From Chloroflexota bacterium (GTDB lineage: Bacteria; Chloroflexota; Anaerolineae; UBA4142; SHND01), in contig JAKOPZ010000296.1 of NCBI GenBank assembly GCA_029778615.1, positions 1 through 64,000 of the forward strand: DNA of 64,000 nt, read 5' to 3'. Positions within the stretch are counted from its first letter, which is position 1. Every line of letters starts with the position of its first letter. Under the pieces are notes generated by a model that worked only from the letters and a program-made list of their open reading frames with translations, had not been told where the DNA came from and ran no database searches. This document shows positions 1 to 64,000 of this stretch, piece by piece. The translations under genes and the position numbers were made by a program.

Positions 1-85
1 ATGCGCGTAGAGATTGCGTCGTCACACAGGACGTTCCTCGCAATGACAAACCCCATCGCAACGACAAACCCCACGGCAATGGCAA
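1..85. repeat. Intergenic repeat fragment at the left edge
   Basis: The stretch before the first gene is non-coding. It holds the phrase CTCGCAATGACA and degraded relatives of it (ATCGCAACGACA, ACGGCAATGGCA), each next to AAACCCC or a similar run. This resembles the dispersed palindromes at 15695-15781 and 18183-18250, which contain GTCATT and AATGAC arms. It looks like a partial or decayed copy of that class, cut by the window edge. Confidence 0.4.
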
Positions 86-3000
86 TCAGCGAATCACCAA
101 CCACGTGACCAATTCAAAATCGGTCTTGGTTGTGGCTTGCTGATTTTTTTCGGGCAGCACGGCATCGCGCGATTGTTTCAACGACGCGAGCGCGCGCTTG
201 GTGAATGTGCCGGCGATGGAACGCACCGCCGCGTCGAGCAGCGTATTGTACAGCGTCATGTCCGCGCCGTTTTGCGTTTCGGCATCAAACAGCGCGCACA
301 ATTCTTCATACGGCGTCTTTTTGCCCGCGCACAACGCGCGATACATTTCCAAAATTTGCTTTGGCTGCGCGAACGTGAAACGCACCGTCTTGTCGCGCCA
401 AACATAGACAAGGAAAAACGGCTGCAAGGGATTGATGGTGTTACTTGTCGCCTCCGCGTCGCGCTGCTGCAAACAAAAAATGACGCCGGGTTGAATGAGC
501 GGATACGCGGGGGCGGGCGGCACAACCGCGTACAACCCGAACGGCGCGTCCTCCAATTCTTGACGTTTGCTCGCAATATAATTTGCAAGGTCAATCCGAA
601 AATCGTCGAGCGTGAAATCGGTGAGCGAAACGGATTCGTTGAAATCTTCGAGGTCGAGAATTTCGTCCTTGAGTTTCAACAGTTGGCGGTCGCGATATTT
701 CAAATCGTCGCGCACCAATTCTTCCAACTGCGCCGTGTCCAATACATTGTCTTCGTTCGTCGCCGCAATGTCCACGAGCGCCATGCGCGCTTCGACGCGT
801 TCCTTGAGCGCGATGTAATTTTCCAAGTCGGGCGTGGGCCAAAAATTGACGAGCTGCACCGTGTTATTTTTGCTGCCGATGCGGTCAATGCGCCCAAAGC
901 GTTGAATCACGCGCACGGGGTTCCAGTGAATATCGTAATTGACCAAGTAATCACAGTCCTGCAAATTTTGTCCTTCGGAAATGCAATCCGTCGCAATCAG
1001 CAAATCAATTTCGCCCGTTTGCGGCAGGTCGGAAATTTTGGCGCGCTGTTTGGCGCGCGGGGAAAAATTGGTGAGGATGCGATTGAACTCGGTCTTGTCG
1101 AACGTGGTTCTGTTTTCGTTTCCGCCCGTGACGACGGCGGTGTGAATGCGCAATTCTTGTTTCGCCCACGCGGCGAGTTGGTCGTACAAATAATGCGCGG
1201 TGTCGGCGAACGCGGTGAACACCAACACCTTGCGATTCGGTTCACCGTCGCGGTTGGTGGTCGGCTGCTGCGCTTTGGCGCGAATCAATTCCTTGAGCCG
1301 CGCGAGTTTCGCGTCGCGCGCGGGATTGACCTTTTGCGCTTCGAGATATAGAAACGCGATTTGCTCTTCATCTTTTTTCAAATCGTCCAGCCAACGCGCC
1401 ACATCCAAATCCGCGAACGGATACACCAATTTTTCGCCCACTTGTAGAATGGCTTCGGGTTCTTCGTCATCTTCCAACAATTCGTCCAAATCTTCGGGGT
1501 CGAAATTCGGATTCGTCTCTTGGAGTTGTTGAAAGCGCGTAAGCCGTCCTTGCAAATCGTGAATTTTCTCGAGCGTGCGCTCCATCGTGATCTCGAACGC
1601 CTCGATGGAACTTTCGAGCCGCTTGAGAAAATTCACCTTCATCATCCCAATCAAATAATTTTCAATTTGCTGCTGCGTAAAACGCGTGCCGACGCGCGTG
1701 AGATATTTGGCGCGCACTTCGGGACGCAAATAGTTGGCGGGGCTGAACAACGCGAGTTGATATTTTTCAATCTCGTCGTTCAAGCGGTCATACGGCAAAA
1801 ATTCGCCGTCGCGGTCAATTTCGGCATACAGCGAAAGGGGTTTGGCGCGGCGCGGAAAACCGCCGAGCGCGGCAACACTGTCCGCATAGTAACGGTGAAT
1901 GTGTTTGCGCGAACGCGCGATGGTCAATTCATCGAGCAGTTTGAAAAACGCGGACGAAAGTTTTTGGAGCAAGACGCGCGCGTCGCGTTCGCCCGATTCT
2001 TTTGCCCATTCGTTAAATTGTTTTTGCGCCACGTCGAGCGCGCTTTTCAGATTCGCAATGCCGATGCTGTCCTTGAACGCGTCCTCGCGTCCTTCGCTGA
2101 TGAAATAGATTTGATTGCGCAGGTCAACGAGACTCGTGTTGACGGGCGTTGCCGAAAGCATCAACACCTTGGTCTTGACGCCTTTTTGAATAATCTCGCG
2201 CATCAAGCGTTCGTAACGACTCTGCTTGATGATTTGTCCCTCTTCATCGCGCTTGCCTTTGGTGTTGTTGCGAAAATTGTGCGATTCGTCAATCACCACC
2301 AAATCGTAATTGCCCCAATTGATGGTGGACAAATCTATATCACCGCTCTTGCCGCCGTCGCGCGATAAATCGGTGTGCGACAAAACGTCATAGCGAAAAC
2401 GGTCGCGCACGAACGGATTGAGCGTGTCATTGTGCCGATACACCGTCCAATTCTCGCGCAATTTTTTCGGACACAGCACAAGCACGCGGTCATTCCGTAA
2501 TTCAAAATACTTGATGATGGCGAGCGCGGTGTAGGTTTTGCCCAGCCCCACGCTGTCGGCAATGATGCAGCCGTTGTGTTTGAGAATTTTGTTGATGGCG
2601 CCCTTGACGCCGTCGCGTTGAAATTCAAACAGCGTTTTCCAAATCTCGCTCTCGGTAATCTGATGCTGCGCGTCATCCAAGCCGCCGCGCGTTTGTTCAT
2701 CCACGAATTTGCCAAAGATGTGATAGAGCGTCTTGAAATAAATAAATTCGGGCGCGTGATTTTGATAGAGTTGCGCGAGATATTCCAATACCTCTGCTTT
2801 CACATCTTGCGTCAACTCTGTATTGTTCCACAATTCATCAAACCACGCTTTCAAATCATCACGGTCGCGGCGGTCATTCACAATCAAATTCAATTCGATA
2901 TTGTTTTTCCCTTCGTCCGCCAAACCCAAACCGCGCACGGTAAAATTACTGCTGCCCAAAATCGCTTCGTGAACGCCGTGATTGTCAATGTGGTACAATT

Positions 3001-3370
3001 TACCGTGCAGCAACCCTGCGCGTTTCACCGAACGAATTTCCACTTTGTCGGCAATCCACTCTGCACACACGCGCGCCGTGCGCCGCAGCGTCAACGTATC
3101 GCGCACGCGCAAACCATCTTGGTCTAAATCAAATGCCTTGTGCGCGCGATGCGACGGGTCAAGGTCGAGATAACTCGGCTCGCCGAACAAAAAACGCAGC
3201 CGCGCGATCGCATCGAGCTGCGTTTTTAACTTCTCGTACGCATAGATTGTGAAATACGCGGAAACGAAAGAGAGGTCAGAATCGGGCGCAATGTTTTGTT
3301 GTAGAAAATTCCCGACTGTGCCGCGTGTGAGATTATCACGCAGCCCGGAAGCAAGCCGATGAGGATTCAA
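86..3370 (-). CDS. PLD-domain/SNF2-family DEAD-like helicase fusion
   Basis: The 1094-residue protein joins a phospholipase-D-like domain to a superfamily 2 helicase. The PLD motif is visible as H122-x-K124-x4-D129 followed by GSSN at about 139-142. The helicase core has Walker A DSVGLGKT (about 272-279), Walker B variant DESH (361-364) and SAT (406-408). In the C-terminal lobe ATDCISEGQNLQ and RFGRIDRIGS (about 793-832) are motifs V and VI. A single HKD motif implies dimerisation if the PLD part is a nuclease. The first codon is TTG at 3370; GGGTGGGAG lies 8 nt upstream, while the nearby ATG is in another frame. Such proteins act on DNA or RNA and often occur in defence or repair settings; no partner gene is visible. 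Function beyond nucleic-acid-dependent ATPase is unproven. Confidence 0.85.
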   Translation of the reverse strand: MNPHRLASGLRDNLTRGTVGNFLQQNIAPDSDLSFVSAYFTIYAYEKLKTQLDAIARLRFLFGEPSYLDLDPSHRAHKAFDLDQDGLRVRDTLTLRRTARVCAEWIADKVEIRSVKRAGLLHGKLYHIDNHGVHEAILGSSNFTVRGLGLADEGKNNIELNLIVNDRRDRDDLKAWFDELWNNTELTQDVKAEVLEYLAQLYQNHAPEFIYFKTLYHIFGKFVDEQTRGGLDDAQHQITESEIWKTLFEFQRDGVKGAINKILKHNGCIIADSVGLGKTYTALAIIKYFELRNDRVLVLCPKKLRENWTVYRHNDTLNPFVRDRFRYDVLSHTDLSRDGGKSGDIDLSTINWGNYDLVVIDESHNFRNNTKGKRDEEGQIIKQSRYERLMREIIQKGVKTKVLMLSATPVNTSLVDLRNQIYFISEGREDAFKDSIGIANLKSALDVAQKQFNEWAKESGERDARVLLQKLSSAFFKLLDELTIARSRKHIHRYYADSVAALGGFPRRAKPLSLYAEIDRDGEFLPYDRLNDEIEKYQLALFSPANYLRPEVRAKYLTRVGTRFTQQQIENYLIGMMKVNFLKRLESSIEAFEITMERTLEKIHDLQGRLTRFQQLQETNPNFDPEDLDELLEDDEEPEAILQVGEKLVYPFADLDVARWLDDLKKDEEQIAFLYLEAQKVNPARDAKLARLKELIRAKAQQPTTNRDGEPNRKVLVFTAFADTAHYLYDQLAAWAKQELRIHTAVVTGGNENRTTFDKTEFNRILTNFSPRAKQRAKISDLPQTGEIDLLIATDCISEGQNLQDCDYLVNYDIHWNPVRVIQRFGRIDRIGSKNNTVQLVNFWPTPDLENYIALKERVEARMALVDIAATNEDNVLDTAQLEELVRDDLKYRDRQLLKLKDEILDLEDFNESVSLTDFTLDDFRIDLANYIASKRQELEDAPFGLYAVVPPAPAYPLIQPGVIFCLQQRDAEATSNTINPLQPFFLVYVWRDKTVRFTFAQPKQILEMYRALCAGKKTPYEELCALFDAETQNGADMTLYNTLLDAAVRSIAGTFTKRALASLKQSRDAVLPEKNQQATTKTDFELVTWLVIR

Positions 3371-3451
3371 TTTTCATTCTCCCACCCAATAATGTTGCAA
3401 GACTGTAGCGATTATATGTTTCGCTATTTTGTTTGACAAGCGCGTTTTCTT

Positions 3452-3740
3452 TCGCGGTTTTCCTCCTTTTCGCGGGTTTCGAGGTTTTTTTTCGCGGTTT
3501 TCCTCCCTTTCGCGAGTTTCGAGGTTTTTTTCGCGGTTTTCCTCCCTTTCGCGGGTTTCGAGGTTTTTTTTCGCGGTTTTCCTCCCTTTCGCGAGTTTCG
3601 AGGTTTTTTTCGCGGTTTTCCTCCCTTTCGCGAGTTTCGAGGTTTTTTTCGCGGTTTTCCTCCCTTTCGCGAGTTTCGAGGTTTTTTTCGCGGTTTTCCT
3701 CCTTTTCGCGGGTTTCGAGGTTTTTTTCGCGCCTTTCGCG
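3452..3740. repeat. Tandem array of seven 39-40 bp units
   Basis: Seven units begin with TCGCGGTTTTCCTC at 3452, 3492, 3531, 3571, 3610, 3649 and 3688, with a partial eighth at 3727. Units differ almost only in the length of the T run (7-8) and in GCGGG versus GCGAG. There are no unique spacers, so it is not a CRISPR. It fills most of the 417-bp gap between the helicase gene and the lipoprotein gene, the only gene-free gap over 300 bp in the window. Reading frames through it are simple repeats and are not credible genes. Tract-length variation suggests slippage. Confidence 0.9.
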
Positions 3741-3772
3741 TTCCAACCTCTTTCGCATTCCCATTCCCTTCA

Positions 3773-3781
3773 TGCTACAAT
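3773..3781 (+). promoter_or_regulatory. Extended -10 promoter for the G5 lipoprotein gene
   Basis: TGC followed by TACAAT ends 6 nt before the GTG start codon at 3788. A sigma-70-type start site about 7 nt downstream would fall on the start codon, so a leaderless transcript is expected. No Shine-Dalgarno sequence is present. Confidence 0.5.
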
Positions 3782-3787
3782 CGGCGC

Positions 3788-5602
3788 GTGAGTCCCACTG
3801 CGCGTCCTCTCTTGGCTCTCTTGACGTTTCACGTTTTACTTTTTACGCTTCTCACCGCCTGTTCCTCCAACAAACGCGTCGTCCTGCTTGTGGACGGCGA
3901 ACGGCGCGTGATTGAAACGCAAGCGCCCACCGTCGGCGAACTCTTGCGCGAACAAAACATTGTGCTGGGCGACCAAGACCGCGTCGAGCCGCCCGATTAC
4001 ACGCCGATTGAACGCACCGCGACCATTCAAATTGTGCGCGTGCAAATCAAAACCGAGACCACGCGCGAGCCGTTGGAATTTGAACGTATCTATACGCGCG
4101 AAGAAAATTTGCCGGACGGACAGGTGCGCGTCTCGCGCTTTGGCGCGAACGGCGAAGCGGAAATTGATTATCAAGTCACGCTCGAAGATGGGCGCGAAGT
4201 TTCCCGACGCGAAATCGCGCGGCGCGTGATTCAAGAACCCGTCAATGAATTGCTGTTGATTGGCACACAAGGCACGGTGCCCTCTGTTGAAATCACCGGC
4301 ACGCTCGCGTACATTGGCAAAGGGAATGCGTGGCTCGTGCGCGGGTCAACAGCAGAGCGCCGACCGCTCACCACGAACGGCGATTTGGATGGACGCGTCT
4401 TTGATTTGTCGCCCGATGGAAAATATCTCTTGTATTCGCGCGCGGCAGGCGCGAACGCCGCCGCGTCGGATATCAATACGTTGTGGGTGATTGATACCGT
4501 GCCGTTCAATGCCGAACCGCGCCGCGTGCCGATTGACAACGCACTCTACGCGCAGTGGGCGCCTGATGGTTCCGCGCAAGTCGCCTATACGCGCGGCGAA
4601 AAAACGATCGGCGCGCCGGGTTGGAAAGCGTACAACGATTTGAATATCGCGACACTGTACGGCATCACCGAAACGCTTCAAGTGAGCGATACGGATATTC
4701 AAACGCAAACAGTGCGCGTCACGCCAACCCCTTTGCCCAGCGATACGCCGCCGCCGACCAAAACGCCTGACCCCAATGTGACGCCCGACCCAAACGTTCC
4801 CACCGCGCTTCCGCTCCCGACCTATACGCCGCGTCCGTTTGGCAGACCCATCACGCGGACGATTTACATTACCAGCACGCGCGTCACCACGCTTTCGCAA
4901 ACGGCGAAAACGCCGATTACGTTGACGAATCAAGTGGTCATTCCGCGCAGTGCGCCCGCGCCGCTCAGTTGGTGGGGTTGGAATGTGGCGTGGTCGCCCG
5001 ACGCGAAAACGTTTGCCTATGCGTTGTCGAACCAAGTGGGTTTGGTGACAATCCAAACGGGCGAACGCCGCGCGCTGGAGGAATTTTCGTACTATAACAC
5101 GCGCGGCGATTGGGTTTGGATTCCGCAATTGGTGTGGTCACCTGACGGACGCTTTTTTGCCGCGACGATTCATGCGCCGCCGAACGGCGCGGAACGCGCC
5201 CAAGACGCGACCGGTTTCGATTTGTGGCTGCTCGCGCGCGATGGAAATTTTTCACAGCCGATTGCGCGCAATACCGGCATGTGGGCGTTTCCCGCGTGGT
5301 CGCCGCTCGACGCGCAGCGCGAAAGCAAACTCGCGTTCGGCGTCGCGCAAAATCAAGTCAACAGCGAACGTTCATTGTACTCGCTCTATATCATGGACCG
5401 CGACGGCAGTAACCGCGAACGCATTTTTCCCGAAATCGAAAACGCGCTTCAAGGCGTACGCGTGGTGCAGTTCGCGTGGTCGCCCGATGTGAAACAATTG
5501 ATTGCGCTGCGCGACGGCGATTTGTGGCTGTATGACCTCGCATCAAAAAAATGGTCCCCGCTCACCGCGAATGGCGATAGTAAATTGGCAAGGTGGAAGT
5601 AG
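3788..5602 (+). CDS. Lipoprotein with DUF348, G5 and TolB-like propeller
   Basis: This 604-residue exported lipoprotein starts at GTG with a signal peptide ending in the lipobox LTAC (Cys about 25). A DUF348-like segment (about 29-78, containing VDGERRVIE and TVGELL) is followed by a G5 domain (about 80-155), the arrangement seen in YabE/resuscitation-factor-type cell-wall proteins, where G5 is thought to bind glycans. The rest contains blades with AWSPD, VWSPDGR and AWSP motifs typical of TolB/WD40-like propellers, interrupted by a Pro/Thr linker (about 315-355). It probably sits on the outer face of the membrane and contacts cell-wall or surface glycan. The combination is unusual. The signal-peptide region contains the phrase TTTCACGTTTTAC, also seen non-coding near 63690, so its sequence may derive from a repeat. 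Confidence 0.8.
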   Translation: MSPTARPLLALLTFHVLLFTLLTACSSNKRVVLLVDGERRVIETQAPTVGELLREQNIVLGDQDRVEPPDYTPIERTATIQIVRVQIKTETTREPLEFERIYTREENLPDGQVRVSRFGANGEAEIDYQVTLEDGREVSRREIARRVIQEPVNELLLIGTQGTVPSVEITGTLAYIGKGNAWLVRGSTAERRPLTTNGDLDGRVFDLSPDGKYLLYSRAAGANAAASDINTLWVIDTVPFNAEPRRVPIDNALYAQWAPDGSAQVAYTRGEKTIGAPGWKAYNDLNIATLYGITETLQVSDTDIQTQTVRVTPTPLPSDTPPPTKTPDPNVTPDPNVPTALPLPTYTPRPFGRPITRTIYITSTRVTTLSQTAKTPITLTNQVVIPRSAPAPLSWWGWNVAWSPDAKTFAYALSNQVGLVTIQTGERRALEEFSYYNTRGDWVWIPQLVWSPDGRFFAATIHAPPNGAERAQDATGFDLWLLARDGNFSQPIARNTGMWAFPAWSPLDAQRESKLAFGVAQNQVNSERSLYSLYIMDRDGSNRERIFPEIENALQGVRVVQFAWSPDVKQLIALRDGDLWLYDLASKKWSPLTANGDSKLARWK

Positions 5603-5607
5603 AAATT

Positions 5608-5663
5608 GGAGACCAGAGACTGGAGACTGAACCCCAAGCTCTAGTCTCCAGTCTCTAGTCTCT
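5608..5663. repeat. Intergenic inverted repeat (AGTCTCC family)
   Basis: A perfect 14-bp stem pairs AGAGACTGGAGACT (5615-5628) with AGTCTCCAGTCTCT (5643-5656), and a looser stem extends outward. It lies between the lipoprotein gene and the hydrolase/ligase gene. Close relatives occur at 30561-30625, 32310-32360 and 56390-56413. There is no T tract, so terminator activity is uncertain. Confidence 0.8.
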
Positions 5664-5667
5664 GTGC

Positions 5668-8367
5668 ATGTCTCGTCTCTTTGCTCTGCTCGCTTATTTT
5701 TTTCTCCTCCTCGTCTCGCTCGGCGTCGCGGCGTTTGCGGTGACGAATCATTTGACGTTGACGCGCGGTGTTGAAACGGATTTTCCCGTCACGCAAAAAA
5801 TTATCGGCACGAATGTGGCGCTCGAAAAATATTCGAGCGCGGCAGAATTGCCGCGCGCGTTCGATATGTTGAAAAACGCGCGCATTGAATATGCGCGGCA
5901 GTATTTTCCGTGGCGCGAAATCGAAACCACGCGCGGTGTGTACGACTGGGAAAAATGGGACAAGGTGGTGAACGCGGCGCGGGCGAACGGGATTCAACTC
6001 GTTGCGGTGTTGACCACTGCGCCCGCATGGAGTCAGCGCCCGAACGAACGCGACATGCCGAACGCGCCGCCCGATGATTTTGCGGAATACGCGCGTTTCG
6101 TCGGCGAGTTTGCAAAACGCTACGGCGATTCAATTCGCTTTTATCAAATTTGGGATGAACCGAATGTCGAACCGAATTGGGGCAAGCGCAATGCAGACCC
6201 GGTGGAATACGCGCAATTACTGATTCCTGCGGCAAAGGCGATTCGCGCGAACGATGCGAACGCGGTGATTGTGCTCGCGGGGCTGGCGATGAATTTGGAA
6301 TTGCATCGCCCGCATCCAAACTATTCGGAAATTTTATTTTTGCGCGGTTTGTACGAAATCGGCGCGCAAAACTATTTTGATATTGTCGCGGCGAAACCGT
6401 ACGGGATGTGGACAGGACCCGAAGACCGCACGGTCAATTCCGGCGTGTTGAATTTTTCGCGCGTGATTTTATTGCGCGATGAAATGCGTCAGTATGGCGA
6501 CGCGCGAAAACCGATGTGGGCAGTCGAGATGGGCTGGAACGCGCTGCCCGCAGATTGGCAAGGCGAACCTTCACCGTGGGGAACGGACACGGAGGAAAAA
6601 CAAGCAGACCGTTTGCAGCGCGCGTTGGTGCGCGCGCAAAACGAATGGAGTTGGTTGACGGGCGAATTTCCGTTGTATCTCCAACCGAACGTCGCACCCG
6701 AAAATCCGCGCTGGGGTTTCTCAATGTTCACGCGCGATTTTCAACCGCGCGCGTTTTATGAAACGCTCAAACAATTTATCACCATACCCACGCGCAGTGT
6801 TCCGCCGCGCGACGCGCCTTTCCTGCCCGTCGCGTTGCTCGGCGGCGTCGCGCTCGTGTCCGCTTGGCGCGCATGGCATTTCGTTTTTGTTTTGAAACTG
6901 GATGAACGTTGGCGCGATTTGAAAACGCGCGTTCATGCGTTTCCCGAACGCGCGCAGTTCTTTGCGATTCTCTTTTGCGTCGCCGCGTTTTATTTTTCGC
7001 CCAATGTGATTTTGAATTTTGTTTTGTTGGGCGCGTTGATTTTGTTGTTCGCCCTGCGTTTGGATTATGGCATTGCGTTCACTATTTTCGCGATTCCGTT
7101 CTGGAATTTTCCCAAAACCTTGTTCGGCGGATTTCAATTGTCGCCGGTCGAAGCGTTGACGTGGATTGCGACGGCGGCGTTTGTGGCAGACGCGCTTTTG
7201 AATCGAACCTTCTCGCGTCGCACTCTCAATCTTCAATCTCTCCTCTCCAAGCTCCAATCTCTCGATTACGCCGTTCTCGCGTTCCTCGCGCTCGCGCTCC
7301 TCTCGACGCGTTGGGCGGGCAATTTCGGCGTGGCGAGCCGCGAATTTCGCATCATCGTCCTCGACCCCATCTTGCTCTATGCCATACTTCGCTTGAGCGC
7401 GTTCGATTTGAAACAGACGCGCCGGTTTGTGAACGCGCTGCTCGCGTCGGGCGTCGCGGTGTGTGCGATTGGCATCTATCAATATTTTTCCGGCGACGTG
7501 ATTTTGGCGGACGGCGTCGCGCGTTTGACGGCGGTCTGGGGTTCGCCGAACAATGTCGGTTTGTACTTGGGACGCTTGCTGCCGATTGCGTTGGCGTTCG
7601 CGTTGATGCTGCGCGGCGGAGGAGGCAACCAAAAGGGTACGCCCTTGCATGATTATACGCGATGGATTTATGCGGGCTTGGTTGCATTGTTCGGCGTGAC
7701 GATTTTGTTGACGTATTCGCGCGGGGCAATTTTTGTCGGCGTGCCCGCGAGTGTCTTGGTTTTGTTCGGCGTGTTGTATTTGCGTTCGCATCATTTGTCG
7801 CGCCGCGCGTGGTTGGTGATGATCGGAACGGTGATGGTTGCAGGGATTGCGCTGGCGCCGTTCCTCACGACCGCGCGCTTTGATTCCTTGTTTCAAACCG
7901 GAACGGGGACGGGCTTTTTTCGCGTTGCGGTGTGGACGAGCGCGGTGAACATGATTCGTGACCATCCGCTGCTCGGCGTGGGGTTGGACAACTTTTTGTA
8001 CGAGTATCCGAAATACATTTTGCCCGACGCGTGGCGCGAGCCGAATCTTTCACACCCGCACAATTTCATTTTGGATTTTTGGGTGCGCTTGGGCATTGGC
8101 GGACTCGCCATTTTTATTTGGATGCTCGTCGCGTTTTTCAAAAGCGCGTGGAAAAATTTTACGGCGGCGGTCTGGGTAGAGACGGAACCGGGTTCCGTCT
8201 CTACCCAGACCTACAACCGCGCGTTAATGTTGGGTTTGATGGCGAGCGTGGTGAATATGCTCGCGCACGGTCTGATTGACGCGTCGTTTTTTGTCGTGGA
8301 TTTGGCGTACGTGTTTCTGTTGACGCTGGCGTTGGTTGCAGCACGGATAGAAACGGAACACGGGTAG
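5668..8367 (+). CDS. Glycoside hydrolase fused to O-antigen ligase/polymerase
   Basis: The 899-residue protein has an N-terminal signal anchor (about 5-25), then a clan-A TIM-barrel glycosidase (about 40-375, GH39/GH5-like). The acid/base sits in IWDEPN (E164) and the nucleophile in WAVEMGW (E287). From about 385 on it is a multi-pass O-antigen ligase/Wzy-type protein with YSRGA and the C-terminal signature HPHNFILDFWVRLG. The ligase half should join or polymerise lipid-linked glycan outside the membrane; the hydrolase half may trim or edit it. Three repeat tracts lie in its C-terminal half: TCTCC-type phrases at about 7222-7262, a 41-bp palindrome at 8170-8210 and a palindrome over the stop codon. 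ATG at 5668 follows an intergenic inverted repeat with no obvious Shine-Dalgarno. Confidence 0.85.
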   Translation: MSRLFALLAYFFLLLVSLGVAAFAVTNHLTLTRGVETDFPVTQKIIGTNVALEKYSSAAELPRAFDMLKNARIEYARQYFPWREIETTRGVYDWEKWDKVVNAARANGIQLVAVLTTAPAWSQRPNERDMPNAPPDDFAEYARFVGEFAKRYGDSIRFYQIWDEPNVEPNWGKRNADPVEYAQLLIPAAKAIRANDANAVIVLAGLAMNLELHRPHPNYSEILFLRGLYEIGAQNYFDIVAAKPYGMWTGPEDRTVNSGVLNFSRVILLRDEMRQYGDARKPMWAVEMGWNALPADWQGEPSPWGTDTEEKQADRLQRALVRAQNEWSWLTGEFPLYLQPNVAPENPRWGFSMFTRDFQPRAFYETLKQFITIPTRSVPPRDAPFLPVALLGGVALVSAWRAWHFVFVLKLDERWRDLKTRVHAFPERAQFFAILFCVAAFYFSPNVILNFVLLGALILLFALRLDYGIAFTIFAIPFWNFPKTLFGGFQLSPVEALTWIATAAFVADALLNRTFSRRTLNLQSLLSKLQSLDYAVLAFLALALLSTRWAGNFGVASREFRIIVLDPILLYAILRLSAFDLKQTRRFVNALLASGVAVCAIGIYQYFSGDVILADGVARLTAVWGSPNNVGLYLGRLLPIALAFALMLRGGGGNQKGTPLHDYTRWIYAGLVALFGVTILLTYSRGAIFVGVPASVLVLFGVLYLRSHHLSRRAWLVMIGTVMVAGIALAPFLTTARFDSLFQTGTGTGFFRVAVWTSAVNMIRDHPLLGVGLDNFLYEYPKYILPDAWREPNLSHPHNFILDFWVRLGIGGLAIFIWMLVAFFKSAWKNFTAAVWVETEPGSVSTQTYNRALMLGLMASVVNMLAHGLIDASFFVVDLAYVFLLTLALVAARIETEHG
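8170..8210. repeat. 41-bp palindrome embedded in the coding sequence
   Basis: Two perfect 20-nt arms (8170-8189 and 8191-8210) flank one base. The core reads ACGGAACC-G-GGTTCCGT with outer GGGTAG/CTACCC. It is read through in frame as VWVETEPGSVSTQT in a loop between membrane helices. A near-identical core occurs between genes at 11813-11845, so this is a dispersed element and not a one-off. Confidence 0.85.
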
Positions 8368-8396
8368 AAACGGAACCGTGTTCCGTTTCTATCCGT
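8343..8396 (+). repeat. 20-bp perfect inverted repeat with the stop codon in its loop
   Basis: Arms 8343-8362 and 8377-8396 are perfect complements of 20 nt around a 14-nt loop that contains the TAG stop codon of the hydrolase/ligase gene. It carries GGAACA/TGTTCC and GATAGAAAC phrases like the other GGAAC palindromes. It could slow or end transcription, but no T tract follows. Confidence 0.85.
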
Positions 8397-8428
8397 CCCG
8401 AATGACGTTTCTCGTTTCACATTTCCTC

Positions 8429-8437
8429 TGTTATACT
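8429..8437 (+). promoter_or_regulatory. Extended -10 promoter
   Basis: TGT precedes TATACT. It stands 34 nt before the ATG at 8472, and a strong Shine-Dalgarno GGAGGA (8458-8463) lies 8 nt before that ATG. This is one of the few classical leadered starts in the window. Confidence 0.5.
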
Positions 8438-8471
8438 CGCAGCGTATTCATCCTCTCGGAGGAATTTTTTT

Positions 8472-9410
8472 ATGCGAATTTTTGTCACCGGCGGCGCGGG
8501 CTTTATCGGTTCGCATTTGTGCGACTATTTTTTGGCGCGCGACCATCACGTCGTCGCGATGGACAATTTCATAACGGGCAGTCCCGACAATATCGCGCAT
8601 TTGGCGAATGAGCCGCATTTTGAATTTATTCAACAAGATGTGACGAAATTCATTGACGTGCCCGGTGAAATCGACGCGGTGCTGCATTTCGCTTCGCCCG
8701 CGAGCCCGAAAGCGTATCTGGATTATCCGATTCAAACAATGAAGGTGGGCGCGTTGGGCACACACAATGCGTTGGGCGTCGCCCGCGCCAAAGGCGCGCG
8801 GTTCTTGTTGGCTTCGACGTCCGAAGTTTATGGCGACCCGTTGGTGCATCCACAGCGCGAAGACTATTGGGGCAATGTAAATCCGATTGGACCGCGCGGC
8901 GTGTATGACGAAGCGAAACGGTTTGCCGAAGCGCTGACGCTGGCGTATCAACGCGAGCACAATATGGAAACGCGCATCGTGCGGATTTTCAACACCTACG
9001 GTCCGCGCAACGCGTTGGACGATGGACGCGTGGTGCCGAATTTTATCGGGCAGGCGCTGCGCGGCGAACCGTTGACGGTGCACGGCGATGGTTCGCAAAC
9101 GCGCTCGTTCACGTATGTGAGTGATTTGGTGGAAGGCATTGCGCGGCTGTTGCTCTCGGATGAGAGACTGCCGGTCAACATTGGCAATCCGAATGAGATG
9201 AGCATCAAAACGTTTGCCGAACGCATCAATGCGCTGACGGGCAACCAAGGCGGAATCATTTACACGAATCGTCCGGTGGATGACCCGTCGCGCCGCAATC
9301 CCGACATTACCAAAGCGCGGGCGCTTTTGGGTTGGGAGCCGCGCGTTTCGCTCGACGCGGGATTGGAAGAAACGATTGCGTACTTTGCGGGCAAGATGCA
9401 AAAGGTCTAG
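8472..9410 (+). CDS. NDP-sugar SDR, UDP-glucuronate decarboxylase-like
   Basis: The 312-residue extended SDR opens with the NAD-binding motif GGAGFIGSH. It has the family phrases [18 protein letters not shown] and STSEVYGDP, the YDEAK (YxxxK) catalytic pair, and [14 protein letters not shown]. These are characteristic of UDP-xylose synthase/UDP-glucuronate decarboxylase and close dehydratase relatives. It would supply UDP-xylose (or a related NDP-sugar) to the polymer made by the neighbouring loci and is cytoplasmic. It lies between two O-antigen-ligase-type genes. The start is fixed by the strong GGAGGA ribosome site. A 4,6-dehydratase or epimerase activity cannot be excluded from sequence alone. 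Confidence 0.85.
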
Positions 9411-9414
9411 CTGA

Positions 9415-9454
9415 ATTTGCCAAGCGAAATCGCGCACGATTTTGTTTGGCAAAT
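9415..9454. repeat. Intergenic hairpin after the SDR gene
   Basis: ATTTGCCAA (9415-9423) pairs with TTGGCAAAT (9446-9454), and inside it AAATCG pairs with CGATTT. The hairpin starts 4 nt after the SDR stop codon and covers a TTG at 9442 that is in frame with the next gene, which argues against that TTG as the start. Confidence 0.7.
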
Positions 9455-9471
9455 GTGCCGGTGTTTTTTTT

Positions 9472-11136
9472 GTGATTCGCGCAGTACCAAAACAGCTTTT
9501 GTTTGGTTATGGCTTTATAGTCTTGGCTGCCTTGGCATTGGCGTTCTTGCCATTGTCAAACGCACTGTTCGTCACATTCGGCGCGCTGCTTTTCGGCGCG
9601 CTGTTGCTTTATCCGCAGGTCGCTGTTTATTTATTGGTGTTTGCCGTACCGTTCGGCTCGCTGCTGCCGTTGAACGTGGGCGGCGCAAAGGTGACGGCGG
9701 CGGACGCGCTGTTGCTCGGCGCATGGGCGTTGTATCTCATGCGCGGGATTGCGCGCCGCAAAATCGCCCTGCGTTTTCCCCCGCTTACTTTGCCGTTCGT
9801 TCTGTTTCTTTTTGCTGCCGCCGTTTCCATCACCGTCGCGCGTTCTTTGCCTGACAGCATCAGCGAATTGACCAAATGGATTGAAATGTTGGCAGCGTAC
9901 TGGCTCATCGCTTTATATTTTGATAGAGCCGATGTGGAACGCTTGTTGGCGGTGATGTTTTGCGCGGGACTGGCGGAAGCGCTGCTCGGCGCGTACCAAT
10001 ATTATTTCCGTGTGGGACCGGAAGGATTTTTATTGTTTGGCGGCGCGAACCTGCGCGCGTATGGTACGTTCGAGCAGCCGAATCCGTATGCGGGCTATCT
10101 GGGGCTGATTCTCCCATTGGCTTTGGGTACGGGATTGGGGCTGCTGGTGATGTTTTTGCGTAGGGAACGAACGCCGTTTCGTTCCATGCCGTTGCGTTCC
10201 ACGGCGTTTCGTTCCATGCCGTTGCGTTCCACGGCGTTGCGTTCCACGGCGTTGCGTTCCACGGCGTTGCGTTCCACGGCGTTGCGTTCCACGGCGTTGC
10301 GTTCCACGGCGTTTCGTTCCACGGCGTTTCGTTCCACGGCGTTTCGTTCCACGGCGTTTCGTTCCATGCCGGTTCGTTCCGCGCGCGTGGAAGGGAACGC
10401 TGCGGCGAGCGTTCCGTACGCGATTTTTGTTTTTTGCCTGGCGAGTCTTGCGCTCGGCGCCATGCTCGCCGCATTATTTTTTTCGTATTCGCGCGGCGCG
10501 TGGATTGGGGTGGCGGCGGCATTGGGGGTGACGACGCTGCTCGTGTTGGTGCGTTCCAAACGCGCGGCAACGTTGGCAATCGTTTCGGGATTGGTCGTGT
10601 TGATTGGAATAGGTCTGGGCGAAATCAATCTCGTGCCAAATATCGTCGCCGAACGCTTTGCGACGGTCGGCGATTATTTTAATTTTGAAGATGTGCGCGG
10701 GGTGCGCGCGAACGACGAAAATTTCGCTTTGGTGGAACGGCGCGCGCATTGGCAAGCGGCGCTCGGCATGTTTGAGGATTCGCCGTGGGTCGGTGTGGGC
10801 TTTGGCAATTACGCGGCGGCATATCCGCAGTACGCGCTGCCGAAATGGGATGACCCTTTGGGACACGCACACAATTATTATTTGAATGTGCTGGCAGAGG
10901 CGGGCGGTATGGGTTTTGTCGCGTATCTGATATTGTGGAGCGCGATGTTTTGGGTCGTGGGACGCGCGGCACTGCACGAGAGTTCGGCGTTCAAACGCGG
11001 CATCCTCGCAGGCGCGTTGGGCGCGCTGGTTACTTTGTCAATTCATAATTTCTTTGATAATCTGTTTGTCCACGCGATGTATATTCAAGTGGGTTTGACG
11101 TTAGGAATGGTCCAGGCACTAAAGGATAACGGTTAG
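9472..11136 (+). CDS. O-antigen ligase family membrane protein with pentapeptide-repeat insert
   Basis: About 554 residues with many hydrophobic segments and the O-antigen ligase (Wzy_C) signatures SYSRGAWIG and HAHNYYLNVLAEAGG. It should transfer or polymerise lipid-linked glycan at the outer face of the membrane. A GTG at 9472 is taken as start because the upstream in-frame TTG (9442) lies in a hairpin; the start is uncertain. At 10160-10419 (about residues 230-316) an insert encodes pentads such as RSTAL and RSTAF, followed by NAAASVPY. The insert falls between membrane segments, is rich in Arg and Ser, and stems from the tandem repeat described separately. The flanking sequence is otherwise normal for the family. 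Confidence 0.8.
   Translation: MIRAVPKQLLFGYGFIVLAALALAFLPLSNALFVTFGALLFGALLLYPQVAVYLLVFAVPFGSLLPLNVGGAKVTAADALLLGAWALYLMRGIARRKIALRFPPLTLPFVLFLFAAAVSITVARSLPDSISELTKWIEMLAAYWLIALYFDRADVERLLAVMFCAGLAEALLGAYQYYFRVGPEGFLLFGGANLRAYGTFEQPNPYAGYLGLILPLALGTGLGLLVMFLRRERTPFRSMPLRSTAFRSMPLRSTALRSTALRSTALRSTALRSTALRSTAFRSTAFRSTAFRSTAFRSMPVRSARVEGNAAASVPYAIFVFCLASLALGAMLAALFFSYSRGAWIGVAAALGVTTLLVLVRSKRAATLAIVSGLVVLIGIGLGEINLVPNIVAERFATVGDYFNFEDVRGVRANDENFALVERRAHWQAALGMFEDSPWVGVGFGNYAAAYPQYALPKWDDPLGHAHNYYLNVLAEAGGMGFVAYLILWSAMFWVVGRAALHESSAFKRGILAGALGALVTLSIHNFFDNLFVHAMYIQVGLTLGMVQALKDNG
10160..10419. repeat. GGAACG-bounded element with thirteen 15-bp units, inside coding sequence
   Basis: The tract begins GTAGGGAACG and ends CGTTCCGTAC. 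It contains thirteen consecutive 15-bp units starting CGTTCC (10180 to 10374), mostly CGTTCCACGGCGTTG or the TTT variant, each encoding one pentapeptide. Near its end lies a palindrome with arms GGAACGCT (10394-10401) and AGCGTTCC (10408-10415) around the loop GCGGCG. The same palindrome, base for base, recurs at 62821-62842 in an unrelated gene. The host frame is preserved throughout. Confidence 0.9.
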
Positions 11137-11228
11137 ATGGTTTGGGCGTGCGGCTTGCCCATACGCTAAACTTTTTGTCCGCTCCCAACATCGTGCGCGG
11201 TAGTTCACCTTTCGGAGGCATTGGCTTG

Positions 11229-11753
11229 ATGACGGCATTTTTTGAGCGTGTAAATTCGCTGGCGCCGCAGCGCGTGCGCAAAGCACATCCCGAATTGAAA
11301 CGCTTTATCAAATTCGCAATTGTCGGCGGCATCGGCGCGGTGTTGGATGTGACGGTGTTGAACGTTTTGGTTCTGGTGTTCGGCGTCCCGAAAGAAATCG
11401 CCAACATTATTTCGGTGTGCTGTGCCATTGTTTCCAATTTTACGTGGAACCGCTTGTGGACGTTTCCCGAATCGCGCGAGCACGCAGTGCATTCCCAGCT
11501 CGGCAAATTTGCGCTGGTCAATCTGGTGGGGTTGGCAATCAATCAAATCGTTTTTATTGCGACGGACAATCTTATTTTCCTGCCGCTCATGCCGAATCAC
11601 TTTACGCTCGCCTACAACTTTGCCAAGCTGTGCGCGATTGGCGTCGTGTTGTTTTGGAATTTTGGCATCAATCGCGTCTGGACCTATCGGCATGTAAAAT
11701 TTGGCGAGGAACACAAACACGGTGTTCTGGAGGATGAAATTCCACCGTTATAA
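11229..11753 (+). CDS. GtrA-like four-helix membrane protein
   Basis: The 174-residue protein has four predicted membrane segments and the GtrA/DPMS pattern: RFIKFAIVGGIGAVLD near the start, NFTWNRLWTFPES in the middle loop, and FWNFGINRVWTYR at the end. GtrA proteins are thought to assist translocation or use of polyprenyl-linked sugars, which fits the ligase next door. ATG at 11229 is chosen because CGGAGG (11213-11218) lies 10 nt before it and the conserved helix follows soon after. A longer frame reaching back to 11142 lacks support. A clear terminator follows. Confidence 0.85.
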   Translation: MTAFFERVNSLAPQRVRKAHPELKRFIKFAIVGGIGAVLDVTVLNVLVLVFGVPKEIANIISVCCAIVSNFTWNRLWTFPESREHAVHSQLGKFALVNLVGLAINQIVFIATDNLIFLPLMPNHFTLAYNFAKLCAIGVVLFWNFGINRVWTYRHVKFGEEHKHGVLEDEIPPL

Positions 11754-11759
11754 AAAATC

Positions 11760-11787
11760 GAGCGTCCCAACGGACGCTCTTTTTTTA
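11760..11787 (+). terminator. Rho-independent terminator
   Basis: GAGCGTCC (11760-11767) pairs with GGACGCTC (11772-11779) around CAAC and is followed by a run of eight T. It ends the transcript containing the GtrA gene and possibly the genes upstream. Confidence 0.9.
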
Positions 11788-11812
11788 CGATGGCGGCTGG
11801 ATGGCAGCGGCT

Positions 11813-11869
11813 GGGTAGCAACGGAACCGGGTTCCGTTGCTACCCGGGCACAGAACCAGGTTCTGTGCC
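11813..11869. repeat. Double palindrome between convergent genes
   Basis: The first palindrome has 16-nt arms (11813-11828 and 11830-11845) around one base. The second has 11-nt arms (11847-11857 and 11859-11869) around one base. Cores are ACGGAACC/GGTTCCGT and CAGAACC/GGTTCTG, with GGGTAG/CTACCC outer parts. The first core matches the palindrome embedded in the hydrolase/ligase gene at 8170-8210. Confidence 0.85.
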
Positions 11870-11883
11870 TACCCGTCTCAAAT

Positions 11884-12345
11884 TTAAGGCAGCGGCTCAA
11901 ACGCTACTACGCGCCAAAATGTTTCGTCATCCACCACCTCTTTTTGGTCGCTCGAAATGGTGGCAGGGAAAAAATATTGTTCGTCAAACGTGACGCGCAG
12001 TTGATACTTGGCGCTTTCGGGCGCGTACGCCAGCGCGGTCTGAAATAAACCATCCGGTGTAAATTCATTCGCTTCAAACTCTTGCACGCGGCATTCGCGT
12101 CCTTCAAACGGCGCGGGCGTGCACGCCGCAAATTGGTCTGTTACCACCCCGTCGCGCACGGTGACCGTGTTGGTTTGCGCGTGAAAGATGGCTTGCACCT
12201 TTAGTACCGAAATGCGATAGCTGCGGATATTTTTGGCGTGCCATTGGTCTTGTTTGGTTTGGATTTGCGCGAGGGGTTCCGAAGGTCCGGGCACCGTGCA
12301 CGCGCCGAGAACGAGAAATAGCAGTAGAATAGGCACACTTTTCAT
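11884..12345 (-). CDS. Small lipoprotein, DUF6174-like
   Basis: The 153-residue protein starts at ATG 12345 with a signal peptide ending in the lipobox LGAC (Cys16). The mature part reads QWxAKNIRSYRISV, then VRDGVV, TPDGLF, VTFDEQYFFPATI and DDETFWRV. This order (Tyr-rich strand, DG turn, [D]DE near the end) resembles DUF6174 lipoproteins of unknown function. It faces outward at the membrane. It is divergent from the MFS gene at 12363, with only 17 bp between starts. An upstream extension of the frame to 12423 overlaps that gene and would bury the signal peptide, so it was not used. Confidence 0.75.
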   Translation of the reverse strand: MKSVPILLLFLVLGACTVPGPSEPLAQIQTKQDQWHAKNIRSYRISVLKVQAIFHAQTNTVTVRDGVVTDQFAACTPAPFEGRECRVQEFEANEFTPDGLFQTALAYAPESAKYQLRVTFDEQYFFPATISSDQKEVVDDETFWRVVAFEPLP

Positions 12346-12362
12346 ATGTGGATTGTAATTGG

Positions 12363-13658
12363 ATGACTCCTCCGGGCAAAACACCGGGCATCTCTTGGCG
12401 CGCGCTGCGGCGAAACTTGGCACCGCAGCGCGTGCTCGCGCAGTGGATGCCGCTCGGCAAAGATATTCCTTCGCAAAACGTTCGCCGCGTGCTCATTGAC
12501 GGCATCGGCGTCGGGATTGCCGCTGCCGCCGCGCCGTACTTGCCGGTCTTTTTGGCGCGTCTCGGCGCGGATAATTTCGCAGTCGGTTTGTTGACTTCGA
12601 TGCCCGCGCTGGCGGGACTGATTTTTGCGGTGGCGCTCGGACAATTTTTACAGCGACAAAAAAATATTGTGCCGTGGTATTCGCGCGCGCGTTTTTTTGT
12701 AATTCTCTGTTATGCGTTCACGGGGCTCGTGCCTTTTCTGGTTGCCGACCAACGCGTGCTGGCGATTTTGTTGATTTGGGCAATCGCCACCATTCCGCAA
12801 ACGATTGTGAATCTCGGTTTCACGATTGTGATGGGCAGTGTGGCAGGACCCGAAGGGCGTATGTCTTTGATGAGCCGCCGCTGGTCCTCGCTCGGCATTA
12901 CGACGGCGATTGTCGTCGCGTTCGCGGGTTTTGTTTTGGAAAGTTTGCCGTTTCCGTTCAACTATCAACTTGTTTTTATTGCGCTCTCTATGGGCGGCGT
13001 GTTGAGTTTCGCGTTTTCGAGCCGCATCTATATTCCCGACCAAATCCCGTCTGCCGCGCCGCGCGGGCAGTCCCCGCGCGCGCGCATCCAAGTATGGCTC
13101 ACGAAACTGCGCGCAGAAAAAAAATTCATGCGCGTCATCGGCAGTCAATTTGTGTATCGTTTCGGTTTGGCGTATGCGATTCCGCTGTTTCCATTGTACT
13201 ATGTGCGTGTGCTGAACGCGAGTGATGAATCCATCGGGCTCATTACGACGGTGCAGGGCGCGGTGTTGTTGGTCGCGTATTATGTGTGGGCGCGCGTGAC
13301 CAAAAAGCGCGGCGTGCGTTTTGCCTTGTTGGTGACCACGCTTGCCGTCGCGTTTTATCCGATTATTCTTGCGTTCACGCAGGCGATTCCGTTGGTCATT
13401 TTGTTGAGCGGGATTGCGGCAACGTTCGCGGCGGGGATTGATTTGGTGTTTTTCGATGTCGTCGTTTCTAGTTATCCGCATGACGAAGCCGCGACCTTTG
13501 TCGGCATGCAGCAGTTCACGGTGTACCTCGGCACATTTATCGCGCCGTTCGTCGCCACCACTCTCGCCACGACCACCAGCATTCCGTTCGCGTTGATTGT
13601 GGCGGGCATCATTCGGCTCATCGGCGTCGGAATGTTTATTGTATTCGCGAAAGAATAA
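12363..13658 (+). CDS. MFS transporter
   Basis: About 431 residues forming 11-12 membrane helices in two halves with a cytoplasmic middle loop (about 230-255, rich in Arg and Pro). Helix 1 begins VLIDGIGVGIAAAAAPYLPVFLARL and the helix 2-3 loop is short. It fits the major facilitator superfamily; the substrate cannot be told from the sequence. ATG 12363 is preferred over the in-frame GTG at 12348, which sits only 3 bp from the divergent lipoprotein start; the choice is weak. The stop codon overlaps the next gene's ATG by one base, so the two are probably co-transcribed. Confidence 0.8.
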   Translation: MTPPGKTPGISWRALRRNLAPQRVLAQWMPLGKDIPSQNVRRVLIDGIGVGIAAAAAPYLPVFLARLGADNFAVGLLTSMPALAGLIFAVALGQFLQRQKNIVPWYSRARFFVILCYAFTGLVPFLVADQRVLAILLIWAIATIPQTIVNLGFTIVMGSVAGPEGRMSLMSRRWSSLGITTAIVVAFAGFVLESLPFPFNYQLVFIALSMGGVLSFAFSSRIYIPDQIPSAAPRGQSPRARIQVWLTKLRAEKKFMRVIGSQFVYRFGLAYAIPLFPLYYVRVLNASDESIGLITTVQGAVLLVAYYVWARVTKKRGVRFALLVTTLAVAFYPIILAFTQAIPLVILLSGIAATFAAGIDLVFFDVVVSSYPHDEAATFVGMQQFTVYLGTFIAPFVATTLATTTSIPFALIVAGIIRLIGVGMFIVFAKE

Positions 13659-14803
13659 TGCACATGAGCGCAGACGAACCTTCCCCGCGCCCACAACCTT
13701 CGGCGCGCAAATATTATTTTCTCTCGACCGCGTTCGCGTTAGCTTGTCTGGTGGGCATCGCGTTCATTTGGTATCGCACATACAACGCGCCGTTCCGCGC
13801 ACATCCTGCCGAAACCATTGTCACCACCCAAGAACAAGTGGACGCGTATTTACGCGAAAAAATAAAATCGCCGCAGTCCGGCGAGTCGCCGATTTTTATT
13901 CCGACGGGCGTCGTGATTCAATCACTGGAATTCAAAGGACCATACACGCTCCAAGTCGCGGGGTACGTGTGGCAGCACTATGCCAACACTTTGCCCGCAT
14001 TGGACAAAGGCGTTGTCTTTCCCGAAGCCGATACGACGACGTTTACCAAAATTTATGAAACACAGCAGGGTGATGAAACGCTGATTGGTTGGAGTTTCAA
14101 AACGACACTGCGCGAACAACTCGATTACACAAAATATCCGTTGGACCGCCAACAGTTGTGGCTGCGGATGTGGCATGTCGAATTTGAAAAAGATGTGTTT
14201 CTGGAACCCGATGTGCGCGGATATTCTTCGCTCAGCGCCGACACGCTGCCCGGTTTGGACCCCGGACTCGTGTTGGAAAACTGGGCGCTCGACCGCAGTT
14301 ACTTCAGTTATCGGCTTGTGCCATACGAATCGAATTTTGGCATTCAGAATTACGCGCCGGAAATTCCACAGCCCGAAATGTATTTCAATATTTCCATCAA
14401 ACGCTATATTCTCAGTCCGTTGATTGCGCGCGGGATTGCGCCATTGGTGATTTTGATTCAGTTGTTTGTAATCGTGATGGTGATAGGGACCGATACCAAG
14501 CGGCTGGAACAATTCGGCGTGCGTCCCGGCGCGGTCATTTTTACGTGCGCGGCATTTTTCTTTGCGATGCTCGTCGCCCAAAACGGGCTGCGCGATGAAG
14601 TAAAATGGTACGGCATTGTGTATTTGGAGACGGTGTATATTTTGACGTATTTTGTCATTCTCGCCGTCGCGCTCAATTCGGTCGCGCTCGTCGCGTTCCC
14701 GGACCTGCGTTTGTTTCAGCAAGATAATTCGTGGGTTGAAGTATCCTACTGGCCCCTCATCCTGTTCATTTTGTTTCTCATTACGGTGTTGACCTTTGGA
14801 TAA
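13658..14803 (+). CDS. Probable pentameric ligand-gated ion channel homologue
   Basis: The 381-residue protein has one N-terminal membrane helix (about 20-40), a soluble domain of about 200 residues and four closely spaced C-terminal helices (about 253-277, 289-307, 316-347, 363-380). This matches the pLGIC plan of an extracellular beta-sandwich followed by TM1-TM4. Motif support: PTGVVIQSLEF and VAGYVWQHY resemble beta1-beta2, and YPLDRQQLWLRM (160-171) matches the diagnostic FPxDxQxL loop of GLIC/ELIC-type channels, which lack the cysteine pair. EMYFNISIKRY precedes TM1 as in the family. It would be a cation or anion channel gated by an unknown ligand. The extra N-terminal helix is atypical and may be an uncleaved signal. 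Identification rests on motifs and topology only. Confidence 0.6.
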   Translation: MHMSADEPSPRPQPSARKYYFLSTAFALACLVGIAFIWYRTYNAPFRAHPAETIVTTQEQVDAYLREKIKSPQSGESPIFIPTGVVIQSLEFKGPYTLQVAGYVWQHYANTLPALDKGVVFPEADTTTFTKIYETQQGDETLIGWSFKTTLREQLDYTKYPLDRQQLWLRMWHVEFEKDVFLEPDVRGYSSLSADTLPGLDPGLVLENWALDRSYFSYRLVPYESNFGIQNYAPEIPQPEMYFNISIKRYILSPLIARGIAPLVILIQLFVIVMVIGTDTKRLEQFGVRPGAVIFTCAAFFFAMLVAQNGLRDEVKWYGIVYLETVYILTYFVILAVALNSVALVAFPDLRLFQQDNSWVEVSYWPLILFILFLITVLTFG

Positions 14804-15686
14804 TCTGGATTCGCCCTATGCGGGCATGTGGAATTTGGTGTACGAAACGATTCGCGCATTCTGGGCATTGACCGAACCGCGCATCGAACAAGCCGCGCGC
14901 GAAAACAATGTGCCAACCGAATTGTATTATTACGGCGAGCTCGGTCTGGAAATTTTTTCGCTCGCGAATTTTCAAAAACGCGACCCGTTCTCGAATCCCG
15001 CCACGTTCCAACAGGCATTTCAAAAACTCGAAACGGCGGGCTGGATTGCGGCGCAGAACGACACCGAATATCGCGTGACGGAACGCGCGCGCGAGGCGGC
15101 GCGCGAAATAATTCGCGTGGGCGATGACTATCTCGCCACACTCGAAGTCATGTCCGCTGCCGACGCGGAATTGGTAAACAGCTTGCTGCAGCGTCTTGTC
15201 GCGGCGAGTCTGCGCGCGTCCGAGCCGCCGACGCACTGGGCAAGCATTCACCGTTTTCGCGTCGCCGCCGCTGCCGGTCCGCAGCTCGCGCAGATTCGCG
15301 AAGGATTGATGGATTTGTTTGCCTATCGCGATGATTCCCATCGCGCGGCATGGTACGACTATCCCGTTTCCGGCATTGCGTGGAATGCGTTCGGCATGAT
15401 TTGGAGTAACACCGCCTTTTCTCCCGAACAGATGGCGGAACAGGCGTGGTTTCGCGGGTACGCTGCGCGCGATTACGAACGCGCGTTGGCGGAATTGATG
15501 GCGCGCGGGTGGATTCACGAGGACGCGCAAATTACACCCATCGGCAAAAAATTGCGCGACGCGGTGGAACAATTAACGGACGCGTATTTTTACGCGCCGT
15601 GGCTCGCCCTGCGCGACAGTGAAATTCAAGAATTGCGCGTGCGTTTGTTGGAATTGCGAAATCAATTGCAGAATGTGAGCGGATAA
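14796..15686 (+). CDS. Protein with two winged-helix-like repeats
   Basis: The 296-residue soluble protein starts at TTG 14796, overlapping the channel-like gene by 8 bp, so the two are translationally linked. Two segments look alike: about 45-108 (ending GWIAAQNDTEYRVTERARE) and about 205-268 (ending RGWIHEDAQITPIGKKLRD). Each has helices followed by a short hairpin and a helix, as in winged-helix DNA-binding or MarR-like folds. It may be a transcription factor or a protein-interaction module. No known regulator signature was recognised, and the function is open. Partnership with the membrane protein upstream is inferred from the overlap. Confidence 0.6.
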   Translation: MDNLDSPYAGMWNLVYETIRAFWALTEPRIEQAARENNVPTELYYYGELGLEIFSLANFQKRDPFSNPATFQQAFQKLETAGWIAAQNDTEYRVTERAREAAREIIRVGDDYLATLEVMSAADAELVNSLLQRLVAASLRASEPPTHWASIHRFRVAAAAGPQLAQIREGLMDLFAYRDDSHRAAWYDYPVSGIAWNAFGMIWSNTAFSPEQMAEQAWFRGYAARDYERALAELMARGWIHEDAQITPIGKKLRDAVEQLTDAYFYAPWLALRDSEIQELRVRLLELRNQLQNVSG

Positions 15687-15694
15687 ATTTGTAG

Positions 15695-15781
15695 GTCATT
15701 TCGAGTCCCGCATGCTGCGGGATAAACTCTGCGAGGAATCTCCTTTCACGCATAGAGATTCCTCACTCCGTTCGGAATGAC
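15695..15781. repeat. Dispersed palindrome, GTCATTTCGA family
   Basis: Outer arms GTCATTTCGA (15695-15704) and TCGGAATGAC (15772-15781) pair with one mismatch. Inside, GAGGAATCTC pairs perfectly with GAGATTCCTC, and CCCGCATGCTGCGGG forms its own hairpin. The element fills the gap before the MFS gene and shares its arms with 18183-18250. Confidence 0.8.
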
Positions 15782-15792
15782 GATTCGGATGA

Positions 15793-17088
15793 ATGAGCCA
15801 AACCTCAACCCGCGTTGACCCCTACGCGTCGCTGCGCTTGCCCGAATTTCGGTATTGGATGGGCGCGGCGGCGTTTGCCACGTTGGCGAGTCGCGCGCTC
15901 GCCGTCGCACTCGGTTTTCAAATTTATGAATTGTCGCGCGACCCGCTCGCGCTGGGCATTCTCGGTTTGGTCGAGGCGATTCCGGCGATTGGACTCGCAC
16001 TGTTCGGCGGACACGTTGCCGACCGTTATGACCGCCGTTCGATTGTTTTAATTACGCGCAGTGTGTCGGTCATTGCCGCGCTGGTGTTTGCGTTTCTCTC
16101 GCTAAATTTTCACGCGTACGGACTCGGCGCGTTGTATGCGGTGGTGTTTGTCGCGGGGATTGCGCGCGGTTTTGCCGACCCTGCCAATTCCGCGTTTGAA
16201 GCGCAAGTGATTCCGCGCGAATTGTACGTGAACGCGTCCACGTGGTCGGGAACGATGTGGCAAGCGACTTCGATTATCGGACCCACCGTCGGCGGATTCG
16301 CGTACGCGTTTTTGGGCGTGACGAATACGTACATTCTCATCGCGATTTTGTTTGCGCTCGCGTTGGGCTTTATGTCGCTCATCAAAAAGAAACCGATGCC
16401 GCCGCCCGAAGAAGGCGAGTCCATTTGGACAAGCATCACGCTCGGCGTGCGTTACGTGTTTCGCAGTCAAATTTTTGTCGGCTCGATGGCGCTCGATTTG
16501 TTTGCGGTCTTGTTCGGCGGCGCGATTGCGCTGCTGCCAATTTTCGCGAGCGATATTTTGCAAGTGGGTCCGCAAGGATTGGGCTTGCTCGTCGCCGCGC
16601 CTTCCGTTGGCGCATTGCTTTCGATGTTGTGGTCCACGCGGCATCCGCCGACAAAAAATTCGGGGAAAATTTTTCTCGGCGTCGTCGCGGGCTTTGGCAT
16701 TTCCATTATCGTGTTCGCGTTGTCGCGCAATTTTTACTTGTCCATGTTCGCGCTCGCGATGAGCGGAATGTGTGACGGCGTGAGCGTGGTGATTCGGGAA
16801 ACGATTCTGCGTTTGTATTCGCCCGAAGCATTGCGCGGGCGCATCGCGTCGGTGAATTGGATTTTCATCAGCTCATCCAACGAAATCGGCGCGTTTGAAA
16901 GCGGCGTCGCGGCGAGTCTGCTCGGCACCGTGCCTGCGGTATGGATTGGCGGCGTCGTCACCTTGCTCGTCGTCGCGGCGACATCCGTGCTCGCGCCAAA
17001 ATTGCGCGACATGGATTTGGACCCGAAATTTATTCCGACAATGCAAGAGATTGAAAAAATGGAAATCGAAAACGCGACGGGAGTTTGA
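15793..17088 (+). CDS. MFS exporter, DHA3/EntS-like
   Basis: The 431-residue, about 12-helix transporter has the helix 2-3 signature GGHVADRYDRRS, typical of the DHA3 exporter branch (macrolide, enterobactin and similar efflux). Its N-terminus ASLRLPEFRYWMGAAAFATLASRAL is also typical of that branch. It would export a hydrophobic small molecule across the inner membrane by proton antiport; the substrate is unknown. ATG 15793 begins directly after a dispersed palindrome. The 3' end is wrapped into a terminator hairpin, so the gene is probably the last of its transcript. Confidence 0.85.
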   Translation: MSQTSTRVDPYASLRLPEFRYWMGAAAFATLASRALAVALGFQIYELSRDPLALGILGLVEAIPAIGLALFGGHVADRYDRRSIVLITRSVSVIAALVFAFLSLNFHAYGLGALYAVVFVAGIARGFADPANSAFEAQVIPRELYVNASTWSGTMWQATSIIGPTVGGFAYAFLGVTNTYILIAILFALALGFMSLIKKKPMPPPEEGESIWTSITLGVRYVFRSQIFVGSMALDLFAVLFGGAIALLPIFASDILQVGPQGLGLLVAAPSVGALLSMLWSTRHPPTKNSGKIFLGVVAGFGISIIVFALSRNFYLSMFALAMSGMCDGVSVVIRETILRLYSPEALRGRIASVNWIFISSSNEIGAFESGVAASLLGTVPAVWIGGVVTLLVVAATSVLAPKLRDMDLDPKFIPTMQEIEKMEIENATGV

Positions 17089-17106
17089 ACCTCGTCGCGT
17101 TTTTTT
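17071..17106 (+). terminator. Terminator whose loop holds the stop codon
   Basis: AACGCGACG (17071-17079) pairs with CGTCGCGTT (17093-17101), followed by T residues. The TGA of the MFS gene (17086-17088) lies in the loop, so the left arm is coding. Confidence 0.85.
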
Positions 17107-17118
17107 GAAAATTGGGTC

Positions 17119-17149
17119 TTGACTCTCTAGCGACGTGAGGGTTTATGCT
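17119..17149 (+). promoter_or_regulatory. Probable sigma-70-type promoter
   Basis: TTGACT (17119-17124) and TATGCT (17144-17149) are separated by 19 bp (18 if the -10 is read one base earlier). The transcript would begin near 17156 and carry the hairpin at 17163-17189 in its leader before the SDR gene. Confidence 0.5.
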
Positions 17150-17162
17150 GTCCGCAGAAAGG

Positions 17163-17189
17163 GTAGGGCAAATTTCAAATTTGTCCTAC
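17163..17189 (+). promoter_or_regulatory. Leader hairpin before the SDR gene
   Basis: GTAGGGCAAATTT (17163-17175) pairs with AAATTTGTCCTAC (17177-17189) with one G-T mismatch and a one-base loop. It lies between the predicted promoter and the ribosome site AGAGG (17193-17197) and could be a dispersed repeat or a regulatory stem. Confidence 0.6.
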
Positions 17190-17202
17190 AACAGAGGAAA
17201 AA

Positions 17203-18177
17203 ATGGACAGCACAGAACTGCACGTTATTTTCGGCACAGGACCGTTGGGCAAATGGACCGCGCGCGAACTCGTGAAAATGGGCAAACGCGTGCGAATGAT
17301 TAATCGCAGCGGCAAAGCAAAGGATTTGCCTGTCGAAGTAGAACTCGTACAAAGCGACGCGTACGATACGCAAAAAAATATCGAATTGACGCGCGGCGCG
17401 ACGACAATTTACCAATGCGCGCAGCCCGCGTATCACGAATGGGCAGAAAAATTTCCGCCGTTGCAAAAAGCGATTCTCGACGCGGCGATTGCGAATGATG
17501 CGAAATTCGTCGCCGCCGAAAACATTTACATGTACGGCGACACGCGCGGCGCGGTGATGAATGAAACTACGCCGCACCACGCACAGACGAAAAAAGGACG
17601 CGTGCGCGCGGCGATGAGCGAACAAATTTTTGACGCGGTGCGTCATGGTACATTACGCACGGCAGTCGTGCGCGGTTCGGATTTTTTCGGACCCGAAGAC
17701 CCGATTTATGCGGAATTGTTTTTTGAACCCGCGTTGAACGGCAAGCGCGTGCAAATGCTCGGACGCCTCGACGTTCCGCACACGTGGACCTATGCGCCCG
17801 ATTTCGGCAAAGCATTAGCCATTGTCGGAACGCGCGAGGAAGCGATGGGACAAGTGTGGCATGTGCCGAGCGATAAAGCCATTACCCAACAACAGCTGCT
17901 TGATTTAATTTCCGCGCAAGTGAACAAACCCGTACAAGTGATGCGCGCAAACAAATTCATGTTGCGCGCGCTCGGCATTTTCGTACGCAACGTGCGCGAG
18001 ATTGTGGAAATGTATTACGAATTTGAGCAACCGTTCGTCATGGACAGCCGCAAATTTACACGAACGTTTGGAATGGAACCGACGCCCTTGCGCGAATCAG
18101 TGCGCGAAACGCTCGCATGGCATCGCTCACAACACGCGACGCACGAAACAAACGCGCCGCAATTGGCAACGGTTTGA
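17203..18177 (+). CDS. NAD(P)-dependent atypical SDR epimerase/dehydratase
   Basis: The 324-residue cytoplasmic protein has the Rossmann motif in the variant IFGTGPLGKWTARELVKMGK. AENIYMYGD stands where the catalytic Ser/Tyr region lies, and VVRGSDFFGP and the C-terminal substrate lobe are as in extended SDRs (COG0451). The usual YxxxK is not evident, which is a mark of the atypical branch; the role may be NAD(P)-dependent reduction of an unknown carbonyl or sensing. ATG 17203 has AGAGG 5 nt upstream. The gene stands alone between two palindromic repeats. Confidence 0.75.
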   Translation: MDSTELHVIFGTGPLGKWTARELVKMGKRVRMINRSGKAKDLPVEVELVQSDAYDTQKNIELTRGATTIYQCAQPAYHEWAEKFPPLQKAILDAAIANDAKFVAAENIYMYGDTRGAVMNETTPHHAQTKKGRVRAAMSEQIFDAVRHGTLRTAVVRGSDFFGPEDPIYAELFFEPALNGKRVQMLGRLDVPHTWTYAPDFGKALAIVGTREEAMGQVWHVPSDKAITQQQLLDLISAQVNKPVQVMRANKFMLRALGIFVRNVREIVEMYYEFEQPFVMDSRKFTRTFGMEPTPLRESVRETLAWHRSQHATHETNAPQLATV

Positions 18178-18182
18178 GAATT

Positions 18183-18250
18183 GTCATTTCGAACGCAGTG
18201 AGAAATCTTTTCGCGCGCGTTGAGAGATTTCTCGCTCCGCTCGAAATGAC
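18183..18250. repeat. Dispersed palindrome, GTCATTTCGA family
   Basis: GTCATTTCGA (18183-18192) pairs perfectly with TCGAAATGAC (18241-18250), and the inner GAGAAATCT pairs perfectly with AGATTTCTC. It begins just after the SDR stop codon and ends 12 nt before the MerR gene. Confidence 0.85.
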
Positions 18251-18262
18251 GCAAAAATTTTC

Positions 18263-19102
18263 ATGCTTCGCATCGGCGATTTTTCAAAACTCGCGCAAGT
18301 GGCAGTGCCGACCTTGCGTTATTATGACCAACTCGGACTCTTGAAGCCCGCGCACGTGGACAAGTTCACCGAGTATCGGTATTACACGGTGGAACAATTG
18401 CCGCGCTTGAATCGCATTCTCGCGCTCAAAGATTTGGGGTTCTCGCTCGAACAAATCGAACGCTTGGTGAACGAAAATGTTTCCGTCCAAGAATTGCGCG
18501 GGATGTTGCTCATGCGGCAAGCGGACGCGGAACGCCAAGTGTTGGAAGAACAAGCGCGGCTTGCGCGCGTCGCCGCGCGTTTGCGCGAGATCGAAGAGGA
18601 AGGCAAACCGTCCCAGTACGATATTGTGACGAAAAGCGTCGCGCCGCAGTGGATTGTTTCGACGCGGCAAAACGTCGCGCACGCGGACGAGATGGGCGAA
18701 TTGTGTTGGAATTTGCACGGACAGTTACGCGCATGGAGCGTTGAACACAATTTGCATCCGCTCGCGCCGCCCGCGCCGCAATTGGTGAATTTGTACTATA
18801 ACAGTGAATACACTGAAACGGATTTGGATTTGGAAGCGGCAGTGTTGATTTCACCACCACAAAAAACGCGCAAAAAACAAGACGCGCCGTACACGGTGCG
18901 CGAATTGCAAGGCGAAAAATTGGTGGCGAGTGGGTTGCATCGCGACGAAATGCGCGAGATACCCAAACTCATTCAAGCATTGCTGACGTGGGTCAGCGTG
19001 AACAATTACGAAGTGATTGGACCCGCGCGCGAAATTCATTTGGTTGACCGCACGGCGGACGCGCCGCTTGTGGAAATGCAAGTGCCGATACGCGCGCGGT
19101 GA
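18263..19102 (+). CDS. MerR-family regulator with GyrI-like effector domain
   Basis: The 279-residue protein begins MLRIGDFSKLAQV, then TLRYYDQLGLLKP and EYRYYTVEQL, the winged helix-turn-helix of MerR regulators (residues 1-70). A coiled-coil dimerisation helix (about 75-115) follows, then a C-terminal GyrI/BltR-type ligand pocket (about 125-279). Such proteins activate multidrug transporter or detoxification genes when a small hydrophobic ligand binds. No cysteine cluster for metal binding is present. Candidate targets are its own promoter and the arginase-cupin-HAD genes downstream or the MFS exporters nearby; this is inference. Confidence 0.85.
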   Translation: MLRIGDFSKLAQVAVPTLRYYDQLGLLKPAHVDKFTEYRYYTVEQLPRLNRILALKDLGFSLEQIERLVNENVSVQELRGMLLMRQADAERQVLEEQARLARVAARLREIEEEGKPSQYDIVTKSVAPQWIVSTRQNVAHADEMGELCWNLHGQLRAWSVEHNLHPLAPPAPQLVNLYYNSEYTETDLDLEAAVLISPPQKTRKKQDAPYTVRELQGEKLVASGLHRDEMREIPKLIQALLTWVSVNNYEVIGPAREIHLVDRTADAPLVEMQVPIRAR

Positions 19103-19114
19103 AACATTTTGTTG

Positions 19115-19120
19115 TATCAT
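19115..19120 (+). promoter_or_regulatory. -10 box implying a leaderless transcript
   Basis: TATCAT ends 6 nt before the ATG at 19127. A start site about 7 nt downstream of the -10 would coincide with the ATG. No Shine-Dalgarno is present. Confidence 0.4.
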
Positions 19121-19126
19121 TGGCGA

Positions 19127-19897
19127 ATGCCCAATCAATTCCTCCTCACCCCCTTTTTCCTCGACCAACCCCGCACATTTGATTCTCGCGCGCAAGACGA
19201 CTGGCTTGTCAACACTCCCACATTAACGGAAAGCGACGTACAAAATCGCATGTCACAAATTCATGAATCGCTCGCGCAGCACATCGCGCAAACGATTCGT
19301 AATGGCGCGCGTCCGATTTCGATTATGGGCGATTGCTGTGCGACGATTGGGGTTGTGGCGGGCTTGCAGCGCGCGGGGCAAGATTTTGTTTTGTTGTGGC
19401 TCGACGCGCACGGCGATTTCAACACATGGGAAACGACGCCGAGCGGTTTTCTTGGCGGGATGCCGTTGGCGATGCTCGTCGGACGCGGCGAAGCAACGAT
19501 GACGCGTGCGGTGAATTTGCAGACGGTGGATGAAGCACGTGTTGTGTTGTGCGATGCGCGCGATTTGGACCCCGGCGAAAAAATTGCGCTGCAACATTCG
19601 CGCGTGCATCACATTTCGGATGTGCGCAAAGTATTGAACAGTGATGTGTTGAACGCCCCACTGTACATTCATTTTGACACGGATATTGTGAATCCACTCG
19701 ACGCGCCCGCGCAAAGTTACGCGACGGCAGGCGGACCTTTTGCGAACGAACTGCGCGAAATTTTCCGCGCGCTCGCGCAATCGAAAAATATCGTCGCAGT
19801 TTCGATGTGCGCGTGGAACCCGGAAATGGACGCGGATGGAAAAACGCGCGCAGTGAGTATGGAATTGTTGCGCGTATTGATTGAAGAGGAGCAATGA
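19127..19897 (+). CDS. Arginase/ureohydrolase-fold protein with altered metal site
   Basis: The 256-residue protein keeps most of the arginase-family manganese motifs: WLDAHGDFN (D93, H95, D97) and HFDTDIVNP (D184, D186). The first motif, normally GGDHS, reads MGDCCATIG, so the metal-binding His is replaced by Cys70. The DxDxxDP motif has Asn instead of Asp before Pro. It could be an inactive or re-tuned ureohydrolase, a formiminoglutamase/agmatinase relative or another amidine hydrolase. The ATG is chosen from the leaderless -10. Its stop overlaps the cupin gene start (ATGA), so these genes form an operon with HAD. Confidence 0.75.
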   Translation: MPNQFLLTPFFLDQPRTFDSRAQDDWLVNTPTLTESDVQNRMSQIHESLAQHIAQTIRNGARPISIMGDCCATIGVVAGLQRAGQDFVLLWLDAHGDFNTWETTPSGFLGGMPLAMLVGRGEATMTRAVNLQTVDEARVVLCDARDLDPGEKIALQHSRVHHISDVRKVLNSDVLNAPLYIHFDTDIVNPLDAPAQSYATAGGPFANELREIFRALAQSKNIVAVSMCAWNPEMDADGKTRAVSMELLRVLIEEEQ

Positions 19898-20235
19898 AAT
19901 TTTCGTACCAAGATTTTTTGAATCAAATGCCGCTGCCCGCGAACGAAAAATGGCGCGAGGGCGTTTGGGATATTGAGGCGTTCAAACACGGCACGATGTT
20001 GTTGGAAGTGTTTGCGCCGCGTAACCGCGATGAACAAACGCCGCACACGCAAGACGAATTGTATTTTGTCGCGCGCGGACACGGCGAATTTGTTTTGGAA
20101 AATAAACGGATAAATTTTCAAGCAGGGGACGCGCTGTTTGTTCCGGCGGGAAAACCGCATCGCTTTGAAAATTTTTCCGACGATTTTGTAACGTGGGTGG
20201 TGTTTTGGGGTGCGGAAGGAGGCGAAGCGGAATGA
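19894..20235 (+). CDS. Single-domain cupin
   Basis: The 113-residue protein has a small cupin barrel. The motif DELYFVARGHGEFVLEN, followed by GDALFVPAGKPHRFEN, gives the conserved G(X)5HxH-like and G(X)5PxGxxH elements; the first His pair is partly replaced (THTQDE). It may bind metal and a small ligand, as in dioxygenases or sugar isomerases, or act as a storage or sensor fold. GAGGAG lies a few bases before the ATG, which overlaps the upstream stop; the downstream HAD gene overlaps in the same way (ATGA). The specific reaction is unknown. Confidence 0.8.
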   Translation: MKFSYQDFLNQMPLPANEKWREGVWDIEAFKHGTMLLEVFAPRNRDEQTPHTQDELYFVARGHGEFVLENKRINFQAGDALFVPAGKPHRFENFSDDFVTWVVFWGAEGGEAE

Positions 20236-20873
20236 GCGTGCGCGGCATCATTTTCGATTTTGGCGGGGTGTTGATTGATTGGAATCCGCGTTTTTTGTAT
20301 CGCAAGCTGTTTGCGGATGAAAACGCGATGGAACAATTCCTCGCCGATGTGCAATTTGCCGAATGGAATTTGGAACAAGACCGGGGCAACCCCTTTGCGG
20401 CAGGCGTGGCACAACATGTCGCAAAATACCCGCAATATGAAGAATATCTGCGCGCGTTCGATACACGCTGGCGCGAGTCGGTAGGCAGCGAAATTTCGGG
20501 AACGGTTGAAATTTTGCGCGCGCTCAAACACGCGGGGTATCGTTTGTACGGGTTGAGCAATTGGTCGGCGGAAAAGTTCGCGCTGGTGGAAACCGAGTTT
20601 CCGTTTTTGCAGTGGTTCGACGAAATCGTCGTTTCGGGACGCGTCGGCTTGATTAAACCCGACCCGCGCATTTTTACATTGCTGTTGGAAAAAATTGGAC
20701 TGCGCGCGGAGGAATGTTTGTTCATTGACGATGCCGAAAAAAATATCGTCGTCGCGCGTGAATTGAATTTTCAAACGATTCATTTTCAATCACCCGAACA
20801 ATTGGCGCGTGAACTGGAGCGTCATGGGATTGCAGTTGCAAGTGCCGAAAACGCGAATCTACGCGAATCTTGA
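20232..20873 (+). CDS. HAD-superfamily (subclass IA) hydrolase
   Basis: The 213-residue protein opens MSVRGIIFDFGGVLIDW (motif I; the nucleophile Asp is in FDFGG). GLSNWS (motif II), KPDPRIF (motif III Lys) and CLFIDDAEKN (motif IV) follow. The pattern fits HAD-IA phosphatases such as the YihX/haloacid-dehalogenase-like group, probably acting on a sugar or metabolite phosphate. ATG 20232 overlaps the cupin stop. The last codons (NLRES) and stop lie inside a tandem of four 10-bp units at 20851-20890, so the C-terminus was shaped by a repeat. Confidence 0.85.
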   Translation: MSVRGIIFDFGGVLIDWNPRFLYRKLFADENAMEQFLADVQFAEWNLEQDRGNPFAAGVAQHVAKYPQYEEYLRAFDTRWRESVGSEISGTVEILRALKHAGYRLYGLSNWSAEKFALVETEFPFLQWFDEIVVSGRVGLIKPDPRIFTLLLEKIGLRAEECLFIDDAEKNIVVARELNFQTIHFQSPEQLARELERHGIAVASAENANLRES

Positions 20874-20890
20874 CGAATCTGCGCGAATCT
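20851..20890. repeat. Four 10-bp units ending GCGAATCT or similar
   Basis: Units ACGCGAATCT, ACGCGAATCT, TGACGAATCT and GCGCGAATCT follow one another. The HAD stop codon TGA lies in the third unit, so the array spans the coding/non-coding boundary. Confidence 0.85.
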
Positions 20891-20908
20891 AAAAAATGGA
20901 GGGGTACG

Positions 20909-21472
20909 ATGGCAAATCAAAAAAGCGCACGGAATGGAACCGTGCAAGCAGTGAGTTCGAGTCCCGCGCACACCTTCAGCAAACCGAACGTAAAGGCGAT
21001 TCGGCTCTTGGCAGGACGCGGCGTACAAGGCGACGCGCACTGCGGCGAATTGGTCAAGCATCGTTCGCGGGTAAAACAAAATCCGCATCAGCCGAATTTG
21101 CGCCAAGTGCATTTGATTCACGGCGAGCTGCATGATGAACTGCGCGCCAAAGGATTTCACGTTCACGGCGGCGACATGGGCGAAAACATTACCACACGCG
21201 GCATCGAGTTACTCGCGCTGCCAACGGATACACGTTTGCACATTGGCGAAACCGCAATTGTTCAAATCACCGGGCTGCGAAATCCGTGCGCGCAGTTGGA
21301 TGGTTTGCAGCAAGGACTGATGAACGCGGTGCTGGAACACGACGCGCAAGGCAATTTGATTCGCAAGGGCGGTGTGATGGGGATTGTGCTTGCCGATGGC
21401 GATGTGAAACCCGGCGATACAATCCGCGTGGAATTGCCGCCCGGACCGCATCGTAAATTGGAATGTGTTTGA
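20909..21472 (+). CDS. MOSC-domain protein
   Basis: The 187-residue protein shows the MOSC pattern: LLAGRGVQGDAHCG near the start, then GDMGENITTRG and the cysteine motif LRNPCAQLDG, which in this family carries persulfide or molybdenum-cofactor sulfur. It would act in sulfur transfer or as a reductase subunit for N-hydroxylated compounds. ATG 20909 is preferred over an upstream in-frame start because GGAGG (20898-20902) lies about 6 nt before it and upstream residues fall in the 10-bp repeat array. It is the last large gene of this small cluster before the DUF2568 gene. Confidence 0.85.
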   Translation: MANQKSARNGTVQAVSSSPAHTFSKPNVKAIRLLAGRGVQGDAHCGELVKHRSRVKQNPHQPNLRQVHLIHGELHDELRAKGFHVHGGDMGENITTRGIELLALPTDTRLHIGETAIVQITGLRNPCAQLDGLQQGLMNAVLEHDAQGNLIRKGGVMGIVLADGDVKPGDTIRVELPPGPHRKLECV

Positions 21473-21486
21473 AAGGAACCAATGCA

Positions 21487-21843
21487 ATGCTCAAAGGAGC
21501 GAATCTCGCACTGGCATTTATTCTGGAATTGTGTTTGCTCGCGGCGTTCGGCTATTGGGGTTTCACCACCGGCGATAGCTTGCTGATGAAAATTGGGTTG
21601 GGCATTGGCGTGCCCTTGCTCGCGGCTGTCGTGTGGGGAATTTTTATGGCGCCAAAAGCGGTGCGCCCACTGCGCGCGCCGCTGCATCAAATCATCGAAT
21701 GTGTGATTTTTGGTTTAGCGTTCGTCGCGTTGTACGTCGCGGGACAACCAACGCTCGCGATTATTTTCGCGATTGTGTTTGTCATCAATCTTGTTTTGCG
21801 AATTGTGTGGAAACAAACGACGACGGACACAAGAGCCGCGTGA
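21487..21843 (+). CDS. DUF2568 (YrdB-like) small membrane protein
   Basis: The 118-residue protein has four membrane helices and the phrase KGANLALAFILELCLLAAFGYWG, followed by WGIFMAPKAVRPLRAPLHQIIE. This is the standard layout of DUF2568 proteins. Function is unknown. An AAAGGA-type ribosome site lies about 10 nt before ATG 21487. It closes the plus-strand run; a YjbR remnant and a bidirectional terminator follow. Confidence 0.8.
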   Translation: MLKGANLALAFILELCLLAAFGYWGFTTGDSLLMKIGLGIGVPLLAAVVWGIFMAPKAVRPLRAPLHQIIECVIFGLAFVALYVAGQPTLAIIFAIVFVINLVLRIVWKQTTTDTRAA

Positions 21844-21859
21844 GACACTCGGATATGCG

Positions 21860-21949
21860 ATGAGCAATAACCAATTGGCGCGCGTACGGAGCATGTGCGG
21901 CGCACTCCCCGAAACGACTGAAAAAATTTCGCGCGGCAAGTTGAATTGA
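21860..21949 (+). pseudogene. 5' remnant of a MmcQ/YjbR-like gene
   Basis: A 29-codon frame reads MSNNQLARVRSMCGALPETT then EKISRGKLN and stops. It matches the first 30 residues typical of MmcQ/YjbR (DUF419) proteins, which begin LARVRxxCLALPETTEKxSHGxPTF and run to about 115 residues. Everything after the first helices is missing, and only the terminator follows. It is best read as a truncated relic, although a short peptide cannot be ruled out. Confidence 0.6.
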
Positions 21950-21968
21950 CGCAAAGGAACGCGCGAAA

Positions 21969-22012
21969 AACGCCAAAAAAAACGCCCGCGTGCGGGCGTT
22001 TTTTTTGGCGTT
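21969..22012. terminator. Bidirectional terminator, 44-bp perfect inverted repeat
   Basis: Arms 21969-21989 and 21992-22012 are perfect 21-nt complements. Each contains a run of eight A (or T) next to a GC-rich core CGCCCGC/GCGGGCG. It works on both strands between the convergent DUF2568 and GT4 genes. Confidence 0.95.
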
Positions 22013-22017
22013 GATAC

Positions 22018-23271
22018 TTAGCTTAAAACATCCTCATACAACTCTATCATCCGCTCTCCGATATTCCACCACGAATACTCTTGCGCTTCTTGAATCCCGC
22101 GCTGTCCCATTTCTTTACGCAACTTGGTATTGTGCAATAACAGTGAAATTTTTTCCGCAAACAATTCCGCGTTCCCTTCCGGAACGAGAAAACCCGTTTC
22201 CCCATCGCGCACCAAGTAGGACAATCCGCCAACGTCGGACGCGACAACGGGCGTGCCGCACGCCATCGCTTCGAGCGCGGCGAGTCCGAACGACTCGTAC
22301 CGCGACGGCATCACCACGGCATCGGCAGCGGAATAATAAAACGGCAAGGACGCTTGCGCGCGTCCGCCGAGAAAGGTGACAATGTCGCCGATGCCGAGTT
22401 CTTGTTTCAACGCTTGCAAACGCGCGAGTTCGGAATCGGGGTCTACGTCGTCGTCCAAATCCCCGCCGATGAGACAAACGCACATCCGTTGGCGCAGCGT
22501 GGGGTCATCGTCAACTACCAATTTCATCGCGCGGAACCACGTGTCCAAACCTTTTACGGGGTCAATCCGTCCGACGAACAAAACCGTTTTGTCGTCGTAC
22601 GAACCAATCCACTCGCGCGCGCACACGTTCGGAATGGGATGAAATAAATTCGTGTCCACACCGGGCGGAATAATCACAATACGGTTCGCGGGCGCGTCGC
22701 ACAATTCCAACATTTGTTCACGGTCACGCGGCGTGGACGCGACGACACGCGCGACGCTTTGCATCAGGTTGCATTCCGAAAGAATGCGCGCGTCCGTTTC
22801 CGCTTCGCTCGCGGTGCGCGCCACGCGATTTTTCATGGCGCCGAGCGTGTGAAACATTTGCACAATCGGTGCGCGCATGCCCATCGCCTGCAAACATTGC
22901 GCCGCCACACCGCTCAACCAATAGTGTGCGTGCAAAATGTCATACGTGATATTTTCTTGCGCCGCAAACTCGCGAATGCCTTCCGCGAACGGCGTCGTGT
23001 ATTCAAGCAGTTTGTGTTTGGAAACGGGTGCGCGCGGTCCTGCCGTAATATTGATAACGCGCGCATTTTTCACGCCTACCGATTTGGCGTCCACGCGCGG
23101 CGCGTGCGCCTCATTCGCGCGCGTGAAAATATCCACCTGAATGCCGCGCATCGCGAGCGCGCGCGTCAATTCGCGGACATACACATTCATTCCGCCGGTC
23201 TCTTTGCCGCCGAGGCGCGCGACGGGCGACGTGTGCATGGACAACATGGCAATCCGTTTGGGAAGCATCAT
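22018..23271 (-). CDS. GT4 glycosyltransferase, MshA/sucrose-phosphate-synthase-like
   Basis: The 417-residue GT-B enzyme begins with IAMLSMHTSPVARLG and GGMNVYVRELTRALA. It has HAHYWLSG, VVASTPRDREQM, PPGVDTNLFHP, FVGRIDPVKG and the donor-site SRYESFGLAALEAMACGTPVVAS (E-x7-E). These match the MshA/SPS-like branch that uses UDP- or ADP-sugars. It may make a glycosyl inositol-type thiol precursor, a glycolipid or a sucrose-like product. Two in-frame ATGs (23271 and 23268) are possible. It is transcribed alone from a promoter at 23366-23371. Confidence 0.85.
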   Translation of the reverse strand: MMLPKRIAMLSMHTSPVARLGGKETGGMNVYVRELTRALAMRGIQVDIFTRANEAHAPRVDAKSVGVKNARVINITAGPRAPVSKHKLLEYTTPFAEGIREFAAQENITYDILHAHYWLSGVAAQCLQAMGMRAPIVQMFHTLGAMKNRVARTASEAETDARILSECNLMQSVARVVASTPRDREQMLELCDAPANRIVIIPPGVDTNLFHPIPNVCAREWIGSYDDKTVLFVGRIDPVKGLDTWFRAMKLVVDDDPTLRQRMCVCLIGGDLDDDVDPDSELARLQALKQELGIGDIVTFLGGRAQASLPFYYSAADAVVMPSRYESFGLAALEAMACGTPVVASDVGGLSYLVRDGETGFLVPEGNAELFAEKISLLLHNTKLRKEMGQRGIQEAQEYSWWNIGERMIELYEDVLS

Positions 23272-23365
23272 TGCAGATTCACTTTGCGAACGAGATACAA
23301 GAACGTGACGAAAAACATTTCAGACCTGCGAACATGCCAGCGCATGTCTTGGATTCGTTTGCTTC

Positions 23366-23371
23366 ATTATA
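23366..23371 (-). promoter_or_regulatory. -10 box upstream of the MshA-like GT4 gene
   Basis: The minus strand reads GATATAATG, a consensus TATAAT, 95 nt before the start codon. No good -35 was found. The gap holds no gene. Confidence 0.35.
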
Positions 23372-23410
23372 TCTTACGTATCCGGTGCCGCGCGCGGTTG
23401 CGCGCCACGC

Positions 23411-23442
23411 AAAACGCAGCAACACTCAAGGTTGCCGCGTTT
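23411..23442 (-). terminator. Terminator-like hairpin with the stop codon in its loop
   Basis: AAACGCAGCAAC (23412-23423) pairs with GTTGCCGCGTTT (23431-23442) with one mismatch. The stop codon of the minus-strand gene (23426-23428) lies in the loop. On the minus strand a short T run follows. Confidence 0.6.
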
Positions 23443-23845
23443 GGGACAATTGAAAAAACAGCGTGGCATCGGGCGTGGCTGTTTCGTCGGCGATGGGCGT
23501 CACCGTAATCGGAGTTCCGTTCGGGTCCAAAATAAAGGCGGGGGTTTCCGTTGGCGGCGCGCGCGTAGGAATTGGCGCTTGGGTGGGCGTTGCGGGCAGT
23601 GTGGCTCCCGGCAGCACAAACGTTGGCGGCGCTGTGGGTGCGGCAAAGGTAGGGCGCTGCACTGTGGGAATCACAATCACAATGGTTGCGGCAGGAGGTG
23701 TGGTCAACAGAGTCGGGCGCGCGAGATAGCTGGCAAGTCCCAAAAAATAGAGACAAGACATCACGATAGTAACAACACCAACGCACCCTGCTGCCCACTG
23801 TCCGCGCGGGGAACGCGTTTTAAACCAATTTGAAAAACGGGTCAT
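23426..23845 (-). CDS. Single-pass membrane protein with Pro/Thr-rich tail
   Basis: The 139-residue protein has a short cytoplasmic N-terminus, one membrane helix (about 17-40, QWAAGCVGVVTIVMSCLYFL) and an extracytoplasmic tail rich in Pro, Thr and Ala (VLPGATLPATPTQAPIPTRAPP). Such low-complexity tails are common in Chloroflexota exported proteins and act as spacers or glycosylation sites. No enzymatic domain is seen. ATG 23845 fits the strong promoter 15 nt upstream; the frame extends further but crosses that promoter. Confidence 0.65.
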   Translation of the reverse strand: MTRFSNWFKTRSPRGQWAAGCVGVVTIVMSCLYFLGLASYLARPTLLTTPPAATIVIVIPTVQRPTFAAPTAPPTFVLPGATLPATPTQAPIPTRAPPTETPAFILDPNGTPITVTPIADETATPDATLFFQLSQTRQP

Positions 23846-23860
23846 TCCGAATCGCGCGCG

Positions 23861-23889
23861 ATTATAGAGGCGATAAATGAAAACGCCAA
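23861..23889 (-). promoter_or_regulatory. Near-consensus sigma-70 promoter
   Basis: On the minus strand TTGGCG (23889-23884) and TATAAT (23866-23861) are separated by exactly 17 bp. The predicted start lies a few bases before the ATG at 23845. Confidence 0.7.
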
Positions 23890-23955
23890 GAGAACGCCCG
23901 CAGCAAATCTTGGGCGCGACGCATTTTTGTGGCATCCGTTTGCCGCAACTCGGTG

Positions 23956-23961
23956 TATAAT
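23956..23961 (+). promoter_or_regulatory. -10 box for the cNMP/HD-GYP gene
   Basis: TATAAT stands 45 nt before the ATG at 24007. The upstream -35 region is weak. Together with the minus-strand promoter at 23861-23889 it forms a divergent promoter region. Confidence 0.45.
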
Positions 23962-24006
23962 TTTCAAATCCAAGCACTGTCTTGTGGCGTTGCCACTAAC
24001 CAACGT

Positions 24007-25104
24007 ATGTCTATCCTCCGCCGCGCCGTTGCGCTCCAAGATGCCGAAACACTGGCATATTTGCGGTCCGTTCCTTTTCTGGCAAAATTATCGGATGCAA
24101 CCCTGACGCGTCTCGTTAGACGCTGTCCCCTCCAGCACATTCCCGCCCATCACGATTTATTTTTGCAAGGCGAGACGGGCGATGCGCTGTACGTCATCCT
24201 TGCGGGACAGGTGGAAATCATTCAAACCCTCGACGGCGCGCCGGTGCGTCTTGCCACGTTTCACGCGGGCGAATACTTTGGCGAAATGGCTTTGTTGGAT
24301 GATGAACCGCGCAGCGCCAGCGCGCGCACGCTTCAAGATTCCGTACTCTTGCAAGTTCGCAAACAAGATTTACTCGAACTCGTGCGCGAGCATCCTTCGC
24401 TCTTTACGGATGCCGCGCGCGTCTTGAGTGCGCGTTTGCGCGAGATGAATTCCCGGCGCCTCGCCGACTTGACGCGCGAAAAGCAAGAGCTCGAATCCTC
24501 TAACGCGCGGCTGCTTGCGAACTATCAAGCAACGCTCGAAGCGTTGACCGCCGCGCTCGATTTACGCGACCAGGCAACGTTCGGACATTCGCAACGGGTG
24601 ACGGCATACACATTACTGATTGCCCAGGCGCTTCCGTTTCCGCCAATCGAGCGTGAAGCATTGCGTCACGGCGCGCTGCTGCACGACATTGGCAAAATTG
24701 GCGTGTCGGATTCGATTCTCCGCAAGACTACTACGCTGACGCCGAGCGAATGGGCAGAGATGCGCAAACATCCCGAATGGGGCGCGGCGATTGTGGAGCG
24801 CATCGAGTTTTTGCAGGACGCCCGCGAAATTGTTTTGGCGCATCATGAAAAATTTGACGGCACGGGTTACCCGCGCGGCTTGCGCGGCGAAAGCATTCCC
24901 CTCGGCGCGCGCATTTTCGCCATTGCCGATGTATTTGATGCGGTGACGACTTTTCGTCCGTATCGTATGCCCATGTCCGCGCAAGACGCCCGCGCGCTGA
25001 TTCGTCGCGAAGCGGGCAGGCATTTCGACCCCCGGATAATTGACGCGTTTGAAATCGCGCTGCCCGAAATGGTGCAGGTAATGCGCGCCTCGTTTGAGGA
25101 ATAA
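24007..25104 (+). CDS. Cyclic-nucleotide-binding domain fused to HD-GYP phosphodiesterase
   Basis: The 365-residue cytoplasmic protein has a cNMP-binding domain (about 18-135; LFLQGETGDALYVILAGQVEI and EYFGEMALLDDEPRSASA). A coiled linker (about 140-180) leads to an HD-GYP domain (about 182-350) with HSQRV, LLHDIGKIG, HHEKFDGTGYPRGL and DVFDAVT. All HD-GYP signature residues are present, so it should hydrolyse c-di-GMP (or a related dinucleotide) under control of a bound nucleotide or of a degenerate cNMP module. It may link cyclic-nucleotide status to surface-glycan output, a common theme for such enzymes. ATG 24007 is chosen to start just before the cNMP domain. Confidence 0.9.
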   Translation: MSILRRAVALQDAETLAYLRSVPFLAKLSDATLTRLVRRCPLQHIPAHHDLFLQGETGDALYVILAGQVEIIQTLDGAPVRLATFHAGEYFGEMALLDDEPRSASARTLQDSVLLQVRKQDLLELVREHPSLFTDAARVLSARLREMNSRRLADLTREKQELESSNARLLANYQATLEALTAALDLRDQATFGHSQRVTAYTLLIAQALPFPPIEREALRHGALLHDIGKIGVSDSILRKTTTLTPSEWAEMRKHPEWGAAIVERIEFLQDAREIVLAHHEKFDGTGYPRGLRGESIPLGARIFAIADVFDAVTTFRPYRMPMSAQDARALIRREAGRHFDPRIIDAFEIALPEMVQVMRASFEE

Positions 25105-25110
25105 TAAAGA

Positions 25111-25148
25111 AACCGTCACTCTCCGAAAAGAGAAGGACGGTTTTTTTT
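25111..25148 (+). terminator. Rho-independent terminator
   Basis: AACCGTC (25111-25117) pairs with GACGGTT (25136-25142), extended by an inner CTCT/AGAG pairing, and is followed by eight T. It ends the cNMP/HD-GYP transcript. Confidence 0.85.
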
Positions 25149-25188
25149 GACCAAAATATCGGCGCGCAAAATGTTTCCGCGCCCGGCA

Positions 25189-26868
25189 TCAAGGCGGCGT
25201 CGGCGCGGGACGCGCTTGCGATTCGCTCAGGATGACGCGGCGGGTATTGATATACCATTGCGAAATGTTGCGAAAGCGGTCGCTCGGGTCGAGCAGTGGC
25301 GCGAGCTGCACACCGTGCAATCGTTCATCAATGCCGTACGTGTACACCGGATAGTACAAAATCGCCGCCGGAACATCCTCCATAAAAATCATTTGAAATT
25401 GGCGATACAGTTCCGCGCGCTGTGCCGAGTCAGTGGTACGCCGCGCTTGCTGAAGCAAATCGTCGGCTTCGGAATTTTCCCAGCCGCTGTAATTTTGTCC
25501 CGCGTCCGATTTGTCAGGCGTTTGCGTACTGTGCCACAACGCGTACGGGTCGGGGTCGGCGGGCAAATCTGCCACGCCAAACAACACTGCGTCGAACTTG
25601 CGCGGACGCAGTGCATCCTGGACAAGCGCTGCGCGCGCGACGAGCTGGACTTGTACGTCTGCGCCAATTTTTTTCCAATCGTCGGCGAGCTGCTGTGCCA
25701 TCCGGGCGCGCGCAGGGTCGTCGGTGTTGGCAATCAGCGTGAATGACAACGTTTGGTCGCCTTTTTCGCGGACGCCGTCTTTATTTAAATCTTGCCAGCC
25801 CGCGTTGTCCAACAGCTGCGCGGCCATTTGCGGGTCGTACGGATATTTTTTCAACGCGTCATCATACGCCCACGAATTGGGCAGAATCGGACCCGCGCCG
25901 AGAATCGCTTGTCCTTGCAAAATTGTATCAATAATCTTTTGGCGGTCCATGCCAAAGACCAGCGCTTGCCGCACTTGTTTGTCTTGAAACAACGGATTGC
26001 TGTTGTTGAAAAAGACCAACGTCATGCCCGCGAGCTGCGCGCTCTGCAAATGCAAATTTTCCAAGCCGCGCGCGGCAGTCAACAGCTCCGGCGTAACTTG
26101 CGCGATGCCTTCCACTTCGCCGCGTTCATACGCCGCGAGCACGGATTCGTAATCGCGATAAAATTTGAATTGCAAGGTGCCGAGATAGGGACGCTGTCCG
26201 AAATAACGTGCGTTGGGCGAAAGCGTTGCGCCTTCGGTCGTCAATTCGTCCAACACAAATGGTCCCGTGCCAATCGGCTGACGCGAAAATTGCGCGGTGG
26301 GTAAATCGGCGGCGCTTACATCTTGCAAAAGGTGCGAAGGCAAAATCCCAATCGTGGTGTAATCGAGGAACGGCGCAAACGGCTGTGCCAATTGCATCCG
26401 CACGGTGAACGGATTGACCGCCGTGACCGCGACACTGCGCCACAATGCCGCAATATCGGTCAAGCCCGGATAATCGGACGATTGAATCGTTTCGATTGTA
26501 TAGACCACATCGGCAGAGCTAAAAGGCGCGCCGTCCGACCACGTAATGTCATTGCGAAGCGTAAAGGTGTACACCAAGCCGTCGGGCGAAATTTCCCAGC
26601 TGCGCGCGAGGTCGGGACGAATCACATCGCGTTCGTCCGCGCGCGTCAGTCCGTTGAAAATCAGCGCGGATAAATCGCGGTCAACCGGATTGAATTGATT
26701 AAAAAGGGGATTGACAATGTTCGGCGTGCCCGCGATGCCCTCAATGTACGTGCCGCCGTAATCGGCTTGGGCAACCGTAGAAAGACCGAATGCAAAATAG
26801 GCGAGGAGCGTGCCGAGAAAAATAATCCCGAGGACGGCGATTAACGCCTGCCAGCGGATGTGGACCAT
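25189..26868 (-). CDS. ABC-transporter substrate-binding protein, family 5
   Basis: The 559-residue protein has an N-terminal membrane helix (about 8-30) without a lipobox Cys, so it is probably membrane-anchored or signal-cleaved. The mature part has the SBP_bac_5 hallmarks: NPLFNQFNPVDRDLSALIFNGL, ARSWEISPDGLVYTFTLR, WSDGAPFSSADVVYTI, GTGPFVL and RQALVFGMDRQKII. Family 5 proteins deliver oligopeptides, nickel or opines. No permease or ATPase genes flank it, so it either works with a distant transporter or has another role. It is upstream of nothing on its strand and follows secG on the same strand. Confidence 0.85.
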   Translation of the reverse strand: MVHIRWQALIAVLGIIFLGTLLAYFAFGLSTVAQADYGGTYIEGIAGTPNIVNPLFNQFNPVDRDLSALIFNGLTRADERDVIRPDLARSWEISPDGLVYTFTLRNDITWSDGAPFSSADVVYTIETIQSSDYPGLTDIAALWRSVAVTAVNPFTVRMQLAQPFAPFLDYTTIGILPSHLLQDVSAADLPTAQFSRQPIGTGPFVLDELTTEGATLSPNARYFGQRPYLGTLQFKFYRDYESVLAAYERGEVEGIAQVTPELLTAARGLENLHLQSAQLAGMTLVFFNNSNPLFQDKQVRQALVFGMDRQKIIDTILQGQAILGAGPILPNSWAYDDALKKYPYDPQMAAQLLDNAGWQDLNKDGVREKGDQTLSFTLIANTDDPARARMAQQLADDWKKIGADVQVQLVARAALVQDALRPRKFDAVLFGVADLPADPDPYALWHSTQTPDKSDAGQNYSGWENSEADDLLQQARRTTDSAQRAELYRQFQMIFMEDVPAAILYYPVYTYGIDERLHGVQLAPLLDPSDRFRNISQWYINTRRVILSESQARPAPTPP

Positions 26869-26878
26869 GTGGACAGAC

Positions 26879-26943
26879 AGCAGATAACAGACAACAGACG
26901 ACAGACAAAGTTTCCGTCTGCTATCTGTATTCTGTTATCTGCT
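26879..26943. repeat. Inverted repeat between secG and the SBP gene
   Basis: AGCAGATAACAGA (26879-26891) pairs perfectly with TCTGTTATCTGCT (26931-26943). The space between is filled with CAGACAACAGACGACAGAC-type and CTGCTATCTG-type phrases that pair partly. The right arm reaches the secG stop codon. Confidence 0.8.
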
Positions 26944-27173
26944 TATTGAAACAAGCGCGGCGCAAGCGCGCTGAGAAGCGAGAGGACGAGAAAAACCACC
27001 ACCAGCGCCACCGTGATATTGTAAAGTGTGGCTTCCAGACCGCGCCGTTGGTGTGCGACCGGACTGTCACTGCCAAACGCGCCGGCGAGTCCTTCGCCTT
27101 TCATCTGCAAAAGCAAAATCGCAATGAGGGTGAGCGAGATAATGATTTGGACGATATTGATGACGGTAACCAT
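26943..27173 (-). CDS. secG: Preprotein translocase subunit SecG
   Basis: The 76-residue protein has two membrane helices with the conserved loop LLLQMKGEGLAGAFGSDSP between them. It matches SecG, the accessory subunit of the SecYEG channel in the cytoplasmic membrane, in both length and order. AAAGGA lies 7 nt before the ATG. A long leader of about 110 nt separates it from the -10 at 27286-27294. It is the clearest housekeeping gene of the window. Confidence 0.93.
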   Translation of the reverse strand: MVTVINIVQIIISLTLIAILLLQMKGEGLAGAFGSDSPVAHQRRGLEATLYNITVALVVVFLVLSLLSALAPRLFQ

Positions 27174-27285
27174 TTTCGATTCCTTTACAAAAACATCCCC
27201 TCCAAAAAAATGACGCGTCGTCGTTTACTGCTTGTCGAAAGATAACTTGTGACGCCGCGCCAGCGGAGGGGTTTCGCAAGGCGGG

Positions 27286-27294
27286 ATTATAACA
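27286..27294 (-). promoter_or_regulatory. Extended -10 promoter for secG
   Basis: The minus strand reads TGT-TATAAT. The predicted leader of about 105 nt has a short GACGCGTC stem followed by a T run and a GGAGGGG, but no known riboswitch fold was recognised. Confidence 0.5.
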
Positions 27295-27357
27295 TGCGCG
27301 CAGAGGCTTTCCAAATTATCCCGTCGCATTTTATTTCAGCTTTTCCGCGTTCTCCTC

Positions 27358-27363
27358 TATAAT
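27358..27363 (+). promoter_or_regulatory. -10 box implying a leaderless transcript
   Basis: TATAAT ends 9 nt before the ATG at 27373. Transcription would start at about 27370, leaving at most a few leader bases. The possible -35 TTCAGC (27335-27340) is weak with a 17-bp spacer. Confidence 0.55.
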
Positions 27364-27372
27364 GTCAACGTT

Positions 27373-28434
27373 ATGCCGCAAGAAACTGCGTTGGCAACGC
27401 AACGCCTTGAATCCTCCGCGCACAATCGCATAGAGTCCGCTGACCATCGGGGAGTCGCGTTGGTCACGGGCGCCGCCGGTTTTATCGGTTCACACCTTAC
27501 CGAACGCCTCTTGCAAGAAAATTATTTCGTCCTCGGTCTGGACGCTTTCACCGATTTTTACGCGCGTCCGCGCAAAGAAGCGAATCTGGACCGCGCGCGA
27601 CAACATCCCCATTTTGATTTCATGGAAGCGGATTTGCGCACGGCGGATTTGCCCGCCATTCTGACGCGTTATCACGTGCGGTACGTGTTTCACCAAGCGG
27701 GGCAAGCAGGCGTTCGGCCAAGTTGGGGCAAAGATTTTCTCCCCTATGTCGAACGCAATATTTTGGCAACGCAGGCGCTGCTGGAAGCGATGGTCAATTT
27801 GCCCGCGCCCGCACAAATTGAAAAATTCGTTTTCGCCTCGTCGTCTTCGGTGTACGGCGACGCGGAAAAATTGCCGACCAGCGAAGACGATTTGCCGCGC
27901 CCGATTTCGCCCTATGGCGTGACCAAACTGGCAGCAGAGCATTTGTGTTTTTTGTACGCCAAACAGTTTGGCGTGCCCGTCGTCGCGCTGCGTTACTTTA
28001 GCGTGTTTGGTCCGCGCCAGCGTCCCGATATGGGCATGCACATCTTTATTGATGCGCTGCTGCGCGACAAACCAATTCGCGTGTTTGGCGATGGCGAACA
28101 GACGCGCGAAATGACGTACGTGAGTGATATTGTCAACGCGAACATTTTGGCGCTGCGCGCACCAAACGGCGCGCCGCGTGTTTACAATATCGGCGGCGGC
28201 GCGCGTTCCACACTCAACGCGATTTTGGAAACGCTCGCGGAAATTGCCAACACCACGCCGCGTTTGGAATATGTGGCACGCGCGGCAGGCGACCATCGGC
28301 ACGGCGCGGCAGATATTACGCGCGCGCGGCATGATTTGGCATACGAACCGCAAGTGCATTTGGAAGAAGGATTGCGGCGGCAGTACGAGTGGCAGCGCGC
28401 GCAAGACGTGACAGGTTTCCAAAGAGATGTATAG
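27373..28434 (+). CDS. NDP-sugar 4-epimerase (SDR), UDP-glucuronate-epimerase-like
   Basis: The 353-residue extended SDR has a 27-residue leader, then the NAD motif [49 protein letters not shown] (YxxxK), LRYFSVFGPRQRPDM and FGDGEQTREMTYVSD follow. The order matches UDP-glucose/UDP-glucuronate 4-epimerases. It would provide an NDP-sugar for the glycan genes that follow. The last residues VTGFQRDV derive from TGACAGGTTTCCAAA, a 15-mer also found in frame at 39784. The leaderless -10 supports ATG 27373. Confidence 0.85.
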   Translation: MPQETALATQRLESSAHNRIESADHRGVALVTGAAGFIGSHLTERLLQENYFVLGLDAFTDFYARPRKEANLDRARQHPHFDFMEADLRTADLPAILTRYHVRYVFHQAGQAGVRPSWGKDFLPYVERNILATQALLEAMVNLPAPAQIEKFVFASSSSVYGDAEKLPTSEDDLPRPISPYGVTKLAAEHLCFLYAKQFGVPVVALRYFSVFGPRQRPDMGMHIFIDALLRDKPIRVFGDGEQTREMTYVSDIVNANILALRAPNGAPRVYNIGGGARSTLNAILETLAEIANTTPRLEYVARAAGDHRHGAADITRARHDLAYEPQVHLEEGLRRQYEWQRAQDVTGFQRDV

Positions 28435-28470
28435 GTAGAACATGCGCGGGAAAACAAAGCAGCTGTTCCA

Positions 28471-29337
28471 GTGAAACGCACGTCCGAAAACCTGTCCGGT
28501 CTGGAAATCCCGCGCGTTCTCCAACCGCCGACCGTTGAACATATACAACGCACGCGTGTATGGACGAGTCCACTGCGCGTGCTGCCCGATTTTTTGATTC
28601 TCGGTGCACAAAAAGCGGGGACGACTTCGCTGCACGGCTATTTGATAGAACATCCGCGCATCGCGCCCGCGCTGGCTAAAGAAATTCATTTCTTTGATTA
28701 CAACTATGCGCGGGGCGAAGCGTGGTATCGCGCGCATTTTCCCACGCAGTTTGAAAAATGGCGCGGCGCGTTTCAACTGACCGGCGAAGGTTCACCGTAC
28801 TATTTGTTTTATCCGCACGCGGCGTGGCGCGTCTCGCAATGTGTGCCGCACGCGAAATTGATTGTGTTACTGCGGAATCCGGTTGACCGCGCGTACTCGC
28901 ACTATCATCATCAAGTGCGTTTGGGTCTGGAAGAATTGACGTTTGAACAGGCGCTGGATTTGGAAGCCGAACGGCTCGTCGGCGAATTTGAAAAATTGAT
29001 TGCCGAGCCGGACGCGTACAGTTTCAATTATCAAAATTATTCGTACTGTGCGCGCGGCATGTACGCCGACCAATTGGAACGCTGGTTTCGCTATTTTCCG
29101 CGCGAGCAGTTTTTGATTGTAGCGAGTGAACAGTTTTATCGCGCCCCCGCGTCCAGCTTTGCGCGCGTGTTGGATTTTTTGGGCGCGCCGCGCTGGGAAC
29201 CGCCGGCGTATCGCGTGAGCAACGAAGGCGCGTACGAACCGATGAATCCGGAAACCCGCGCGCGGCTTGGCGAATTTTTTGCGCCGCACAACGCGCGCTT
29301 GTATGAATTGTTGAATGTTGATTTTGGTTGGGAATGA
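28471..29337 (+). CDS. PAPS-dependent sulfotransferase
   Basis: The 288-residue protein has the 5'-phosphosulfate loop PDFLILGAQKAGTTSLHGYL (about 40-59) and the 3'-phosphate motif KLIVLLRNPVDRAYSHYHHQ (about 129-148). These define PAPS-dependent carbohydrate sulfotransferases. It is predicted to be cytoplasmic with no signal peptide, so it would sulfate a lipid-linked or nucleotide-linked saccharide before export. It starts at GTG and ends 9 bp before the Wzt-like ATPase gene, so both are probably co-transcribed. A second sulfotransferase lies at 52810. Confidence 0.85.
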   Translation: MKRTSENLSGLEIPRVLQPPTVEHIQRTRVWTSPLRVLPDFLILGAQKAGTTSLHGYLIEHPRIAPALAKEIHFFDYNYARGEAWYRAHFPTQFEKWRGAFQLTGEGSPYYLFYPHAAWRVSQCVPHAKLIVLLRNPVDRAYSHYHHQVRLGLEELTFEQALDLEAERLVGEFEKLIAEPDAYSFNYQNYSYCARGMYADQLERWFRYFPREQFLIVASEQFYRAPASSFARVLDFLGAPRWEPPAYRVSNEGAYEPMNPETRARLGEFFAPHNARLYELLNVDFGWE

Positions 29338-29346
29338 CGGCGTATC

Positions 29347-30576
29347 ATGTCTGCCATCCGTTTCGAAAACGTCAGTAAACGCTACGTGCTGCATCACGAA
29401 CGCACCCGCTCGTTTCAAGATTTGTTTGTGCGTAAATTGTCGCGCAAAAAAGCGCCGTACGAAAAACCTGTCGGGATTGAAAAGGGACCCTTTGCTGCGA
29501 CAGAAGAGTTTTGGGCAATCCGCGACATGTCGTTCGAGGTGCCGCCCGGACAAATGGTCGGCTTGATTGGACCCAATGGCGCGGGCAAATCCACGCTGTT
29601 GAAATTGCTGGCGCGCGTGATTGAGCCGACGCGCGGCAAAGTGCATGTCAACGGACGTTTGAATGCGTTAATCGAATTGAGCGCGGGCTTTCACGAAGAA
29701 CTTTCGGGTCGCGAAAATATCTATTTGAATGCGGCGCTGCTCGGCTTGACGCGCAGCGAAATCAAAAAACATTTGGACGAAATTATCGCGTTCAGCGAAT
29801 TGGAAAAATTTATTGACACGCCCGTTAAACATTATTCGTCGGGCATGCACATGCGGCTCGGTTTTGCCATTGCGACGGTTATCGAGTCGGATATTCTTTT
29901 GGTGGACGAAGTGTTGGCTGTGGGCGACGCGAATTTCCAACGCAAATGTTTTGAGCGCATCGCGGAAATTCGTGAAAAGGGCACGACGATATTGTACGTT
30001 TCGCATCAAATGGCAGAGGTGGAGCGCCACTGCGACCGCGCGCTGTTGATTATGAACGGCAGCATCATTGCCGACGGCGCTCCCACCGAGACCGGGGTGC
30101 AGTACAGGGAATTGACCAAACGCCAACGCACTGACGTTGCCGATTTTTACAATGTCGAGTACGTGCGTTGGCAGGTGCCCGAAGAAATGCGCGTGGGCGA
30201 ACGCGCGCAATTCAGTGTCACGATTCAAAACAAATCGCATGAAGTATGGAACGGCGAACAAGGTTCGGGCACGCGCCTCGTTTCGGCGAGCTATCATTGG
30301 TTGGACCAGCACGGCAACATGCACCAATTCATGGGACCGCGTAAAATTTTGCCGCGCAATCTTGAACCGGGGCAGGACATTACGCTCACCAATCATATTT
30401 TACCGCCCGCCCTTCCCGGCACTTATTTATTGGAATTGGATGTCGCCGCCGAAGGTATGGGTTGGTTCGGCGCACACGGCAAACCGGGTCCGCAAATTTT
30501 GGTGCAGGTGCTGCCAGCCAAGACCGCGCGGACCAATGGCGATTATCAGGAAAAGAAAGTGGAGCTTGGAGATTAG
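29347..30576 (+). CDS. Wzt/TagH-like ABC transporter ATPase with extra C-terminal domain
   Basis: The 409-residue protein has Walker A GPNGAGKS (75-82), signature YSSGM (163-167), Walker B ILLVDEVLAVGD and the long 30-50 insert FVRKLSRKKAPYEKP typical of polysaccharide exporters (Wzt, TagH). Residues about 285-400 form a separate beta-rich domain (VGERAQFSVTIQNKSHEVW; LPGTYLLELDVAAEG) in place of the usual Wzt glycan-binding domain. It would power export of lipid-linked polysaccharide. No ABC-2 permease gene occurs in the window, so the partner must be elsewhere. The 3' end runs into an AGTCTCC-type inverted repeat. Confidence 0.85.
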   Translation: MSAIRFENVSKRYVLHHERTRSFQDLFVRKLSRKKAPYEKPVGIEKGPFAATEEFWAIRDMSFEVPPGQMVGLIGPNGAGKSTLLKLLARVIEPTRGKVHVNGRLNALIELSAGFHEELSGRENIYLNAALLGLTRSEIKKHLDEIIAFSELEKFIDTPVKHYSSGMHMRLGFAIATVIESDILLVDEVLAVGDANFQRKCFERIAEIREKGTTILYVSHQMAEVERHCDRALLIMNGSIIADGAPTETGVQYRELTKRQRTDVADFYNVEYVRWQVPEEMRVGERAQFSVTIQNKSHEVWNGEQGSGTRLVSASYHWLDQHGNMHQFMGPRKILPRNLEPGQDITLTNHILPPALPGTYLLELDVAAEGMGWFGAHGKPGPQILVQVLPAKTARTNGDYQEKKVELGD

Positions 30577-30625
30577 AGCTTGGAGACCAGAGCCAATCGT
30601 CTCCGGTCTCTAGTCTCCGGTCTCG
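30561..30625. repeat. Inverted repeat of the AGTCTCC family
   Basis: The left side (GGAGCTTGGAGATTAGAGC, TTGGAGACC) overlaps the last codons of the ATPase gene. The right side is CTCCGGTCTCTAGTCTCC plus GGTCTC. Pairing is imperfect, but both arms consist of the same seven-base phrases found at 5608-5663. Confidence 0.7.
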
Positions 30626-30632
30626 TTTTTAC

Positions 30633-32300
30633 ATGCGAGTACTCGTTATCGGTATAGACGGCGCGACGTTTCGCTTGATGCGCCCGTTGATGCAAAACGG
30701 CTATATGCCTTTTTTGTGCGAGGTGGAACAGCGTGGCGCGCTGGGAACACTCGAAACGATTTATCCGCCGGTGACCGCGCCCGCGTGGTCTTCGTTCATG
30801 ACCGGAAAAAATCCGGGCAAGCACGGCGTGTACGAATTTTTGCATCGCAAGCGCGGGACGCTCGAACAAATTCCGGTCAACGCGGGAATGCTCGGCAGTC
30901 AAACGCTTTGGGAAATGATGAGCCACGCGGGCAAACGCATGGTCGTCGTCAGCGTGCCGCTGTGCTATCCGCCGTTTCCGGTGAATGGCACCTTGATGAG
31001 CGATTTCCTCGCCCCCAAAGGCGCGCGCGATTTATCGTACCCGCCCGAGCTGTTAAAAGAAGTGGAAGACCAATTCGGCGAATATCTGTTGTATCACAAA
31101 CAAGTCTATACCAAAGACAATGTGGGCAATGTTCTCGCCGAGCTCGAAGAGCACACGGAATATCGCCAGCGCGTCGCGGAATATTTATTGAAACGCGACG
31201 CGTGGGATTTTGCGATGGTGTACTTTGAAGGCACTGACCGCTTGCAGCATGAATTGTGGCACGTGATTGACCCGACGAGTCCGATGCACGACCAAGCCGA
31301 AGCGGCACAGTACGCGGAACGCACGCGCAATTATTATCGCGTCCTCGATAATGACGTGCGTAAATTGGTAGAACTCGCGCAGGCGCAAGACCCCGATACC
31401 CAAGTGATTTTGATGAGCGACCACGGGTTCGGCGCGATTCACAAATTTGTGAATTTCAACATCTGGCTGCTGCGTGAAGGATTTTTGAAACTCAAAAAGG
31501 ATATTCCGACGCAGCTCAAACACGCGCTGTTCAATCTCGGTTTCACGCCGTCGCTCGGTTACAAGCTTTCAATGAATTTCGGTTTTGCGAATTTGCGTTT
31601 GTCGCAAGGCATGACGAATCGCAATCAAATTCTCGACTTGGTGCGGCGCGGATTTCTTTCGTTTCGCAATGTGGACTGGTCGCGCACGCGCGCGTTTTCC
31701 AGCGGCAACTATGGACAAATTTTTGTGAACCTGCAAGGGCGCGAACCATACGGCAGTGTGCCGCCGAACGAATTTCCAAACGTCGTCGAACAAATCGGCG
31801 CGCGGCTTTTGGAATTGCGCGACCCGCAGACGGGCGCCGCCGTTGTTTCCAAAGTGTACAAACAGTCCGAAGTGTTCTGGGGCGAATTCATTGACGACGC
31901 GCCCGATGTGGTCTTTGCGCTCGCGGAAAATTACAAAGCGCTCGGCACGCTCGAATTTGCGTCCAACCGCGTCATCGAACCCGCGTTCGGCAATTCGGGC
32001 GACCATCGGATGGATGGTTTTGTCGGCATGTTGGGCAACGAAATCAAAGAAAATTTCAAAATCGAAAACGCCAACATCATGGACGTTGCCCCGACGATTT
32101 TGTACTTGATGGGTTTGCCCATTCCCGCCGATTTAGATGGACACGTTTTGACCGCGCCCTTGCGCGATGAATTTGTCATGTCGCAGCAAATGATGCAGGG
32201 CGACGCGTTGGGTGCGCGCGACCAAATGATTCCCGATTACACCGAAGAAGAATCGGAAGAAGTCAAGGAACGTTTGCGCGCGTTAGGGTATTTGGGATGA
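30633..32300 (+). CDS. Alkaline-phosphatase-superfamily protein (type I phosphodiesterase)
   Basis: The 555-residue protein starts MRVLVIGIDGATF (metal Asp9). It has PAWSSFMTGKNPGKHG (nucleophile Thr57), MSDHGFG and SGDHRMDG, the metal-binding set of the nucleotide pyrophosphatase/phosphodiesterase branch (COG3379). There is no signal peptide, so it is cytoplasmic or needs another route. The next gene is a paralogue with the same motifs. Such pairs accompany Chloroflexota glycan loci, perhaps clipping phosphodiesters or pyrophosphates of lipid-linked sugars; this is inference. ATG 30633 is used because the region before it is a repeat. Confidence 0.85.
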   Translation: MRVLVIGIDGATFRLMRPLMQNGYMPFLCEVEQRGALGTLETIYPPVTAPAWSSFMTGKNPGKHGVYEFLHRKRGTLEQIPVNAGMLGSQTLWEMMSHAGKRMVVVSVPLCYPPFPVNGTLMSDFLAPKGARDLSYPPELLKEVEDQFGEYLLYHKQVYTKDNVGNVLAELEEHTEYRQRVAEYLLKRDAWDFAMVYFEGTDRLQHELWHVIDPTSPMHDQAEAAQYAERTRNYYRVLDNDVRKLVELAQAQDPDTQVILMSDHGFGAIHKFVNFNIWLLREGFLKLKKDIPTQLKHALFNLGFTPSLGYKLSMNFGFANLRLSQGMTNRNQILDLVRRGFLSFRNVDWSRTRAFSSGNYGQIFVNLQGREPYGSVPPNEFPNVVEQIGARLLELRDPQTGAAVVSKVYKQSEVFWGEFIDDAPDVVFALAENYKALGTLEFASNRVIEPAFGNSGDHRMDGFVGMLGNEIKENFKIENANIMDVAPTILYLMGLPIPADLDGHVLTAPLRDEFVMSQQMMQGDALGARDQMIPDYTEEESEEVKERLRALGYLG

Positions 32301-32309
32301 TGGGAGATT

Positions 32310-32360
32310 AGAGACTGGAGACTCTGTGTCTTGATCTCTAGTCTCTCGTCTCCAGTCTCT
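32310..32360. repeat. Inverted repeat of the AGTCTCC family
   Basis: AGAGACTGGAGAC (32310-32322) pairs perfectly with GTCTCCAGTCTCT (32348-32360). It stands between the two AP-superfamily genes and matches the core of the repeat at 5608-5663. Confidence 0.8.
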
Positions 32361-32368
32361 ATTTTGGC

Positions 32369-34024
32369 ATGAAGAAACGAGTTCTCGTTATCGGTCTTGA
32401 CGGCGCGACGTGGGATATTTTGAATCCACTGATGCGCGACGGCAAAATGCCGCATTTGAAAAAATTATTGGAACGCAGCGCGCAAGGCGTGCTCATGTCT
32501 TCGATTCCGCCCGTCACCGCCGCCGCGTGGACTTGTTTTTCCACCGGCAAAAATCCGGGCAAGCACGGGCTCGTGGACTTTATTTATTTCCCCGAGCACG
32601 GCTACCGCGTCACCATTGCCAACAGCACCACGCGCGAAGCCGCGACGCTGTGGAATCTTTTAAGCGACCGCGACCTGCGCGTCGGCGTCGTCGCGGTGCC
32701 CATGACGTACCCGCCGGAAAAAGTTAACGGCGTAATGGTTACGGACATGATGACACCGAACGCGAACGTGCAGTACACCTATCCGCCTGAACTCAAACAA
32801 GAATTGTTGGACAATGTGGGTCCCTTTGTCATCACACCGGGCGAAGGCGAAAATCCAAGCGAGCCGTTGACGTATTTGGATAAAGTGCGCGCCGATGTAA
32901 AAGCATCCGCCGATTACACGCTGTATCTTTTGAAAAAAGAACCGTATGATTTTTTCATGTACGTGTTCGGCATCGTGGACATTCTCCAACATCAATTTTG
33001 GTATCTCTTGGAAGCCGACCCGAACACATTGAGCGAGAGTGACCGCGCGATTCGCGATAAAGTGGTTGCGATTTTTCAGCAAGTGGATGACGGCGTCGGC
33101 GAAATGCTGAACTATGCCGATGAAAACACCACCATCGTTCTCATGTCCGACCACGGATTTGGACCGATGAAGGGGTTCATGCACGTCAACAACTTTTTGC
33201 TTGACAAGGGCTATTTGGTTTTGAAAAGCGGCGCGATGAGCTCGTTGAAACGCTTGATGTTCAATGCGGGCGTCACGCCGCAAAACGTGCATCTCACGCT
33301 CAAGGCGTTGAAGCTTGATTTGCGCCGTCGCGTGAATCGCGGACGCGCGTACGGAATGCTGCGGCGCTTCTTTTTATCATTCGACGATGTGGACTGGACG
33401 CGCACGCGCGCGTTCGCGCTCGGACATATCGGACAAATTTACATCAACCTCAAAGGACGTCAGCCGAGCGGCATCGTCGCGCCGGGCGCAGAATATGAAA
33501 ATTTGCGCGATGAAATTCGCAATCAATTGTTGAAACTCAAACATCCCGAAACGAACGAACAACTGATTGCGCGCGTGTTGAACCGCGAAGAAATTTATCA
33601 CGGCGAACTTTTGGACAATACGCCCGATTTGCTTTTGCTCCCCGCCGATTTCAAATATCTCGCATTCGGCGAATCGGAATTCGCGTCCAACAAATTGGTC
33701 GGTCCGTCGCTCGGACACACGGGGCATCATCGGCTCGAAGGCATCGGCGCGCTGGCGGGTCCGCACGTACAAGTGGGCGCGCAGATTCATGACGCATCGC
33801 TCGTTGATTTGGCGCCGACGATTTTGTACGCGCTCGGTTTGCCGATTCCACCGGATATGGACGGGCGCGTGTTAACGGAAGCGTTCACGCCCGATTTTGT
33901 GAATCAAACCGCGTTGAATTATGACACCGCGAACGCTGTGCGTACCGATTTCGGCGGCACGTACTCGGACGATGAAGAAGAGCAAGTGATTCAACGTTTG
34001 GCGGATTTGGGTTACGTGTCTTGA
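32369..34024 (+). CDS. Alkaline-phosphatase-superfamily protein, paralogue of the upstream gene
   Basis: The 551-residue protein opens KKRVLVIGLDGATWD (Asp11) with WTCFSTGKNPGKHG (Thr59), MSDHGFGPM and TGHHRLEG. It shares the whole domain order with the preceding protein, so the two are an in-situ duplication with divergence. The C-termini also match (ERLRALGYLG versus QRLADLGYVS). It is likely a metal-dependent phosphodiesterase or phosphatase; the substrate is unknown. The start follows an inverted repeat; no ribosome site is obvious. Confidence 0.85.
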   Translation: MKKRVLVIGLDGATWDILNPLMRDGKMPHLKKLLERSAQGVLMSSIPPVTAAAWTCFSTGKNPGKHGLVDFIYFPEHGYRVTIANSTTREAATLWNLLSDRDLRVGVVAVPMTYPPEKVNGVMVTDMMTPNANVQYTYPPELKQELLDNVGPFVITPGEGENPSEPLTYLDKVRADVKASADYTLYLLKKEPYDFFMYVFGIVDILQHQFWYLLEADPNTLSESDRAIRDKVVAIFQQVDDGVGEMLNYADENTTIVLMSDHGFGPMKGFMHVNNFLLDKGYLVLKSGAMSSLKRLMFNAGVTPQNVHLTLKALKLDLRRRVNRGRAYGMLRRFFLSFDDVDWTRTRAFALGHIGQIYINLKGRQPSGIVAPGAEYENLRDEIRNQLLKLKHPETNEQLIARVLNREEIYHGELLDNTPDLLLLPADFKYLAFGESEFASNKLVGPSLGHTGHHRLEGIGALAGPHVQVGAQIHDASLVDLAPTILYALGLPIPPDMDGRVLTEAFTPDFVNQTALNYDTANAVRTDFGGTYSDDEEEQVIQRLADLGYVS

Positions 34025-34099
34025 AATAAAGTAGTAGGTAGCAGGTGGTGGGGAAAGCAATTTCCTTGTTACTTGCTACTTATTACCTGCAACTTGAGA

Positions 34100-35107
34100 A
34101 TGAGTCGTCTGCGCTTAATTATCGGTCTGGTCATTTCGCTCGTGCTCCTCTTTTTCACCTTTCGCGGGTTGGATTGGGGACAAGTAGGCGCGGCACTGCG
34201 CGGCGCGAATTTCGTGTTCATCGCATTGTCCGCGCTGGTCATCCTTGCCGCGTTCGGCGTACGCGCGATGCGTTGGAGTTGGTTGCTGCGCCCCGTGCGT
34301 TTGTTGAATTGGCGCGGCTTGTTCTCGGTTGTGCTCATCGGCTTTTTTGGAAATTATGTCCTGCCCGCGAAAACGGGTGAGCTCGTGCGCGCGTACGTTT
34401 TGGGCAAACGCGAAAATCTGAGCAAGAGCGCGATTCTCGGCAGCATCGCCGTCGAGAAAACGATGGACACGCTGATTCTGTTTGTGATTTTGCTCGCGAC
34501 ATTGTGGGCGGTGCCGCTGCCCGCCGAAGTAGCAAATATCGAACCGCTCGCGGCAGTCTTTCTCGTCGTCGTCATCGGCGGCATGTTATTGCTCGCCGCG
34601 CGCGGACGCCACGTTTCCAATCTGCTTGTGCGCGTCCTGCAATTTGTTTTTCCGTGGTGGAAAGAACGCGTCGCGCGCATCACGCATTCGTTTGTGGACG
34701 GTTTGAGCGTGTTGTATCACGGTTCGAGTATTGTGATGGTATTGATTCTCTCGCTCGTGATTTGGTTGATGACGACGCTGAATTTTTGGTTGATTGGGCA
34801 AGCGCTCGGACTCGATATTCCGCTGTACGGTTATGTGATGATTGTGGCAGTGACCAACATGGCGAGTTTTATTCCCTCGCTCCCCGGACGTTTTGGCACG
34901 CTCGAATTGTTCAGCGTGTTTGTATTGGGTCTTTTCAGCGTGGACAAAAATACCGCCGTTCTCTTTCCCATCCTCTTGCGCGTCGCGCAGTTGGTGCCAA
35001 TCCTGCTCGGTTATCTTTTTCTCAATCGCGAAGGCGTCCGCATTCTGGATATTTCCAAAACGACGAACGACCCCTCCGCGCCCGGCTCGACCATCCGCAC
35101 TACCTGA
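34100..35107 (+). CDS. Flippase-like/LPG synthase transmembrane family protein
   Basis: The 335-residue protein has about eight membrane helices. It shows the UPF0104/AglD-type motifs: GLDWGQVGAALRGANF, RAMRWSWLLRP, GFFGNYVLPAKTGELVRAYVL, EKTMDTLILF and NMASFIPSLPGRFGTLE. Members include archaeal AglD-like proteins and bacterial glycolipid flippase-like proteins. It probably moves or modifies polyprenyl- or lipid-linked sugars. ATG 34100 follows a run of AAGTAGTAGGTAGCAGG and CTTGCTACTTATTACC phrases (34029-34093) that form an imperfect inverted repeat. Confidence 0.8.
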   Translation: MSRLRLIIGLVISLVLLFFTFRGLDWGQVGAALRGANFVFIALSALVILAAFGVRAMRWSWLLRPVRLLNWRGLFSVVLIGFFGNYVLPAKTGELVRAYVLGKRENLSKSAILGSIAVEKTMDTLILFVILLATLWAVPLPAEVANIEPLAAVFLVVVIGGMLLLAARGRHVSNLLVRVLQFVFPWWKERVARITHSFVDGLSVLYHGSSIVMVLILSLVIWLMTTLNFWLIGQALGLDIPLYGYVMIVAVTNMASFIPSLPGRFGTLELFSVFVLGLFSVDKNTAVLFPILLRVAQLVPILLGYLFLNREGVRILDISKTTNDPSAPGSTIRTT

Positions 35108-35179
35108 TGCATCGCTAACCACACTCGCTGTTTTGCCCCCGCGCGTTTTCCAATTCGAAAGCACTCTCCAAAAGCACTC

Positions 35180-36763
35180 ATGGATTTTTCCCCTGCCCGG
35201 AGCATTACCAATCCGCGTCTTGCCATTTCGCCGCGCGTGGTGGACTGGCTTGGCTTTGGCGCGCTGACTCTGCTCGCGCTGGTCGTGTTTGCCCGCTACG
35301 ACCTGCTCAATGCGCCGCTCAGCCACGACATGTCGCTGCAAATGTACGGGGGACAATTGATTAGTCAGGGGCAGCCGCTGTATGTCAAGCTGGGTCTGGT
35401 GAAGACGCCGCTCGCGCCCATTTACAGCGCGTTCGCGATTCTGCTGGGCAACGCGCTTGGATTGTGGGACGTGCTCGCGGTGCGGTACGCGTTTTGGTTG
35501 GCGATGGCTGTGGGCGCGGGCGGAATATATCTGTGGGTACGGCATCTGTTTCAATCGCGCAGCGCGGGTATGGTTGCCGCGCTCGCGTTTTTGATGCTCG
35601 ATGTGGTGGGACGCAGCTCCGTGCTCGGACCGCAGCCCAAAACGCTGGTCGTACTCGCCGCGATTTTTTGTTTGTATTCCCTCGCGCGCGCGCGTTGGTT
35701 CGCGGCGGGTATTTGCGCGGCGCTCGCGTTTTTGGCGTGGCAGCCCGCGGGCTTGCTCATGCCCATCGCGTTGGCAGCTCCTTTGCTTGACCCATTCAAG
35801 CAACGCCGCCGTGAATTTTTGTTTGCCGCGCTCGGCGTCGCCTTACCGCTTGTGCTCGTGTTGGTCTATTTGCTCGCGCAAGGCGCGCTGGTTGCCGCGT
35901 TTCAAGACACCTTTGGCGCGAACGTCGCGTATCTGCAAAACACCACCGGACAAGCGGGGCTGATGCCGCGCCTTACGGCAAACTTGCAGCGAATCACCAT
36001 GCAGCGCGGGCAGCACTGCTACGCCAATCCGTTGACGTTAACGTGGAGTCTGGTGGGTTTGGCAAGCGCGCTGGGCGCGGGCGCGCTCGCCCTTGTTTCG
36101 CGCAAACGCGCGTTCCTGTCGCGCGCGTATTTTCCAATTCTCGCTTATACAATTTTGTTTTTTGGTTTCACCCTTTTGGATTTTCAAGTTTGTGATGACT
36201 TGTTGCCGTTCGCGCCGATTTATGCGTTGGGCGCGGGCGCACTGGTGTTTGTGGCACAACGCGTCGTTTCTAAAATTCGCGCGGCACACGCGCAGCAATT
36301 TGCGCGGTATGCGGGCAGCGGGCTGTTGGCGATTTTTGTCGCGCTGCTCGTTTTCACCTTGCCGCCGCCTGCCGCGCGCAAAATGACGCTGGAAAAACAA
36401 GTCGCGGTGGCGGCTCACCTCGCGCCGTATCTGCAAGACGACGACGAAATTCAACAGCTCGGCGACGCGGGACTGCTTGTGTTTTTGCATCGGCGCAATA
36501 CCACCAAGCTGATTTTTTTTGGACCCAAAACCGGCACCGGCGTCCTCCAGCAAATTCCCGGCGGCATAGATACCATCATTCAACAATTGGATGACCGACC
36601 TCCGCGCCTCGTCGCGCTTTCGCATGTGCGGCTGAAAGCCGCCCCGTGGTTCCGCGACCTTCAAGTTTGGTTAAACGCCAATTACAAAGAGCTCGGCACA
36701 TACGAAATGTATTCGGGACGCTCGCCGAACGTCCAAGTCTGGATTCACAAAAAATCCAAATAG
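35180..36763 (+). CDS. GT-C membrane glycosyltransferase (paralogue 1)
   Basis: The 527-residue protein has about 10-12 membrane helices and a soluble C-terminal domain. The first extracytoplasmic loop has LSHDMSLQMYGGQLISQGQPLY, with one Asp in the place of the GT-C catalytic acid, followed by VKTPLAP. The phrase AFLAWQPAG is shared by the set. The tail begins QVAVAAHLAPYLQDDDE, with QQLGDAGLLVFLHR, and is predicted outside. It should transfer a sugar from a polyprenyl-phosphate donor. Four relatives follow at 39453, 41051, 46633 and 49953. The 72 bp before it hold nothing recognisable. Confidence 0.7.
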   Translation: MDFSPARSITNPRLAISPRVVDWLGFGALTLLALVVFARYDLLNAPLSHDMSLQMYGGQLISQGQPLYVKLGLVKTPLAPIYSAFAILLGNALGLWDVLAVRYAFWLAMAVGAGGIYLWVRHLFQSRSAGMVAALAFLMLDVVGRSSVLGPQPKTLVVLAAIFCLYSLARARWFAAGICAALAFLAWQPAGLLMPIALAAPLLDPFKQRRREFLFAALGVALPLVLVLVYLLAQGALVAAFQDTFGANVAYLQNTTGQAGLMPRLTANLQRITMQRGQHCYANPLTLTWSLVGLASALGAGALALVSRKRAFLSRAYFPILAYTILFFGFTLLDFQVCDDLLPFAPIYALGAGALVFVAQRVVSKIRAAHAQQFARYAGSGLLAIFVALLVFTLPPPAARKMTLEKQVAVAAHLAPYLQDDDEIQQLGDAGLLVFLHRRNTTKLIFFGPKTGTGVLQQIPGGIDTIIQQLDDRPPRLVALSHVRLKAAPWFRDLQVWLNANYKELGTYEMYSGRSPNVQVWIHKKSK

Positions 36764-36789
36764 AGGACTGCATCTCTCGAAAACTTTTT

Positions 36790-38121
36790 ATGGCGGCATT
36801 GAAAACTTTTTTGCGCGCGTATGCCATTTGGCTCATCGTGCTGGTCGGTTTCGCGTTGGGTGTTGCGATGGTTTCCAACAATCTCAACACGCCGGTCGCC
36901 GCCGATGAGCGGGTCTATTTGAATCGCGCCGCGCTTGCCGCAGCGAATATCTGGCAAGACCATTCCACTTCCCGTCCGCCGCTTTATCCGTACGCCCTCG
37001 CGGTCTGGTATCAAATCGGCGGCACGTCGCGTTTTAGCATTGGAATTTTTCAGGCACTCTTGGGAGTGTTGAGCGCCACTTTTCTGTACAAATTGACTCG
37101 CGTCCTCTTTCGCCCACGCGGCCTCGCGCTCCTCGCCGCGCTGTTGTTCGTCGTGTCACCGCAAGCGCTCGGCTTGACGGGCACGGTGCTTTCGGAACCT
37201 TTGTTTGTGTGTGGAATGCTGGCGGGCTTTTGGCTCGTCGCCCGCGCCGTCCAACGCGGCGGAATATCCGGCATACTTCTTGCAGGAATTTTTTTCGCGC
37301 TCGCGTCGTTGACGCGCGAAGTGATTGCATATTTCGCGCTGATTGCAATCCCGTTGTGGTTCATTTTATTTGCCAACGTTCCCCTGCGCACGCGCGCGCT
37401 TCAAGCATTTGTTTTCCTGGCGGGCATGTTGCTGGTGCTGACACCGTGGGTCATCCGCAATTACAACGTCGAACAGCGGTTTCTCTTGCTTTCCTCATCG
37501 GGCGAATACAATTTCGCGCGCGACAATGTGCGCACCGCGTTGATTTTGCAAAACGGACGCGCGGTATTGAACGGACGCCCGGCGCGTTTTGAAATTCAAC
37601 GGCAGCTCAAAGCGCAGCCCGCGTCGCAGCGCGCGCTCTTGGCGTTTCAACTCGGCGCGCAAGCCATTCAAGAAACGGGGCTGTATTGGCTCGGTTACAA
37701 ATCCGCCGTGACCGGGGCATTTTGGAATCCCTTTCAGTTTGAAAAGCAAAATCTTGGAATCAGGCGCCTGCCGCCTGCCTTGCGCGCACCGACGTCGTTC
37801 GCCGTGAGCGGCTATTTGCTTGCGCTGCTCGTTCTCGCTACGCTGGGCTTGATTGCTGCGCCCGACACGTCTGCGAAATTGCTCATTGCACTTTTCTTGC
37901 TCTACTCGTTCTTGTTGTTTATTCTCACACATTATCAACTGCGGTACCGGTATCCCCTCTATGTAATGATGACGCCGTTTGCCGCCTATGGCATGTGGGT
38001 CGTCAGCCGCCTCGTGGCGACGCGTCGCCTGCATCCCACATGGCTGAGCGCGCGGCGTTTGCTCTTGACCGCAGGGGTGCTGCTGTGCTTTGTTCCATTG
38101 GTTGTCTCTCGCGTTCCGTAA
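36790..38121 (+). CDS. GT39-like membrane glycosyltransferase
   Basis: The 443-residue protein has about 10 helices. The first loop has NTPVAADERVYLNRA, where the adjacent Asp-Glu fits the catalytic DE of PMT/ArnT-type GT-C enzymes. SRPPLYPY, LSEPLFV and ALASLTREVIAY follow in the usual positions. It would move a sugar from a polyprenyl carrier to an acceptor outside the membrane. ATG 36790 starts just before helix 1; a longer frame overlaps the upstream gene. The next gene is a close paralogue, so the pair arose by duplication. Confidence 0.8.
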   Translation: MAALKTFLRAYAIWLIVLVGFALGVAMVSNNLNTPVAADERVYLNRAALAAANIWQDHSTSRPPLYPYALAVWYQIGGTSRFSIGIFQALLGVLSATFLYKLTRVLFRPRGLALLAALLFVVSPQALGLTGTVLSEPLFVCGMLAGFWLVARAVQRGGISGILLAGIFFALASLTREVIAYFALIAIPLWFILFANVPLRTRALQAFVFLAGMLLVLTPWVIRNYNVEQRFLLLSSSGEYNFARDNVRTALILQNGRAVLNGRPARFEIQRQLKAQPASQRALLAFQLGAQAIQETGLYWLGYKSAVTGAFWNPFQFEKQNLGIRRLPPALRAPTSFAVSGYLLALLVLATLGLIAAPDTSAKLLIALFLLYSFLLFILTHYQLRYRYPLYVMMTPFAAYGMWVVSRLVATRRLHPTWLSARRLLLTAGVLLCFVPLVVSRVP

Positions 38122-38132
38122 GCAACTTGCGC

Positions 38133-39452
38133 ATGACCGCCATCAAAAAATTTTTGGGCGCGTACGGTATCTGGCTCATCCTCTTGCTCGCATTTGCGCT
38201 GCGTGTGGCAATGACGGTGCAAGGATACGAGATGCCCCTCAAGTGGGACGAACTCGCGTATGCCAAGCGCGCGCGCGATATTTTGGCAAACGTGTTCGCC
38301 TATCGTGATGTCCTGCGCGCGCCCGTGTATCCGTTTTTTCTCGCCGTCATTTTTGAATCGGTCGGACAAACGCGCTTTGCCGTTGGCATCATCCAGTCCG
38401 GCATTTCGACAGTTCTTGTCGCGACGATTTTTGCGCTGACCAGAATGTTGTTTGCGCGCAAATCTGTGGCGCTGCTTGCCGCGCTCTTTGCCGCGTTGTA
38501 TTTTGAATTTCTCACGCTCGCGCGCATTGTCATGTCCGAAACCTTGTTTATGGTGCTTTCGGTAATAGGCATCGCGCTGTTATTTCACGCGTGGAAACAC
38601 AAACGCGCGCGTGAGTTTATCCCGGCAGGGATTGCGCTTGCGCTCGCGGCATTGACGCGCGAACTGTTTTCGTATTTTGTGGTTTTGGTCTTGCCCGCGT
38701 GGCTTGTTCTCGCCACGTACAAAACGCCGCGCCAACTCGGACGGAATCTCGTCGCGCTCGCGTTCGGTTTGGCGCTCGTGTTTGCGCCGTGGGTCGCGCG
38801 CAATTATGCCATCGAGCACCGATTCATTCTCGCCACAACGCACAGCGAGATTGACCTCTTGCGCGACAATTGGCGCATCGAATTGCGCGCGCAAGGACTG
38901 GGTGGACGCCAGGACAATCTTTCGATGGCGAAACGCGTGCGAAAAACATTGGCGCAGGTGCCGGGCAGTGAGCGCAGTGTGTTCGTGTTGGGGCGCGCGC
39001 TGCAAGTAATGACGCGGTATCCGCGCGAATGGGTGAGCGACAAATTTTCGCGCCTGAGCCTTTTGTGGCGTCCGTTCGCGCTCGAAGCGCGCGTGGTGCG
39101 CTTGGAAAATATCGCCCAGCCGTGGCGCGGCTTTTTGCAGCAAGTCGTCAGCTATTCGGCAGTTGTTTTGCTTTTTTTGGGAACGTTTGGCATTTTGATT
39201 GCGCGCAATGATGCACCAAAATTATTGATTGCGTTGTATATTTTGTATTCGCTCGGCATTTTTCTGATGACCCATTACTTGCCGCGCTTTCGTTTGCCGT
39301 TGTTAGTCGTGCTGCTGCCATATGCGGCGTTCGCCGTCGTCGAAAGTATCCATTGGCTGCGCGCGCCAAATTGGAAAATCATTTCACAGCATCGCGGGCG
39401 CGCGTTTTCGGTGGCGCTCGTGCTCGGATTGTTTTTGCTGCTTACGCGTTGA
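38133..39452 (+). CDS. GT39-like membrane glycosyltransferase (paralogue of the previous)
   Basis: The 439-residue protein shares helix order and motifs with its neighbour: MPLKWDELAYAKRARD (catalytic DE), RAPVYPFFL, MSETLFM and ALAALTRELFSY. The central soluble stretch (about 230-290) is longer. The start ATG 38133 follows the previous stop by 11 bp, and its own stop TGA abuts the next gene's ATG, so four genes here form one operon. Donor and acceptor are unknown. Confidence 0.8.
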   Translation: MTAIKKFLGAYGIWLILLLAFALRVAMTVQGYEMPLKWDELAYAKRARDILANVFAYRDVLRAPVYPFFLAVIFESVGQTRFAVGIIQSGISTVLVATIFALTRMLFARKSVALLAALFAALYFEFLTLARIVMSETLFMVLSVIGIALLFHAWKHKRAREFIPAGIALALAALTRELFSYFVVLVLPAWLVLATYKTPRQLGRNLVALAFGLALVFAPWVARNYAIEHRFILATTHSEIDLLRDNWRIELRAQGLGGRQDNLSMAKRVRKTLAQVPGSERSVFVLGRALQVMTRYPREWVSDKFSRLSLLWRPFALEARVVRLENIAQPWRGFLQQVVSYSAVVLLFLGTFGILIARNDAPKLLIALYILYSLGIFLMTHYLPRFRLPLLVVLLPYAAFAVVESIHWLRAPNWKIISQHRGRAFSVALVLGLFLLLTR

Positions 39453-41066
39453 ATGGTGGACCTTCGTTCGCGTTATTTTTTTATTTTCTGGACACTGCTC
39501 GCGCTCGTCGTCTTGTGGCAGTACGCGCCCGCACAACGTAAACTCGACGCCGACGCGAGTTTCATGTTGTACGCGGGACAGCAAATTTTGCGCGGGCACG
39601 CGCCCTACGTCGGCGTGGCGATTGTGAAATTGCCCGTCTCGCCGCTCGTCGCCGCGCTCGGGATTGCGAGCGGACGCGCATTCGGGCTTGACGATATTCT
39701 CGCGGGGCGCATTGCGTTTTGGTTGTGCGCGGGCATCGCGGTCGGCGCGGCGTATCTTGTAGGCGCGGCATTGGCGCACGAGCTGACAGGTTTCCAAAAC
39801 CACGCGCTGTCCTTGACGAATCGTTCCGTGCCCCGCGAACGCGAAACAAACGCAACCGCATCCAAAACCGCTCGCCTCTGGGCATTCTTGTATGGCAGCG
39901 CGAGCGCCGCGTTTTTTTTGTCCTTTCAAACGCTCGGCATTCAGGTTGCCGAAGGACCGGAAGCGAAACTGCCGATGGTATGCGCCGGAATGCTGTGCCT
40001 TGTTTTGCTCGCGCGCGAAAAATTTTTTTGGGCGGGCGTGGCGGGCGTCATCGCGTTTATGGCGTGGCAGCCCGGTCTCGTGTTTGTTGCCGCCGCGTTG
40101 GGCTGCGCGTTCGTGGTCACGGAACGAAAACGCGCAGTGCCGGCAGCGTTGTCCGGAATCGCGCTGCCTCTGTTGCTCGTTGGCGCGTATCTTGTCGCGA
40201 ACGGCGCGCTCGGTTCCATGTTCCGCCAAGCGTTCGGCGCGAACGCAAATTATTTTGAAGAGAAAAAAGTCGCGGTAGGCATCCTCAGCACCGTCGTTGC
40301 GAACGCGAGCAAGGTGTGGAGTGTGTCGCTCGAATGTTCCGCGACCGAAGTGCCCTTTGTGTATTTGGGCTATGCGGGAATGCTCGGCGGCGCGCTGTTT
40401 CTCGCGTACCGTTTGTGGAAAACGCGCGACACAAAATTGTTTCTCGCCGCGTTTCCGTTACTCTTGAGTGGTGCGGGCTTGTTTGGTTTTTCGCTGCTCG
40501 ATTTACAAAAGTGTTCGGATTTTGTTCCGCTGATTCCGTATCTCGCGTTGGGCGCCGCCGCGTTTTTTATTTTCCTCATTTACCTTGTATCTGTTTTTCT
40601 CGCGCACCGCGCGCCTCTCGGTTTCGCACTTGGCGTTTTCCTGATTCTGGTCATTTTATTTTTCGGCGCGCGAGACGCGTTCACACAGCCACCCCAAAAC
40701 GGAATCGCGCAGCAGCGCGCGTTGGCGCAAGAGCTTGCCGCACAGCTCGCGCCGCAGGACCGCGTTCAGCAATTCGGCGACGCGTTTTTCTTGATTGACA
40801 CACAGCGCGAGAATGCCACGCGCTTTGTCCATCTCGGCGAAAAACAAGGACTCGGCATTCTAACGGCAGAAGGCGTGAGCATGGAAGATTTGGTGGCGCA
40901 GCTGCGCGCCGCGAATCCGCGCGTGATTACACTCAGTCGCGCCAAGACCAAAGGCTGGGCGAAACCGTTGTATGATTGGATTGAAATGAATTACACGCTG
41001 GGCGCTTCGTACAATGCGTCGGAAGGCGGCACCCTAAAAGAGACGGATATATGGTGGCGCAAGTAA
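39453..41066 (+). CDS. GT-C membrane glycosyltransferase (paralogue 2)
   Basis: The 537-residue protein has the set's motifs: LDADASFMLYAGQQILRGHAPY, VKLPVSP, IAFMAWQPG, and the tail ELAAQLAPQDRVQQFGDAF with REN and GEKQGLGIL. Compared with its relatives it carries extra residues at about 112-140 (TGFQNHALSLTNRSVPRERE, then TNATASKT). That stretch includes the repeat-derived TGACAGGTTTCCAAA. The insertion lies in a loop and keeps the frame. It overlaps the next gene by 16 bp. Confidence 0.7.
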   Translation: MVDLRSRYFFIFWTLLALVVLWQYAPAQRKLDADASFMLYAGQQILRGHAPYVGVAIVKLPVSPLVAALGIASGRAFGLDDILAGRIAFWLCAGIAVGAAYLVGAALAHELTGFQNHALSLTNRSVPRERETNATASKTARLWAFLYGSASAAFFLSFQTLGIQVAEGPEAKLPMVCAGMLCLVLLAREKFFWAGVAGVIAFMAWQPGLVFVAAALGCAFVVTERKRAVPAALSGIALPLLLVGAYLVANGALGSMFRQAFGANANYFEEKKVAVGILSTVVANASKVWSVSLECSATEVPFVYLGYAGMLGGALFLAYRLWKTRDTKLFLAAFPLLLSGAGLFGFSLLDLQKCSDFVPLIPYLALGAAAFFIFLIYLVSVFLAHRAPLGFALGVFLILVILFFGARDAFTQPPQNGIAQQRALAQELAAQLAPQDRVQQFGDAFFLIDTQRENATRFVHLGEKQGLGILTAEGVSMEDLVAQLRAANPRVITLSRAKTKGWAKPLYDWIEMNYTLGASYNASEGGTLKETDIWWRK

Positions 41067-42631
41067 ATTCGCTGTCGCACCCAACACGAAAACGCATCGC
41101 GCTGCTGCTCGTCGCGCTGGCGTTCCTGCTCGCGTTCGCGTGGTTGAGTTTGCGCTATGACCCGTGGAATCGCAAACTGCGCGCCGACCCGAGTATCATG
41201 TTGTACGTGGGGCAGCAAATTTTGCGCGGCAATCCGCCCTATGCGACGGTGACGATTGTGAAGACACCGATGGCGGGATTTTTGGCGGCAGGCGCGGTGG
41301 CGGTGGGACGCGCGGTCGGATGGAGCGATGTGCTCGCCTCGCGCTTGGGTTTTATTCTGCTCGGCGGCGCGTTGATTGCAGTGACATTTTTGTACGGCAG
41401 GCAGATGTGGGGATGGCGCGCGGGAATTTTTTCCGCGTTGGTGTTGTTGGGCTTGAACAACATCAATCAGCTCGTCGCCGAAGGTCCGTCCCCCAAAGTG
41501 CCGTTCATTTTGTTTGGCGCGGCGGCATTGTGGTTCATCACGCGGCGCGCGTGGTTCGCGGCGGGCGTCTGCGCCGCGCTCGCCTTTATGACATGGCAGC
41601 CGGGACTCGCGTTCGTTGGGGCGACACTGCTCGCGATTTTTTTACTGCCGCGTCAAGAATGGCGACGCGCGTTTTTGTTGGCGCTCGCGGGCATCGCCGC
41701 GCCGCTGCTTGTGCTTGCGTATTATTTTGCTGTGAATGATGCGCTCGCGCCCGCGCTGCGGCAGACGTTTGGCGCGACGGCGAATTATTTCGGGGCAGCC
41801 AAGGCAAGTCGCAATTTCATCAGCGTCATCGGCGAAAACCTCAACACGCTCGCCCAAGTGACACCCGGTTGTTTTGACCGGGAAGAATTGTTTTTACCGC
41901 TCGCGTTTGTGGGTTGGCTCGTTTGGCTCGGCGCGGCACTCGTGCGAGCGCGGCGCGGCGACCGGAAATTTTTCCGCGTGAGCGTGCCGCTTCTTTTGGC
42001 GTTCGGCGCGCTCGGCGCATTTTCGCTGATTGATTTTCAAAGCTGCGCGGACCTCGTGCCGTTTTTTCCGTTCCTCGCGTTAGGCGGCGGCTGGCTGCTC
42101 GCGTGCAGTACCCGCGCGTTGGAAAACTTTTTCGCGGCGCGCGGCGCGAATCAAAAATGGCTTGGGCGCGCGTTCGTCGGATTGCTCGCGGCTGTGGTAT
42201 TCTTGTACGGCATTTGGGACGTACTGAATGTGCGCCGCGTGAACGCGCTGCGCGCACAGCAAGACATGGCGGCAAAAATCGAAACGTACCTCGCGCCCCA
42301 CGACAGCATTCAAGAATTCGGCGACGCGGTGGTGCTGGTTTTTTTGCATCGTGAAAACGCGCTCTCGTTCATTCATCTTGGCGACAAACAGGGACAGGGC
42401 ATTTTGCGCGCTGAAGGATTAACACCCGAAGGATTGACCGCGCGTTTGGCGCAAGCGCATCCGCGCGTCATTATTCTCAGCCGCGCCAAAGAACGCGATT
42501 GGGCAGCCCCTTTGTACGAATGGATTGAAACAAATTATATGCTCAAGGAATCGTTTGCGAATCAAGAAGGCGGTACGACGCAAGGCACCGACGTGTACAT
42601 TCCCCGCGCATTCTCCCTCACCGCGCCATGA
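41051..42631 (+). CDS. GT-C membrane glycosyltransferase (paralogue 3)
   Basis: The 526-residue protein is the closest relative of paralogue 2. It has LRADPSIMLYVGQQILRGNPPY, VKTPMAG, LAFMTWQPG and a C-terminal domain with YLAPHDSIQEFGDAVVLVFLHRENA, GDKQGQGILRAEG and RVIILSRAKERDW. The tandem position and 16-bp overlap indicate recent duplication. It lacks the loop insert of paralogue 2. It is expected to face the extracytoplasmic side with its soluble tail. Confidence 0.7.
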   Translation: MVAQVNSLSHPTRKRIALLLVALAFLLAFAWLSLRYDPWNRKLRADPSIMLYVGQQILRGNPPYATVTIVKTPMAGFLAAGAVAVGRAVGWSDVLASRLGFILLGGALIAVTFLYGRQMWGWRAGIFSALVLLGLNNINQLVAEGPSPKVPFILFGAAALWFITRRAWFAAGVCAALAFMTWQPGLAFVGATLLAIFLLPRQEWRRAFLLALAGIAAPLLVLAYYFAVNDALAPALRQTFGATANYFGAAKASRNFISVIGENLNTLAQVTPGCFDREELFLPLAFVGWLVWLGAALVRARRGDRKFFRVSVPLLLAFGALGAFSLIDFQSCADLVPFFPFLALGGGWLLACSTRALENFFAARGANQKWLGRAFVGLLAAVVFLYGIWDVLNVRRVNALRAQQDMAAKIETYLAPHDSIQEFGDAVVLVFLHRENALSFIHLGDKQGQGILRAEGLTPEGLTARLAQAHPRVIILSRAKERDWAAPLYEWIETNYMLKESFANQEGGTTQGTDVYIPRAFSLTAP

Positions 42632-44670
42632 ATTTTTTCAAATCACGCGCTGCCGTCTGGCTCGCGCTGCTGCTCATTTTGTGGACGGCGCTCGCACTGC
42701 GTCTCTATGCGCTCGGCAGCGCGAGTTTGTGGGACGGCGAAATTTTTACACTGCTGTTCACGCGTTACGATTGGAGTATTTTTTTCCAGAGCGTCAGCAC
42801 GTTCAGCGCGCATCCGCCGTTATGGTTCGCCATAACCAAACTCACCATCGGCGACGCGTGGAATGAAACGCTCTTGCGGCTCCCCGCCGCGTTCGCGGGC
42901 GTGCTCTCGGTGCCCGCGCTGTACATTTTGGGCAAACGTTTTTTCGATACGCGTGTGGCGCTGCTGGGCGCGGCATTGTTGGCATGTTCGCCGCTCGACG
43001 TGATTTTTTCACAGAACGCGCGCAACTATGCGCTGTTTGTTTTTCTCGTCATTCTGCTCATTTACGGCGCGCGGCGCGGGATTGACGCGCAGCCGCTTTC
43101 AACCCGCGCGGAATTGGAACGGTACGCGCTGCCCTGGCATCGCCGTCTGTCGTTTGAAATATATCGCGCGCGTTGGTGGCTGCTGTACGTCGGCGCGGCG
43201 ATTGCAGGGTTGTACACGCATTATTTGTTTGTCCTGCCGCTCGCGGGAACAGCCCTGGCAGCGGCAATCAAATTGGCGCGTGAGGCGTTTTCACAAACGA
43301 GCGACTGGAGAAAAGTGCGCGCGTGGCAGCACGTTTCGTTCCTCAGCATCCGCGCGTTTTTGATTGCGAATGTGATGATTGTGGTGTTGTACGCGCCGTG
43401 GCTGCCGACCGTGCGCTCTGCGTTTCTCGACCGCCAGCTCACACGCGAAGCCGCGAATGAAGAAAACGCCGAACCGCTGACCTTGGATGACGCGCCGCGT
43501 TTGTTAAAAGATTTCAGCGGCACAGGTTCGTGGGGGCTTTATTTGTTTTCTGCGCTCGCCGTTGTCGGCATCGCCGCCGCGTGGTGGCAAGGCGCGCGCG
43601 TGCCCAAGAAACGCGATGCGCTGTTTTGGTTCGGCATCGCGGTATTGCTGCCGCTCTTGTTTATGCTTTTGCTCGCGCCGCGCCGTTTGCCCGCGAAATA
43701 TTTGATTTATGTACTGCCCGCGTTTTTGATGTTTGTGGGGAACGGCGTCGTCGGGATTGCGGATTTGGCAGACAGCCGTTTTTTGACATCAAAGCCGCGC
43801 GCGCTGGCAATCTCGCTCGCGCTGCTCGCGCTGTTGCTCGCGGCTTCCCTCCCGAACATGCCGTATTGGTTTGGACGCCAAACCGTGTTCACGGGCAAAG
43901 GTTGGCAAGTGGTGGACGAGTGGCGTCCGTGGCGCGATGTGGCGACAAGTATTGTTTCGCGCGCGCAGCCCGGCGATATGATTTTGTTTCCAAGCGAAGC
44001 GCGCGCGCTCACCGCGCGTTCCGTCGTCCCGTATTTTGACGTCGCCTTGCAGCAAAAGTGGGTCACTGCGCCGCCATCGGGACATGTGTGGTGGGTGAGC
44101 GAACAAGCGGATGCGCCCGCGTCGAATGCGTCTACGTTGCGCGAGGAAAAGAAATTCGATTCGATTGTGGTGCAGGAATTGCAGCATGCCGCGCCGCAAC
44201 CGTTTGCGCTGCCGAACGCGAGCTTTGAAAATGAATTTGAGGGTTGGGGAAAATCCACCGACCGCGCAATTTGGACGATTGATACCAAAACAGTTTTCGA
44301 TGGCGCGCGCGCGCTGCAAGTGACCGTACGCGAACCGCGCTATACGGCAGTGCGTTCCGCCGAATTTCCGGTCATGCCGGGCAAACTGTACCGCGTCACC
44401 GCGAATGTAAAAAATGCGACCATCGGTTTCTACACGGCATCGCCGCAATTGTTTGTAAATTTCTATGCGCCCGGCAACAGCGCGCCCAAACGCACCCGAC
44501 TCGCCACCGTTTTGCCGAGTGACAAAACGGGTTGGGTGCTAATGGTGGAAGAAGGCATTGTCCCCGAAGACGCGCAGACCGCGCGTATCGAGTTCGGCTT
44601 TCGCGAATACGCGCTCCAGTTCGCCCCGACCAGTTGGGTTGACAATGTGCAAGTGTGGCTGGAGAAATAG
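42628..44670 (+). CDS. GT39-like glycosyltransferase with C-terminal beta-sandwich
   Basis: The 680-residue protein has a GT-C core (about 1-430) with SASLWDGEIFTLLF (catalytic DxE) and SAHPPLWFAITKL. Then come LRLPAAFAGVLSVPALY, SPLDVIFSQNARNYALF and RRLPAKYLIYVLPAFL. Residues about 530-680 form a carbohydrate-binding-module-like sandwich (NASFENEFEGW, FDGARALQVTVRE, TSWVDNVQVW). A GT-C enzyme with an outward glycan-binding domain may hold the growing chain. Its ATG overlaps the previous stop (ATGA). Confidence 0.8.
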   Translation: MNFFKSRAAVWLALLLILWTALALRLYALGSASLWDGEIFTLLFTRYDWSIFFQSVSTFSAHPPLWFAITKLTIGDAWNETLLRLPAAFAGVLSVPALYILGKRFFDTRVALLGAALLACSPLDVIFSQNARNYALFVFLVILLIYGARRGIDAQPLSTRAELERYALPWHRRLSFEIYRARWWLLYVGAAIAGLYTHYLFVLPLAGTALAAAIKLAREAFSQTSDWRKVRAWQHVSFLSIRAFLIANVMIVVLYAPWLPTVRSAFLDRQLTREAANEENAEPLTLDDAPRLLKDFSGTGSWGLYLFSALAVVGIAAAWWQGARVPKKRDALFWFGIAVLLPLLFMLLLAPRRLPAKYLIYVLPAFLMFVGNGVVGIADLADSRFLTSKPRALAISLALLALLLAASLPNMPYWFGRQTVFTGKGWQVVDEWRPWRDVATSIVSRAQPGDMILFPSEARALTARSVVPYFDVALQQKWVTAPPSGHVWWVSEQADAPASNASTLREEKKFDSIVVQELQHAAPQPFALPNASFENEFEGWGKSTDRAIWTIDTKTVFDGARALQVTVREPRYTAVRSAEFPVMPGKLYRVTANVKNATIGFYTASPQLFVNFYAPGNSAPKRTRLATVLPSDKTGWVLMVEEGIVPEDAQTARIEFGFREYALQFAPTSWVDNVQVWLEK

Positions 44671-44683
44671 CGCGCTGAATTTG

Positions 44684-44692
44684 TGATAGAAT
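44684..44692 (+). promoter_or_regulatory. Extended -10 promoter for the toxin-antitoxin pair
   Basis: TGA-TAGAAT stands 18 nt before the antitoxin ATG. The ribosome site CGGAGG (44701-44706) lies 4 nt before the ATG. Confidence 0.5.
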
Positions 44693-44710
44693 CATTTGCA
44701 CGGAGGCATA

Positions 44711-44986
44711 ATGGAGAACGTCGTAAAACTTTCGCGCGACGGTCAAGTCAAGTTGTCGCCTGCATTACGTCGCGTCTTGGGCTTGCGTGACGGAGAATAT
44801 CTTCACGTCCAAGTCGTCGGACACAGTTTGATTTTGACGCCTCAAAAACTGATTGACCAAGACCAAGCATATTTTTGGAGCGAAGAATGGCAAGCGGCAG
44901 AACGCGCGGCGCAAGAAGATATTGACGCGGGACGTGTTGTAACATTTGGCGATGTGGATGAGCTCGTGCGTGACCTAAATTCATGA
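44711..44986 (+). CDS. AbrB/MazE-type antitoxin
   Basis: The 91-residue protein opens with a swapped-hairpin AbrB domain: VVKLSRDGQVKLSPALRRVLGLRDGEYLHVQV (residues 4-35, given in overlapping order as VVKLSRDGQVKLSP then ALRRVLGLRDGEY). An acidic helical C-terminus follows (EEWQAAERAAQEDIDAGRV; DVDELVRDL), typical of antitoxins that bind a RelE/ParE toxin. ATG 44711 is fixed by CGGAGG. It starts its own transcript inside the glycan locus, which separates two runs of GT-C genes. Confidence 0.85.
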   Translation: MENVVKLSRDGQVKLSPALRRVLGLRDGEYLHVQVVGHSLILTPQKLIDQDQAYFWSEEWQAAERAAQEDIDAGRVVTFGDVDELVRDLNS

Positions 44987-44993
44987 ACTGTGT

Positions 44994-45254
44994 ATGAATC
45001 TTCGACGCACCGAGCGATTCAAAATTGCTTTCCAAACGTTGGCGCCCCAAGACCGCAAACGCGTCGAAAAAGCATTGCGCTTGATGGTTACAGATTTGCG
45101 ACATCCCAGTTTGCGCGTAAAAAAAATCAAGGGTACACGCGACATTTTTGAAGCGCGCGCCAGTCGTTCGATTCGAATTACATTTCAAATGGAAACGGAT
45201 GCCTTGTTACTTCGTAACGTGGGCGCGCATGACGCAACACTGAAAAACCCCTAA
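44994..45254 (+). CDS. RelE/ParE-family toxin
   Basis: The 86-residue protein has ERFKIAFQTLAPQDRKRVEKALRLM, then HPSLRVKKIKG, IFEARASRSIRITFQ and NVGAHD. This is the RelE/YafQ fold pattern, with a basic centre and a C-terminal His-Asp. It would act as a ribosome-dependent mRNA interferase or gyrase inhibitor; the RelE-like side is favoured by the RxxRITF strand. The gene begins 7 bp after the antitoxin stop and is followed by a terminator, a standard type II module. Confidence 0.85.
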   Translation: MNLRRTERFKIAFQTLAPQDRKRVEKALRLMVTDLRHPSLRVKKIKGTRDIFEARASRSIRITFQMETDALLLRNVGAHDATLKNP

Positions 45255-45259
45255 GTAGA

Positions 45260-45286
45260 AGGGACGCCGCGATGGCGTCCCTTTTT
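45260..45286. terminator. Terminator between convergent genes
   Basis: AGGGACGCC (45260-45268) pairs with GGCGTCCCT (45274-45282) around a five-base loop, then a short T run. It ends the toxin transcript; the right end touches the stop codon of the convergent PhoD-like gene. Confidence 0.85.
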
Positions 45287-46607
45287 ATTTGACCGTGTAT
45301 GAGATTTTGGTTTGCCCTTGCGAATCTTTGACCAGCAATTCTACGCGGTCGGGATACACCTCAATCAGCGCGTAACCGTTGCACGGCGCGCCGCTCGCGT
45401 CCCCATATTCGCCCACACTCCATTTGCCCACATTGCCGGTTTGTTCGGTGAGACAGCGTTTGTCGAAACCGTCGTTCGCCGTCGGCGCGACGAGTTCGGG
45501 CAAACCGGAATTCGTGCCGTCGTCAATCCCGCCGGCGTGCAAATCACCCGACAAGACAATCACATTCGCGATTTTATTGTCGCGGATAAAATCCAAAATC
45601 AATTTGCGTTCACCCGGATACGCGCCCCAGCCGTCATTCACTTTGGTCGTCGGATTGAAAATTACGGGCGACAAAATAAATTTCCATCTCGCGCGCGAAT
45701 TTTTCAAACCGTTCAGTAACCACTCGCGCTGTCCCTGCGCGCCCAAATGGTCGCCGTCGAGCATCGAGGTCGTCGTATCTTTCGGGATGTGCGGGTCGCG
45801 TTGACTGCGCGAATCGAGAATGAAAAAATCCGCGTCGCCGTAGGCAAAGGATTGCCAATCGCCAAATTGCGAAACGGGATACAACGGAAAATATTCTTGC
45901 AACGCGCGCAGCGAGTCGGCTTTGTTTTTGTAGGTCTTGTCCGCGTTGTTGTCGCCAAAATCGTGGTCATCCCAAAAGTGAATGAGCGAAAATTTTCGCT
46001 GAATTAAATTCACAAAATCTTCCATGCCCTGCGCGGGCGTATAGATTTCGCGAAACATTTCGCGCTTGTCGTCCAACGTCGTCGGATTGCGATGGTCCAT
46101 ATCGCCGCCGAGAATCACGAACGCGGGATTTTCTTGCGCTGCCGTTTTGAATGTATCCACATTCTGTGAAATTTTCGAGACCGTGCGAAAATCGGTGAGG
46201 ACAACAAAACGAAACGGCGCCGCGTCGCCGCGCGGCGCGAATGTTTGAAACTGCGGGTACGGCGGCGCGAGCTGCGGCACATTGTCCACGCGCACGTTGT
46301 AGAAATATGTGGTTTGCGGCGCAAGGTTGGGAATTTGTACAATCGTGGTAAAATCGCTGCTTGCGTCCGTCGTTTGTGCCGCGCTCAATTTGGCGTCGCG
46401 CAAATTCGCGTCGGGGCTGTATTCCATTTGCACCTGCGCGGCTTGGGTGGTGCGCACCCAAAGGTTTGCGGATGTGTCCGTAACGCCGCCGGCAAGCGGT
46501 CCTTGCGCGATGGCAGCATTACTCGTTGACGGGTTGCCGTTCGCGGTTTGACATGCCACCAGCGCGCCCACGCAAACGACAACGCACAGAAATTTGGTAA
46601 ATTGCAT
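45285..46607 (-). CDS. PhoD-like alkaline phosphatase/phosphodiesterase lipoprotein
   Basis: The 440-residue protein has a signal peptide with lipobox LVAC. An N-terminal fibronectin-like domain (about 33-125; GPLAGGVTDTSANLWVRT) is followed by a metallophosphatase core with VVLTDFR, VILGGDMDHRN, HFWDDHDFGDNN and VVLSGDLHAGG. This is the PhoD family, which releases phosphate from phosphodiesters, including cell-surface polymers, outside the cell. It stands alone on the minus strand, divergent from GT-C paralogue 4. ATG 46607 fits a -10 box that ends 9 nt upstream; the frame also extends to a TTG at 46616. Confidence 0.85.
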   Translation of the reverse strand: MQFTKFLCVVVCVGALVACQTANGNPSTSNAAIAQGPLAGGVTDTSANLWVRTTQAAQVQMEYSPDANLRDAKLSAAQTTDASSDFTTIVQIPNLAPQTTYFYNVRVDNVPQLAPPYPQFQTFAPRGDAAPFRFVVLTDFRTVSKISQNVDTFKTAAQENPAFVILGGDMDHRNPTTLDDKREMFREIYTPAQGMEDFVNLIQRKFSLIHFWDDHDFGDNNADKTYKNKADSLRALQEYFPLYPVSQFGDWQSFAYGDADFFILDSRSQRDPHIPKDTTTSMLDGDHLGAQGQREWLLNGLKNSRARWKFILSPVIFNPTTKVNDGWGAYPGERKLILDFIRDNKIANVIVLSGDLHAGGIDDGTNSGLPELVAPTANDGFDKRCLTEQTGNVGKWSVGEYGDASGAPCNGYALIEVYPDRVELLVKDSQGQTKISYTVK

Positions 46608-46615
46608 TACTCGCA

Positions 46616-46623
46616 ATTATAAC
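46616..46623. promoter_or_regulatory. Shared divergent -10 region
   Basis: The sequence ATTATAAC contains TATAAT on the minus strand (46621-46616) and TATAAC on the plus strand (46618-46623). It lies 9 nt before the PhoD-like ATG on one side and 10 nt before the GTG at 46633 on the other. Both transcripts would be leaderless or nearly so and would compete for polymerase. Confidence 0.5.
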
Positions 46624-46632
46624 TGTTCTATT

Positions 46633-48267
46633 GTGACCGCCGAAATAAAATCCCTCGCCCGGAGCCCCGCCGCCGCCCGTTTTCAAGACCTCCGCATCTT
46701 GCTCGTACGCTACGCTGACGTGTTGTGGATGATTGCGCTGGCGCTTTTTGCTGCCGCGTATTCCCTCCAGTACGATATTTTGCGTCAGCCGATTCCGCAC
46801 GACACGACTTTTCACATTTACGCCGCGCAGCAAATGTTGGAGGGACATCCGATTTACCGCGACGTGGCAATCATCAAAGCGCCGCTTGCGGATTTTGCCA
46901 GCGCGTTCGCGATTTTGGTGGCGCGCGCGATTCACATTTCCGACATTATGGGCACGCGGCTCATGTCGCTCGCCGTGGTCACCGCGACGGTAAGCGCGAC
47001 GTATCTCGCGGGACGCGTGTTGTTTCGCTCGCGCGCAGTCGGGCTGCTCGCCGGCATTGTGATGGCGAGTTGGAACTTTTACGGGATGCGCGCGGTGACG
47101 GGTCCCGAACCCAAAGCGTTCGTCATTTTGTTTGCGCTTTTGGCGCTGACCGCGCTCGCGCAAAAACGTTGGGGCTGGGCGGGCGCGTGCGCGGCGTTGA
47201 GCGCGCTCGCATGGCAGCCCGCGCTGATGGTGCAAGCGATTGTGATGTTGTTCGCCTTGACTGCGCCGTGGCTGGAAACGCATCGCGCGCCCCGCGCCGA
47301 ACCGGTACGCGCGGCATTGAAAAATAATCTGCGCGCCGTGCTCGGTTTTGCCGTACCGTTTGCGTTCGTGCTGTGGTATCTGGCAGTCAACAGTGCGCTG
47401 CTCGCCGCGTTCAATGCCACCATCGGCGCGAACATTTTTCATTTCAACAACAATCAAGCGCGCGTGCCGCTGCTGCAAACGGTGGATGAAAATCTCGCCG
47501 AAATTATTTATGATGGCTCGCTGTATTGTTTTTCGTACAATGAAGGTTGGTTGATTGGCGCGGGCGCGCTCGGCTTGGGCGGAATGGCTGCGGCGCTGTT
47601 TGTGAACGCGGCGCGTAAAAATCAATCCCCGCTCAATCTGGACACCACGCCGCTGCTTTTATACACCGCCGGTTTCGCCGCGTTCACATTGATTGATTTC
47701 GATTTTTGTCCCGACCTCATTCCCATGTTTCCCGCGCTCGCGCTCGGCGTGGGCTGGCTCGCGGTCATGCTTACGCGCGGCATCGTCGCCGCCGTATCGC
47801 GCGTTTCCGCTGTGGACAACGCGCCGCGCGCACAGTGGATGATTCTCTCTTTTATCGCGCTCTTGCTTGTCGCGCTCTACGGATTCGACGCGTGGGGCTA
47901 TCAGGTAACGGGTGTCTCTTTTCTTGACCAATTGCAAGTGGCGCAAACGGCAGAAAAATATCTGGAACCCGAAGACCGCGTGTTATCCTTTGGCAACACG
48001 ATTGTGCAGATTGAATTGCATCGCCCGAACGCGTCGAAAATTTTGCATCTCGGTTCCAAATCGGGCTTGGGCGTGCTCGCGTCGGAACCCGGGGGCTTTC
48101 AAGGACTGTTGGATACGCTCGACCAAAATCCGCCCAAAATGATTGTTCTCGCGCGCGAAACGAAACCCGAATGGACCGCGCCGTTTTATGTGTGGCTCGA
48201 CAAACGCTACAAACAAATCGAATATTCGAGTCGCGCCAATATGCGTATTTTGATTTTGAAACCATAG
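46633..48267 (+). CDS. GT-C membrane glycosyltransferase (paralogue 4)
   Basis: About 544 residues with the set's motifs: LRQPIPHDTTFHIYAAQQMLEGHPIY, IKAPLAD, LSALAWQPA, and the tail EKYLEPEDRVLSFGNTIVQIELHR with GSKSGLGVL and KMIVLARE. GTG 46633 is proposed from the -10 box placement; the reading frame is open further upstream into the divergent gene. The long gap from paralogue 3 is filled by the GT39/CBM gene, the toxin-antitoxin pair and PhoD. Confidence 0.7.
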   Translation: MTAEIKSLARSPAAARFQDLRILLVRYADVLWMIALALFAAAYSLQYDILRQPIPHDTTFHIYAAQQMLEGHPIYRDVAIIKAPLADFASAFAILVARAIHISDIMGTRLMSLAVVTATVSATYLAGRVLFRSRAVGLLAGIVMASWNFYGMRAVTGPEPKAFVILFALLALTALAQKRWGWAGACAALSALAWQPALMVQAIVMLFALTAPWLETHRAPRAEPVRAALKNNLRAVLGFAVPFAFVLWYLAVNSALLAAFNATIGANIFHFNNNQARVPLLQTVDENLAEIIYDGSLYCFSYNEGWLIGAGALGLGGMAAALFVNAARKNQSPLNLDTTPLLLYTAGFAAFTLIDFDFCPDLIPMFPALALGVGWLAVMLTRGIVAAVSRVSAVDNAPRAQWMILSFIALLLVALYGFDAWGYQVTGVSFLDQLQVAQTAEKYLEPEDRVLSFGNTIVQIELHRPNASKILHLGSKSGLGVLASEPGGFQGLLDTLDQNPPKMIVLARETKPEWTAPFYVWLDKRYKQIEYSSRANMRILILKP

Positions 48268-48276
48268 GAATCCATC

Positions 48277-49944
48277 ATGCGTCTTTTGAGCTCTGCACTA
48301 GTATTGATTGCTCTCGTGCTCGTCGTCTGGATGCGCGCGCCGCTGGAAAGTGATGCCGCGCCCGAATGGCAGACCTATTCGCCGCCCGCGTGGATTTTGG
48401 GACCGATTCAGGGCGCGGACGGACGCGAAGGGCAGGTGATGCAAAATCTCGAAATGATTGAGAAATGGCAATTGCCCGTCACCGCGTTTCATTTCGATGC
48501 GCCCGATTGGCAGACCTGTCGCGGCAACGGACAGTTTCGCTACAGCAATGCGGTCTTGCAGCGAATGCGCCAAAATAAAATTCGCGGACTCTTTTGGACG
48601 GTCCCGCTCATTGGGCTCAATTGTCCCGAATACCAAACCGCGCTGGCAAATAATTATTTTGTCAAAGACGCGGATGGCAACGTCATTGTCACGAAAAATT
48701 TTACCGGGCACGGCAGTTGGATTGATTACAACAATCCGGATGCGATTGCGTACTATCACAGCTTGCTCGACCGCGTGCGCGCGCACATGGGTAATCTCAT
48801 CGGCGGCTTTTACACGGACAGCGTGCGTCCCGATAACAATTATGGCGAAGTCGCCTACGGCGAAGCGTACGCGCTCGATTTGTTAAATTACACACGCGCC
48901 AACATTCCCGACGGCGAAGTGGTTTTCAAACGCTATGGAAAAAATACGCCGAGTGATGCCTGGCTCTATGCCAACGCGCACGTTGCGTATGTCGGCGATT
49001 TGCCCACCTTGTTCCCGGCGCTCAAAACAGGCATCTTGCGCGTCTTTGACACCGCGCAATTTATGCCGCTGCCGTACAATGAATTTTCCGGTTTCAATGC
49101 CAAAGCGCCCGACGCGGAAACGTACATTCGGCGGATGCACTGGGGCGCGTTCCAACCTGTAATGGAAAATGTGCCAAAAGAAGAACAGCCGTGGCATCCG
49201 ATGTATCCGCCGCAAGTGATGGAAATTTATCGTTATTACGCGTACCTGCATCGCGAACTCGCGCCGTACCTCCATTCGTACGACCAAGCCGCGTTCGAAA
49301 CGAAAACACCGATTTTGCGCGACACCGACCCCATCCATTTTTCCGCGCGTCTGGGCAATGAATTTTTTGTCCAATACGTCACCGACTATACGCGCGAAAT
49401 GAGCATCAAACTGCCGCCGGGCGAATGGATTAACTATTGGGATGAAGCGCAGATTTTCAAAGGGGATACCAAAATTCGCTACCCCGTGCCGCTCGGTCAC
49501 GAACCGATTTTCATTTTGCGCGGTGCCATTATTCCGATGGCGGTGGATTCCGCCTGGACCGGACACGGCAGCGATGCCTCGCGCGGCGCGCTCACGGTGA
49601 ATGTGTACCCGAGCGTGCATTCCACCTTTCGCTATTATGACCCACAAAACGGCTGGCTGACGTTTGACGTGCAAACCATCAAACAGCGCATCGCCTTGTG
49701 CACACTGGACCAAATTCCCTCCGAGCCGTTGTTGTACCGCATCGCGCAGGTGCGCAACAAACCGAACCACGTGCGCGCGCAGAACGGCGCGATTAGCGTG
49801 AACGGCAAGTGGGGCAAAAAACTCCCGGAATTCTCCAGCGCCGACCAAGTTGCCCGCGCGAAAAAAGGTTGGTACTATGATGCCGCGTCCAAACGGCTCA
49901 TCGTCAAACTCAAACAGCGCGGCACCCATTGCCCCGCGCCGTAA
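48277..49944 (+). CDS. GH31-family glycosidase, exported
   Basis: The 555-residue protein has a signal anchor (about 3-20). The barrel has FHFDAPDWQ and GGFYTDSVRPD, where D181 matches the GH31 catalytic nucleophile in the D[GS] context. The C-terminal beta-domain has LPPGEWINYWDE and PVPLGHEPIFILRGAIIPM, the standard GH31 ending. It would hydrolyse or transfer alpha-glucosyl, alpha-xylosyl or similar residues outside the membrane. The acid/base could not be placed with certainty. AGGA lies 6 nt before the ATG, and the gene follows paralogue 4 by 9 bp. Confidence 0.8.
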   Translation: MRLLSSALVLIALVLVVWMRAPLESDAAPEWQTYSPPAWILGPIQGADGREGQVMQNLEMIEKWQLPVTAFHFDAPDWQTCRGNGQFRYSNAVLQRMRQNKIRGLFWTVPLIGLNCPEYQTALANNYFVKDADGNVIVTKNFTGHGSWIDYNNPDAIAYYHSLLDRVRAHMGNLIGGFYTDSVRPDNNYGEVAYGEAYALDLLNYTRANIPDGEVVFKRYGKNTPSDAWLYANAHVAYVGDLPTLFPALKTGILRVFDTAQFMPLPYNEFSGFNAKAPDAETYIRRMHWGAFQPVMENVPKEEQPWHPMYPPQVMEIYRYYAYLHRELAPYLHSYDQAAFETKTPILRDTDPIHFSARLGNEFFVQYVTDYTREMSIKLPPGEWINYWDEAQIFKGDTKIRYPVPLGHEPIFILRGAIIPMAVDSAWTGHGSDASRGALTVNVYPSVHSTFRYYDPQNGWLTFDVQTIKQRIALCTLDQIPSEPLLYRIAQVRNKPNHVRAQNGAISVNGKWGKKLPEFSSADQVARAKKGWYYDAASKRLIVKLKQRGTHCPAP

Positions 49945-49952
49945 GCGATTGT

Positions 49953-51602
49953 ATGAACATTGCCCCTCCTATGCCGCGTCCCCGCGCCCGTATACTCTTT
50001 GACCGGGCTGCCCCGACGTGGTTAAACCTCGCACCGCCGCTCTTTTTATTCGTCGCCTCGTTCGCCCTTCTCTGGCAATTTGACCCGCTGCATCGCGCGC
50101 TGTCGTACGACCCCGGCATCTTTGCATACATTTCGCAGCTCGTCGCCGATGGGTTCGCGCCGCACAAGTACGCCTATAACGAACAAGCGTCGCTCGCGTT
50201 TTTGGTTGGCGGCGCAGTAATGCGTCTCGGAGACGTGGGCGGGATTCCGCATTTGATTTCGTTTCGCCTCGCGTCCATGCTCTTGATGGCGAGTGCGGTA
50301 GTCCTGACGTACCTCGTCGGAAAATTTTTCACGCGTTCGCGCGCAATCGCACTGCTCGCGGGATTGATTATGTTGGGCTATCACGGCTACAACATGCGCG
50401 CGGCGACGACGCTCGAACCCAAATCGTTAATGCTCGTTTTGGGTTTGCTCACTCTTTATTTTCTGCACAAAAAGAATTGGTTGGCGGCTGGAGCATTGGC
50501 GGGCGCCGCAGGGTTGGCGTGGCAAATTGCGTGGGGCTATCTCATCGTCGTGCTCTTGCTCGCAATCGTGCAAGGCGGCACCACTCTGTCGCAGCGCGTG
50601 CGCGCGGTCATTTTCGCGCTCGTCCCCGCGCTCGGCGTCATCGCACTGTATGCGCTTTATTTTGTCTGGCATAACGCCCTGGCGGACATGCTGCAGCAGA
50701 CGTTTCTGGTGCCGGAGCTTTTGCACAGTGTTTCCAAATCACTTGACCGCCGCCTCTTTACCTTTGCGCGCACATTTTACATTGGCTACAACACGCACAG
50801 CATTTTTGGCTTGCTCGGCTTGGCAGGACTGTTCATCTGGCTCGCCGTCTTTCTCCAACCGCTCAAGCCGCGCGCGCTCATCCGCCGCGTGGTCCATTTC
50901 TTTTTGCAAAATCGGCACACGGCGGGCGTGCTGCTCGCAACGTTCGGGTTTGCACTCTATTCATTCATAGATTTTCAAGGTTACCCGGACTGGATTCCAC
51001 TCTTGCCATTCATCTCTATTTTTGCCGCGTGGCTATTGTGGAAGATTGTTGTGCGTCTGTTAAAATTCATCCACGCGCCACCGGCATGGGCGCGCGTTGC
51101 GTTTGCGACGATTGCGGTTCTCGTACTCTTGGCAAGCAGCTATTACGCGCTGACCAATATCAAAGGAGAACACACGCGTCGCACATGGCAAGAGCAACAG
51201 CTCGCCGCCGATGACTTGAACGCGCGCTTTGGCGCCGACGCGCCCATCTGGATTGTCGGCAAAGCGGACTTGTTGTTTTTTATGCGGCGTGTCAATCTCA
51301 ACAAATATATTTATTTGTTCGGACGCGTAGATGGGGCAGTGGATGCGTTCGAGCCGGGCGGCTTTCCGCACATGCTCAAGACAACCCTCGCGCAGCGTCC
51401 GGCGCTGATTGTGCTCGCGCGCGTGCCCAATCAGAAATTTGCCAAGCCCTCGAACGGGAAACTGATACAGGACCTTTCCACATCGTTCACGGTCTTCAAA
51501 CCGTGTCGCGCGCTCGCAGGGGGAAGATTTTTGGTGCGCCCCGACCTCGCGGAAAAACTTTTTCCAAAAGGCGCCGAAGGTTGTTTGAAACGTACATTTT
51601 AG
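49953..51602 (+). CDS. GT-C membrane glycosyltransferase (paralogue 5, divergent)
   Basis: About 549 residues. The opening loop reads ALSYDPGIFAYISQLVADGFAPHKY, so the Asp is kept but the downstream VKxPLA is replaced by NEQASLAF. The WQP motif appears as LAWQIAW. The tail has ADLLFFMRRVNLNKYIYLFGRVDGAVDAFEPGG and PALIVLARVPNQKF. It is thus the most diverged member of the set. ATG 49953 follows the GH31 stop by 8 bp. Confidence 0.65.
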   Translation: MNIAPPMPRPRARILFDRAAPTWLNLAPPLFLFVASFALLWQFDPLHRALSYDPGIFAYISQLVADGFAPHKYAYNEQASLAFLVGGAVMRLGDVGGIPHLISFRLASMLLMASAVVLTYLVGKFFTRSRAIALLAGLIMLGYHGYNMRAATTLEPKSLMLVLGLLTLYFLHKKNWLAAGALAGAAGLAWQIAWGYLIVVLLLAIVQGGTTLSQRVRAVIFALVPALGVIALYALYFVWHNALADMLQQTFLVPELLHSVSKSLDRRLFTFARTFYIGYNTHSIFGLLGLAGLFIWLAVFLQPLKPRALIRRVVHFFLQNRHTAGVLLATFGFALYSFIDFQGYPDWIPLLPFISIFAAWLLWKIVVRLLKFIHAPPAWARVAFATIAVLVLLASSYYALTNIKGEHTRRTWQEQQLAADDLNARFGADAPIWIVGKADLLFFMRRVNLNKYIYLFGRVDGAVDAFEPGGFPHMLKTTLAQRPALIVLARVPNQKFAKPSNGKLIQDLSTSFTVFKPCRALAGGRFLVRPDLAEKLFPKGAEGCLKRTF

Positions 51603-51649
51603 AACGAATGCCAAAACATTCCGTCCCGACTGTACAAGCGAGTCCAACC

Positions 51650-52807
51650 ATGAAACGAATTTTTCTCATCAGCATTCTCTGCGCGACAATCGCGCTCGCG
51701 AGTTTTACCCCACACGTCACGCGCGCCGCACCGTCGGCTTTGCCCGCCGGCTTTACGCGCGTCGCGCTCGGCAAAGGTGTGACGAGACCGACGGCGATGG
51801 CATTTGCAGGGAACCGCATCTTGGTCACGGAAAAGACCGGGGCGATTCGCGTGATTCGTCCAAACGGCAAACTCGGCGCAAAACCGTTTCACACCCTCGC
51901 CGTAACGACAGACGGCGAATGCGGCTTGTTGGGCATTGCGCTCGACCCAGCGTATGCGGTGAATGGTTTTATTTACGTTTACTACACCACCGGTCCCGGC
52001 GCGAAAGAGTATAGCGGCACGCCCGAGAACCGCGTCTCGCGCCTCAAACGAACCTCGGGCGGCGTCGTAAAAGAAAAAATTATTCTTGACCACATTCCAT
52101 CCGCAGGGAGCATTCACAACGGCGGGGACATTCATTTCGGGTTTGACGGCAAGCTCTATATCACGGTGGGCGAAAACGGGACTGCCGACGACGCGCAAAA
52201 TCTCAACACCCTGCGCGGCAAAATTTTACGCATCAACAAAAAGGGAACGATTCCCGGCGACAATCCATTTGTCAACACCGCCGGCGCGCGCGGGGAAATC
52301 TTTGCGTTTGGTTTCCGAAATCCATGGCGTCTCGCCCTCCGCGCGTCCAACCAATCGTACGTGGTTGCCGATGTCGGCAGCGAGACATGGGAAGAAGTGG
52401 ATTCGCTGGTAAGCGGCGCGAATTATGGCTGGCCCCTCTATGAAGGTCCATGTCCCGCCAGCAATCTCGCGTGCGACCCCAAGAACGTAGATTACGGCAG
52501 CACGGTCAAACCCATTCACTGGTACAATCACCATACCGGCAAGGAAAGAGGCGATGTGATTGCCGGGGGCGTCTTTGCGGAAAATTCCAATTACCCTGCG
52601 CCATATGCAGATGGCTACATGTATGCGGATGGGGAAGACGGCTGGGTCCATGTGTTGACGCTCGACAATTCCAATCGCGTCATACATCGGTACAATTTTG
52701 ACACAGGGCTAAGATTTCCCGTCGCCTTTGGCAGCGGTCCCGACGGAAATGTCTATGTCGCGGATTTTCTGGGCGATGTGCTTTACAAATACGTGTACAC
52801 ACCCTAG
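51650..52807 (+). CDS. PQQ-dependent sugar dehydrogenase-like (GSDH) exported protein
   Basis: The 385-residue protein has a signal peptide (KRIFLISILCATIALASF). A six-blade propeller follows with TRPTAMAFAGNRILVTEKTG, GECGLLGIALDPAY, SIHNGGDIHFGFDGKLYITVG, FGFRNPWRLAL, GANYGWPLYEG and YVADFLGDVLYKY. These are signatures of the glucose/sorbosone dehydrogenase family, which binds PQQ and oxidises sugars in the periplasm or at the cell surface. Whether PQQ is made in this organism is unknown. ATG 51650 is used because it starts the signal peptide; an upstream ATG at 51608 is also in frame. Confidence 0.85.
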   Translation: MKRIFLISILCATIALASFTPHVTRAAPSALPAGFTRVALGKGVTRPTAMAFAGNRILVTEKTGAIRVIRPNGKLGAKPFHTLAVTTDGECGLLGIALDPAYAVNGFIYVYYTTGPGAKEYSGTPENRVSRLKRTSGGVVKEKIILDHIPSAGSIHNGGDIHFGFDGKLYITVGENGTADDAQNLNTLRGKILRINKKGTIPGDNPFVNTAGARGEIFAFGFRNPWRLALRASNQSYVVADVGSETWEEVDSLVSGANYGWPLYEGPCPASNLACDPKNVDYGSTVKPIHWYNHHTGKERGDVIAGGVFAENSNYPAPYADGYMYADGEDGWVHVLTLDNSNRVIHRYNFDTGLRFPVAFGSGPDGNVYVADFLGDVLYKYVYTP

Positions 52808-52809
52808 CC

Positions 52810-53907
52810 ATGCAGTCCCAAGTCCTCATCCTCACCGGCATGCATCGCTCGGCGACTTCGCTCGTCGCGTCGCTGCTTGAACGCGCCGGCGTGCATCTGG
52901 GTACGCGTTTGCTCGCACCCAATGCGCAAAACCCGCGCGGTTTTTTTGAGGATGTGGAATTTTACAAATTTCACGAAAACGCGCTGCACGCGCGCGGGCA
53001 AAATATTTTGGTGTCGCGCACCTTCACCTTTGAACCGACACCGGAGGAACACACGCGCGCAGACGCACTGCTCGCCGCGCGCGCGCAATATCCCCTTTGG
53101 GGATGGAAAGACCCGCGCACGAGTTTGTTTTTGGATTTTTGGCGCGAAAAAATCCCCCACGCGTTTTTTCTCTTTCTCTATCGTCACCCCTTTGATGTGC
53201 TGCTTTCGATGATGCGGCGCAACGAATGGTACATGCTTGGTTTGTGGGAGGGGCTCGAAGCGTGGTATGCGTACAATCGCGCGCTCGCAAATTTTCGCGC
53301 GCAGCACCCCGCACAGACTTTGTTGTGCAGCAGTTACGCGGTGGTGGATGACCTTGACGCGTTCCACGCGCGTTTGCAAGACCATTTTGGGCTGCGGTTG
53401 AATTTGGATGCCGCGACGCGCGAGGCGTCCTATCAGCCGAACGAATTACAACGCGCATCGCTGGCGCGCGCAACAGAAAAAATTTTCCAAGTCGTTCATC
53501 CCGACGCGTACGCGTTGTATCAAGAATTGAATCAACACGCCGATTTTCCCGCGCCCGCCTTTGCGCCCGCCGACGCCTCGCTCGAACTCGAAGCGCTCGC
53601 GCATTTTTCCAACGCGCTCACTCATGCGGACAATGCCGCGCGGCGCGGCTTGCTCTTTGCCCTGCTCGGACTCGTACAACCCGCCGCGTTGGAAACGTAC
53701 CTTGCGAACCAAGCGCGGGAACTCGCGGACCTTGCGCGCGCACGTGACGAAAACGCCGCGCAGCGCGACGCATGGCAAAACACGGCAGAGGAACGCGCGC
53801 AAATTATTCGTGAACAGCAAGAATGGGCAAATGCGCGCATGAGCGATTTAGAAAAATTGGAAGCGCATCCCATCGTGCGCGGATTAAAAAAGTTAGGGCA
53901 AGTGTGA
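52810..53907 (+). CDS. Sulfotransferase-family protein with coiled-coil tail
   Basis: The 365-residue protein opens with the P-loop-like PAPS motif VLILTGMHRSATSLVASLLER (about 5-25) and has WGWKDPRTSLFLDFW and FLFLYRHPFDVLLSMMRR (3'-phosphate site). It belongs to the large sulfotransferase family and probably sulfates a saccharide in the cytoplasm. Residues about 285-350 are a charged coiled coil (LADLARARDENAAQRDAW), and the end reads AHPIVRGLKKLGQV. Similar tails end the neighbouring glycosyltransferases. Its stop overlaps the next gene's GTG. Confidence 0.8.
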   Translation: MQSQVLILTGMHRSATSLVASLLERAGVHLGTRLLAPNAQNPRGFFEDVEFYKFHENALHARGQNILVSRTFTFEPTPEEHTRADALLAARAQYPLWGWKDPRTSLFLDFWREKIPHAFFLFLYRHPFDVLLSMMRRNEWYMLGLWEGLEAWYAYNRALANFRAQHPAQTLLCSSYAVVDDLDAFHARLQDHFGLRLNLDAATREASYQPNELQRASLARATEKIFQVVHPDAYALYQELNQHADFPAPAFAPADASLELEALAHFSNALTHADNAARRGLLFALLGLVQPAALETYLANQARELADLARARDENAAQRDAWQNTAEERAQIIREQQEWANARMSDLEKLEAHPIVRGLKKLGQV

Positions 53908-55265
53908 ACGTTTTGTTCTTGTCCACGATGCTGTGGGACGAACTCGGCGGCAGTTTTGCGCCGACGCGTTTGGCGCACCAACTCGCGCAGCGCGGGCACC
54001 GCGTGTTATTTTTGGAACATCGCGCAAGTGCAACGCGCGAGACACGCGGCTTGCCGATTCAGATTGCGAGTTTGGATGAACTCGGATTGCCGCCGCTCGC
54101 AATTTCTTTGGCGTGGCGCGGCGTCCCGCTCGGTTCGCTCGACGAAATTACGCCGCGTTTGGAAAATTGGCTCGACGCACACGAAACAAAAAACGGACCG
54201 CGCATCCTCGTTCTCAATTCACCGTTCGCGCCGCTCGCGCGCTTGATTCCGCTTTTGCAGACGCGCGGCTATTACGTCACGTATTACGCGCAGGACGATT
54301 ACGCGGCGATGTTTGAATTGGGAATGCATCAATTCAATCCGCGTCTGGAAGAATATCTCGTCGCCCGCGCCGATTTGAATCTCGCGCTTGCGCCGGTTGT
54401 TGCGGAAAAATTAACGCGCGCAGAACGCGTCTTTCAAATCCTCCCCGATGCGTTCGAGCCGCGCGAATTTCAAAATGCGCTGGCTGACGCGCCAAATGTT
54501 TTGCGCGGCGAATGTACGCTCGGCTTTTGGGGCTCGCTCATGACGCCGATGGTGGACGCGGGACTGCTGCGCGCCGTCGCGGAAGCGAAACCACACTGGA
54601 GCATCAATTTGCTCGGACCTTATGGAACATCACCGCAGTATCCTTCGTTGTACGAACAGCTGCGCGATTTGCCCAACATCCGTTTTCATGGTCTCGTCGC
54701 CCATTCGGAATTGAAAAATTACGCGCGCGCGTTTGACGTGTGCGTCATCCCCGCGCCGGACAATGAAATGTCGCGCGGGCGTGACCCCATCAAGTTGTAC
54801 GAATATCTCGCCTGTTACAAACCCGTTGTCGCAACCCATATGCCGCAGATTCAACACGCGCCGTACACACGCGTCGCCTCGAATGCCGGTGAATTCATCG
54901 CCGCAATTGATTCGGCGCGCAGTGAAACGATTGACAAAACTGTGACGGATAATTTTCTCGAGCCGCATACGTGGCACGCCCGCGCGGAAGCGCTTTTGCA
55001 AATTGTCCAGGCTATGCTGCAGCAGCCGCGCGCACAGCATGGCGCGTTCGACGCGCACGCGCTGCAAGACCTTGAACGCACACAGCCCATCGGTCCGCTC
55101 GAGCTGAGCGAATGGAGCGATGTCATGTACGCCGTGCGTGAACATCCAAAACTCGCGCGCGAATTGAAAGCGGTACAGCAATGGGCGCGCGAATTGGAAA
55201 CGGCACAGCGCGCGCAGCAACCAAGTATCGCCGCGCGCGTCAAGAGAGTGTTGGCGGGCGAGTAG
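53904..55265 (+). CDS. Glycosyltransferase (GT-B), TuaH-like, paralogue a
   Basis: The 453-residue protein begins MNVLFLSTMLWDELGGSFAPTRLAHQLAQRGHRVLFLEHR and ends its catalytic half with NEMSRGRDPIKLYEYLACYKPVVATHM (split here as NEMSRGRDPIKLYEYL and ACYKPVVATHM). This is the family of single-domain-rich GT-B enzymes that include TuaH-like proteins. ECTLGFWGSLMTPMVDAGLL marks the start of the C-terminal domain. The tail (about 395-453) is coiled with ARVKRVLAGE. GTG 53904 overlaps the upstream stop (GTGA). Close paralogues stand at 62196 and 63713. Confidence 0.8.
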   Translation: MNVLFLSTMLWDELGGSFAPTRLAHQLAQRGHRVLFLEHRASATRETRGLPIQIASLDELGLPPLAISLAWRGVPLGSLDEITPRLENWLDAHETKNGPRILVLNSPFAPLARLIPLLQTRGYYVTYYAQDDYAAMFELGMHQFNPRLEEYLVARADLNLALAPVVAEKLTRAERVFQILPDAFEPREFQNALADAPNVLRGECTLGFWGSLMTPMVDAGLLRAVAEAKPHWSINLLGPYGTSPQYPSLYEQLRDLPNIRFHGLVAHSELKNYARAFDVCVIPAPDNEMSRGRDPIKLYEYLACYKPVVATHMPQIQHAPYTRVASNAGEFIAAIDSARSETIDKTVTDNFLEPHTWHARAEALLQIVQAMLQQPRAQHGAFDAHALQDLERTQPIGPLELSEWSDVMYAVREHPKLARELKAVQQWARELETAQRAQQPSIAARVKRVLAGE

Positions 55266-55273
55266 AACTCGCA

Positions 55274-55443
55274 GCAACGCATCGCAAAACCGACCTCCGT
55301 CGGTTAGTCTTTGAATCACCAACCTCACGAGGTTGTTATCGAGCGAACAGAGTTCGCCCGCAACGCATCGCCAATTCGACGGCGGTCGAATTGCAAGTCA
55401 ACGTAGGTTGACTTGGCGATGCGTTGCGGCGATTTCAATCGCC
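55274..55443 (+). repeat. Six-hairpin structured leader before the GT2 gene
   Basis: Six stems follow one another. AACCGAC/GTCGGTT (55288-55305, loop CTCC), CAACCT/AGGTTG (55320-55335), GCGAAC/GTTCGC (55343-55357), CAATTCGAC/GTCGAATTG (55372-55393, loop GGCG), CAAGTCAAC/GTTGACTTG (55394-55415, loop GTAG) and GGCGATT/AATCGCC (55428-55443). In addition GCAACGCATCGCC (55360-55372) pairs perfectly with GGCGATGCGTTGC (55415-55427), enclosing stems four and five as a three-way junction. GCAACGCATCGC occurs once more at 55274-55285. No gene lies here. Confidence 0.9.
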
Positions 55444-55447
55444 CAAC

Positions 55448-56395
55448 ATGCTCGTCAGCATCATCATCCCTTGTTACAATCAAGCGCGCTTTGTGCATCA
55501 AGCCGTCGCGAGTTGTTTCGCGCAAACGTATGCGGACGTACAAGTCATTGTCATTGACGATGGCTCGACGGACGACCCGCGCGGCGCGCTGCAAGAATTT
55601 TTCGCGCGCGAAAATTTTATTTTTTTGCGTCAGGAAAATCGCGGCGTCGCCCACGCGCGCAATGCGGGCATCGCGGCGTCAAAAGGGACTTGGCTAAAAT
55701 TTCTGGACGCGGATGATTGGCTCGACACAACCATTGTTCAAAAACAAGTGGACGCGCTGCGCGCGAATCCACACTTGGGTTTTGTGTATTGCGACATGGT
55801 GCGCGTGAATGAACGCGGCAAAATCATCGAACGCGGCAGACTCGCCGAGCGCGGCGTTGCTCTCGACGGTGACTTGTTTCCGCTTTTATTGCTCGACGGT
55901 TTTTTTCCGCCGCTCACGGTACTGCTGCCGCGCCAAGTTTTGGAACGCGTCGGCGAATTCGACCAAACGGTCGCGCCGTGTGAAGATTATGACTTGTGGC
56001 TGCGAATTGCAGGGCACGGCTATCCCGCGCAATTCTTGCCTGAAGCGCTCGCGTATTATCGCCGGCACGATGCCGGCGCGAGTCACGACCGCGCGCGTCT
56101 CGCACAGCAACAACGCGCGGTGCTAAAAAAAATCGTCGCGCAATTTCCGCTGCGCGTCGCCGACGCGCTATTCGAAATTGGCGTCCAATTCAATGCGGTG
56201 AACGGCGAACGCGCGGGCGCCTTGACACGCGAAGCCCAACAGCGCGCATGGATTGCCCAACTTGAACGCGACAAAGAAATCTTGCAACATGCAGCAGACA
56301 CGCGCGAACATTATTTGCAAACGCTTGAATCAAATTCACTTTTCCGCGCGCAGGTTCGACTGGGAATATTTCCATCCCGCGAACCCAATCTCTAA
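55448..56395 (+). CDS. GT2 glycosyltransferase
   Basis: The 315-residue protein is a GT-A fold family 2 enzyme: MLVSIIIPCYNQARFVHQAV, VIVIDDGSTDD (nucleotide/metal Asp), QENRGVAHARNAGI and FLDADDWL (DxD), then PCEDYDLWLRIA (catalytic ED) and YYRRHDAG. It uses a nucleotide sugar with a divalent metal in the cytoplasm. The C-terminus (about 262-315) is a charged helix ending SNSLFRAQVRLGIFPS, like the tails of the neighbouring enzymes. ATG 55448 comes 5 nt after the hairpin array; no ribosome site is seen. Confidence 0.85.
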   Translation: MLVSIIIPCYNQARFVHQAVASCFAQTYADVQVIVIDDGSTDDPRGALQEFFARENFIFLRQENRGVAHARNAGIAASKGTWLKFLDADDWLDTTIVQKQVDALRANPHLGFVYCDMVRVNERGKIIERGRLAERGVALDGDLFPLLLLDGFFPPLTVLLPRQVLERVGEFDQTVAPCEDYDLWLRIAGHGYPAQFLPEALAYYRRHDAGASHDRARLAQQQRAVLKKIVAQFPLRVADALFEIGVQFNAVNGERAGALTREAQQRAWIAQLERDKEILQHAADTREHYLQTLESNSLFRAQVRLGIFPSREPNL

Positions 56396-56413
56396 GCTCT
56401 AGTCTCCAATCTC
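56390..56413. repeat. Single-sided AGTCTCC-family repeat
   Basis: The sequence AATCTCTAAGCTCTAGTC then TCCAATCTCT lies over the GT2 stop codon and up to the next ATG. It resembles one arm of the repeats at 5608 and 30561 without the second arm. Confidence 0.6.
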
Positions 56414-56415
56414 TC

Positions 56416-57663
56416 ATGTCTCTGCGCGTTCTCATTCAACCCCGTCCGATTGCGCCAACCCAACAAGGCGGCGACTGGTTGCATTTGCAAGCCGTCCTTG
56501 AACCGCTGCGCGCGCTGGGCGTTCACGCCGAAATTTCCACAGACCCCCGCGCATCGCTCGCCGCTTTTGATTTGTGCATGATGTGGAGTGCGGTCGAACC
56601 AGAGCTCGCGCTGCCGTACTTGTTTAACGCGTGGCGCCAAAACACACGCGTCGCTTTCATGCCGATTTATTGGAGTCCCCAACGCATGTGGAATGCGGAT
56701 GCGGCGCTGCGCGGCATGGACGCCACCGACGCGATGCGCGAATTTGAACGTCTGCAGCGCGAGATTTACACACTGCGCGAAGAGGTTCTCGTCTGCGGCG
56801 CGGATTTGTTGACCCCCAATTCCGACAGCGAGGGCGAACGTTTGCATCAAGATTTCGGCGCGTCGCGTGAACGAATGCGCGTGTGTCATTACGGCACCAC
56901 CGCCGCGTTTGCCCAAGGCAACGCGGCGCGGTTCCGCCAAGTTGTGGACGCGGAAAATTTCGTCTTGTGCGTCGCCCAAATCGGTCCGCGCAAAAATCAA
57001 CTGACGCTGATTCGCGCGCTGCGCGATTTTCCGCATCCCCTCGTTCTCATGGGCGATGTCGAAAATGAACCCTACGCGCAAATGTGCCGCGCTGCCGCCG
57101 CGCAAAATCGCGCACGCGTTTATTTTGTGCCGCGCCAATCCCAAAGCATTGTCGCGGACGCGTATGCCGCCGCGCGGGTCCATATCATCGTCTCTCTTCA
57201 CGAAATCGGTCCGCTCGTCGCGCTCGAAGCGGCGGTTGCGGGCGTGCCGCAAGTTGTGACCACCGAATGCAGTATGCAAAATTATTTGGGCGCGCCGACA
57301 ATTTTTGTGGACCCGGACGACCCGGACGCGATGCTGCGCGGCGTACAAGCATTGTGGAATGTGCCGCGCACACACGCGTTGGGACAAGAACTGTTGCAAA
57401 CGTGGACGTGGACGCGCGCCGCCCAAGAATTGCGCGAGAGTTTCGAGTGGCTGTTGTCACAACCGCGCACCGCGTATGACGCGTTTCCGAACTTGCTGCG
57501 CGCGGACGAATTGCTGCAACAACAGATTGAACTGTTGTGGCGCGCGCTCGGCGAACAGTCCGCCAACGCGCGCCACGTGGAACAATGGGCACACGAACTG
57601 AACGCGCAATTGCGCGCACCGCGTTCACTCGGTGCGCGCGTCAAAGCGTTGGTGGGAAAATGA
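56416..57663 (+). CDS. GT4-like glycosyltransferase A
   Basis: The 415-residue GT-B enzyme has QQGGDWLHLQAVLEPLRALG near the start, MPIYWSPQRMW, VCVAQIGPRKNQLTLIRAL, and the donor-site VSLHEIGPLVALEAAVAGVPQVVT (E-x7-E). It is the first of four homologous genes (with 58301, 59623 and 60915), all sharing PIYW and the RKNQxxxIRAL phrase. The tail reads HELNAQLRAPRSLGARVKALVGK. Its stop overlaps the next ATG (ATGA). Donor and acceptor cannot be told. Confidence 0.85.
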   Translation: MSLRVLIQPRPIAPTQQGGDWLHLQAVLEPLRALGVHAEISTDPRASLAAFDLCMMWSAVEPELALPYLFNAWRQNTRVAFMPIYWSPQRMWNADAALRGMDATDAMREFERLQREIYTLREEVLVCGADLLTPNSDSEGERLHQDFGASRERMRVCHYGTTAAFAQGNAARFRQVVDAENFVLCVAQIGPRKNQLTLIRALRDFPHPLVLMGDVENEPYAQMCRAAAAQNRARVYFVPRQSQSIVADAYAAARVHIIVSLHEIGPLVALEAAVAGVPQVVTTECSMQNYLGAPTIFVDPDDPDAMLRGVQALWNVPRTHALGQELLQTWTWTRAAQELRESFEWLLSQPRTAYDAFPNLLRADELLQQQIELLWRALGEQSANARHVEQWAHELNAQLRAPRSLGARVKALVGK

Positions 57664-58304
57664 TACGCGTCCTCTTTCAGGTCGAATCGTTCGCGCAGGC
57701 GAATGCTTCCGCGCCGCTGCGCGAGGAACTGCGCGCACAGCAGATTGCAAGCGAGGTGTCGAACCAACCGCAGCCCGACCTCGCGCTATTTTCCGTTGTT
57801 CATTTGTTCGCGTTCGAGGGAGCCGTGTTCGCGCTGCGCTGTGCCTTGAACGCGCTCGCGCAGCACAAACCGTTTGTCGTCACTCGAACGGACGCGCCGC
57901 GCGCGAGCAATCCCCCGCCGACCGCTGAAGTCCAAATTCACATGCGCGCGTTGGAACGCGCCGCGCAGCAATTTGTTTTGCATCACGCCGCGCGAAGTTT
58001 TGTGACGGACGCGAACGAACGCGCCGCGCTCGCGCAGGATTTTTCGGTGCCGCACGAAAAAATTCTCGACGCCTCAACAGACGCCTACGCGCTAACATTT
58101 CGCGCGCTCGCGCAAAATTCCACAGACGCGTTTGACGATAATGAACGCGCGGTGACCTGCGCGGAAGACGCGGCAGTGGAAATCGGCTGGCTCACGCATT
58201 TCGCCGATGCGTACTATTACCAATCCCTCACGCCGCAGTTGGAACAAGACGCCGCGCGCGCACAAACCTTGCAAGCGGAGCTGCGCGGCGAAAAACGAAA
58301 ATGA
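57660..58304 (+). CDS. Half-length GT4-like protein lacking the donor domain
   Basis: The 214-residue protein resembles only the N-terminal half of its neighbours. PDLALFSVVHLFAFEGAVFAL matches FDIVHLYTFENMTAML in the next gene, and RSFVTDANERAALAQDFSVPHEKILDAS matches the SETEGTLLAEDFNLAREKI region. It then jumps to a charged helix and stops, so the E-x7-E donor-binding domain is missing. It has no frameshift and keeps ATGA overlaps on both sides, so it may be a retained accessory or acceptor-binding subunit and need not be debris. Catalysis alone is unlikely. Confidence 0.65.
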   Translation: MIRVLFQVESFAQANASAPLREELRAQQIASEVSNQPQPDLALFSVVHLFAFEGAVFALRCALNALAQHKPFVVTRTDAPRASNPPPTAEVQIHMRALERAAQQFVLHHAARSFVTDANERAALAQDFSVPHEKILDASTDAYALTFRALAQNSTDAFDDNERAVTCAEDAAVEIGWLTHFADAYYYQSLTPQLEQDAARAQTLQAELRGEKRK

Positions 58305-59617
58305 GAAACGGCGACGCATTGAAAATCCTCTTTCGCCCGCGCCGAAATTATTCGACGCGGCGCGGCGGCGATTTGGTTTCGCTCGAACAAAGCGCGCGCG
58401 CCTTGCAAGCATTGGGAGCGGAATGTGTGATTTCGAACGACCTTACGCTCGACCTCGCGCGTTTTGACATTGTTCATTTGTACACGTTTGAAAACATGAC
58501 GGCGATGCTCGAAGATTTTGTGAATGCGCGCCGTCACAGCAAGCGCGTTGTCGTGACGCCGATTTATTGGCGGCGCGTGTATTGGGATGAAATGCGCGAA
58601 CGCAATGCCGAGACGCGCCCTGAGTTTGACCCCGCGCGAATGGACGTGAACGCACCATCGCGCCGCGCGTTGGTGCATTGGCTCGACGAACAGGCGGACC
58701 GCGTGACAATGCGCGTGATTCTGGACGCGTGCGAGAAAATTTTTCCGTTTTCCGAAACCGAAGGAACTCTGCTTGCGGAAGATTTCAACCTCGCGCGCGA
58801 AAAAATTTGTGCTGCACCGGACGGTGTGGACGAAGAATTCGCGCAAGGCGACGCGAATCGTTTTTGGGCAAAATACGCGCGGCAGCTCGGTGGCGCGCGC
58901 GATTTTATAATGACCGCCGCGCGCATCGAAGCGCAAAAAAATACACTCAACGTCATCCGCGCGTGGCGCGACGAGACGATTCCGCTCGTTTTTATCGGAC
59001 GCGCGACGGAACCCGCGTACATGCAACAATGCCGCGCCCATGCCGGCGCGCACGTTCATTTTCTCGGCGAAATGTCACCCGCCGAACTCGCGGACGCGTA
59101 TGCAGCAGCCAGAGTGCACGCCCTCGCGAGTTGGTGGGAACTCATGCCGCACTCGGCTGTCGAAGCCGCGCTCGCGCACTGCAATCTCGTCGTCACACAA
59201 AACAGCCCCGCGCGCGAAACGTTTGGCGACGCGTGTTGGCTCTGCGACCCTGCCGACACGCAGTCCATTCACGACGCGATGCGCGCGGCGTATGACGCGC
59301 CGCGTCAAACCCAACTCGCCGCGCAGTTGCGTGAACGCTTTAATTGGGAACGCACAGGAAAAATTTTGGCGAACGCGTATCGTGAATTGTTGTCACATCC
59401 CGCGCCACCGCTCGACAATGCGTATGTCGAACGTTTGCGCGAGGTGACGGCATTGCGCGCCGAAGCATACGCGCTGCGCGAATTACATTATCAAAAATTG
59501 GAACAAAACGCGCGCGAGTTACACGACTGGATGCGCGACTTGGAAAGCAGGCGCGCGGCGCGCAAAAAATTTCCGCGCCCATTCGAGGCAGCGCGGCGCT
59601 TTTGGAAACGCGTGTGA
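58301..59617 (+). CDS. GT4-like glycosyltransferase B
   Basis: The 438-residue enzyme has TRRGGDLVSLEQSARALQALG, DIVHLYTFEN, VVTPIYWRRVYWDE, MTAARIEAQKNTLNVIRAWRDE and ASWWELMPHSAVEAALAHCNLVVTQN (E-x7-E). It has the full GT-B layout. The C-terminus is a long charged helix ending RPFEAARRFWKRV. ATGA overlaps on the 5' side tie its translation to the half-length gene. It is probably cytoplasmic and loosely membrane-associated through the tail. Confidence 0.85.
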   Translation: MRNGDALKILFRPRRNYSTRRGGDLVSLEQSARALQALGAECVISNDLTLDLARFDIVHLYTFENMTAMLEDFVNARRHSKRVVVTPIYWRRVYWDEMRERNAETRPEFDPARMDVNAPSRRALVHWLDEQADRVTMRVILDACEKIFPFSETEGTLLAEDFNLAREKICAAPDGVDEEFAQGDANRFWAKYARQLGGARDFIMTAARIEAQKNTLNVIRAWRDETIPLVFIGRATEPAYMQQCRAHAGAHVHFLGEMSPAELADAYAAARVHALASWWELMPHSAVEAALAHCNLVVTQNSPARETFGDACWLCDPADTQSIHDAMRAAYDAPRQTQLAAQLRERFNWERTGKILANAYRELLSHPAPPLDNAYVERLREVTALRAEAYALRELHYQKLEQNARELHDWMRDLESRRAARKKFPRPFEAARRFWKRV

Positions 59618-59622
59618 CGAGG

Positions 59623-60918
59623 ATGAATTACAGACCGCTCTCGATTTTATTTTGGTTTCGCCGCCGCCCGTATGGACGCGGCGGTGATTTGGTCGCGTTG
59701 GAATGGACGATTGATGCGCTGCGCGAATTCAATGTAACCGCTACCATCTCGGATGACCCGACACATGACCTCGCGCCGTACGATATTGTGCATTTATACA
59801 ATTTGTGCGACCCGTATTCCGCGACCGATTACATTTTGCGCGCGGCACGCGCGCACAAGCCGACTGTTGCCACGCCGATTTATTGGAGTCACGCGCAATA
59901 TCTCGCCGCGTATGAAAACGAATCACCTGCAACCTATCCTGAATTGTTTCTCGACGCGCCCGCGCCGCAAGACCAAGCGCGCCTGCGCGCGTCGCGCCGC
60001 GAGAATGCAGAATTAGTACACGATGTTCAACAGTTGGTGTTCGACGCGGTTGGCAAAGTTTTGGTCTTGTCGAACGGCGAAGGCGAAATCATTCAAAAGG
60101 AATTTGGCATCTCGCGCGAAAAAGTTCAGCTTACGCGCTATGGCGTGAATCCGCAATATCAACGCGGTGACGCCGCGCGCTTTGAACGCGAGTTTGGCGT
60201 GCACGATTTTGTATTGTGCGCCGCGCGTTTTGAACACCGCAAAAATCAAATCGGCATCATTCGCGCATTGCGCGAGGAAAACATTCCGCTCGTGTTGGCA
60301 GGTCCCGCGCCCGAACCGCGTTATCTCGAATTGTGTAAACGCGAAGCAAGTTCGAACGTTCATTTCGTCGGCGAGCTCACGCCCGCGCAAATTGCCGATG
60401 CGGGCGCGGCCGCGCGCGTGCATGTGATGGCGAGTTGGTGGGAAGAGATGGGACAAGCCGCGCTCGAAGCGGGACTCGCGGGCTGCAATTTGGTCATGAC
60501 CCAAAATGGTCCGGGGCGCGAATACTTTGGCGACGATTGTTTTGTGTGCGACCCCGCCGACGTGAATTCGATTCGCATTGCCATTCAACGCGCGTGGGAA
60601 CGTCCGCGCACCACACAACTTGCGGAAAAAATTCGCGCGCAGTACACGTGGGAACAATCTGCCGCCGCGACGCGCGACGCGTATGATGAAATTCTCGCGG
60701 CAAAACATGTGCCGACCATTTCGCCCGACGCGTTGAGCCGCGTCACCATTCGCTTTGCCGAACACTATCACCACATCGAACGCGAACATTTGAAACTCAT
60801 CGCGGGCAAGCAAGAATTGGAAGCATGGGCGCTGGAGATGCAAGCACGCTTGGCGCAGCCCTCTCTGCGCGCTGCCTTGCGCGGCGTACTGGATTCGGCG
60901 CAAGGAAAACGCGCGTGA
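59623..60918 (+). CDS. GT4-like glycosyltransferase C
   Basis: The 431-residue enzyme has GRGGDLVALEWTIDALREF, DIVHLYNLCDPYSATDY, ATPIYWSHAQY, CAARFEHRKNQIGIIRALREENIPLVLAGP and ASWWEEMGQAALEAGLAGCNLVMTQNGPG (E-x7-E). It aligns with B over its length. ATG 59623 gives an N-terminus of the same length as B; a GTG at 59614 overlapping the upstream stop is an alternative start. The tail reads PSLRAALRGVLDSAQGKRA and its stop overlaps the next GTG. Confidence 0.85.
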   Translation: MNYRPLSILFWFRRRPYGRGGDLVALEWTIDALREFNVTATISDDPTHDLAPYDIVHLYNLCDPYSATDYILRAARAHKPTVATPIYWSHAQYLAAYENESPATYPELFLDAPAPQDQARLRASRRENAELVHDVQQLVFDAVGKVLVLSNGEGEIIQKEFGISREKVQLTRYGVNPQYQRGDAARFEREFGVHDFVLCAARFEHRKNQIGIIRALREENIPLVLAGPAPEPRYLELCKREASSNVHFVGELTPAQIADAGAAARVHVMASWWEEMGQAALEAGLAGCNLVMTQNGPGREYFGDDCFVCDPADVNSIRIAIQRAWERPRTTQLAEKIRAQYTWEQSAAATRDAYDEILAAKHVPTISPDALSRVTIRFAEHYHHIEREHLKLIAGKQELEAWALEMQARLAQPSLRAALRGVLDSAQGKRA

Positions 60919-62165
60919 ACGTTTTGCTGTTTCCGCCCACGCACGGCAGCGGTTTGGGCGAACAGTTTCGCCAAACGACCGCCGCGCTCACCGCCCAAGG
61001 AGTGTCCGTTACCTTTGCCACGGACCGCCCTTTCGATTTCAAGCCCGATGTGATTCAGCTCTTTAACGCGCCCGATATTTTCCGCGCGCTGCCGAGTTTT
61101 ATTCGAGCACGCGAGGTCGACGCGCCAATCGTCGTCAATCCGATTTATTGGAATCCCGATCGCTTTTACGAGCAAGGTCTGCCCGAAGCCGACCCTCCGC
61201 GCGGCGACGGTGCGGAATTGGAGCAGCAGATTCGGAACGCCGCGCGTGAGGCAGAACGCGCGGCACAGCGCGTGCTTTTTCGTCACGCCGCCGTCTTGAT
61301 TGCGGTCACGCCGAGCGAAGCCGAATTGCTGGCGCGCGACTTTGGCGTAGACCCCGCGCGGATTGCTATCGCAGTGGATGGGGTGATTCCGCTCTTTGCG
61401 CGCGGGACGCCCGACGCGTTTTGGCGCGAATATGGCGACCGCCTTGACAAGGCGCACGATTTTGTGTTGTGCGCGGCGCGCGTTGAAATTCGCAAAAATC
61501 AATTGAATTTGATTCGCGCGCTCCGTGCCGAGCCATTGACGCTTGTCTTTGCAGGCGAAATCCTCGCGCCCGCGTATCGCGCCGCCTGTGAAAACGCCGC
61601 ACGCGGCGGACAGGTGCGCGTATTCTTTTTGTCCTCCCTTGCGCCGCCGCTTTTGGCAAGCGCATACGCCGCCGCGCGTGCGCACGTGCTTGCGAGTTGG
61701 TATGACAATTTTGGTTTAACGCCGTTGGAAGCCGCCGTCGCCGGGTGTTCGCTGGCATTGAGTCGAGAATGTGGTGCGCGCGATTATTTGCAAAATGACG
61801 CGCACTATTTCGACCCCGCAAACCTCGACGAAATACGCGACGCGGTGTGCGCGGCGCTCGAAACGCGTCCGCCGCCACAATTGCGTGAACGTCTCTTGAG
61901 CGAATATACGTGGGCGCACACGGCGGAACAAACGCGCGCGGCGTATGAACACGCGCGCGCGTTGGGCAATCCAACCGACGGCGAATCCTATCGCGAGGAT
62001 TTGGAACGCGCGCTGCTCGCGTTCTCGGAATTCGCGCGTTTGCAAGAACATGCGCGCGCGGCATTGTGGCGCGAAAAAATGGAAATTACAGAAACGCGTG
62101 ACGCGTACGCGAACGGGCGCGTAATGCGCGTGTTGAATCAATTGACGCGCCTTGTGAAACGCTAA
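60915..62165 (+). CDS. GT4-like glycosyltransferase D
   Basis: The 416-residue enzyme starts at GTG (MNVLLFPPTHGSGLGEQFRQ) overlapping the previous stop as GTGA. It has NPIYWNPDRFYEQ, CAARVEIRKNQLNLIRAL, and ASWYDNFGLTPLEAAVAGCSLALSRE, where the first Glu of E-x7-E is Asp. That substitution may tune donor binding or lower activity. The end reads NGRVMRVLNQLTRLVKR. It is the last of the four homologues, followed by a short intergenic CTACTTG repeat. Confidence 0.85.
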   Translation: MNVLLFPPTHGSGLGEQFRQTTAALTAQGVSVTFATDRPFDFKPDVIQLFNAPDIFRALPSFIRAREVDAPIVVNPIYWNPDRFYEQGLPEADPPRGDGAELEQQIRNAAREAERAAQRVLFRHAAVLIAVTPSEAELLARDFGVDPARIAIAVDGVIPLFARGTPDAFWREYGDRLDKAHDFVLCAARVEIRKNQLNLIRALRAEPLTLVFAGEILAPAYRAACENAARGGQVRVFFLSSLAPPLLASAYAAARAHVLASWYDNFGLTPLEAAVAGCSLALSRECGARDYLQNDAHYFDPANLDEIRDAVCAALETRPPPQLRERLLSEYTWAHTAEQTRAAYEHARALGNPTDGESYREDLERALLAFSEFARLQEHARAALWREKMEITETRDAYANGRVMRVLNQLTRLVKR

Positions 62166-62195
62166 ACCTGCTACTTGCTACTTGATACTCGCTAC
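62166..62195. repeat. Short CTACTTG-type quasi-repeat
   Basis: The gap reads ACCTGCTACTTGCTACTTGA then TACTCGCTAC, a run of related seven-base phrases. The same phrases occur at 34066-34093 before the flippase-like gene. Confidence 0.6.
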
Positions 62196-63575
62196 ATGGA
62201 TTTTGTTTTTCTTTCGACGCAAGGTTGGGATGAGATGGGCGGCGCGGGACGTCCGACGCATTTCCTCGCGCGCGAATTGTTGACGCGCGGACATCGCGTT
62301 TTGTTTGTCGAATTCGTCGCCAGTGAAAAACGCGCGGCGGACAAAAATTTTTCGCTGTTGAATTTTTCCGCGTTGGGTTATACCGAAACCGCGCTGCGCC
62401 GCGCGTGGTTCGGACTCGCACCGCACTTGGATTCACGCGAAACGTTATCGCGCGCGCTCGACGCGTTTGAATCACCCAACGCCGAACGCGCGGTCGTGTA
62501 CGGTGACCCGTTCGTTCCGTTTGTAGAATGGTTTTCAATTTTTCGCGCGCGCGGGTACAAAATCGTTTATGATGCGCTCGACGATTTTGAAGCGTTTCCC
62601 GAAATCGGATTGTATTTTGCGAATCAACACGCGGAAAAATTTCTCGTCGCACAGTGCGACCTTGTGATTGCCGTTTCGACAACGCTCGCGGAAAGATTAT
62701 CGCAATGGGAACATCGCGCGCCGATTCAACTCTTGCGCCAAGGATTCGACGCAAAACTTTTTCGCACAAGTACGGAACGCTCACCGCAGCGTTCCCCGCC
62801 GTTTCGTTCCCCTGCGCGATGGAACGCTGCGGCGAGCGTTCCCTACACGCTGGGGTTTTGGGGACATGTCAACGCGTTCAACATAGACGTCGCGTTGATT
62901 GAACACGTTGCGCGCACGCGTCCGCAGTGGACGATTCAACTCATCGGACCCATTGACCACGACCCGAATTTGCCGCGCGTGCAAGAACGTTTGCGCGCGT
63001 TGCCGAATGTGCAGTTGCTCGGACGCGTCGCGCATGAGGAACTGCCGCGCTATTTGCAAGCGTTCGACGTTGCGCTGATTCCGTTTCCCGACAACGCGTT
63101 CAACCGCGCGCGCGACCCGCTCAAAGTGTTTGAATATCTGAGCGGCTACAAACCTGTCGTCGTGTCCAACACGCCGCAGTTGGCGAACATGCCGTATGTG
63201 TACCTCGCTACCACGCCGCAAGAATTCTTGGAAACAATTGAGCGCGCGGCGGCGATTCCTGTGGAACGCGCGGTGGTGGATGCGTACTTGGACAATTGCA
63301 CGTGGGCGGCGCGGCTCGACCAGCTGTTGGCGTGGCTGCGCGAAACCACACCCGCTGCCGAGTCCGCCAAACCAAATACAGCAGATTGGTACGCGGACGC
63401 GCGAACGAGCAAGAATGTCCAAGAATACATCTCGCGGTCGGAGATACTGCTTGATGAACGCACAAAGTATATTCACTCACTTGAGAGCGATATTAAAGCA
63501 AAACAAGCATATATCAACAAATTGCAATCTTCTAATTTATTTTGGAGTATAAAAAATCTATTTGCGCGAAAATGA
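62196..63575 (+). CDS. Glycosyltransferase (GT-B), TuaH-like, paralogue b with in-frame repeat insert
   Basis: The 459-residue protein parallels the gene at 53904: MDFVFLSTQGWDEMGGAGRPTH, GHRVLFVEF, VYDALDDFEAFPE, YTLGFWGHVNAFN and NAFNRARDPLKVFEYLSGYKPVVVS. Between residues about 192 and 217 an insert encodes TERSPQRSPPFRS, then PARWNAAASVPY, corresponding to the repeat at 62770-62846. In paralogue a the same place holds FEPREFQNALADAPNVLRGE, so the insert replaced a variable loop. The last 50 residues are AT-rich, coiled and end SIKNLFARK. The insert probably does not stop folding because both flanks are normal. Confidence 0.8.
   Translation: MDFVFLSTQGWDEMGGAGRPTHFLARELLTRGHRVLFVEFVASEKRAADKNFSLLNFSALGYTETALRRAWFGLAPHLDSRETLSRALDAFESPNAERAVVYGDPFVPFVEWFSIFRARGYKIVYDALDDFEAFPEIGLYFANQHAEKFLVAQCDLVIAVSTTLAERLSQWEHRAPIQLLRQGFDAKLFRTSTERSPQRSPPFRSPARWNAAASVPYTLGFWGHVNAFNIDVALIEHVARTRPQWTIQLIGPIDHDPNLPRVQERLRALPNVQLLGRVAHEELPRYLQAFDVALIPFPDNAFNRARDPLKVFEYLSGYKPVVVSNTPQLANMPYVYLATTPQEFLETIERAAAIPVERAVVDAYLDNCTWAARLDQLLAWLRETTPAAESAKPNTADWYADARTSKNVQEYISRSEILLDERTKYIHSLESDIKAKQAYINKLQSSNLFWSIKNLFARK
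62770..62846. repeat. GGAACG/CGTTCC palindromic element inside coding sequence
   Basis: The element starts GTACGGAACGCTC and ends GAGCGTTCCCTAC, forming inverted ends. It contains the palindrome with arms GGAACGCT (62821-62828) and AGCGTTCC (62835-62842) around GCGGCG, identical to the one at 10394-10415. The gene reads through it as NAAASVPY. Confidence 0.9.
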
Positions 63576-63712
63576 ATTTATTTATTTTCAATATGCGCTT
63601 TTTGTAGCGATTATTTTTCCCGTATATTGCAGTAATACAACATAAATAGGTTCTCTGCTATCTAATTTTCACGTTTTACACTTGACGCTTCACGTTTCAC
63701 GTTTTACGTCGC
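63576..63712. other. AT-rich intergenic spacer
   Basis: The 137-bp gap is much richer in A and T than any other part of the window. Its 3' end carries phrases TTCACGTTTTACAC, TTGACGCTTCACG and TTTCACGTTTTACGTC, related to the phrase in the signal-peptide region of the lipoprotein gene near 3826-3846. No gene and no convincing promoter were seen. Confidence 0.6.
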
Positions 63713-64000
63713 ATGAACATCATTTTTATGAGCCCCATTGCGTGGGACAATTCCGACGGCGCACATCGTCCCGTGCAGTTCGCGCAAGAGCTCGCGCGGC
63801 GCGGACATCGCGTGACGTACATTGAAATCGAGGCGAGCCGCGCGCCCGTTGCAAGCGAAAATCCGCGCGTGTTGAGTTTTCAGCAATTGGGTTGGGATGA
63901 GTTGAATCTGGTGCGCGCGTGGTACGGATTTGAATATGCCGCGCCGCGCGGGAACGAAGCGGCGAGGGAGAACGGGAACGAAGCGGCGTTCGTTCCGTAC
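63713..64000 (+). CDS. Glycosyltransferase (GT-B), TuaH-like, paralogue c, 3' end outside the window
   Basis: The first 96 codons are visible and stay open at the right edge. The start MNIIFMSPIAWDNSDGAHRP then VQFAQELARRGHRVTYIEIE aligns with the genes at 53904 and 62196. From about residue 79 the sequence reads PRGNEAARENGNEAAFVPY, which is not found in the paralogues at this point and comes from a GGAACG-type repeat. The gene is probably a third member of this glycosyltransferase set. The 5' spacer has no ribosome site. Confidence 0.75.
   Translation, partial: MNIIFMSPIAWDNSDGAHRPVQFAQELARRGHRVTYIEIEASRAPVASENPRVLSFQQLGWDELNLVRAWYGFEYAAPRGNEAARENGNEAAFVPY
63950..64000. repeat. GGAACG-type element inside coding sequence, cut by the window edge
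   Basis: It holds GGGAACGAAGCGGCG twice and ends CGTTCGTTCCGTAC. The frame reads GNEAA twice and then FVPY. The end phrase CGTTCCGTAC matches the end of the element at 10160-10419. Confidence 0.75.

Follow-up and report, generated by a model that had tools for sequence, protein, structure and literature searches.

A probable RAYT-associated REP doublet with an expanded half-palindrome core in the reading frame of a Chloroflexota O-antigen ligase gene

REPs are usually treated as extragenic. Among the closest described systems, the GTAG REPs with their RAYTs and REPtrons (PMC2817692, PMC3733652, PMC6006769) have a 5′ GTA(G) head, a short stem-loop, more than 100 copies and a transposase gene lying between copies of the same REP, with some REPs being intragenic, and all of this is shared by the family described here. 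In the available text of PMC3733652, in-frame intragenic REPs of both the GTAG and the CGTC type are described in several species; like the present ones, those of O. terrae, Thauera, and R. conorii lie in frame within conserved genes, and related species sometimes share the site; in the latter two, the intragenic clusters code for 43-82 aa. REPINs and BIMEs (PMC3116915) consist of an inverted REP pair with heads outward, an arrangement also seen at 10160-10419 of the window, as we call the whole 64,000-nucleotide stretch analyzed here, while Rickettsia palindromic elements (RPEs) share with this locus palindromes that lie in frame inside ORFs.

The locus comprises the following features.

9442 to 11136, plus strand: host gene, an O-antigen ligase / Wzy_C-family membrane protein, an uninterrupted ORF
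10160 to 10185, plus strand: REP 1, a GTAG head followed by GGAACGAA-CGCCGT-TTCGTTCC (stem 8, loop 6, stem 8)
10180 to 10374, plus strand: thirteen 15-bp half-REP units (ACGGCGTTGCGTTCC / ACGGCGTTTCGTTCC / ATGCCGTTGCGTTCC), from TRF and the reading frame
10394 to 10419, minus strand: REP 2, inverted, a GTAC head followed by GGAACGCT-CGCCGC-AGCGTTCC

A first-pass annotation had placed a palindrome-ended, in-frame insertion in an intact ligase, and this reading stands: the ORF, 564 aa when counted from this start, is uninterrupted, and the Wzy_C profile (PF04932) matches residues 337-496, downstream of the array (E = 1.2e-24). In the letters of the window, the inserted segment starts at 10160 with GTAGGGAACG and ends at 10419 with CGTTCCGTAC. 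TRF finds a period of 15 with 13.1 copies and 93% matches at 10171-10366, in a MAG assembly where array lengths may be collapsed or misstated. The earlier count of thirteen units holds, while the statement that all of them read RSTAL or RSTAF applies to ten, the other three being RSMPL or RSMPV (in order, RSMPL, RSTAF, RSMPL, five RSTAL, four RSTAF, and RSMPV). The palindrome described as NAAASVPY is likewise present, with 10394-10415 reading GNAAASVPY on the plus strand in the ligase frame. The heads of the two REPs both point outward, in a REPIN/BIME-like manner. Contrary to the annotation's division of the segment into a palindrome and a separate core, the core consists of repeats of one half of that palindrome: the unit ACGGCGTTTCGTTCC is, directly from its letters, the REP loop, the 3′ arm, and a spacer.

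Both ends of the segment are read as RAYT-associated REPs because they combine a one-sided head with a stem-loop, as such REPs do (PMC2817692, PMC3733652). The anatomy is observed directly, with 26 bp divided into a head of 4, a stem of 8, a loop of 6, and a stem of 8, in three stem variants (AA, CT, and TT); the single-stranded form with a GTAG head is GTAG-GGAACGAACGCCGTTTCGTTCC. Copy number is observed directly as well. A search of both strands of the 6.0-Mb genome (G000) with GTA[GC]GGAACG-N10-CGTTCC, allowing at most one mismatch, gave 80 and 84 strand matches, the reversed control giving 0 and 1, while the genome search for the 8-bp arms that the annotation had proposed located GGAACGCT-N6-AGCGTTCC at 105 places against 4 in the control (at most two mismatches), with copies of the element in both coding and non-coding DNA. 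At one mismatch, the genome holds 145 REPs in 79 clusters, most of which are not coding-through by codon scoring, in which coding calls are approximate. When 77 palindromes are oriented by their CGCCG[CT] loop, the heads are GTAG (40), GTAC (28), GTAT (5), and others (4), with G at position -4 in all 77, T at -3 in 76, and A at -2 in 74; there is no pattern on the 3′ side, making the head one-sided. Because a head-bearing pattern had fetched some of these loci, the CT-type palindromes, also found by a head-free pattern, were counted alone, giving GTAG 13, GTAC 10, and GTAT 2. The family thus has the one-sided head, for which GT(A/G)G is the class sequence, the 20-40 bp stem-loop with a non-complementary middle, and the high dispersed copy number of GTAG REPs, with the GTAC heads (28 of the 77, REP 2 of the ligase included) falling outside the strict GTAG definition. 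REP pairs within 300 bp are arranged heads-out (11), in the same direction (10), or heads-in (4).

A transposase gene with REPs identical to REP 1 is present in the same genome. The ORF at 372-935 (minus strand) of G000:C6 matches the REP-associated tyrosine transposase profile NF047646 at 76.9 bits (E = 1.5e-21), just under its curated cut-off of 80, contains a PDHLH motif, and has REPs on both sides. The 26 bases of REP 1 (10160-10185) recur identically at G000:C6:42-67, 187-212, 350-375, and 1050-1075, and again at G002:C104:3302-3327, in a congener whose 93% orthologue of the C6 RAYT lies between REPs, one of which overlaps the stop codon. The REPs around the C6 RAYT all point one way, unlike the canonical inverted pair, while those around the RAYT in G002 and in a Pirellulales MAG (L323) are inverted. 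GGAACG-family REPs are carried by G001 and G005, in which no close RAYT orthologue was found, possibly owing to MAG gaps; at the search settings used, G003 and G004 have no copies of the family. Other Y1 transposase genes were rejected as cognates, the 3-3.5 kb read for those on C192 and C94 containing no GGAACG REP and that on C164 having only one two-mismatch REP match. A sequence search of solved structures gave no RAYT match to the C6 protein, and a plasmid search with a 56-base piece was likewise empty. Judged by its sequence and flanks, the C6 RAYT is the putative cognate of the ligase REPs, which it is predicted to bind, cleave, and mobilize. The ligase segment is very probably a RAYT-associated GTAG-class REP doublet that was inserted in a loop of the ligase and of which one half was then tandemly expanded.

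Relatives of this RAYT occur at 55% in an Armatimonadota JAKPKV MAG (L322) and at 51% in the Pirellulales JAICLL MAG (L323), where GTAG-GGAACGCC-CTCCGT-GGCGTTCC brackets them, while none of the RAYT matches listed from other genera of the Chloroflexota genome's own class exceeds 36%. With the source MAGs taken as labelled, the enzyme and the GGAACG REP stem appear to co-occur in three phyla, and the greater closeness of the Armatimonadota and Planctomycetes RAYTs than of the same-class matches from other genera points to joint transfer of RAYT and REP between phyla. Horizontal transfer of RAYT-type genes has already been proposed (PMC6006769). The exact REP pattern was also noted in MAGs named Armatimonadota, Acidobacteria, Pirellulales, and Abditibacteriales (L213, L215, L217, L232, L247, L277, and others), far above chance for its length. 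These data bear on the comparison with Rickettsia palindromic elements made in the first-pass annotation, which holds as an analogy and fails as a class, the GTAG heads and cognate RAYT placing the element with REPs instead. That the segment belongs to an RPE-like family apart from REPs, spreading into coding regions by its own means, would fit its in-frame placement in conserved genes, yet it is extremely unlikely given the GTAG head, the 26-bp unit, the cognate RAYT, and the RAYT linkage in three phyla. Moreover, most clusters here do not code through by codon scoring, and in the available text of PMC3733652 RPE-4 and RPE-6 belong to the CGTC REPs rather than the GTAG REPs and RPE-1 is a longer palindrome, whereas the heads here are GTAG or GTAC.

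A ligase match is present in 57 of 60 relatives, and the alignment suggested earlier to look for an empty site does find element-free sites, observed directly: in five congeners and some 20 further members of the class, read on both strands, the ligase has a short, variable loop at the array position and lacks the array in every case. In G001, one of the congeners, this loop holds another element of the family, which likewise starts with GTAGGGAACG and ends with CGTTCCGTAC but differs in its interior. As the orthologous loops have diverged in length and sequence, no exact target site or duplication can be called at the ligase. In an AlphaFold model built from 16 orthologues, residues 247-317 of the insert have a pLDDT of about 38 and lie between confident helices at 215-243 and 320-346, so that the insert is predicted to form a disordered loop between two helices. 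The Pfam pentapeptide-repeat model Pentapeptide_4 reaches 20.1 bits here, below the family cut-off of 38. Rather than adding a function, the peptide encoded by the insert is probably a disordered linker that the protein tolerates.

At least 13 genes in this genome, the ligase among them, have in-frame half-REP arrays, whose units measure 12-21 bp and reach 20 copies. Their periods are 12, 15, 18, and 21, and the hosts include gltB, an smc-like gene, an Lhr-type helicase, and several membrane proteins, while the periods of arrays that are not coding-through include 11, 16, 17, and 22. In-frame placement is directly supported: when coding status is called from the flanks alone, 14 arrays lie between coding flanks on one strand, and in 11 of these the frame is preserved (p = 0.0007 for an expected one-third), each of the 11 having a period divisible by 3; the remaining three may be intergenic. 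Divisibility of the period by 3 in 13 of 14 coding arrays and 10 of 16 others (p = 0.06) is suggestive at most and weaker than the frame test. In the longest in-frame array observed, an 18-bp half-REP unit (SDSPQR) is repeated about 20 times within an APH-family kinase-like ORF (L189 1530-1886, G000:C306); in congener G002, a ParA-like ORF (L298 910-1893) has an in-frame 18-bp half-REP array ahead of a DCPPSLG motif.

Two further explanations can be set against this evidence. The ligase array is a clean tandem repeat, and variable loops between transmembrane helices tolerate repeats, so that an ordinary coding minisatellite might have arisen by slippage from native loop codons, its likeness to REPs being due to chance or low complexity. 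This is very unlikely, since headed full REPs cap both ends of the array, the left 26-mer recurs letter for letter at the RAYT gene, and half-palindrome arrays of the same type occur in no fewer than 12 unrelated genes as well as in DNA that is not coding. Alternatively, an RS-rich pentapeptide repeat, or a wider set of inserts, could be a functional module kept by selection, for example for loop tuning or as an exposed interaction, which would accord with the frame kept in 11 of 14 arrays and with the different REP-derived insert in the same loop of G001. We consider this improbable: the encoded peptide changes with frame and REP type (RSTAL, SDSPQR, AGNVAAA, ERYGEQ, and AASFP), the congeners manage without it, it is predicted to be disordered, and frame-keeping would already follow from purifying selection acting on the host protein.

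The expandable core proposed in the annotation gains support from other genes, where the copy number of such cores varies between orthologous sites. In gltB, G000 has five 15-bp units, G002 a short remnant, and G001, G003, G004, and G005 none, the insert falling between residues 278 and 280 of the solved GltA 7mfm. A YfhO-like gene contains 6.3 copies of an 18-bp unit in G000, 3.4 in G001, and none in G003-G005. Further REPs lie toward the end of the window.

62770 to 62795, plus strand: REP with a GTAC head, in frame in the glycosyltransferase-like ORF 62175-63575
62821 to 62846, minus strand: inverted partner REP with a GTAG head, in the same ORF
63975 to 64000, minus strand: single REP with a GTAC head, at the window edge

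The site at 62770-62846 is a 75-bp array of three copies in congener G002 and has no element in the G001, G003, and G004 matches, although some congener matches may be paralogues. Copy-number differences are directly supported at this second site of the window and in the YfhO-like gene. A stronger proposal is that half-REP arrays are an active, RAYT-driven means of protein diversification, in which REPs are seeded in genes and hairpin processing expands and contracts the units in frame. This is unlikely; if true, many housekeeping and surface-polymer genes would carry variable linkers that differ between close strains.

For the preferred reading, a RAYT-associated REP doublet with one half expanded, we infer its mobility, target choice, and expansion mechanism as follows. 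The RAYT would have introduced a REPIN/BIME-like REP doublet, via a single-stranded hairpin, into the ligase loop that joins two transmembrane helices, a route already proposed for REPs and REPINs. The direct-repeat half of the palindrome (loop and 3′ arm, 15 bp with spacer) would then have expanded in tandem, the array growing as replication slipped, or switched templates, at the CGTTCC half-palindromes repeated along it, while purifying selection on host proteins would remove frame-breaking arrays in genes.

Other repeats were seen alongside this family. A second palindrome family, GTAG-(C/A)(A/G)ACGGAACC-N-GGTTCCGT(T/C)..CTAC, lies in ORFs and is read as W(V)xTEPGSVxT; it occurs in the N-terminal stretch of a mutL-like ORF and as two further gltB inserts, and also in gltB of G004. 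Its copies are listed below, together with a tandem array of the window.

8176 to 8204 of the window: second palindrome family
11815 to 11843 of the window: second palindrome family
L105, at 1411 and at 2212: second palindrome family
L017, at 382: second palindrome family
3444 to 3731 of the window: 39/40-bp tandem array, 7.3 copies, GTTTTTTTCGCGGTTTTCCTCCCTTTCGCGAGTTTCGAG (TRF)

In a single genome, one RAYT/REP family has put repeats that can expand and keep the frame into 13 or more genes, conserved enzymes included, and empty sites and differing copy numbers stand side by side in related species. Therefore, the movement of REPs, the passage from half-palindrome to minisatellite, and the tolerance of conserved proteins for added peptide become testable. 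Compared with described GTAG REPs and REPtrons, the family here has a GTAC head in about one-third of copies, forms half-REP tandem arrays of 4-20 units, and has a GGAACG stem seen in Chloroflexota, Armatimonadota, and Planctomycetes. Published REPINs and BIMEs are extragenic, with clusters that repeat whole REPs or REPINs (PMC3116915), whereas here the spacer is a translated half-REP array, and heads-outward pairs hardly outnumber same-direction pairs in this genome. Neither half-REP arrays nor orthologous copy-number differences are described in the available text of PMC3733652, the open literature having been searched. In-frame REPs are an already known principle, while genome-wide in-frame half-REP arrays with orthologous copy-number differences look new, as does the cross-phylum RAYT/REP set.
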